IMG/VR virus record: IMGVR_UViG_3300048024_000045
Location: 1-25,794 of that record
DNA: 25,794 nt
Reading direction: 5' to 3' (one strand)
DNA from: a virus
The notes under the pieces were generated by a model. That model was not told the origin of the DNA and searched no databases. It saw only the letters and a program-made list of their open reading frames with translations. Of the stretch, positions 1 to 25,794 are shown piece after piece. Numbering within the stretch: position 1 is the stretch's first letter; each line of letters opens with the position of its first letter. The position numbers and the translations under genes are program-made.

Positions 1-25
1 GTTATAAAACTATAAGGAGAAAACA

Positions 26-1546
26 ATGAGTTTATGGAGTATGAATGATGGCTCCGCTTTATCTGGTACTCACACTTACACGAATGGAAGTGCGATTGTA
101 CAAGCTAATGCAAGTGGAGCATACAAAACCGAAGTAAAAATCGGTGATGTAGTCACTACAGCTGGTGGAGAAAAAGTGAGAGTAAAAGACCTTACACCAC
201 CTAGAACAGTTGCTACATCTGCTGTAAACGCAAGTAATGAAAGAATTACCATTACTTCACACGGATATACTGCAAACACACCACTCACATATAGTGCAGC
301 TGGTGGAACTGCAATCGCTGGAATCACAGACGGACAAATCGTATTTGTTAAAACTGTTCACGATGCAAATACAATAGATGTATCTGCAACAGAAGGCGGT
401 TCAGTAATTAATATAACTGGAACTGGTAATAATTCACAAACATTTATTGGTGAAACAAATACTGGTATGACATTAACATCTGATTTTGGTGGAAGTACAG
501 AAAGTGGTGTTGCCGCAACTGTATCAAGACCACCAATAAACGGACACGGTGGAACTATTGATAGCACTGTATTTGGTATAGATGAAGGTGAATCTGTTGC
601 TGGTGTTGATAATGTGACTGATATTGCATTAACATCAACTACTGGTGCAAGATATGTACAAGCACCAACTATTACTGTTGCAGGGCCAACTGCAAGAGTT
701 CTTACAACTGCAAATGTTTCACTTGCAAACGATACATTTACCATTACAGGCCACAATATGAGAACTGGTACATCTATAACTTATAATAGTCAAGGTGGAA
801 CTAATCTTGCACAAAATAGTGGTAACATTACAGATGATACTGAATTATTTGTTATTCGTGTAGATGCAGACACTATTAAGTTAGCAAGTTCACTTTCTAA
901 TGCACAAGCTGGTACTGCACTTGATATGACTGGTGGTTCTAGTAATGTTGGTAATAACTCACAAACATTAACTGGTACTACTGCAACTGCAACTGCCACA
1001 GTTTCTGGTGGAGCTGTTTCTGCAATTACTGTAACAGCAGTAGGTTCTGATTATCAATCTACACCAGCTGTAACAGTTGAAGCACCAAAAATGACAATTC
1101 CAACTGGTAATGTAAATGCTGGTACTAATGTAATCACATTTACTGGACACGGACTAACAGATGCTGACCAAATCACTTACAACCAAGTAGGTGGTGGAAC
1201 TTTAATGACCAATGTAACTAACGGACAAACTGTATTTGTTAGAGATAAAACTGACGATACCTTTAAGATTGCAGCTACTGAAGGTGGAACTGCGATTAAT
1301 ATTGGTACTGGTCATAGTGCTCAAACATTTACTATTGTAACTGGTGCAACAACAGCAACTGCTGTAGCTTCAACTGGTTTAGGTAATGACGGTGATAGTA
1401 ACACCACAGAACTTAGCCATGTAGGTTGGGTTAAGAAAACAGTAGGTACTGGTGGTCGTGCTGGTAGAGTTCAATATGAAACTCTAGTTGCTGCTTCAAG
1501 TATTTCTGGTGATGCTGCTGATGATATCGCACTACCAGATAGCTAG
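26..1546 (+). CDS. Virion structural protein with three beta-rich repeats
   Basis: A 506-residue, Thr/Gly/Ala/Asn-rich protein with almost no Cys, typical of secreted or virion beta-structured proteins. It contains three diverged copies of an approximately 80-residue repeat, at about residues 67-145, 230-318 and 368-440. Each runs from an 'ITITSHG/FTITGHN/ITFTGHG' strand through an 'LTY/ITY...GGT' segment and 'VFVK/LFVI/VFVR' to 'NSQTF/NSQTL/SAQTF'. The C-terminus (HVGWVKKTVGTGGRAGRVQYETL) resembles the conserved end of structural proteins of marine T4-like phages. AAGGAG at 14-19 fixes the start. It heads a tightly packed virion gene block. I infer a decoration, neck or fibre-associated protein; the exact virion location cannot be read from sequence. 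Confidence 0.7.
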   Translation: MSLWSMNDGSALSGTHTYTNGSAIVQANASGAYKTEVKIGDVVTTAGGEKVRVKDLTPPRTVATSAVNASNERITITSHGYTANTPLTYSAAGGTAIAGITDGQIVFVKTVHDANTIDVSATEGGSVINITGTGNNSQTFIGETNTGMTLTSDFGGSTESGVAATVSRPPINGHGGTIDSTVFGIDEGESVAGVDNVTDIALTSTTGARYVQAPTITVAGPTARVLTTANVSLANDTFTITGHNMRTGTSITYNSQGGTNLAQNSGNITDDTELFVIRVDADTIKLASSLSNAQAGTALDMTGGSSNVGNNSQTLTGTTATATATVSGGAVSAITVTAVGSDYQSTPAVTVEAPKMTIPTGNVNAGTNVITFTGHGLTDADQITYNQVGGGTLMTNVTNGQTVFVRDKTDDTFKIAATEGGTAINIGTGHSAQTFTIVTGATTATAVASTGLGNDGDSNTTELSHVGWVKKTVGTGGRAGRVQYETLVAASSISGDAADDIALPDS

Positions 1547-1569
1547 AATCTAAATTATAGGAGTATATT

Positions 1570-1806
1570 ATGTCTTTGGAATTAAAAGATATTGAGACGA
1601 GAAAACAAGAATTACAAGTTGAATTATCAAAGGTAGAGAATCAACTTGTAGAGGCACTCAAACAAGTAGAGTCGTTGAAACAAACTAAATTCTCTATCGC
1701 TGGTGCCATAGCGCTTTGTAATGAATTCGGTGAGAAAACTGATGTCGGAAAAGATGAAAATTCTGATGCCGACAGTAACATTCCCCACACTATTGCTGGG
1801 GTTTAG
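1570..1806 (+). CDS. Small coiled-coil phage protein
   Basis: A 78-residue protein. Residues 1-50 are a charged heptad-like helix (KDIETRKQELQVELSKVENQ and onward) followed by 'FSIAGAIALCNEF', a pattern common in small accessory proteins beside T4-like structural genes, where a coiled coil leads into a short Gly/Ala hydrophobic turn. The tail is acidic and polar. An AGGAG ribosome binding site precedes the ATG by about 6 bases. It sits between two structural genes, so a virion-assembly or fibre-accessory role is possible. No enzymatic motif is seen. Confidence 0.6.
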   Translation: MSLELKDIETRKQELQVELSKVENQLVEALKQVESLKQTKFSIAGAIALCNEFGEKTDVGKDENSDADSNIPHTIAGV

Positions 1807-1823
1807 ACCATAGGAGATAAAAT

Positions 1824-2288
1824 ATGGCTGATAAGAAAATTACTGCGTTAACAGACTTAGGGTCTGGTATCGCAACTGCTGATTTATTTCACATTGTAGA
1901 TGACCCAACTGGTACACCTATCAATAAGAAAATTTCAGCTGCGAATGTATTTAACTATATTCCAACATTTATTGCAACTAACAGTACAGAAGCACTAACT
2001 AATACTTCTACTGCTGTTTCAGTTTCTACTGCTGTTTCAACAGTTGATTCATCTGGTGGTGCAGTAACTGTAACACTTGCAGCTGGTGTAACTGGTCAGT
2101 TGAAGACAATTATTTGTACTACTGCTGGTAATAACATCACTGTAACTCCTGCCGCCACAGTTGGTTCTGGTACTACTGTTGTACTAGATGCCGCTGGTGA
2201 ATCAGTATCATTAATGTATACTGGTACTGCTTGGGCTGCAGTTGCAACTTCATCTTTCGCAACAAGTATTGCTACTGTCATTCAGTAA
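1824..2288 (+). CDS. Fibre-like virion protein
   Basis: A 154-residue protein. The N-terminus, '[19 protein letters not shown]' followed by '[20 protein letters not shown]', is a module I recognise from the starts of marine phage tail-fibre and virion-associated proteins. The remainder is Thr/Val/Ala-rich with alternating strands (for example [20 protein letters not shown]) and lacks Cys except one, fitting a short beta-structured fibre tip or an adaptor. GGAGA lies just upstream of the ATG at 1824. Its stop overlaps the next start by one base (TAATG), showing translational coupling. The role is inferred from the N-terminal module and neighbours. Confidence 0.65.
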
Positions 2289-2461
2289 TGTCTGACTTAA
2301 AGATGAAAAGTAAAAAGATGGGTGACCATCTAGATACTATGTTGAAAAAATATAAGAGAGGTGAAAAAATAGGTTTCACTGCTCTTGCAAGACTAAAGGC
2401 ACGAGGTTTAATTCCTCGTGCTGATGGTTCAAAGAAAAAAAATAAATTAGGGAAATCATAA
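2288..2461 (+). CDS. Small basic phage protein
   Basis: A 57-residue Lys/Arg-rich protein. The ATG at 2288 shares its A with the preceding stop (TAATG), which decides the start over an upstream in-frame extension to 2231 that would lie inside the previous gene. The core 'YKRGEKIGFTALARLKARGL' followed by 'IPRADGSKKK' is a recognisable conserved pattern of small T4-like marine phage proteins of unknown function. Its basic character would suit nucleic-acid or capsid contact. It couples to the next gene by another TAATG overlap. Confidence 0.65.
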   Translation: MSDLKMKSKKMGDHLDTMLKKYKRGEKIGFTALARLKARGLIPRADGSKKKNKLGKS

Positions 2462-2892
2462 TGATAGATTTTAAACAGTATATTACTGAACTACGAGGGC
2501 CGAAGCCTGCGAACTCTAATGCACAACACGACTCCGACCACGATATGGTTGATGTGTCTGATGATGGTGTTGTTAGAAAACTTAATTCATTTTTGGGTTG
2601 TATTGCCGAAATGGATCATATGTTACCAGAACAAACTATTAGTGTTGTGAGAAGAAGACTTGCAAGTATTGGATTAACATTTCCAAATATTGATGTAGTA
2701 GAAGATTCTGGAAACATATCTGCACCGTTAACACAATTCGGTGGTAGATTTGGTAAAGACATTGACACACCTCACAATGAGTTTGTTAATGATGATGGTA
2801 TTTCACATAGAGTTGAAGGTGGTCGTTCCATTAATTTTGTTTATGAAAAAAAAGAAAATGGAAAATTCAAGGTCACTGCCGAAATTAAATAA
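2461..2892 (+). CDS. Probable internal head protein with capsid-targeting-like N-terminus
   Basis: A 143-residue protein beginning MIDFKQYITELRGPK. This resembles the short N-terminal capsid-targeting sequence of T4 internal head proteins (pattern M-x-x-[FY]-x-x-[FY]-[IL]-x-E), after which the gp21 prohead protease cuts. Here Ile-Thr-Glu at residues 8-10 would be the P3-P1 residues, though the following Leu is not the preferred Ala/Gly. The rest is a mixed, acidic soluble domain containing 'FLGCIAEMDHMLPEQTISVV' and a C-terminal strand pair. Both ends overlap neighbours by one base. Function beyond possible capsid packaging is unknown. Confidence 0.6.
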   Translation: MIDFKQYITELRGPKPANSNAQHDSDHDMVDVSDDGVVRKLNSFLGCIAEMDHMLPEQTISVVRRRLASIGLTFPNIDVVEDSGNISAPLTQFGGRFGKDIDTPHNEFVNDDGISHRVEGGRSINFVYEKKENGKFKVTAEIK

Positions 2893-3254
2893 TGTTTGAG
2901 AAAATAACTGTTGATAATGTTATGATGTATGCGATGAAACATTATAATAATCCTCAAGGGGATAATGAAAAAGAATTTCTTGATGATATGAAGAGATTCA
3001 AATATATTAAGAGATTGTTGAGAAAGTATCAAGACAATGGGCCTTTGAAAGAACGATTGATTTTAAATCACATAATTGTTTTAAATAATGTCTTTGGTGC
3101 AGATGCGTGTTCAACACTTTTATTATTTAAATTAGAAACTTCGTTATGGAAATATATAAAACCATTTATGGAATTTTTAAAAATTCTTCCAGAAGGTGAG
3201 TTAAAAAATATAGAGAATGACGAAAAAGTAGAAAGTATTTTAAGGAATATTTAA
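2892..3254 (+). CDS. Conserved T4-like phage protein (DUF7207-like)
   Basis: A 120-residue, helix-rich protein. The pattern 'RFKYIKRLLRKYQDNGPLKE' then 'RLILNHIIVLNNVFGADACS' and 'LLFKLETSLWKYIKPFMEFL' matches a family I recognise as widely shared by T4-like phages and usually left unnamed; the DUF number is from memory. It has no signal peptide or membrane segment. It overlaps both neighbours by one base, so it is translated as part of the virion block. Confidence 0.6.
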   Translation: MFEKITVDNVMMYAMKHYNNPQGDNEKEFLDDMKRFKYIKRLLRKYQDNGPLKERLILNHIIVLNNVFGADACSTLLLFKLETSLWKYIKPFMEFLKILPEGELKNIENDEKVESILRNI

Positions 3255-3892
3255 TGGGAACTGCGATAGATTTATTTGTAACTTATAGGTTTATTAAATT
3301 ATTAGTAACGCCTTTTGAAAAAACTGATGCATTTAAACTTGGTATTATTAACGAAAAAGGTTTACGACAAGTCGTGCCTGGAACAACAAAACCAACACCT
3401 CTTTCAACAATCAAAGAAAGAAATGCATATACTGTTCTCCACAAGTTAGTATTCAATATTAAAAGAATTTTTGCAAGAGTGCCTGGACTAGGTTCTAAAG
3501 TTGGAACTTATGCAGCTGCACTTTTTTTATTAAAGGACACATTCAAAGAGGGTGTTGACCCTAAAATGTTTGAAAGAGAATTTTTAAAGTTTATAAAAGA
3601 AAATGATATTAAACTAGATGACACGATTACTGAAGAAGTTGATTTAGTTGATGGTAAATTACCAAAAGGTGTTTATAAACTGTCAAACGATATTATAAAA
3701 GATGATGATGAGGATATACCTTTATTAAAAAAAGATGATGATGTGGAAACATTAGAGGACACATTACCATCTGATACAGTATTAGGAGTTCCAGTTTTTG
3801 CAGTCCTACATACTAATAGTAATAGTAAGATTTTTGTAAGTATGGATGATATTGAACCAGTATCAGTAGAAGATGCATTAGGAGAAATTTAA
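3254..3892 (+). CDS. Conserved virion-region protein
   Basis: A 212-residue protein. The N-terminal half (residues 1-115) is conserved in style among marine T4-like phages: 'DLFVTYRFIKLLVTPFEKTD', a basic patch 'KLVFNIKRIFARVPGLGSKV' and 'TYAAALFLLKDTFKEG'. The C-terminal half is strongly acidic (KDDDEDIPLLKKDDDVETLE), probably flexible, and ends in a small beta segment (PVFAVLHTNSNSKIFVSMDD). I infer a virion-associated or head-assembly protein from position; no catalytic motif is visible. TAATG junctions occur on both sides. Confidence 0.6.
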   Translation: MGTAIDLFVTYRFIKLLVTPFEKTDAFKLGIINEKGLRQVVPGTTKPTPLSTIKERNAYTVLHKLVFNIKRIFARVPGLGSKVGTYAAALFLLKDTFKEGVDPKMFEREFLKFIKENDIKLDDTITEEVDLVDGKLPKGVYKLSNDIIKDDDEDIPLLKKDDDVETLEDTLPSDTVLGVPVFAVLHTNSNSKIFVSMDDIEPVSVEDALGEI

Positions 3893-5775
3893 TGGATAAG
3901 AAAAAATATGTAAGAGTAGACCCTTTCACTGGATTCCCAGAAAAAGATGTAAAAGAAGATGCACCGACAACATCTACTGCTGGTGTTGCAGCCACTGGTG
4001 ATGACCCAACAGTTGCTATGAAAAAGAAAAAGAAAAAATTATATGATGGTAGAACATCTATTGCAAAGAAATTTGTTCAAAGAATACTGAAACAAAGGGA
4101 AGCAAGAAGAGTTTCAGAAGAAGTTGAACTTGATGAAAAAGTAAAACAACCTAGACAATTAATTAATCCTAGTAAAGAAGTTATGGTTGTAAAAAATAAT
4201 AAAGTTATCGTAGTTGATAAAAAAGATTTGAAACAATACACATCAAAAGGTTGGTCTCTTGCAGAAGAAGTTGAACTTGAAGAAATGAAAAAAGTAGAGA
4301 TAAAACTTAATAGAGGAAATGTTGACAGAGATATACAAAAAATTGTAAACCATATAAATCTAATTAACAAAAAGAGTAGACCAAATCAGCGAATCAAAAT
4401 AACACAGAATATGAGTGATGATTCAGTAACACTTGATGGTGGTAAAAATGTTGATATTGGTAGAGAAGTTGCTGATATAAAAAACTTCATAGGTTTTAAA
4501 AGTGCAAAAGTTGTAGAAGAGATTACAGAAGGAACTATGTCTAGTGGTATTTTCAATAGAAACCCAGAAGTATCAAACAAATCTGGTTATGAATTAACTA
4601 AGTTTTTTAAGAAAAAACCTAATGCAAAACAAGCATATGATTTTGTAGATACACATATTCCAGATGATGAATTAGGTGATGATATAGCTGCACTTGCTGG
4701 TGAATTAGATGATGCACCAGGCAGATTGGATGACTTTCCATATAAAAAACAAAAGAAAGCATATAGTAAAATTGACCCAAGAAGTGTTATCTTAAATAGA
4801 CTTGCAGATTTTACTAATGACAGAACTGCAATGTTGTTAGTTAAAACACTTATGAATATGGGTGTTAAACCAATTAAATTAGGTACTGGTAGGGCTGGTA
4901 AGGGTGAGTATGACCCTATAAAGATGAAAATTAATCCTAGTAAAATAGATGCAATCTTAAAAAAATTTGGTGTGTCAGACCCTAATCAAATTACATTCAA
5001 GGAAGAACCTATGATGAATGAGAAAAAACTAGCTGGATTTCTTGCATTTTATGGTGGTAAGAAAGTAGAAATTCCTTTAAATAAAGTAAAAGACATAAAC
5101 CAAGCAAAACAAATTGCAATTAAAATGATGAATGTTCCTAAATCTAAACAAGGTTTATTAGCAATACAACCAGCATACGAACACACAGTCAAGGAAGAAA
5201 CAATGGAAATAACAGAAGAAGTTATGACACTTAAAACAAAAGATAGTGTTATGGGACTTAAAGTATTTAATGGTGCAAAGGGTTTAGGTTTAAAAGCTGC
5301 ACTCTTAGGAAAATATGTAAGAGTTAAAGGTAGTAAAAAACAAGTAAACGATTTTGGAAGAACAGTTATTGGTAAATCATCAATGGGTAGTCCTACTGAA
5401 TTAAATCCCCCTCAACTAGATCAAATACCACAAGAAGATAGAATGTTAAATAAAAGGTTGAAAGAAGAACTAGAAATTCAAACAACATTTACTGCATCTA
5501 TTCTAGAAAAAGTAAATGACTTTGGAAACGAACACGAACTTGTGGAAACTAATTTAAAAGTTTTACAAAACATTGTGAAAAGAAAACAAAATCAAAAAGT
5601 TAAGTTTAAAGACAAACAGGCAACTGTTGACTTGTTTACTGCAAATGCAATTATGAAAGTATATGATGCAGTAAAACCAGATAATAAAAAGAAAATAGAA
5701 AAATTGATGAACGGAACAATTACTGACTTTTTAAAGTTACAAAAGTTTGCAATGAAACAAGTGAAGTTTGCGTAG
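3892..5775 (+). CDS. Modular capsid/internal protein with repeated acidic linkers
   Basis: A 627-residue Lys-rich protein built of distinct small domains separated by similar acidic linkers: VSEEVELDEK (about 74-83), LAEEVELEEM (about 123-132), VVEEITEGTM (about 204-213), FKEEPMMNEK, VKEETMEITEEV and LKEELEIQ. Residues 1-70 carry 'RVDPFTGFPEKD' and a KKKKKK stretch. Later modules include 'KLAGFLAFYGGKKVEIP', 'VMGLKVFNGAKGLGLKAALL' and a helical C-terminus (FTANAIMKVYDAVKPDNKKK). The linker Ile-Thr-Glu-Gly matches the [IL]-x-E|[AG] cleavage rule of T4-type prohead proteases; others are near matches. I infer a packaged polyprotein-like head protein. The first two linkers also share a 19-base DNA stretch (4115-4133 and 4262-4280), suggesting linker duplication. 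Confidence 0.6.
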   Translation: MDKKKYVRVDPFTGFPEKDVKEDAPTTSTAGVAATGDDPTVAMKKKKKKLYDGRTSIAKKFVQRILKQREARRVSEEVELDEKVKQPRQLINPSKEVMVVKNNKVIVVDKKDLKQYTSKGWSLAEEVELEEMKKVEIKLNRGNVDRDIQKIVNHINLINKKSRPNQRIKITQNMSDDSVTLDGGKNVDIGREVADIKNFIGFKSAKVVEEITEGTMSSGIFNRNPEVSNKSGYELTKFFKKKPNAKQAYDFVDTHIPDDELGDDIAALAGELDDAPGRLDDFPYKKQKKAYSKIDPRSVILNRLADFTNDRTAMLLVKTLMNMGVKPIKLGTGRAGKGEYDPIKMKINPSKIDAILKKFGVSDPNQITFKEEPMMNEKKLAGFLAFYGGKKVEIPLNKVKDINQAKQIAIKMMNVPKSKQGLLAIQPAYEHTVKEETMEITEEVMTLKTKDSVMGLKVFNGAKGLGLKAALLGKYVRVKGSKKQVNDFGRTVIGKSSMGSPTELNPPQLDQIPQEDRMLNKRLKEELEIQTTFTASILEKVNDFGNEHELVETNLKVLQNIVKRKQNQKVKFKDKQATVDLFTANAIMKVYDAVKPDNKKKIEKLMNGTITDFLKLQKFAMKQVKFA

Positions 5776-5781
5776 GTTGAT

Positions 5782-6468
5782 ATGAAAAAGTTTAAAGAAT
5801 ATTACAATTTTCCTTATGCAGATTTAACTACTAAACCTATGGCTGATTTAAATGCAGCTAAATTTAGTAATGATATGATTAACAAACTTAGAAAAGCATA
5901 TGAACCTTTAAAAGGTAAAAAGATTAATCCAACACCTTTGATGAAAATATTTGATAAGATTGATTCAAATAAAGATGGTTTAATTCAATTATATAAAGCA
6001 GATATACCTTTTGTTAGTACAATGGCAATGTCAAGACTTATGTTAAAACACAATTATAAAGCATCTGATATAAACAAACTTGGTAAAATTAGAATGGAAG
6101 ATTTTGTAGATGAAAAATATGACAGTGATAAGTTTTTTGGTGGAAAGGGAACACCAGAACAAAGATTACAACTTCTTAAATTAACAAATAAAGCATTAAG
6201 AACTCTTGGTGGTTCACCTAAACAAAATGCAATTAAAAAAGAAATAGATGCATTACGAAAAAAAATGGGAATGAAAGTTAAAGAAGGATTTGAACTTGAT
6301 GAAAACAGATATATGAGAGGTGGAGTTAGATTATCTTTTGATGATGATAGATTTGGTGGTAAAAAAATGATGATACAAATAGGAACAGATACATTAGATG
6401 TTCCTAATAGTCAAATTAAAAATTTTTTAAAATTAATTAGAGGTTTATCTGATTCGGAGTTTAGATAA
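5782..6468 (+). CDS. Phage protein with EF-hand-like loop and capsid-targeting-like N-terminus
   Basis: A 228-residue protein starting MKKFKEYYNF, similar to the M-K-x-[FY]-x-E-[FY] start of T4-type capsid-targeted internal proteins. Residues about 50-75 contain 'IFDKIDSNKDGLIQLYKADI', resembling an EF-hand (D-x-N-x-D-G-x-I), but the twelfth loop position is Lys rather than Glu/Asp, so calcium binding is doubtful. A linker 'KEGFELDENRYM' near residue 168 echoes the acidic linkers of the preceding gene and leads to a C-terminal module 'GKKMMIQIGTDTLDVPNSQI'. It lies six bases after that gene, and the two probably act together in the head. Function unknown. Confidence 0.6.
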   Translation: MKKFKEYYNFPYADLTTKPMADLNAAKFSNDMINKLRKAYEPLKGKKINPTPLMKIFDKIDSNKDGLIQLYKADIPFVSTMAMSRLMLKHNYKASDINKLGKIRMEDFVDEKYDSDKFFGGKGTPEQRLQLLKLTNKALRTLGGSPKQNAIKKEIDALRKKMGMKVKEGFELDENRYMRGGVRLSFDDDRFGGKKMMIQIGTDTLDVPNSQIKNFLKLIRGLSDSEFR

Positions 6469-6942
6469 ATGATATTTGGTTATGCAAAAATGGCTATTAC
6501 TATTATTATGGTTGTTGGTATAGGTGGTGCAGTTGCATATGTTTACAAGCTTCGTGCAGATAATGCTGTACTCAAAGCAAATAATGTGTTATTAGAACAA
6601 AGTGTAGAATCACAAAAACAAGTCATAGAACAACAAAAACAAGATTTTCAATCAATTATAGAAACAAATAAAAAACTTACTATTTTATCAAATAATCTAC
6701 AAAAAGAATTAAGTGACCTAGATAATAGATTTAATAAAGGTGGTAGAGATTTTGGTAAAACTGCGATTGCAAAAGATAAAGCAATTCAAAGAATAATTAA
6801 CAAAGCAACTGCAAATGCGTTGCGATGCGTTGAGATTTCATCTGGTTCACCACTAACAGAAAAAGAGTTGATGGCAACTAAAAAAAGTGAAATCAACACC
6901 GAATGTCCAAGTATAGCGAATCCAAATTATGTATCGTATTAG
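6469..6942 (+). CDS. Rz-like i-spanin (inner-membrane spanin)
   Basis: A 157-residue protein with one N-terminal membrane segment (about residues 6-27, MAITIIMVVGIGGAVAYVYK), then a long coiled coil (about 30-85, LEQSVESQKQVIEQQKQDFQ) and a periplasmic tail with two cysteines. This N-in/C-out topology plus coiled coil is that of Rz-type inner-membrane spanins, which with an outer-membrane lipoprotein fuse the two membranes in the last step of lysis. The 14-base out-of-frame overlap with the downstream lipoprotein gene is characteristic of i-spanin/o-spanin pairs. The assignment rests on architecture and context. Confidence 0.75.
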   Translation: MIFGYAKMAITIIMVVGIGGAVAYVYKLRADNAVLKANNVLLEQSVESQKQVIEQQKQDFQSIIETNKKLTILSNNLQKELSDLDNRFNKGGRDFGKTAIAKDKAIQRIINKATANALRCVEISSGSPLTEKELMATKKSEINTECPSIANPNYVSY

Positions 6943-7279
6943 TCTAATTTTTCTCCTTTTATTTACTGTATCAAGTTGTTCTAGTATTAAGAAATTAGAA
7001 ATCTTTTCAACAGAGGTTGAAAGACAGCCTCTTAATTTAGAAGAACCAATATTACCTAAACTTGAACCACTCAAGTGGATTGTTATCACATCAAACAATG
7101 CAGAAGAAGTGTTTAAAAAACTTGAAGAACAAGGTATTGACCCAGTATTATTTGGTCTTACAGATAATGATTATCAACTTATTGCAAAAAACTTTGCACA
7201 AATACGAAACAATCTAAAAAAGAAATCAGAAATAATTAAGTCATACAAAGAGTATTATGAATCTAAGGAAAAGAAATGA
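6929..7279 (+). CDS. Rz1-like o-spanin (outer-membrane lipoprotein)
   Basis: A 116-residue lipoprotein. The signal peptide 'MYRISLIFLLLFTVSSC' has a lipobox with the acylated Cys at residue 17. It is followed by a Pro-rich stretch (PLNLEEPILPKLEPL) typical of o-spanins and by 'WIVITSNNAEEVFKKL...VLFGLTDNDYQLIAKN', a sequence I recognise from lysis lipoproteins of marine phages. A C-terminal charged helix could pair with the i-spanin coiled coil. It starts inside the i-spanin gene in another frame, as expected for a spanin pair, and its TGA overlaps the next ATG (ATGA). Confidence 0.75.
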   Translation: MYRISLIFLLLFTVSSCSSIKKLEIFSTEVERQPLNLEEPILPKLEPLKWIVITSNNAEEVFKKLEEQGIDPVLFGLTDNDYQLIAKNFAQIRNNLKKKSEIIKSYKEYYESKEKK

Positions 7280-7869
7280 TGGAAATGATATTATCACTTG
7301 CAGAACAATTTTGGCAATGGGCAGTTGTTATTGCACTAATAATCATTGGTTGTATAATAAACATTGTAGACAAAAAACAAATTAATAAATGGAGAGTCAA
7401 TTTTAAATATGATGAGTACCCTCATATGAAACCGATTAGAATCGCAACTAGAGATAAAGGTTTTTGGGGTGCAATATTGATGTGGTTATTAGGTAGTAGA
7501 AGATGGGAAATTTCAAAAGATTTTCATTACCAACTAAATGGTGTTAAATATGTAATACCAAAAGGTTTTTCTTTTGATGGTGCAAGTGTACCTAAGTTTT
7601 TAGCAACTTTTTTATCACCAGTTGGGGTATTACTTTTAGGTGGTTTAATCCACGATTATGCTTATAAATATGCAGCTCTGAAACCTGCTTTACAACAAAG
7701 TTCTTTGTTGATGGTTGACCAAAAACAAGCAGATAAAATTTTCAGAGATATCAATATAGAAATAAATGGTTTCTATTTTCTAAACTATCTTGCCTACTGG
7801 GCACTAAGACTTGGTGGTTGGTTTGCTTGGAATAAACATAGAAAAAGAAATTTAAAAATAGGAGAATAA
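7276..7869 (+). CDS. DUF1353 membrane-anchored phage protein
   Basis: A 197-residue protein with an N-terminal membrane segment (about residues 12-30, QWAVVIALIIIGCIINIVDK) followed by a DUF1353-type domain (PF07087). Visible family features are 'YVIPKGFSFDGASVPKF' near residue 95, 'LLGGLIHDYAYKY' with its conserved His-Asp, and 'QADKIFRDI' with 'YLAYWALRLGGWFAW' near the end. DUF1353 proteins are frequent in phage lysis or tail regions and their function is unknown. It overlaps the o-spanin stop by four bases, placing it in the lysis operon. Confidence 0.75.
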   Translation: MMEMILSLAEQFWQWAVVIALIIIGCIINIVDKKQINKWRVNFKYDEYPHMKPIRIATRDKGFWGAILMWLLGSRRWEISKDFHYQLNGVKYVIPKGFSFDGASVPKFLATFLSPVGVLLLGGLIHDYAYKYAALKPALQQSSLLMVDQKQADKIFRDINIEINGFYFLNYLAYWALRLGGWFAWNKHRKRNLKIGE

Positions 7870-7870
7870 G

Positions 7871-8056
7871 ATGGTAGAGTGGATTCAAAACGCTAGAGAA
7901 TGGATTAGTGATAGAGTTCAAGAGAGAACATCTTGGGATGGAGCAATGCTAGTCGGTGTAGGTCTTGTTGGTTTATTATTTCAAGGTTTAATAACTTGGG
8001 CTGCTTACATTGCTATTGCATACGGAGTTTGGACTATTGTTAAGTCTGAATGGTAG
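7871..8056 (+). CDS. Small membrane protein
   Basis: A 61-residue protein with an amphipathic N-terminus (WIQNAREWISDRVQERTSWD) and a hydrophobic stretch (about residues 25-55, AMLVGVGLVGLLFQGLITWA and onward) long enough for one or two membrane passes. Short proteins with this 'WDGAMLVGVGLVGLLF...AAYIAIAYGVWT' pattern are common in marine phage lysis regions and of unknown role; a holin-like role is possible but unproven. AGGAG (7860-7864) precedes the start. It is the last gene before an intergenic region with a late-type promoter. Confidence 0.65.
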   Translation: MVEWIQNAREWISDRVQERTSWDGAMLVGVGLVGLLFQGLITWAAYIAIAYGVWTIVKSEW

Positions 8057-8063
8057 TCATTTG

Positions 8064-8085
8064 TTTGACTGTTTGTTTAGTCAAA
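8064..8085. repeat. Inverted repeat, 7-bp perfect stem
   Basis: TTTGACT (8064-8070) and AGTCAAA (8079-8085) form a perfect stem with an 8-base loop just after the small membrane protein gene. No T-run follows, so it is not a clear intrinsic terminator. It could be a transcript-end or processing hairpin of the lysis operon. Confidence 0.4.
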
Positions 8086-8114
8086 TTATGTAAGTTGTCA
8101 AATTTTTGAACACT

Positions 8115-8122
8115 TATAAATA
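8115..8122 (+). promoter_or_regulatory. T4-type late promoter (TATAAATA)
   Basis: Exact match to the T4 late promoter octamer TATAAATA, with no -35 element needed when the gp55/gp33/gp45 late system is used. gp33 is encoded in this window. A start about six bases after the octamer would fall at 8128, the A of the downstream ATG, giving a leaderless message for that gene unless its real start lies further in. Confidence 0.6.
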
Positions 8123-8127
8123 TAAGT

Positions 8128-8538
8128 ATGACTATCAAAACAGAACTAGAACTTCTTAAAAAGGATGTGAGTGATATGAAACATATTCACTCACGCCTTG
8201 ATACTGCGATTAGTAAACTTACAGATGTATCAAACTGTATTAACAAAATACTTGCAGTACACGAAGAAAAACTTGGAAGACAAGAAGAAGAAATAGTTAA
8301 ACACGAAAAAGAAATAAAAAGAGAAATACAAGAATTACATTCAAGGGTTACATCAAATTATAAAGAAATAGTAGCAGTTATAAGTAAACACAATTCAGAT
8401 GATATTGAAAGATTTCATCAACTTCAAAGAGAATTATCTAATAGGGTAGGTATATTAGAAAAGTGGAGATGGATTATTATCGGTGGTTCAATAGTCGCTG
8501 GATTTATTCTTCACAAAGTAATAATGTTTGCAATATAG
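8128..8538 (+). CDS. Coiled-coil protein with C-terminal membrane anchor
   Basis: A 136-residue protein with continuous heptad-like helix from about residue 5 to 110 (LKKDVSDMKHIHSRLDTAIS; EEIVKHEKEIKREIQELHSR) and a C-terminal membrane segment (WIIIGGSIVAGFILHKVIMF). The tail-anchored layout is typical of a small family in marine T4-like phages without known function. The ATG at 8128 lacks an upstream ribosome binding site and lies six bases after a late promoter octamer. A second in-frame ATG at 8176 has AGGA ten bases upstream and could be the main start. Confidence 0.65.
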   Translation: MTIKTELELLKKDVSDMKHIHSRLDTAISKLTDVSNCINKILAVHEEKLGRQEEEIVKHEKEIKREIQELHSRVTSNYKEIVAVISKHNSDDIERFHQLQRELSNRVGILEKWRWIIIGGSIVAGFILHKVIMFAI

Positions 8539-8540
8539 TA

Positions 8541-8569
8541 TTGACAATCTTTTAATTATGGTATATAAT
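8541..8569 (+). promoter_or_regulatory. Consensus sigma-70 promoter before primase
   Basis: TTGACA (8541-8546), 17-base spacer, TATAAT (8564-8569): both hexamers are perfect. Predicted transcription start is about 8576, two bases before the primase ATG at 8578, so the first gene would have essentially no leader. This looks like an early promoter read by unmodified host RNA polymerase, driving the primase-RNR operon. Confidence 0.85.
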
Positions 8570-8577
8570 GTTTATCT

Positions 8578-9585
8578 ATGAACACTTTCGTTGATACAAA
8601 ATATATTGGTCTTTTATCTTCAAAGTTATCACAGTTTAAAAAGAAATCTGGTAATTTATATAATTTCAGATGTCCATACTGTGGTGATTCAGAAAAGTCT
8701 AAAACTAAAGCTAGAGGTTATCTGATACTCAATAAGACATTTTATGTTTATAAATGTCATAATTGTGAGAAATCTACTGACTTTGGTAGTCTATTAAGAT
8801 ATGTAAATAGTGATTTGCACAAAGAATATACATTTGAAATCTATAAAAATAAGAATGTATATATACAATCAGACGATAAAAAAAAAGATTTGAATTTATC
8901 TAAATCAGTATTTTTAAAAGGGGACTCTCCACTCAAAAAACTCAAGAAAATTTCACAACTTAGTCCAGACCACCCAGTAACTAAATGGGTCAGAAATAGA
9001 CATATTCAAAGTCGTTTTCATTACAAGTTGTTTTTCTGCAACAAATTCTATGAGTGGGTCAACACATTTGCACCGAACAAGTTTCCATCTTTAAAGGGTG
9101 ATCACCCTAGATTCGTGATACCTTTTTTAGATAAGAGTAATAAAATGTTTGCACTACAAGGTCGTGCATTTGGTAAAGAAGAACCGAAGTATCTGACTAT
9201 AAGATTATCAGATGATAAAAAATTATATGGTTTAGATAGTGTTGATTGGAATAAAAGGGTTTATGTGGTAGAAGGGCCTATTGATAGTTTATTTTTAGAT
9301 AATTGTATTGCAACTGCACACTCTGATTTAAGAATTGATAAAAAGAATAGTGTAACTTTGATACCAGATAATGAACCAAGAAATAGGGAAATAGTAAAAA
9401 GAATTAGAAGTTTCATAGAAGATGATTATTCTGTTTGTTTGTTTCCAGAACAAATAAAACAGAAAGACATCAACGAAATGGTTGTGTCTGGAGTAAAAGA
9501 CATAAAAAAACTAATAGACAATAACACATATAAAGGACTAGAAGCAAAAGTCCGATTTAACGAATGGAGAAAAATAGATGCTTAA
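8578..9585 (+). CDS. 61: DNA primase, T4 gp61-like
   Basis: A 335-residue primase that would make RNA primers for lagging-strand synthesis with the gp41 helicase. The N-terminal zinc finger is CPYC (C32, C35) ... CHNC (C60, C63). The central-to-C-terminal region is a TOPRIM fold: 'VYVVEGPIDSLF' with catalytic Glu232 near the first strand, and 'LIPDNEP' (D264, E266) corresponding to the acidic metal-binding pair. Length is close to T4 gp61. It begins two bases after a predicted transcription start and overlaps the next gene by eight bases. The gp59 helicase loader is encoded later in the window, fitting a T4-type primosome; gp41 itself is not in the window. Confidence 0.85.
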   Translation: MNTFVDTKYIGLLSSKLSQFKKKSGNLYNFRCPYCGDSEKSKTKARGYLILNKTFYVYKCHNCEKSTDFGSLLRYVNSDLHKEYTFEIYKNKNVYIQSDDKKKDLNLSKSVFLKGDSPLKKLKKISQLSPDHPVTKWVRNRHIQSRFHYKLFFCNKFYEWVNTFAPNKFPSLKGDHPRFVIPFLDKSNKMFALQGRAFGKEEPKYLTIRLSDDKKLYGLDSVDWNKRVYVVEGPIDSLFLDNCIATAHSDLRIDKKNSVTLIPDNEPRNREIVKRIRSFIEDDYSVCLFPEQIKQKDINEMVVSGVKDIKKLIDNNTYKGLEAKVRFNEWRKIDA

Positions 9586-11494
9586 TGGTAAACTTCCAAC
9601 TAATTATCAAGAATTTATACACCTATCAAGATACTCAAGGTGGATACCGAAAGAAGGTAGAAGAGAAACTTGGAGAGAAACAGTAACTAGATACTTTGAT
9701 TTTTTTCAAGAACATTTGAAACAAAGTTGTAAATATAATCTAGATAAGTCATTGAGAGAAGAGTTGGAAGATGCAGTAATACATCTTGATATTATGCCTT
9801 CTATGAGATGTTTAATGACAGCTGGTGAAGCACTAAGAAGAGAAAATATTGCTGGTTATAATTGTAGTTATGTTGCAGTTGATAGACCACAAGCATTTGA
9901 CGAAATACTATATGTATTGATGAATGGAACTGGGGTAGGATTCTCAGTTGAAAGACAATTTGTTGGTAATCTACCAACAGTTGCAGAAGAGTTTCACCCT
10001 AGTGATACAACTATTGTTGTTCAAGACAGTAAAATGGGTTGGGCAAAAGCATTTAAAGAACTTGTTGCAATGTTATATCACGGACAAATACCTAAATGGG
10101 ATTTAACTAAAGTAAGACCAGCTGGTGCTCCACTAAAAACTTTTGGTGGTCGTGCATCTGGGCCTGAACCATTACATAGATTATTTGAATTCACAACAGA
10201 AATATTTCAAAATGCACACGGAAGAAAATTAAGTTCTATTGAATGTCACGATATTGTTTGTAAAACAGCAGAGATTGTTGTTGTTGGTGGTGTTAGAAGA
10301 AGTGCATTAATTAGTTTATCTAATCTTTCTGACGATAGAATGAGAGTTGCAAAGTCTGGTCAATGGTGGATTGATAATGGTCAAAGAGCACTTGCGAATA
10401 ACTCTGCTTGTTATACTGAGAAACCAGACATAGGCATTTTTATGGACGAATGGAAAGCACTTTATGATTCTAAGTCTGGTGAACGAGGAATATTCAACAG
10501 AGAATCTGCAAAGAGAATTGCAGAGAAGAATGAAAGAAGAGATGTTGGATATGATTTTGGAACAAATCCTTGCTCAGAAATAATTTTACGAAGTAGAGAA
10601 TTTTGTAACTTATCTGAAGTTGTTGTCAGACCAAAGGATACAGAAGATACATTACTAAGAAAAGTAAAACTTGCAACAATACTTGGAACATTTCAATCTA
10701 CACTTACTAATTTTAAATATGTAAGTAAAGATTGGAAAAAGAATTGTGTTGAAGAAAGATTATTAGGTGTATCTCTTACTGGTATTATGGATAATAAATG
10801 GACTGCTGGTAAACTAAATGGTTTAGATTCATTGTTAAAGAACCTTAAACAAATGTCAGTAGATACTAACAAAGATTGGTCTAAGAAATTAAAGATTAAT
10901 CACTCAGCTGCGATTACTTGTGTGAAACCGTCTGGAACTGTTTCACAATTAGTAGATAGTGCAAGTGGTATTCACGCTAGACACAATCCTTATTATATTA
11001 GAACTGTAAGAGGTGATAAGAAAGACCCACTTACAAAGATGATGGTAGAAGAAGGTTTTCCTAATGAAGATGATGTTATGAAACCAAATGATACTACTGT
11101 GTTTTCTTTTCCAATAAAATGTAGTCCAGATGCAGTATTTAGACAAGATTTAACTGCGATTGAACAACTAGAACTTTGGAAAACATATCAAGTACATTGG
11201 TGTGAACACAAACCTTCAGTTACTATTTCTGTAAAAGAAGAAGAATGGATTGATGTTGGAGCTTGGGTATATAAGAACTTTGACTTAATGAGTGGAGTAA
11301 GTTTCTTACCATATAGTGAACATACATATAAACAAGCACCGTATCAAGATTGTGATGAAAAAGAGTATAATGATTTATTGAATAAAATGCCTATTACTGT
11401 TGATTGGAATAAGTTATCAGAGTATGAGAAATCCGATATGACAGTAGGTTCACAAGAACTTGCGTGTTCGTCTGGTTCTTGTGAGATTCAGTAA
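9578..11494 (+). CDS. nrdJ: Class II (adenosylcobalamin-dependent) ribonucleotide reductase
   Basis: A 638-residue single-chain enzyme that reduces ribonucleotides to deoxyribonucleotides for phage DNA synthesis. Visible motifs are 'YNCSYVAV' with the first redox Cys (C96), the finger-loop 'NPCSEI' (N330, C332, E334) with the thiyl-radical Cys, 'FCNLSE' (C343, E347) with the partner redox Cys, 'CVKPSGTVSQ' phosphate-binding loop, and a C-terminal swinging pair 'CSSGSC'. No nrdB-like radical subunit is adjacent, and the sequence fits monomeric B12-dependent reductases (RTPR-like, common in marine phages). The enzyme would depend on host or scavenged cobalamin. It overlaps the primase by eight bases, so the two are co-expressed. 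Confidence 0.9.
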   Translation: MLNGKLPTNYQEFIHLSRYSRWIPKEGRRETWRETVTRYFDFFQEHLKQSCKYNLDKSLREELEDAVIHLDIMPSMRCLMTAGEALRRENIAGYNCSYVAVDRPQAFDEILYVLMNGTGVGFSVERQFVGNLPTVAEEFHPSDTTIVVQDSKMGWAKAFKELVAMLYHGQIPKWDLTKVRPAGAPLKTFGGRASGPEPLHRLFEFTTEIFQNAHGRKLSSIECHDIVCKTAEIVVVGGVRRSALISLSNLSDDRMRVAKSGQWWIDNGQRALANNSACYTEKPDIGIFMDEWKALYDSKSGERGIFNRESAKRIAEKNERRDVGYDFGTNPCSEIILRSREFCNLSEVVVRPKDTEDTLLRKVKLATILGTFQSTLTNFKYVSKDWKKNCVEERLLGVSLTGIMDNKWTAGKLNGLDSLLKNLKQMSVDTNKDWSKKLKINHSAAITCVKPSGTVSQLVDSASGIHARHNPYYIRTVRGDKKDPLTKMMVEEGFPNEDDVMKPNDTTVFSFPIKCSPDAVFRQDLTAIEQLELWKTYQVHWCEHKPSVTISVKEEEWIDVGAWVYKNFDLMSGVSFLPYSEHTYKQAPYQDCDEKEYNDLLNKMPITVDWNKLSEYEKSDMTVGSQELACSSGSCEIQ

Positions 11495-11640
11495 TGCCTG
11501 GAAAAACAATTTATTGCGATTCTTGTGAAGCAGAATTTAAAATAAGTCACAATATGGACGATGAATACTATAAAGTTAATCATTGTCCTTTTTGTGGTGA
11601 AGAACTTGATGAAGATAATGTAGATGAAGACACAGAGTAA
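11494..11640 (+). CDS. Small zinc-ribbon protein
   Basis: A 48-residue protein coupled to the reductase stop (TAATG). It has two Cys pairs, C8-x2-C11 and C31-x2-C34 (HCPFCGEEL), spaced as in zinc ribbons, and an acidic tail. It overlaps the next gene by 17 bases. A small zinc-binding adaptor or DNA/RNA-binding peptide is likely; its position after RNR may be incidental. Confidence 0.7.
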   Translation: MPGKTIYCDSCEAEFKISHNMDDEYYKVNHCPFCGEELDEDNVDEDTE

Positions 11641-11959
11641 AAAATCTAAAGGTAGAAGATTACAGAAATGGGTTAGGGAACAACTCATAGAAAAATTAGA
11701 TATACACGAAGAGGATATTGAAAGTCGTTCAATGGGTGCTGGTGGTGAAGATTTAATTATGGCAAGAGCTGCAAGAGAAAAGTTTCCATATTCTATTGAA
11801 TGTAAAAATCAAGAAAAATTAAATATATGGGAATCATATAAACAGGCATCTGATAATGCTGGTAAATATGAACCGATTGTTGTTATAAAAAGAAACAATC
11901 AAAAACCATTAGTTTTAATTGATGCAGAATATTTTATGAGGTTACATAATGGACATTGA
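11624..11959 (+). CDS. PD-(D/E)XK endonuclease, Holliday-junction-resolvase-like
   Basis: A 111-residue nuclease. 'SKGRRLQKWVREQLIEKL' gives the N-terminal helix with Glu19. 'GAGGEDLIM' supplies Asp43, and 'YSIECKNQE' the E-x-K pair (E59, K61) of the PD-(D/E)XK fold. Size and motif order resemble archaeal Hjc-like resolvases and small phage endonucleases, so branched-DNA resolution or recombination is a reasonable inference; T4 itself uses the unrelated endonuclease VII. It overlaps the zinc-ribbon gene upstream and the methyltransferase downstream. Confidence 0.7.
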   Translation: MKTQSKKSKGRRLQKWVREQLIEKLDIHEEDIESRSMGAGGEDLIMARAAREKFPYSIECKNQEKLNIWESYKQASDNAGKYEPIVVIKRNNQKPLVLIDAEYFMRLHNGH

Positions 11960-12500
11960 ACAACATTATATTGACTTGTATAGGTCAATGCACGAAGATA
12001 AAAACACCTATCAAGGTGTTAGTTTATTTAAAGAAACCCCAAACATTGCGAATATTGTTTTGATAACAAATTCTCAAACAGTATTAGATTATGGTTGTGG
12101 AAAGGGTAGTCAATACACAGATTCACACCTTAACATCTTATTTCATATAAATGATGAAAACATCTATATGTACGACCCAGGCTTTCCAGAACACGAAAAC
12201 ATACCAGAGGATAAGTTTGACGGTGTTATATCAACAGATGTTTTAGAACATATACCAGAAGAGATAGTACCTAAAATACTTGATGAGATATACAGTAAGG
12301 CAAACAAATTTGTATATCTTGCGATTTGCACTAGACTTGCACAAGCAATACTACCAAACGGTGAAAATGCACATTGTACTGTAAAAGAACCAGATTGGTG
12401 GGAAAAACACATTATAAAATCCAATAAAAACAAGATTCATACCGAAGTTCATTGGTATGGAAACCACAATGATTACAGAAAATATAACATATCTTCGTAA
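11949..12500 (+). CDS. SAM-dependent methyltransferase, class I
   Basis: A 183-residue Rossmann methyltransferase. Motif I is 'VLDYGCGKGSQY' at about residues 45-56, followed by an acidic strand end 'YMYDPGF' and motif IV-like 'FDGVISTDVLEHIPEE'. No DPPY/NPPY motif is present, so an N6-adenine DNA methylase is unlikely. The target (small molecule, nucleotide, glycan or protein) cannot be read. It is the last gene of the primase-RNR operon, followed by a T-rich gap and a new promoter. Confidence 0.75.
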   Translation: MDIEQHYIDLYRSMHEDKNTYQGVSLFKETPNIANIVLITNSQTVLDYGCGKGSQYTDSHLNILFHINDENIYMYDPGFPEHENIPEDKFDGVISTDVLEHIPEEIVPKILDEIYSKANKFVYLAICTRLAQAILPNGENAHCTVKEPDWWEKHIIKSNKNKIHTEVHWYGNHNDYRKYNISS

Positions 12501-12548
12501 GTCATTGATTTAATTCATATCTTTTTTTCATTTTTTTAACTTTTTTAC

Positions 12549-12577
12549 TTGACATTGTTCTCAAAACAAGGTACAAT
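12549..12577 (+). promoter_or_regulatory. Sigma-70 promoter, copy A of a duplicated cassette
   Basis: TTGACA (12549-12554), 17-base spacer, TACAAT (12572-12577). The spacer contains a dyad, TTGTT-n5-AACAA. The surrounding 12548-12611 sequence, including the untranslated 'TCAAGAAAGAAAGGA' leader, is closely repeated at 12925-12985. Confidence 0.8.
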
Positions 12578-12611
12578 AGATACATAAAGTCAAGAAAGAA
12601 AGGACAAAAAA

Positions 12612-12911
12612 ATGGGTAAAAGAGTTAAATCTTCAAATAAAAAAACAATAAGTTTAAGACAGTATGCTGGTTTTGGTGGTGCAAGATTGAGTGTATTGAC
12701 TGTAAGAAATCCAAAGACTAATTGGATGCAATCTGATAATTCTATGAATGTTGTTAATCTTAGTAAAACAGAGGCAAAAAAGTTAGCAAATGATTTGTTA
12801 GCGTGGGTTAATGATACAATAGAAGATGACCACGAGTGGCCTTCTTTACAAGTTCAAGAAGAAGTTTGGAACGAACAACAAAGAAGAAAACAAAGAAAAT
12901 TAACAAAATAA
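12612..12911 (+). CDS. Hypothetical protein
   Basis: A 99-residue protein, basic at both ends (GKRVKSSNKKT; RRKQRKLTK), with a central 'VVNLSKTEAKKLANDLLAWV' helix. I do not recognise the family. AAGGA lies nine bases before the ATG, downstream of a strong promoter. It heads a run of short unknown genes, the usual place for host-takeover functions in T4-like phages. Confidence 0.6.
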   Translation: MGKRVKSSNKKTISLRQYAGFGGARLSVLTVRNPKTNWMQSDNSMNVVNLSKTEAKKLANDLLAWVNDTIEDDHEWPSLQVQEEVWNEQQRRKQRKLTK

Positions 12912-12925
12912 TTTAAAAAAAAGAC

Positions 12926-12954
12926 TTGACATTGTTCTTAAAACAAAGTATAAT
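12926..12954 (+). promoter_or_regulatory. Consensus sigma-70 promoter, copy B of the duplicated cassette
   Basis: TTGACA (12926-12931), 17-base spacer, TATAAT (12949-12954), both hexamers perfect. The spacer dyad TTGTT-n5-AACAA and the leader TCAAGAAAGAAAG match copy A at 12548-12611. Confidence 0.85.
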
Positions 12955-12985
12955 AATAATATAATCAAGAAAGAAAGAGAAAAAT

Positions 12986-13234
12986 ATGGAAAAAAAAGAT
13001 ATATTTAATAGTCTAAAATTTGCAAAACGAATGAATGAATTTGTAGAGTATGTTTATGATTTTTATGGTAAAAATGGTATCTATGATATGGGTGCAACTA
13101 GAGATAATATCACTACTGCAACTATTGACTATGTTTCAAGTGATGATTCTTTACCATTTTATGGTGATAGTCTTGACAGAGAAAGAGTAAGAGATATTCT
13201 TACAAGTAAATTTAATTTGAAAGAGGTAAAATAA
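12986..13234 (+). CDS. Hypothetical protein
   Basis: An 82-residue protein with no recognisable family. The N-terminal part is helical (FAKRMNEFVEYVYDFYGKNG) and the C-terminal helix reads 'DRERVRDILTSKFNLKEVK'. It is first behind promoter copy B, with a purine-rich leader instead of a strong ribosome binding site, and couples to the next gene through TAATG. Confidence 0.55.
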   Translation: MEKKDIFNSLKFAKRMNEFVEYVYDFYGKNGIYDMGATRDNITTATIDYVSSDDSLPFYGDSLDRERVRDILTSKFNLKEVK

Positions 13235-13518
13235 TGGAAAAATGTTATAAAGTTTTAGATAAAAAAGGTCGGACTATGACACCTTGTGGTAATTGGTGGT
13301 ATGACGAATGGAGCCCTAAATTTAATGCTCTATTTGATATAGATTTAAATCCAGATACATTTTATACTGATACTGTAAATAATGCATTTTGTGCCATAGA
13401 AGGTCAAAATAAAGGTTATTACGATATTGTAGAGTGTGAAGCTGATGGCAGAGGAGATGTTAAACCTACTGATAAAGAAACAAGATGTTATTACAATGGA
13501 GGCAAAATTGCAGTATAG
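13234..13518 (+). CDS. Hypothetical protein
   Basis: A 94-residue protein rich in aromatic residues (GNWWYDEWSPKF; FYTDTVNNAFCAIEGQNKGY) with four Cys at residues 4, 18, 53 and about 63, and another near 84. I do not recognise the family. It starts on the stop of the preceding gene (TAATG), and its last 23 bases overlap the next gene. Confidence 0.55.
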   Translation: MEKCYKVLDKKGRTMTPCGNWWYDEWSPKFNALFDIDLNPDTFYTDTVNNAFCAIEGQNKGYYDIVECEADGRGDVKPTDKETRCYYNGGKIAV

Positions 13519-13747
13519 AGTAGAAGTAAATTTAAACGGCCCAGACGGAAATGCATTTGCATTGATGAGTAAGGCAAAATATTTAGGAGTTAAATTAAAT
13601 TTATCAAAAGATGAGATTGACACAATAGTCAAAGAAATGATGTCTGGAGATTATGATAATTTAGTAGAAGTTTTCAAAACAAACTTTGGTCAATTAGTTA
13701 GATTAGTTAAAATAGAAAATGGTGAGTTAGTAGAAACTTTAAATTAG
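13496..13747 (+). CDS. Conserved small phage protein
   Basis: An 83-residue protein from the ATG at 13496. Alternatively it starts at an in-frame TTG at 13508, which has a perfect GGAGG (13498-13502) five bases upstream and may be the true start (79 aa). The core 'YRVEVNLNGPDGNAFALMSK' followed by a helix-loop-helix 'LNLSKDEIDTIVKEMMSGDY' resembles a recurrent small phage protein (VNLxGPDGNAFxLM) whose role is unknown. Longer in-frame extensions lie inside the upstream gene and are rejected. Confidence 0.6.
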   Translation: MEAKLQYRVEVNLNGPDGNAFALMSKAKYLGVKLNLSKDEIDTIVKEMMSGDYDNLVEVFKTNFGQLVRLVKIENGELVETLN

Positions 13748-13749
13748 GG

Positions 13750-13777
13750 TTGACAATATTAATTTTTATGGTAAGAT
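13750..13777 (+). promoter_or_regulatory. Sigma-70 promoter with predicted leaderless start
   Basis: TTGACA (13750-13755), 16-base spacer, TAAGAT (13772-13777). The predicted start at about 13784 coincides with the ATG of the next gene, the same arrangement as at 8541-8578. Confidence 0.65.
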
Positions 13778-13783
13778 GTAATT

Positions 13784-13972
13784 ATGGAATGGAAAGAAAT
13801 AAAAACAAATAAACAACTCGCTATTGAAAATCTTTCAGAGATTGTCAAGATGATGAATGAAAAAGTTAATAATACAGAAAAACACGGTATTAATGACTCT
13901 GGAGTAAGTTATCTTAAACATTATTCTGAAATGATTAAAAGTGAGATAGAAAGGTACAATTTTAAATTATGA
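13784..13972 (+). CDS. Hypothetical protein
   Basis: A 62-residue, mostly helical protein (EWKEIKTNKQLAIENLSEIV; YLKHYSEMIKSEIERYNFKL). Family unknown. The start lacks a leader ribosome binding site and coincides with a predicted transcription start. It overlaps the next gene by four bases (ATGA). Confidence 0.5.
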   Translation: MEWKEIKTNKQLAIENLSEIVKMMNEKVNNTEKHGINDSGVSYLKHYSEMIKSEIERYNFKL

Positions 13973-14166
13973 TTTTTTTTTATAATACACACGAAGATAT
14001 CCCTAATCACATTGTAGACTATGTTATGAAGTGTGCAGATGTTTCGGATATTACAAAACTATCAATAACAGATATCAATGCTTTTTTAACAGGCATTGAC
14101 CAATATGAAGCAGAAGTTACTAATCAATTAATGGAGGATATGTATGAAATTCAAACAAGTACATAA
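13969..14166 (+). CDS. Hypothetical protein
   Basis: A 65-residue acidic protein (FFYNTHEDIPNHIVDYVMKC; DITKLSITDINAFLTGIDQY). Family not recognised. It starts in an ATGA overlap and ends 23 bases inside the bS21 gene, so translation of bS21 may be coupled to it. Confidence 0.5.
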   Translation: MIFFYNTHEDIPNHIVDYVMKCADVSDITKLSITDINAFLTGIDQYEAEVTNQLMEDMYEIQTST

Positions 14167-14410
14167 GTTTAATAAAAAGAAAAGATTTCCAGAGAAAAGA
14201 TTGCCTGGTACTGCTGTTGCAGTAGAAAACGGTAATATTGATAAGGCAATCAGAAAACTTAAAAAGAAGTTACAAAAAGAAGATATGTTCAATGAACTTC
14301 GCAAAAGAGAGTTCTTTGAAACTAGAAGTGAAAGAAAAAGAAAAGAGAAGGCTGCGAGTACAAGAAGATGTATAAGAAAAATAGAAAAAGAAAAGATGTT
14401 AGAGGTCTAA
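14144..14410 (+). CDS. rpsU: Ribosomal protein bS21 homologue
   Basis: An 88-residue basic protein. From about residue 25 it follows bS21: 'VAVENGNIDKAIRKLKKKLQ', then 'FNELRKREFFETRSERKRKE' and a basic C-terminal tail, matching the cellular pattern of an x-R-R-x-x-R-E-x-[FY]-E helix followed by the ERKR segment. The first 24 residues (KQVHKFNKKKRFPEKRLPGT) are an extension not typical of cellular bS21. bS21 sits at the 30S platform near the anti-Shine-Dalgarno end of 16S rRNA and influences initiation. The gene has a strong GGAGG (14133-14137). Phage bS21 genes are known from aquatic phages including pelagiphages. I infer that it replaces host bS21 to favour phage mRNA. Confidence 0.85.
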   Translation: MKFKQVHKFNKKKRFPEKRLPGTAVAVENGNIDKAIRKLKKKLQKEDMFNELRKREFFETRSERKRKEKAASTRRCIRKIEKEKMLEV

Positions 14411-14610
14411 AATGGTTTGGTTCTATCCTATTGTTGACAGGCTTATGTTTTACATCTTTTAATATCTATCCACTAAACCTATACTTTATGACCATTGGTA
14501 GTGTTGTATGGGTTAGTGTTGGATATTATTGGAAAGACGGTTCTATCATACTATTAAACTCTGTTGGGTTTATTATATCAGTTGTTGGTTTAATGAACTT
14601 TTGGACATAA
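14368..14610 (+). CDS. Small multi-pass membrane protein
   Basis: An 80-residue protein with a basic cytoplasmic start (MYKKNRKRKDVRGLKW) and two to three hydrophobic segments (GSILLLTGLCFTSFNIYPLN; FMTIGSVVWVSVGYYW; SIILLNSVGFIISVVGLMNF). The pattern 'LLTG..xTSFNIYPLNLY' recurs in small membrane proteins of marine T4-like phages. The 43-base overlap with bS21 is long, but no better start is visible. Function unknown. Confidence 0.6.
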   Translation: MYKKNRKRKDVRGLKWFGSILLLTGLCFTSFNIYPLNLYFMTIGSVVWVSVGYYWKDGSIILLNSVGFIISVVGLMNFWT

Positions 14611-14618
14611 ATATTATT

Positions 14619-15011
14619 ATGGAAAAGAAAAACGATAACATAATTACATTTCCTAAAAGATTTAAGGGTAAAAGAAAAGTGGTTAAGCCAGACAAAAATT
14701 TGTTAAGACTTAATGAAGATATGTCTTTTGCAGATACACTTACTGAAGCCTTGATAGTACAATTAGTACACGCTTTAGATGATAATGGATTGAAAGTTAA
14801 TAACCCAACATTTATAAAAGATTTATCTTTTGTTATTGAATCAATCAAGAGCTCTATTTACAGAGATTTAGATATTAAACACGAAATGCAACCTTTAGTT
14901 GATAAGTTTATGGTTCAAGAAAAAGATAAAAAGGGTAATACTAACACAATATTTAAAATGGAATTGATACCTAAGTTTTTAAAAGCTTTGGACAAAAAAA
15001 AGAATAAATGA
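14619..15011 (+). CDS. Conserved T4-like marine phage protein
   Basis: A 130-residue protein starting MEKKNDNIITFPKRFKGK, followed by a helical region (FADTLTEALIVQLVHALDDN; FIKDLSFVIESIKSSIYRDL) and a charged C-terminus. The family pattern is familiar next to replication genes in marine myophages, and the function is unknown. An in-frame extension upstream to 14529 lies within the preceding gene and reads as antipattern sequence, so the ATG at 14619 is chosen. CATAAATA at 14606-14613 upstream is one mismatch from the late promoter octamer. The stop overlaps RNase H by four bases. Confidence 0.65.
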   Translation: MEKKNDNIITFPKRFKGKRKVVKPDKNLLRLNEDMSFADTLTEALIVQLVHALDDNGLKVNNPTFIKDLSFVIESIKSSIYRDLDIKHEMQPLVDKFMVQEKDKKGNTNTIFKMELIPKFLKALDKKKNK

Positions 15012-15853
15012 TATTAGTTGATATGAATCAAGTTACAATTAGTAATTTGATGATACAGATAAAAGATGAACCTTTGAGTGAAGATTTGGTAAGGCATATG
15101 GTACTAAATTCTTTAAGGTCATATAAAACAAAATTCAGTAAAGATTTTGGTGAATTGGTGCTTTGTTATGATGACAGACATTGTTGGAGAAAAGATTACT
15201 TTCCATATTACAAACAAAATCGTAAAAAAGCAAGAAGTGAAAGTAGTTTAAATTGGAATGAACTATTTGATATACTAACTAAAATTCAAAATGAGTTAGA
15301 AGAAAATTTCCCATATAAAGTTTTAAAAATTGAAGGTGCAGAAGCTGATGATATTATTGCGATAATATCAAATAGGATTTCTTCTACACCAAATTTATAT
15401 GAAGATATATTAATTATATCTGGAGATAAAGACTTCATACAATTACACGAAAAGAATAATGTAAAACAATATTCACCGACTTTGAAAAAATTTGTGGTTG
15501 ATGACAACCCAGAACAATATAAGTTTGAACATATTATAAGAGGTGATAAAGGTGATGGTGTTCCAAATGTTTTATCACAAGATACTGTCTTTGTAGATGA
15601 ATTAAGACAAAGACCTATAACGAAAAAGAAATTAACAGAATGGAAAGAGAATGGTATTCCAGAGGGTGAGATAAAAAGAAACTATCAAAGAAACAAAACA
15701 TTGATAGACTTTGATAGTATACCAAATGAGTTGGGGGAACTTATATATAATATGTGGGTAAATAAAATTACTCAAAGTGATAGGAGTAAAATATTACCTT
15801 ATTTTATGAAACATAGACTAAAAGAACTAACTGAAAAACTAGGAGATTTTTAA
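15008..15853 (+). CDS. rnh: RNase H, T4 Rnh-like (FEN-family 5'-3' nuclease)
   Basis: A 281-residue nuclease that removes RNA primers and adjacent DNA from lagging-strand fragments. Metal-binding acidic residues are in the expected order: Asp5 (MILVD), Asp55/Asp56 (CYDDRHCWR), 'GAEADDIIA' (E112, D114, D115), 'SGDKDFIQL' (D140, D142) and 'RGDKGDGVPN' (D180, D183), the last within the helix-hairpin-helix-like motif. Length is near T4 Rnh (305 aa). In T4, rnh lies near genes 33, 59 and 32; here those genes lie about 7 kb downstream, so the block is split by accessory genes. Confidence 0.9.
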   Translation: MILVDMNQVTISNLMIQIKDEPLSEDLVRHMVLNSLRSYKTKFSKDFGELVLCYDDRHCWRKDYFPYYKQNRKKARSESSLNWNELFDILTKIQNELEENFPYKVLKIEGAEADDIIAIISNRISSTPNLYEDILIISGDKDFIQLHEKNNVKQYSPTLKKFVVDDNPEQYKFEHIIRGDKGDGVPNVLSQDTVFVDELRQRPITKKKLTEWKENGIPEGEIKRNYQRNKTLIDFDSIPNELGELIYNMWVNKITQSDRSKILPYFMKHRLKELTEKLGDF

Positions 15854-16332
15854 TGGCATATGATGTTGTAAGACCTTTAATACACGAAGTATTAACAATG
15901 GTCAATAATGCAAAAGTAAAAGATAAAAAAATAGAAGTATTAAGAAAATACAGAAGTGATGGATTGAAAATGATTTTGAAATCTAGCTTTGACCCTAAGA
16001 TTGTATGGAGATTACCAGACGGTGATGTACCATTTATTAAAAATGATGCACCAGCTGGAACTGAACATACAAGGTTAGAACAAGAAGCAAGTAAACTATT
16101 TCACTTTATAAGAGGTGGAAACGATAAATTAAAACAAGTTAAATGTGAAACTATGTTTGTCCAAATGTTAGAAGGATTACAAGAGGCTGAAGCAGAAGTT
16201 TTAATACTTGCAAAGGATAAGAGATTACATCAAAAATATAAAGGATTATCAAAACAAGTAGTACAAGAGGCATTTGATTGGGATGACAATTTTTTAAATG
16301 TTAAACACAAAGATTATAAAAAATCTGCATAG
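15853..16332 (+). CDS. DUF6433-like conserved phage protein
   Basis: A 159-residue protein with the pattern 'RLPDGDVPFIKNDAPAGTEH' followed by 'TRLEQEASKLFHFIRGGN' and 'FVQMLEGLQEAEAEVLILAK', which I recognise as a family shared by many T4-like phages (DUF6433, number from memory). It is helical, soluble and of unknown function. It is coupled to RNase H by a TAATG junction, suggesting a role near replication, and ends the operon before a new promoter. Confidence 0.7.
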   Translation: MAYDVVRPLIHEVLTMVNNAKVKDKKIEVLRKYRSDGLKMILKSSFDPKIVWRLPDGDVPFIKNDAPAGTEHTRLEQEASKLFHFIRGGNDKLKQVKCETMFVQMLEGLQEAEAEVLILAKDKRLHQKYKGLSKQVVQEAFDWDDNFLNVKHKDYKKSA

Positions 16333-16335
16333 GGG

Positions 16336-16366
16336 TTGACATTTAATTAAAATATGTTATTATAAT
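16336..16366 (+). promoter_or_regulatory. Sigma-70-like promoter overlapped by a palindrome
   Basis: TTGACA (16336-16341) with two candidate -10 elements: TATTAT at 16358-16363 (16-base spacer) or TATAAT at 16361-16366 (19-base spacer). The -10 region lies inside a perfect 22-bp palindrome. The promoter would drive the small membrane protein and the SleB-like hydrolase. Confidence 0.7.
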
Positions 16367-16373
16367 AACATAT
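16352..16373. repeat. Perfect 22-bp palindrome, possible operator
   Basis: Bases 16352-16373 are fully self-complementary (half-site ATATGTTATTA) and cover the -10 elements of the promoter at 16336. A symmetric site here could be an operator blocking RNA polymerase. Alternatively it forms a hairpin in read-through RNA, but no T-run follows, so it is not a clear terminator. Confidence 0.6.
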
Positions 16374-16403
16374 ATTATTAACATTTAAATTTATAGGTAT
16401 ATT

Positions 16404-16565
16404 ATGTTTTATTTTTTGATTGGATTTATATTCAGTATTCTTGCGGCTGGTGCTGTTGATGGTGACGCCTCTCTCACTACTCTTTCCATCCTCGCAGTCG
16501 CTGGGATTGGGTTTATGAGTCTTGGCACTTATATTATGAATAAGAAAGATGACCAAGAGAACTAA
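16404..16565 (+). CDS. Tiny GC-rich two-helix membrane protein
   Basis: A 53-residue protein: 'MFYFLIGFIFSILAAGAVDG', then a second hydrophobic segment (LSILAVAGIGFMSLGTYI) and a charged tail (NKKDDQEN). The conserved-looking 'AGAVDGD' turn between the helices recurs in short marine phage membrane proteins. Its middle (about 16440-16525) is clearly richer in G+C and in C-ending codons (GCC, CTC, ATC) than any neighbour, which may reflect transfer or constraint on the DNA/RNA itself. It overlaps the hydrolase gene by 17 bases. A holin-like role is conceivable beside a lytic enzyme, but unproven. Confidence 0.65.
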   Translation: MFYFLIGFIFSILAAGAVDGDASLTTLSILAVAGIGFMSLGTYIMNKKDDQEN

Positions 16566-17199
16566 ACCCAGAGTTGTAAGGGAACAAGTTGGATTACCAG
16601 ACCGTTCCCTACAATTCAAAAACACAGAGGGGCACAGAGTGTTTTTTAAAGTTTTTATATCAATATTATCAACAGTTGTTATTATTGCTGGTATCAATAG
16701 ACCAGACAGAACACCAAAAATGCAATATATGGAAATTGCACAATATGATAGATATATTGACGAACAAGAAATTACTTGTCTTGCAAAAAATATGTATTTT
16801 GAAGCTCGTAATGAGGGAACAGCTGGAGTTCTAGGTGTAACCAATGTAGTTTTAAATAGAGTAAAAAGTGAATTATATCCAAACACAATTTGTGGTGTTA
16901 TAGAAGATGCTAAAATATCACAATGGTGGTTAAAAGAAAAAGGTTTAAAGAAACCCATTAAAAATATGTGTCAATTTAGTTGGTACTGTGATGGTAAATC
17001 AGATGAGATAAAAGATTACTACACATATAATCAACTGTTTACACTTGCAGAGGGTTTAGTTGCATCAAATTTCAAAACTTTGCTTGACATTACAGACGGT
17101 GCGTTGTATTATCACGCTGACTATGTTAAACCAAAATGGTCAAGAGATTTTGAAAAAACTGTTAAAATTGGTAGACATATTTTTTATAGAAGGAGATAA
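16549..17199 (+). CDS. SleB-like cell wall hydrolase with membrane anchor (endolysin candidate)
   Basis: A 216-residue protein with a basic N-terminus, one membrane segment (about 31-50, VFFKVFISILSTVVIIAGIN) and a Hydrolase_2/SleB-type domain (PF07486) from about residue 73. The family signature 'CLAKNMYFEARNEG' contains the catalytic-type Glu85, followed by 'VTNVVLNRV', 'CGVI' and 'MCQFSWYCDG'. These enzymes cleave peptidoglycan glycan strands. The uncleaved N-terminal segment would hold the domain in the inner membrane facing the periplasm, as in signal-anchor endolysins. It sits beside a tiny membrane protein and away from the spanin genes at 6469-7279. Confidence 0.8.
   Translation: MTKRTKPRVVREQVGLPDRSLQFKNTEGHRVFFKVFISILSTVVIIAGINRPDRTPKMQYMEIAQYDRYIDEQEITCLAKNMYFEARNEGTAGVLGVTNVVLNRVKSELYPNTICGVIEDAKISQWWLKEKGLKKPIKNMCQFSWYCDGKSDEIKDYYTYNQLFTLAEGLVASNFKTLLDITDGALYYHADYVKPKWSRDFEKTVKIGRHIFYRRR
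17084..17112 (+). promoter_or_regulatory. Internal sigma-70-like promoter
   Basis: TTGACA (17084-17089), 17-base spacer, TATTAT (17107-17112), inside the end of the hydrolase gene, about 90 bases before the GTG start at 17201. It could add transcription of the downstream small-gene operon, but coding constraint makes chance possible. Confidence 0.45.
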
Positions 17200-17200
17200 T

Positions 17201-17758
17201 GTGAATATATTTTATACTAATGAAGACCCAAAGATTGCATCTTTGGAACATTGTGATAAACACGCTGTAAAAATGTGTGTAGAGTATGCACAACTATTAT
17301 CTACTGCACATAGATTACTAGACGGAAAAGAATATGCTGGTAAATCTAAAACTGGTAGAAATGTAAAAAGATGGAAACACCCAACAGACTTTATGGAAGA
17401 AAACCTAATGTTGGCGTGTCATACTAAACACCCATCTGCAATATGGTGTAGAGAAACCAAAGGTAATTATTCTTGGTTATTACATTTACTAATGAATTTA
17501 CTAAAAGAATATACATTTAGATATGGTAAGAAACACTCAGTAGAAAATAGATTACCATACTTAAATATTATACCAAAGAATATTAATCCAGATACTAGAC
17601 TAACTGAGATGCCCCAATGTATGCCAGATTATTGCAAGATTCCTAATCAACCAATCGCAGCTTATAAGAACTACTATATAAAAGAGAAGACTAGATTTGC
17701 GACTTGGAAGAATAGGAGTATACCATTATGGTTTCAAGAAAAGGATATTGGGATATGA
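17201..17758 (+). CDS. Conserved T4-like phage protein with HCDKHxVKM motif
   Basis: A 185-residue protein with a GTG start, chosen because AGGAG (17191-17195) lies five bases upstream and the coding pattern of the family begins 'MNIFYTNEDPKIASLEHCDK'. Conserved features are 'HCDKHAVKMCVEYAQLLSTA', 'HPSAIWCRETKGNYSWLLHL', 'MPQCMPDYC' and 'AAYKNYYIKEKTRFATWKNR'. This family is common in T4-like phages of aquatic bacteria; I cannot assign a biochemical function. The His/Cys-rich segments would fit metal or nucleotide binding. Confidence 0.7.
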   Translation: MNIFYTNEDPKIASLEHCDKHAVKMCVEYAQLLSTAHRLLDGKEYAGKSKTGRNVKRWKHPTDFMEENLMLACHTKHPSAIWCRETKGNYSWLLHLLMNLLKEYTFRYGKKHSVENRLPYLNIIPKNINPDTRLTEMPQCMPDYCKIPNQPIAAYKNYYIKEKTRFATWKNRSIPLWFQEKDIGI

Positions 17759-17958
17759 TTAATGAACACATTGTAAAAGGTGACTTAGAATATTTAGAGA
17801 GTGAAGAAGTGAAAAAAAAGAGAGAAGAGTTAAAGAGAAACTGGTTAGGTAAAGATGAATTGTATCAGTTTGAGATTGCACAAATGCAAAAACAAATACA
17901 CGATTTACAAATTAGAGTTAAGGAACTTATAGAAGAATTGGAGAGAAAAAATGGGTGA
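17728..17958 (+). CDS. Small coiled-coil phage protein
   Basis: A 76-residue protein. The N-terminus 'VSRKGYWDMINEHIVKGDLE' and 'YLESEEVKKKREELKRNWLG' are followed by a heptad region (YQFEIAQMQKQIHDLQIRVK). The ATG at 17728 has AGGAG nine bases upstream; a second ATG at 17755 in an ATGA overlap with the preceding stop (AAGGA upstream) would give 67 residues. It is conserved in style among marine T4-like phages; function unknown. Confidence 0.6.
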   Translation: MVSRKGYWDMINEHIVKGDLEYLESEEVKKKREELKRNWLGKDELYQFEIAQMQKQIHDLQIRVKELIEELERKNG

Positions 17959-18082
17959 ATTATTACTATTTTTTACTGGCTTCTTTTTTGGTATGTTTGT
18001 AATGCAAACAATAGATATGTTTACAATACTAAAAGAGTTTAAAGGTGAGATTAAAAATTATAAAAAAAAACTAAGGAGATAA
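17951..18082 (+). CDS. Small single-pass membrane protein
   Basis: A 43-residue protein with one hydrophobic helix (LLLFFTGFFFGMFVMQTIDM) and a Lys-rich cytoplasmic tail (EIKNYKKKLRR). It starts eight bases inside the previous gene and ends over the ribosome binding site (AGGAGA) of the next. Function unknown. Confidence 0.55.
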   Translation: MGELLLFFTGFFFGMFVMQTIDMFTILKEFKGEIKNYKKKLRR

Positions 18083-18086
18083 TATT

Positions 18087-18257
18087 ATGACAAGTAAACT
18101 TGATAGACTTATGATGCTTCAAGATGAAGTACACATTGCAAAAAAGTTTGTAGAAGAACACGGCCCAGAAGATATGGGTTATGTAAATACTGCAATCAAT
18201 TATATAGAAGAAAGAATTCTTGACTTGAGATTAGAGATTGATAAGAAGTTAGATTAA
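18087..18257 (+). CDS. Small helical hypothetical protein
   Basis: A 56-residue acidic, helical protein (SKLDRLMMLQDEVHIAKKFV; INYIEERILDLRLEIDKKLD). AGGAGA lies seven bases before the ATG, and the next gene starts directly after its stop. Family unknown. Confidence 0.55.
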   Translation: MTSKLDRLMMLQDEVHIAKKFVEEHGPEDMGYVNTAINYIEERILDLRLEIDKKLD

Positions 18258-18560
18258 ATGCCTAGATACGATTTTTACAATAAAAAAGAAAATAAATATT
18301 TTGACGAATTTATGTCTTACGAAGAGAAAGTTGAGTATTTAAAAGTCAATCCTAACATTGAACCTGCTGATTATTTAAATATGAATGTAGTTAGTGGAGT
18401 TACTAAAAGTGAAAAGGGTGATTCTGGTATGAGAGAGGTGTTTAGTAAGATTGCAGAAAAACACCCTACTAGCCCACTCGCAGATAGATATGGTAAAAAA
18501 TCAATTAAGAAATTAAAAGCAAAAAGAGCATATGATAAACATAAAAAGCGTAGTCCTTAG
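18258..18560 (+). CDS. FmdB-like small protein lacking zinc ligands
   Basis: A 100-residue protein whose start 'MPRYDFYNKKENKYFDEFMS' resembles the N-terminal strand pair of FmdB-family zinc ribbons (MPxYxFxCxxC...), but the Cys positions are replaced and the protein has none. Similar Cys-less versions occur in marine T4-like phages, where 'REVFSKIAEKHPTSPLADRY' is the conserved C-terminal part. Function unknown. It overlaps the SoxYZ-like carrier gene by 29 bases. Confidence 0.6.
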   Translation: MPRYDFYNKKENKYFDEFMSYEEKVEYLKVNPNIEPADYLNMNVVSGVTKSEKGDSGMREVFSKIAEKHPTSPLADRYGKKSIKKLKAKRAYDKHKKRSP

Positions 18561-19248
18561 TCTTATTATTTTACTATTTCCAATATCTGTTTGTTCAGAT
18601 AGTTGGAAAGAATGGTTGAAAGATAATTTATATAAAGAACAGTTTTTAGAACGAACTGATGACATAATTATTGTATCACCTTATCGTGCAATAGATAGTG
18701 GAAATGTTCCTATTGTTATCACAACAAAGTCAAAAGACTTAATTAAATTTACTTTAATTATAGACGAGAATCCAACACCTTGTTGTGCAACATTTGAGTT
18801 TGTAGGTTTATTACCATATATTGAAACTAATATAAGAGTAAATGCATACACACACTTAACTGTTGTTGCAGAAGATATAGATGGTAATTTATTTTATAAT
18901 AGAAAGTATATTAAGGCAGCTGGTGGTTGTTCTGCAACACCATTAGTTGATAGTAGTGTACCAAAAGATAGAGTAGATATTATTGATGATAAATTACATT
19001 TTGATAAAAAAAGAATTCAATTCAATCACCCAAACTATTCTGGACTACAATTTGATCAATTAACTAGAACAGAAATACCAGCAGATTATATTGACTCTGT
19101 TGTTGTTAAAACAAGTAAAGGTATATTCTCATATGAGGGAACAATCGGTATATCACAAAATCATTACTTTACTTTGTTTAGTGGAGATATAGAAAAAATA
19201 GTATATACTGATAATTTAGGAAATAATTACGAGGAAAGTTATGAGTAA
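18532..19248 (+). CDS. SoxYZ-like carrier, quinoprotein-dehydrogenase-associated type
   Basis: A 238-residue exported protein. Residues 1-22 are a Sec signal peptide (INIKSVVLSLIILLFPISVC; position -1 Val argues against a lipobox). Residues about 45-136 are SoxY-like: 'NPTP' at 80-83, 'RVNAYT' at 102-107 and the carrier-type 'GGC' with Cys133. Residues about 160-238 are SoxZ-like: 'HPNYSGLQFDQLTR' at 166-179 and 'EGTIGISQN'. This fused order is that of the SoxYZ-like proteins found next to PQQ-dependent alcohol/methanol dehydrogenases (TIGR04557 family, named from memory). Cellular SoxY carries sulfur intermediates on the C-terminal Cys; the role of the fused form is not settled. It overlaps PhoH by eight bases. 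With pqqA at 22339 it suggests support of a host periplasmic quinoprotein. Confidence 0.8.
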   Translation: MINIKSVVLSLIILLFPISVCSDSWKEWLKDNLYKEQFLERTDDIIIVSPYRAIDSGNVPIVITTKSKDLIKFTLIIDENPTPCCATFEFVGLLPYIETNIRVNAYTHLTVVAEDIDGNLFYNRKYIKAAGGCSATPLVDSSVPKDRVDIIDDKLHFDKKRIQFNHPNYSGLQFDQLTRTEIPADYIDSVVVKTSKGIFSYEGTIGISQNHYFTLFSGDIEKIVYTDNLGNNYEESYE

Positions 19249-19945
19249 AAAACAAGACATTAAATTAGATAATTTAGTTACTGTGAAACCAATTACAGAT
19301 AATCAAAAGGTAGTCTTTAATGCCTGGAGAAAAGACAATAAGAATTTGTTTTTGTTTGGTGCAGCTGGTACTGGAAAAACTTTTATATCAATGTATCTAG
19401 CATTAGAGCAAGTGTTAGACCCAAAAACTAAGTACGAAAATGTTATCATTATTCGTTCAGTTGTTCCAACAAGAGATATGGGGTTTCTGCCTGGTGATGA
19501 AGAAGATAAGTCTGCATTGTACCAAGTACCATATCACAATATGGTTCAGTTTATGTTTGAACAATCAAGTGATAATGCATTTAGTATGTTATACGACAGA
19601 TTAAAAAATCAAGGTAGTGTTACCTTCTTGACAACTTCATATCTTCGTGGTATAACATTAGATAACGCTGTCGTAATTGTTGACGAATCTCAGAACTGTA
19701 ACTTTCACGAGTTAGATACGATTGTTACAAGAGTTGGTCAAGACAGTAAAATTATATTTTGTGGTGATTTCTTTCAATCAGATTTGACCAAGATGAGTGA
19801 AAAAGAAGGACTACAAGATTTTATGAGAATATTAGAACAAATGAAAGAATTTGAAACAGTAGAATTTACAATAGGTGATATTGTTCGTTCTGGTTTTGTT
19901 CGTAATTATTTAATAGAAAAAACAAAACTTGGTCTAGGAGAGTAA
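19241..19945 (+). CDS. phoH: PhoH-like ATPase
   Basis: A 234-residue P-loop ATPase of the PhoH family. Walker A is 'GAAGTGKT' (40-47, Lys46) and Walker B 'VVIVDESQN' (Asp148, Glu149), with 'SYLRGITLDNAVVIVDE' before it and 'GDFFQSD' as the sensor-like motif. PhoH genes are widespread in marine phages and often associated with phosphate stress, although the phage function is unproven; RNA-linked ATPase activity is suspected. It starts within the end of the SoxYZ-like gene. Confidence 0.9.
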   Translation: MSKKQDIKLDNLVTVKPITDNQKVVFNAWRKDNKNLFLFGAAGTGKTFISMYLALEQVLDPKTKYENVIIIRSVVPTRDMGFLPGDEEDKSALYQVPYHNMVQFMFEQSSDNAFSMLYDRLKNQGSVTFLTTSYLRGITLDNAVVIVDESQNCNFHELDTIVTRVGQDSKIIFCGDFFQSDLTKMSEKEGLQDFMRILEQMKEFETVEFTIGDIVRSGFVRNYLIEKTKLGLGE

Positions 19946-19951
19946 TATATT

Positions 19952-20164
19952 ATGCAAAGTACAAAACAAAGATGGGATTGGAGAATACAAGAAACATTAG
20001 TGAAAGAAGTATTAAGACTTGAACCAGAAAACGAATATATTAAAAAGTGGTGTGAGATGGGAAATCATCACGGTGCGAATATTCGTAAGGCTAGAGATTA
20101 TTATTTAAAACACGGAAAATCACCAGAAGAAAATGGCGAACACCCAAAGGGAAGTTGTCAATAA
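19952..20164 (+). CDS. Hypothetical protein
   Basis: A 70-residue protein (QSTKQRWDWRIQETLVKEVL; WCEMGNHHGANIRKARDYYL) with a His/Lys-rich tail. Family not recognised. It lies between PhoH and the barrel protein, with AGGAG upstream, and its stop overlaps the next start (TAATG). Confidence 0.55.
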   Translation: MQSTKQRWDWRIQETLVKEVLRLEPENEYIKKWCEMGNHHGANIRKARDYYLKHGKSPEENGEHPKGSCQ

Positions 20165-20724
20165 TGAAAAAATATTTGATGATTGCAAGTATTGTTGCAT
20201 TACCTATTACTGTAAGTGCAGATGGTTATTATGCAAAATTTGGTTATGGTTTACAAGATGGATTGAATGGTGGTAAAAATGCATCAGAGTATGGACTTAC
20301 TGTTGGTAAGAAACTAAATGATGTATTCTCTGCTGAAATAAAAACAAGATTAAAAGTAAAAGATAGTTCTACCAGTAATGACCAGAGAGCAGAATTTGCA
20401 TTGATAAGTTCTAAAAAAGTTTATGGTAAACTTAGTATGTACATACGAGGTGGTGCTGGATATAAGTTCACTAGAGATAAAAGTCACGAATACTGGCACA
20501 TAGAGCCTGGTCTAAAATATAAATTAAATGATGTCTGGAGTATTAAAGGTGGTGTAAGATTCAGAGATAGTTTTGATTCTATATACGAACAATCAGACAT
20601 TACATATAAGGCAGGAATATCTTATAAACTTAATAAGAATAATAGTATAGGTATCGGAAGTAAATTTAAAAGAGGTGATAGTCAATACAATTCAATAGGT
20701 GTAAGTTACAAGGTAAATTTTTAA
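20164..20724 (+). CDS. Outer-membrane beta-barrel protein
   Basis: A 186-residue exported protein from the ATG at 20164 (TAATG junction; an upstream TTG at 20155 is disfavoured). The signal peptide is 1-19 (MKKYLMIASIVALPITVSA|D). The mature part alternates aromatic/hydrophobic strands with Gly/Asn/Lys turns: 'GYYAKFGYGLQDGLNGG', 'LSMYIRGGAGYKFTR', 'WSIKGGVRFRDSF', 'ITYKAGISYKL'. The last residue is Phe, the usual outer-membrane insertion signal recognised by BamA. About eight strands fit an OmpX/OmpA-type small barrel. Roles such as superinfection exclusion, receptor masking or permeability change are inference. Confidence 0.75.
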   Translation: MKKYLMIASIVALPITVSADGYYAKFGYGLQDGLNGGKNASEYGLTVGKKLNDVFSAEIKTRLKVKDSSTSNDQRAEFALISSKKVYGKLSMYIRGGAGYKFTRDKSHEYWHIEPGLKYKLNDVWSIKGGVRFRDSFDSIYEQSDITYKAGISYKLNKNNSIGIGSKFKRGDSQYNSIGVSYKVNF

Positions 20725-20733
20725 GGAGAAAAT

Positions 20734-21204
20734 ATGTCTGAAAAATTAAGTGAAAATTTTACAGTTGCAGAATATATTAAATCACAAACTGCAACACGAC
20801 ACGGAATAGATAATTCATTAAGTGAAGAACATTTACAAAATGCAAAAAAGTTATTTGCAAATGTTGTACAACCAATAAGAGAAAAGTTTGGTATAACACT
20901 CATTACATCTGGGTATAGAAGTCCAGATTTAAATGCAAAGATAGGTGGTTCTTCTAAATCACAACATTGTAAAGGTCAGGCGGTTGACCTTGAGTGTTTA
21001 AAAGAAAGTAATGCAGATGTGGCTATGTGGATAGAAAACAATCTAGATTTTGACCAGCTCATTTTAGAGTTCTATACACCAGGCGACCCTAGAAGTGGGT
21101 GGATTCATATATCTTATAATGAAGATGGAAAAAATAGAAAATCGGTATTGACAGCAAGTAAAATAAATGGTAAAGTAGTATACACAAATGGTCTTAATAT
21201 ATGA
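20734..21204 (+). CDS. Peptidase M15-family enzyme (endolysin/carboxypeptidase-like)
   Basis: A 156-residue protein with a Peptidase_M15 fold: 'TSGYRSPDLNAKIGGSSKSQ' then 'HCKGQAVDLE' supply His78 and Asp85, and 'GWIHISYN' supplies His125, the three zinc ligands. Glu112 in 'LILEFYT' is in place for the catalytic acid. Such enzymes cut peptidoglycan cross-links (D-Ala-D-Ala or L-Ala-D-Glu). There is no signal peptide, so it would need a holin to reach the wall. AAGGAG lies upstream of the ATG. It is the second peptidoglycan enzyme in the window, next to the SleB-like hydrolase at 16549. Confidence 0.85.
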   Translation: MSEKLSENFTVAEYIKSQTATRHGIDNSLSEEHLQNAKKLFANVVQPIREKFGITLITSGYRSPDLNAKIGGSSKSQHCKGQAVDLECLKESNADVAMWIENNLDFDQLILEFYTPGDPRSGWIHISYNEDGKNRKSVLTASKINGKVVYTNGLNI

Positions 21205-21305
21205 TAGACAAAGAAGGTTATACTCAAAGAGAATGGGATAGAGTTGTAGGTTATGGAAAAGTACCAGATGAATATAAGAAAAAGAATGTTCCAACACAAA
21301 AATAA
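21201..21305 (+). CDS. Very small hypothetical protein
   Basis: A 34-residue frame (MIDKEGYTQREWDRVVGYGK, then VPDEYKKKNVPTQK) starting in an ATGA overlap with the M15 gene and running 20 bases into the exonuclease gene. The coupling and non-random composition support translation, but it may only serve to couple the two flanking genes. Confidence 0.45.
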   Translation: MIDKEGYTQREWDRVVGYGKVPDEYKKKNVPTQK

Positions 21306-21972
21306 TTTAGATATACCAGACATAAGTGCTAAGACTTCTGATGGCATAAGGTTATACGAAACACCAGAGGGTAAGTTTTATCCATCTATCACTACTGTTT
21401 TAAAAAACAGAGGTAAAGAAGGTTTATTTGAGTGGAGAAAAAGAGTTGGTGAAGATGTTGCAACTTATGTTTCAAGAAAATCTGCAACAAGAGGAACTCA
21501 AGTACATCATTATTGTGAAAAGTATTTAGACAATGGTTATGAGAACAAAGATTGGAATGAATATAAAAAAGGTAGATTTCTATCTTATTGTTTGTTCTCA
21601 CAACTAAAACCATATTTAGATAAAAGAATTGGATTGATACATTGTCAAGAAAGAGCATTATGGCACGACTTTTATAAGATTGCTGGTAGGGTTGATTGTA
21701 TTGCAGAGTGGAACGGAGAGTTGTCTGTAATTGATTTCAAAACAAGTACCAAAGAACGAGAAGATAATTGGAATGAGAACTATTATATACAAGCCTCTGC
21801 ATATGCAGAGATGTATCAAGAAAGAACATCACAAGAGATAAACCAGATAGTTATATTAGTGGTTACAGAAGACGGTACAGTTCAAGAGTTTGTAAAAGAT
21901 AAACATAAATATTTGCATCTACTTGACAAAGAGTTAAATCTATATTATAATACTGTAAAGACTGGTAAATGA
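21286..21972 (+). CDS. PD-(D/E)XK exonuclease
   Basis: A 228-residue nuclease from the ATG at 21286, the start that best fits family N-termini ('LDIPDI...YETPEGKFYPSITTVL'); starts at 21253 and 21268 are possible. Catalytic motifs are 'GRVDCIA' (Asp137) and 'VIDFKTS' (Asp150, Lys152), with the QxxxY-like 'YIQASAYAEMY' following, which places it among RecB/Cas4-like single-strand or end-processing nucleases. A likely role is DNA recombination or host DNA degradation. Its last codons contain a consensus promoter for the tmRNA-pqqA unit. Confidence 0.75.
   Translation: MFQHKNNLDIPDISAKTSDGIRLYETPEGKFYPSITTVLKNRGKEGLFEWRKRVGEDVATYVSRKSATRGTQVHHYCEKYLDNGYENKDWNEYKKGRFLSYCLFSQLKPYLDKRIGLIHCQERALWHDFYKIAGRVDCIAEWNGELSVIDFKTSTKEREDNWNENYYIQASAYAEMYQERTSQEINQIVILVVTEDGTVQEFVKDKHKYLHLLDKELNLYYNTVKTGK
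21923..21951 (+). promoter_or_regulatory. Consensus sigma-70 promoter of the tmRNA-pqqA unit
   Basis: TTGACA (21923-21928), 17-base spacer, TATAAT (21946-21951), both perfect, inside the end of the exonuclease gene. The predicted start is about 21958. Only the tmRNA and pqqA lie between it and the terminator at 22429-22472. Confidence 0.8.
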
Positions 21973-22020
21973 AAAATTAACAGTTTGTTCATATAACTTA
22001 CAGAAATGTAATTTATAGAT

Positions 22021-22277
22021 ATAAAGGATACTTGACGAAGATGACTTTGAGATAGACTGGACGAGGGGGCAGTACCCTCCACCTCCACCAAAAAGCCTCT
22101 AATGAGGGGGTGAAATAGGGTAGACAGATGTTAAAGGGTTATTGGAGAGTATGGGTTGACTTCCTTATAGGTCAAACACTATAAACGCAAACGATAACTT
22201 TGCATCTCAAGATTTCGCACTAGCTGCTTAATCTGATAGGGTTCGGTGAGTTCCTAGTAACAGAATACTCACCATTT
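22021..22277 (+). ncRNA. ssrA: Circularly permuted two-piece tmRNA
   Basis: Gene order is acceptor piece, short spacer, coding piece, as in alphaproteobacterial tmRNA. The acceptor piece ends in an encoded CCA (22088-22090). Before it lie CACCTCC (22080-22086) and a T-arm of GAGGG (22063-22067), a 7-base loop and CCCTC (22075-22079). CACCTCC pairs fully (one G-U) with GGGGGTG (22106-22112), which opens the coding piece. The 15-base spacer would be removed. The tag reading frame starts at GCA (22187) and encodes ANDNFASQDFALAA, then TAA (22229-22231). The LAA end is the ClpXP degradation signal. A hairpin GGTGAGT/ACTCACC (near 22244-22274) closes the coding piece. Outer ends are approximate. 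The RNA rescues stalled ribosomes with SmpB and tags the product. Confidence 0.9.
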
Positions 22278-22283
22278 AATAAT

Positions 22284-22315
22284 GAGTGGTCTGCGGCCCA
22301 AGGCAACCAGCACTC
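22284..22315 (+). promoter_or_regulatory. Structured hairpin in the pqqA leader
   Basis: A nested stem: GAGTG (22284-22288) with CACTC (22311-22315), CTG (22291-22293) with CAG (22308-22310), and GCC (22296-22298) with GGC (22302-22304) around a CAA loop. The GT bulge and CG/AAC internal loop give a motif 'GGCAACCAG' that resembles the P2 kink-turn arm of SAM-I-type riboswitches, but no complete aptamer is seen. It may be a cis-regulator of pqqA or a processing signal between tmRNA and mRNA. Confidence 0.45.
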
Positions 22316-22338
22316 CAATACTAGTTAGGAGAATAACT

Positions 22339-22416
22339 ATGGCTTGGTCAAAACCAACTATTACTGAAATTTCAGTAGGTCTTGAAATTAATTCATACGC
22401 TTGCGCTGAGAAGTAA
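22339..22416 (+). CDS. pqqA: PqqA, precursor peptide of pyrroloquinoline quinone
   Basis: A 25-residue peptide: M-A-W-S-K-P at the start, 'EISVGLEINSYACAEK' at the end. It fits PqqA: Trp-x-Lys-Pro near the N-terminus and Gly14-Leu15-Glu16-x3-Tyr20, the Glu and Tyr that PqqE (with PqqD) cross-links to make the PQQ skeleton. 'GLEINSYACAE' is close to the alphaproteobacterial methylotroph form (GMEVTSYESAE). AGGAG (22327-22331) lies seven bases upstream. No pqqB-E genes are in the window, so the phage would feed host PQQ synthesis. It is co-transcribed after the tmRNA and followed directly by a terminator. PQQ is the cofactor of periplasmic methanol, alcohol and glucose dehydrogenases. Confidence 0.85.
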   Translation: MAWSKPTITEISVGLEINSYACAEK

Positions 22417-22428
22417 TTTCACTAAATT

Positions 22429-22472
22429 GGGTGGGGTATAATACCCTTGAGGTTTGAACCCACCCTTTTTTT
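22429..22472 (+). terminator. Intrinsic terminator after pqqA
   Basis: GGGTGGG (22429-22435) pairs perfectly with CCCACCC (22459-22465) and is followed by seven Ts (22466-22472). An alternative internal hairpin (GGGTAT/ATACCC, 22434-22446) could compete with the main stem. It separates the tmRNA-pqqA unit from gp33. Confidence 0.85.
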
Positions 22473-22501
22473 ATTAATTTTTATTAGATTGTGAATACAT
22501 T

Positions 22502-22711
22502 ATGACACCAAAAACATTTTCAATATACATAGAATCTCAAGTCAGAGAGAAAAACATATCACATATGGATGCAATATTAGAATATTGTACCAAGAACGAA
22601 GTAGAACCAGATAGTATAACTGGTCTAATCCAAAAACCACTTAAAGATAAAATAGAAGCAAACGCAAGAGATTTAAACTTTTTACCTAAAATGGGTAAAC
22701 TACCAGTATGA
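22502..22711 (+). CDS. 33: Late promoter transcription accessory protein, gp33-like
   Basis: A 69-residue protein matching the short gp33 of cyanophage/pelagiphage T4-likes: 'FSIYIESQVREKNISHMDAI', 'LEYCTKN' and the terminal 'ARDLNFLPKMGKLPV'. gp33 links the sliding clamp gp45 and RNA polymerase for late transcription with sigma gp55. Its position just before the gp59 gene is the T4 arrangement. It overlaps gp59 by four bases (ATGA). The TATAAATA octamers at 8115 and 25691 are the expected targets of this system. Confidence 0.75.
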   Translation: MTPKTFSIYIESQVREKNISHMDAILEYCTKNEVEPDSITGLIQKPLKDKIEANARDLNFLPKMGKLPV

Positions 22712-23301
22712 TTCATATTATGGACGCCTTTAATGCATTTAAAATTTATATGGGTTTGAAAGCACATTTCAACTCAGACTACGACTTTACAAAGTATGGT
22801 GGTAAAACTAGAGCTAGTAAATCTAGTTATCTACAAAGAAAAGACAAACACTTTTTTGGTAAAGTTGCAAGAAAGTATGGTGATGAAACTCAAGACTTTT
22901 TTGTTTCTAATTTTTTAAGAAATGAAAAAGGATACATTGGAGAGTTCAATGATAGGAACTTTACAGATTGGAAAAAAAGACATCAATCATTAAGATATAT
23001 GTTTGAACAAGATATGAACTTGTTGTTAAATCAAGTTACAGATTTTAATAAATTATTTACTGTTGAAAACGGACAACACCCAATATTGTTTAGAAATTAT
23101 TTATCACAAAGAATCAATATAGAAACAATGATTATATTAAACAAGTTAGTAAACTATCAAAAGGATTGGGATAAACAAATAAATGAAAACATTATCTGGC
23201 CTAATCATAGAAACAAATTAAATAATTACGATTCACTATTGACAATTAATGAAACAGAGTATAAAATGAAAGTTCTAAATTTAACAAAAAATAAAAAGTA
23301 A
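22708..23301 (+). CDS. 59: DNA helicase loader, gp59-like
   Basis: A 197-residue protein (T4 gp59 is 217 aa). The N-terminal pattern 'AFKIYMGLKAHFNSDYDFTK' then 'YGGKTRASKSSYLQRKDKHF' and 'KVARKYGDETQDFFVSNFL' is the gp59 signature, and the rest is helical. gp59 places gp41 helicase on gp32-coated forks. Gene neighbours are gp33 upstream and, after four other genes, probable gp32, a T4-like block interrupted by insertions. It overlaps both neighbours. Confidence 0.8.
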   Translation: MIHIMDAFNAFKIYMGLKAHFNSDYDFTKYGGKTRASKSSYLQRKDKHFFGKVARKYGDETQDFFVSNFLRNEKGYIGEFNDRNFTDWKKRHQSLRYMFEQDMNLLLNQVTDFNKLFTVENGQHPILFRNYLSQRINIETMIILNKLVNYQKDWDKQINENIIWPNHRNKLNNYDSLLTINETEYKMKVLNLTKNKK

Positions 23302-24248
23302 TGCATACAATACCAATATACGATAAACAAGGTACAGAAGTAAACAGATTAGAAATAGACGATGATTTAAATCATTGTGGTGGAAGGGTCTGGAAAGGTA
23401 AAGAACACTATTACAAAGGTTTAGGTATTCCTTACTCTCATCATCAATTACTAGAAAAAGATATTACAGATGATTCTGAATTTGATATGATACAGAATAC
23501 AAATATATTTTATCTAGGGTATCTTGTGTGTAGAAAAAATTGGAAGAATAAAGTAGGAATATTCCAAGAGAGATATCAACCATTTTTTCCAGATTTTATT
23601 GGTGCTTGTAGTGTTAAAGAAAAAACAATTACTGGTAACTCAAGAGGTTTTAAAAGGTCATCAGTTGATGTGATAGAAGTTATTAATTATGATGCAGTAA
23701 ATAAACAGTATTATTTTAAAATGGATTATAAGTGTAAAAGAAAAAGTTATATTAAAGATGATGGTAAACCACAAAAATTACAAGATTTATTAGAATATAT
23801 GTTAGAAAGTGATTGGAACTTTCTGTGGGATAAAGGTGCAATCAATGATATAACACCAGAGGGCCTGGTGTCAGATGTAGCTGACCTATTTGAGTCAGAT
23901 GAATTGCACCATCAATTAGGAACTGTGTATTCAGTTTTATACAGTTTACACAATGTTAATGTACAAAAATATTTTGAGTTTCTTAAACATATGAAATTAG
24001 AACATAAGAATCAATCTTCTTTTATTACTAATTCCATATTGATTTTAGAGAATAATGGTATTGATACTTTACCATTAAAACCTTTTAATGAGGATATGAA
24101 AAACTTTAAACATACAGTTTTGAATTTCTTATTGCAAGGTAAAAATTGTGCATATTGTTCTTGTGATATGTTTATCCACGAGGGTGATTTGGTCAGAGAT
24201 GATTATGTACGAAAAGTGTCAAAACAACTACAACACATACAATATTAA
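23301..24248 (+). CDS. Unknown protein inserted between gp59 and gp32
   Basis: A 315-residue soluble protein, not recognised. The N-terminus 'MHTIPIYDKQGTEVNRLEID' leads to a mixed domain with 'CGGRVWKGKEHYYKGLGIPY' and 'RYQPFFPDFIGACSVKEKTI'; the C-terminus contains a Cys cluster 'NCAYCSCDMF'. It is coupled to gp59 by TAATG. No nuclease, kinase or methyltransferase motif is clear. It could be a mobile or lineage-specific addition to the replication block. Confidence 0.6.
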   Translation: MHTIPIYDKQGTEVNRLEIDDDLNHCGGRVWKGKEHYYKGLGIPYSHHQLLEKDITDDSEFDMIQNTNIFYLGYLVCRKNWKNKVGIFQERYQPFFPDFIGACSVKEKTITGNSRGFKRSSVDVIEVINYDAVNKQYYFKMDYKCKRKSYIKDDGKPQKLQDLLEYMLESDWNFLWDKGAINDITPEGLVSDVADLFESDELHHQLGTVYSVLYSLHNVNVQKYFEFLKHMKLEHKNQSSFITNSILILENNGIDTLPLKPFNEDMKNFKHTVLNFLLQGKNCAYCSCDMFIHEGDLVRDDYVRKVSKQLQHIQY

Positions 24249-24266
24249 TTTTAATTTGGAGTAAAT

Positions 24267-24473
24267 ATGAATATGGAACAAAAACAATCTAACGAATCTT
24301 TAGTAAGAGAAAGAGATTTTTATCGTTCTAAATTTGAAGGTATGGAAGATAAAATAAAACTTCTATCATCTGATTGTGCATATCTTAAAAAAGATAATGA
24401 CAGTTTAAGAGATAGATTAAAAGAAGTAAACAAACAAGCTTTTATTAAAAATAAAAGAAACTTTAGGAGATAG
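24267..24473 (+). CDS. Small coiled-coil protein
   Basis: A 68-residue protein with a heptad region (ERDFYRSKFEGMEDKIKLLS; LKKDNDSLRDRLKEVNKQAF) and a basic end (KNKRNFRR). GGAG lies six bases before the ATG. Function unknown. Confidence 0.55.
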   Translation: MNMEQKQSNESLVRERDFYRSKFEGMEDKIKLLSSDCAYLKKDNDSLRDRLKEVNKQAFIKNKRNFRR

Positions 24474-24475
24474 GT

Positions 24476-24784
24476 GTGGAACAAAGATTTACATTTATTA
24501 AGACAAATGAAATTAAAGACGATTTTGACTCCGAAGAAAGAGTTGAAGTTGAAGTTGTAATAGAAGAAAATGATTTAGGACAACTAGAAGAAAAGTTTAA
24601 TAATTTTCTTAAAGGTTGTGGTTATGAAGACATTACAGTATCAATAACAGAACCTAGTATAGAACAAGATGGTGATGTTCTTGGTGACTTAGATGATGAA
24701 CTAGAAGATGTTGACGAAGTGGACAATATTCACGCTTTCAAAAAAACTAGTGATTATAATGATAAACCATCTGACACAGAGTAA
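24476..24784 (+). CDS. Acidic hypothetical protein
   Basis: A 102-residue very acidic protein with a GTG start (AGGAGA at 24465-24470 fixes it). Residues 1-60 look like a small beta-alpha domain (VEVEVVIEENDLGQLEEKFN), and the tail is almost all Asp/Glu (LGDLDDELEDVDEVDNIHAF). DNA mimicry or partner binding is possible, unproven. It joins the next gene by TAATG. Confidence 0.55.
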   Translation: MEQRFTFIKTNEIKDDFDSEERVEVEVVIEENDLGQLEEKFNNFLKGCGYEDITVSITEPSIEQDGDVLGDLDDELEDVDEVDNIHAFKKTSDYNDKPSDTE

Positions 24785-25695
24785 TGCAACAACTATCTTT
24801 ATTGGATTTTATAGTGGATAATAGTAAACCTAAAAATGTATTTGTACTTGGTAATGGTGAGTCCAGAGATGGATATGACCTAAAACAATTTAGACAATGG
24901 GGAAAGATATATGGGTGTAATGCACTTTATAGAGATTTCCAACCAGATGGATTAATATCAACAGATTGGGCTATGATGCACGAGATATATTCATCTGGTT
25001 ATTGTTCTAATAACAAATGTTATTTTAGACAATGGAAACTGTTACCAGAACAATTCTTTGAGATGTTACAATATACTGGATTAGAACAATCAAGTATGGA
25101 ACAACTGAATGAACAACTCAAGAGTTTAGATTTAGATACAGTAGATAAATTTTTACATCAAAATGAAAAAGGTTCTAGAACACAATTAGTTTGTCACGGA
25201 ATAGACCCAGAGAGATTTAAAGATGCGATATTAGAAATATTATCAAAGTTTAAAGGATTACCGAAAGGTGATGTAAGACAAAAACTAGGTAATGCTGGTT
25301 TATGGATTACTTGGGTAGATGATAATGATATGGCTGAAGATTTAGATACTTTCTTTGATGGTGAATTTATGGGTTGGAGTTCAGGCCCTACTGCTGTTAG
25401 AGTTGCAATAGAAGAAAATAAAGATATAGATAACATCTATATGTTAGGATTTGATATGCCAAGAGATGGTAAAGTAAATAATGTGTATAAAGACACAGAT
25501 TGTTACATTACTTCTGATTGTAAATATGTAAGTCCTATGAACTGGATAGAACAACACGAAAATAATTTTAAGAAATATCCAGACAAAAAGTTTTACAGAG
25601 TTATAGATGATGGTTCTGAAATACCAGAATGGTCAGACTATAACAATGTGAAAACAATCACCTACGGAAATATGTGGGGTAGAGTGGTTGTATAA
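24784..25695 (+). CDS. Glycosyltransferase/DUF115-like phage protein
   Basis: A 303-residue protein with a Rossmann-like start, 'NVFVLGNGESRDGYDL', and 'YGCNALYRDFQPDGLISTDW'. The C-terminal half has 'GPTAVRVAIEENKDIDNIYM', 'LGFDM' and 'NNVYKDTDCY...SPMNWIEQHE'. This order recalls MptE/DUF115 and sialyltransferase-like (GT42) proteins, and similar genes occur in T4-like marine phages. The middle (about 95-190) is an insert with helical repeats. Substrate unknown; modification of a surface sugar or nucleotide-linked compound is conceivable. It ends inside a late promoter for the next gene. Confidence 0.55.
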   Translation: MQQLSLLDFIVDNSKPKNVFVLGNGESRDGYDLKQFRQWGKIYGCNALYRDFQPDGLISTDWAMMHEIYSSGYCSNNKCYFRQWKLLPEQFFEMLQYTGLEQSSMEQLNEQLKSLDLDTVDKFLHQNEKGSRTQLVCHGIDPERFKDAILEILSKFKGLPKGDVRQKLGNAGLWITWVDDNDMAEDLDTFFDGEFMGWSSGPTAVRVAIEENKDIDNIYMLGFDMPRDGKVNNVYKDTDCYITSDCKYVSPMNWIEQHENNFKKYPDKKFYRVIDDGSEIPEWSDYNNVKTITYGNMWGRVVV

Positions 25696-25698
25696 ATA
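25691..25698 (+). promoter_or_regulatory. T4-type late promoter before probable gp32
   Basis: Exact TATAAATA octamer overlapping the stop of the preceding gene. The predicted start near 25704 gives a leader of about 60 bases, almost free of G and C (AACATA/ACATATA repeats), ending in GGAG (25755-25758) before the ATG at 25766. Confidence 0.65.
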
Positions 25699-25765
25699 AC
25701 ATTATATTATGATTAAGTGAAATAAAATAACATATAAAACATATAATAACATACGGAGATATAAT

Positions 25766-25794
25766 ATGTCATTAGATACTTTAAAAAAGTCTAA
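25766..25794 (+). CDS. 32: Partial CDS, probable single-stranded DNA-binding protein gp32
   Basis: Only nine codons are present (MSLDTLKKS), cut by the window end. The start resembles the N-terminus of gp32 in cyanophage/pelagiphage T4-likes. The order gp33, gp59, (insertions), this gene follows T4. The GGAG site and late promoter upstream support a highly expressed gene. The identity is inferred mainly from synteny. Confidence 0.5.

Follow-up and report, generated by a model that had tools for sequence, protein, structure and literature searches.

Introduction

In the formation of the cofactor PQQ, PqqE together with PqqD joins a glutamate and a tyrosine of the peptide PqqA (PMC8326336), and the formation of PQQ in a cell extract upon addition of PqqA is cited in PMC9851590. 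Phage PqqA as such is already in print: it was reported in 2020 for a Lake Baikal population that also encodes methanol dehydrogenase (PMC7678222), and viral pqqA, pqqD, and pqqE were reported from reservoir sediments in 2026 (PMC13188868). The Baikal phage VP_266 resembles the phage studied here in being T4-like, in encoding PqqA and in having a predicted PQQ-using host. However, its predicted hosts are freshwater Methylophilaceae, unlike the candidate marine host of our phage; its population encodes methanol dehydrogenase, whereas no PQQ alcohol dehydrogenase was found in 50 viral records here; and the account of VP_266, in the part available to us, names no SoxYZ-like partner (PMC7678222).

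A second gene of our phage, a SoxYZ-like gene, also has described relatives. Published phage soxYZ genes are likewise fused, carry GGCS and CC motifs and come from marine myoviruses, and they were read as genes of thiosulfate oxidation (PMC8190135); in contrast, our gene accompanies pqqA, and its scores place it near a family associated with PQQ dehydrogenases. Fused SoxYZ-like proteins have also been reported to go with PQQ alcohol dehydrogenases, and PP_2677 from the ped cluster of Pseudomonas putida is, like our gene, SoxYZ-like and tied to these enzymes, but it is bacterial, lies within the dehydrogenase cluster and has a putative function (PMC12997753).

Among cultured phages, Melnitz shares with the window (the whole stretch of 25,794 bases analyzed here) a tmRNA followed by genes for a late coactivator and a helicase loader, and it has pqqA. 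Its pqqA, however, lies elsewhere, at 76140 beside a tRNA-Leu; it belongs to the RFGFEVTMY type, and in its place an ORF on the opposite strand is annotated. The main text of the Melnitz paper as available to us mentions PQQ a single time, as a medium component (PMC9004378), and term searches of OM43 phage papers found no PqqA. In bacteria, Methylophilaceae have 3-12 pqqA copies and one pqqBCDE set (PMC4109929). The nearest bacterial PqqA of the HIMB59 order is identical to the window peptide at 23/25 residues, with copies away from pqqBCDE there too; unlike these copies, the window PqqA is encoded by a phage, next to a tmRNA, and pqqBCDE were not found with it. As far as the literature searched tells, the spread and non-annotation of phage pqqA, its occurrence in a range of cultured phages of methylotrophs and the link with a SoxYZ-like gene are new.

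Results

Identification and Genomic Setting of pqqA

The window is a virus record, and PHROGs matches mark its contig as a T4-like phage. An ORF of 25 codons plus stop at 22339-22416 on the + strand encodes MAWSKPTITEISVGLEINSYACAEK, in which an initial annotation had recognized a 25-residue PqqA peptide with Trp-x-Lys-Pro and the pair Glu16-x3-Tyr20; translation placed W3-x-K5-P6, Glu16, and Tyr20 exactly there. The proposed relationship to Pfam family PF08042 was borne out by a match of 32 bits (cut-off 21.1, E 1.2e-7) over all 19 profile positions, and the NCBIfam equivalog TIGR02107 matched with 39.4 bits (cut-off 20, E 3.8e-10) over all 21 positions. PqqA was the single family listed for the 25-aa peptide in Pfam and likewise in NCBIfam; PHROGs listed no family for it. 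The peptide thus passes both curated cut-offs and has Glu-x3-Tyr within the length of about 20-30 residues that marks PqqA, and we confirmed 22339-22416 as a PqqA gene. A chance ORF was rejected on the profile scores, the retention in relatives and the synonymous excess described below.

The AGGAG at 22330-22334 (+ strand) is the likely ribosome-binding site of pqqA, as read from the sequence and as suggested by how often such sites precede pqqA ORFs in viruses: among the matches listed, a Shine-Dalgarno-like 4-mer lay within 18 nt upstream of 255/257 viral pqqA ORFs, versus 799/5135 random ATGs in the same loci. A hairpin followed by a T run (22430-22469, + strand) is a possible but weakly supported terminator (-17 kcal/mol, z -1.28); 23/200 shuffles fold equally well, and the terminator scan does not list it.

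The gene lies inside the phage genome, as the location of an auxiliary metabolic gene requires, and its flanks, all on the + strand, are a phage exonuclease upstream (21253-21972, phrog_298) and, downstream, a phage late promoter transcriptional regulator (22502-22711, phrog_254) and a phage DNA helicase loader (22708-23301, phrog_269), the last of which was used as the query for relatives. Other phage genes in the window encode PhoH, primase, ribonucleotide reductase, endolysin, and a baseplate-type protein. The window also encodes a homologue of 30S ribosomal protein S21 and an adenosylcobalamin-dependent ribonucleotide reductase.

Directly upstream of pqqA sits a circularly permuted two-piece tmRNA (22028-22274, + strand) with the tag ANDNFASQDFALAA, which the initial annotation had not listed. 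It matched the Rfam models RF04321 (22028-22231, 113.6 bits) and RF01849 (21973-22274, 107.8 bits); ARAGORN, unlike these two models, found no tmRNA in the window, and when the stretch between the two genes was searched for a riboswitch with Rfam, the tmRNA tail alone matched. Upstream of both genes, TTGACA-17-TATAAT at 21923-21951 (+ strand) is a putative sigma-70 promoter by its 12/12 consensus match; six promoter-like sites were found, versus 4.3 in shuffles. Among the matches listed, a tmRNA-tag-like start lay at most 350 nt upstream of pqqA in 44/156 viral loci of the window PqqA type and in 1/107 of the other type. By DNA, Melnitz, a phage of OM43, was the nearest cultured relative, matching 22% of the query at 68% identity, and five Pelagibacter phages matched the window region. 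The window tmRNA was 74-78% identical over aligned bases to that of Melnitz and likewise to those of seven candidate host genomes, and this equal similarity led us to reject it as a guide to the host; a tmRNA was found in 7/10 candidate host genomes, with two additional weak matches in one genome.

No PqqB, C, D, or E was found among the 44 window ORFs of 60 aa or more (NCBIfam, E <= 1e-5), in agreement with the initial annotation, and the window holds pqqA alone of the pathway pqqABCDE. The further claim that the phage supplies only the substrate stands as far as pqqB-E are concerned, but has to be amended for a second PQQ-linked gene at 18532-19248. PqqE passed its cut-off in none of 73 viral records (28 + 45), most of them fragments; the set of 45 includes the complete genomes of five isolates, L157 is a member of the 73 that is without pqqA, and the set of 28 gave two weak matches (27.7 and 22.2 bits, cut-off 381). 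The PQQ alcohol dehydrogenase family TIGR03075 was found in 0/50 viral records, most of them fragments, and so these phages, unlike the Baikal phage, do not bring the dehydrogenase.

Retention in Relatives and Synonymous Excess

Relatives were collected via the helicase loader without reference to pqqA, which gave 38 loci. As the reading of the initial annotation requires, related phage genomes carry the gene and conserve its Glu/Tyr pair: pqqA was present in 31/38 loci, one of which (L109) had also come from a pqqA pattern scan, and the pair was kept in all 31. Five of the seven loci without pqqA (L129, L142, L152, L154, L155) start too near the loader to cover its place, and the other two (L157, L158) are distant relatives, 36% identical. 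The pair was also kept in 42/42 pqqA ORFs beside a SoxYZ-like gene, found with a pattern that tolerates Gln or Phe there.

Among seven pqqA alleles 10 sites differed, and the differences at 8 of these were synonymous, versus 23-28% expected (P 2e-4 to 9e-4, with sites taken as independent); only residues 4 and 7 varied. In the 60 nt upstream, 27-37 positions differed from the window in 5/7 alleles, in an ungapped comparison that indels inflate.

Spread and Annotation of Phage pqqA

A degenerate pattern of the PqqA core found at least 120 stretches in IMG/VR, and a narrower pattern for the window PqqA type also found at least 120. The two pattern scans and the loader loci gave at least 264 loci, which are not a random sample: some are pieces of one contig (e.g., L268/L137, L311/L145, L346/L123, L355/L146), and in the pattern-found loci the conserved residues are present by construction. 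Among the matches listed, a short ATG-started PqqA ORF was present in 257/264 viral loci, the seven exceptions being the loader loci without pqqA, and pqqA stood next to 139 different neighbor pairs in 263 loci. Seventeen of 20 representative neighbor proteins matched PHROGs families, including portal, terminase, capsid, holin, endolysin, and exonuclease, and three matched none. Single-linkage clustering by shared proteins merged most viral loci into one group, and for this reason we give no number of independent acquisitions.

Searched against a public phage collection, the window peptide gave two weak Acinetobacter-labelled matches only, whereas a query of the RFGFEVTMY type gave 12 records: nine Methylophilales phages (Venkman, P19250A, MEP301, MEP401, MEP402, and four Melnitz strains), one environmental genome and two Acinetobacter-labelled records. 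The isolates thus came up with the RFGFEVTMY-type query only, not with the window peptide, and no Pelagibacter phage was among the matches to either query in this collection. Cultured OM43/LD28 phages have the other PqqA type, RFGFEVTMY, which we take to be the type of OM43 bacteria themselves. The nine isolates stand without a firm denominator, as NCBI taxonomy has further Methylophilales phages, and for MEP401 and Melnitz-1, -2, and -3 it is the match to the query that marks them as carriers. Five isolates and the environmental genome passed the TIGR02107 cut-off (6/6 tested). The two Acinetobacter-labelled matches were dropped; the one inspected is probably bacterial DNA filed as phage. This record, L371 (CAKLQF020000010.1), is named Acinetobacter phage; downstream of the match lie pqqB, pqqC, pqqD, and a gene for a radical SAM protein, and it also encodes a polyphosphate kinase.

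In blastn comparisons of 3.7-6 kb around pqqA, several isolate pairs, e.g., MEP301 with MEP401, MEP402, and P19250A, shared only a piece of 73-86 bases, which is pqqA itself. The closely related MEP401 and MEP402 shared more, and Venkman and MEP301 also shared the lysis region. No annotated feature lay under the pqqA match in Venkman, P19250A, MEP301, MEP401, and MEP402. Among six phage records inspected, four had no feature at pqqA and two (Melnitz EXVC044M and MW202481) had a hypothetical protein on the opposite strand, so that pqqA was correctly annotated in 0/6; the initial annotation had expected gene callers to miss it. Phage pqqA is common and often unannotated.

The Candidate Host

One scan of bacterial genomes returned 98 stretches, 68 of them with the form SEISVGLEINSYACAEK, and the nearest bacterial PqqA (14 ORFs) differed from the window peptide at 2/25 residues. 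Twenty-two of 25 genomes tested belong to one order, which also includes HIMB59-MED-G10; HIMB59 has been equated with AEGEAN-169 (PMC10308909). In the HIMB59 order pqqA was present in 31/32 genomes, with 1-5 copies each. That candidate hosts should carry pqqB-E had also been proposed, and PqqE passed its cut-off in 20/25 genomes with the nearest PqqA; in all 20 a pqqA copy lay about 2.1-2.3 kb away. Further pqqA copies in the order are dispersed, many of them away from pqqBCDE. Judging from these PqqA comparisons, bacteria of the HIMB59 order (AEGEAN-169) are the likely host of the window phage. A term search of the HIMB59 literature found no mention of PQQ or methanol.

Genomes of this order, of about 1.3 Mb, hold up to five dispersed pqqA, e.g., L195, L198, and L221 on one contig. 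At least two of the 98 bacterial stretches are phage contigs: L161 and L188, filed under Maricaulis and Flavobacteriaceae genomes, carry pqqA and are up to 99% identical to IMG/VR pieces. Phage contigs are thus binned into bacterial genomes, and through such errors a pqqA of phage origin can pass for a bacterial one.

A SoxYZ-Like Gene Linked to pqqA

Scanning the 44 window ORFs brought up a gene at 18532-19248 (+ strand) that the initial annotation had not listed, encoding a SoxYZ-like fused carrier linked to PQQ dehydrogenases. The Pfam profiles for SoxY and SoxZ both passed their cut-offs; Pfam names the halves in this way, which is how such genes get sulfur-gene labels. Against TIGR04557, the quinoprotein dehydrogenase-associated SoxYZ-like carrier, the protein scored 135.5 bits, 4.5 short of the cut-off of 140, and we filed it as TIGR04557-like, not as a member. 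Its scores for SoxY (TIGR04488, 44.1 bits, cut-off 125) and SoxZ (TIGR04490, 27.4 bits, cut-off 76) were both under the cut-off and its motif is GGCSA instead of GGCGG, which sets it apart from true SoxYZ.

Five of 50 viral records matched TIGR04557, and two passed its cut-off (140.4 and 141.6). An alignment search with seven viral SoxYZ-like copies gave 65 viral loci; in 42 of these a pqqA in the same orientation followed at a distance of 0.5-4.6 kb, and where at least 4.4 kb of downstream sequence was available, 30/32 loci had a same-strand pqqA. All seven seed copies came from pqqA-bearing loci, which biases this sample toward co-occurrence. Two SoxYZ-like loci (L442, L443) had no pqqA, whole contigs included. 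The SoxYZ-like gene was found in 0/5 isolate genomes tested, and its pairing with pqqA is therefore not general.

TIGR04557 passed its cut-off in 20/25 candidate host genomes, in 17 of them on the same contig as pqqE and 4.0-6.2 kb from it. In one host locus the order is pqqA, pqqB, pqqC, pqqD, pqqE, followed by genes for a MoxJ-like binding protein, for a cytochrome c whose best family, TIGR03874, stays below its cut-off, for a PQQ methanol/ethanol dehydrogenase and, last, for the SoxYZ-like protein. The host homologue thus adjoins a TIGR03075 dehydrogenase, and the phage genes pqqA and SoxYZ-like are relatives of both end genes of one host cluster. The window SoxYZ-like protein was no more than 32-38% identical to the copies of the candidate hosts, which speaks against a firm host assignment.

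Discussion

From the family assignment, the synonymous excess, the absence of PqqE over its cut-off in the viral records tested, the co-occurrence with a SoxYZ-like gene and the correspondence to both ends of a host cluster, we infer a probably working phage pqqA of the HIMB59 type. Considering these results, we have proposed a plausible model. Host RNA polymerase would transcribe a tmRNA-pqqA unit from the consensus promoter, and host PqqD and PqqE would cross-link Glu16 to Tyr20 of the phage peptide, after which the remaining host enzymes would complete PQQ. One PqqA peptide would be used per PQQ, whereas PqqB-E would be reusable and would survive host gene shut-off. As enzymes made before infection would persist while the substrate is consumed, pqqA would be the cheapest useful gene to carry. 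The SoxYZ-like protein may serve the same periplasmic PQQ methanol/alcohol dehydrogenase, and together with PqqA it would keep electrons entering respiration during infection. It is quite probable, in our judgment, that the phage supplies the consumed PQQ substrate and an accessory, by which the PQQ dehydrogenase of a presumed host would be kept running; the host, the timing of expression, the conversion of the peptide by host enzymes and the benefit to the phage are inferred from sequence. The pattern suggests that phages top up the one consumed part of the PQQ pathway. With 1-5 pqqA copies already present in genomes of the HIMB59 order, it is not evident that PqqA would run short.

Several other readings of pqqA were weighed against this supply model. 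PqqA might work as proposed in another marine alphaproteobacterium, or PQQ might serve, e.g., a sugar dehydrogenase; PqqA of the GLEINSYACA type also occurs in other Alphaproteobacteria, and some bacterial pqqA copies adjoin sugar-dehydrogenase-like proteins (named by eye). We regard this as unlikely, as the SEISVGLEINSYACAEK form was found in 68/98 bacterial stretches, with 22/25 genomes in the one order that includes HIMB59-MED-G10, and the second phage gene points to a methanol/ethanol-type cluster. If phage PqqA were instead a decoy that occupies PqqD/PqqE, lowers PQQ and shuts the host pathway down, carriage of the substrate alone, and the high expression likely from the promoter match, would fit. 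A decoy would be free to lose the two cross-linked residues, however, and both are kept in every relative seen; the phage peptide passes an equivalog cut-off, and a companion gene that belongs with PQQ dehydrogenases would be senseless for shut-down, which makes a decoy very improbable. It is hardly credible that pqqA is a hitchhiking host gene without function for the phage: a gene so tiny is cheap to keep and dispersed host copies are available for pick-up, but the synonymous excess, the ribosome-binding-like site in 255/257 ORFs and the recurrence beside 139 different neighbor pairs in 263 loci (the last two among the matches listed), together with the presence in nine isolates, speak against it.

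A separate question is whether the second gene is a true SoxYZ for thiosulfate oxidation whose proximity to pqqA is unrelated. Pfam SoxY and SoxZ over their cut-offs would support this, as would the published reading of fused SoxYZ from phages, which carry ggCs and CC motifs, as thiosulfate-oxidation genes (PMC8190135). Nevertheless, the score for TIGR04557 (135.5 bits) stands against those for SoxY (44.1) and SoxZ (27.4), pqqA lies beside the gene in 30/32 loci, the host homologue adjoins a PQQ dehydrogenase, and the 17 families to which window ORFs matched (E <= 1e-5) include no sox partner. We therefore consider a true SoxYZ rather unlikely and prefer a carrier that would work with a PQQ dehydrogenase.

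The supply model may extend beyond the window: marine phages of PQQ users might carry a minimal support kit for PQQ methanol/alcohol dehydrogenase, consisting of PqqA and, with HIMB59-type hosts, of the SoxYZ-like protein, a generalization for and against which we see the balance as even. If it is true, phages of such hosts would generally carry just the consumed peptide of a cofactor that is made ribosomally, and at least part of the published sulfur metabolism of ocean phage soxYZ would be methanol/alcohol oxidation. This 25-codon gene, which annotation misses, occurs in nine methylotroph phages in culture and in viral contig pieces by the hundreds. As an example of a phage that contributes to a host pathway only its stoichiometric, consumed component, it is clean and can be tested.

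Both in phages and in the cluster of the candidate host, pqqA and the SoxYZ-like gene are tightly linked, and this calls for a re-examination of phage soxYZ genes counted as thiosulfate oxidation. We think that at least part of the phage SoxYZ set of PMC8190135, compared here with its published description only, is TIGR04557-like protein. A Cys-Cys pair was present in 7/7 aligned viral SoxYZ-like proteins and absent from all 10 host copies compared (of 12, without L382 and L386); this viral pair may matter for the function of the SoxYZ-like protein.
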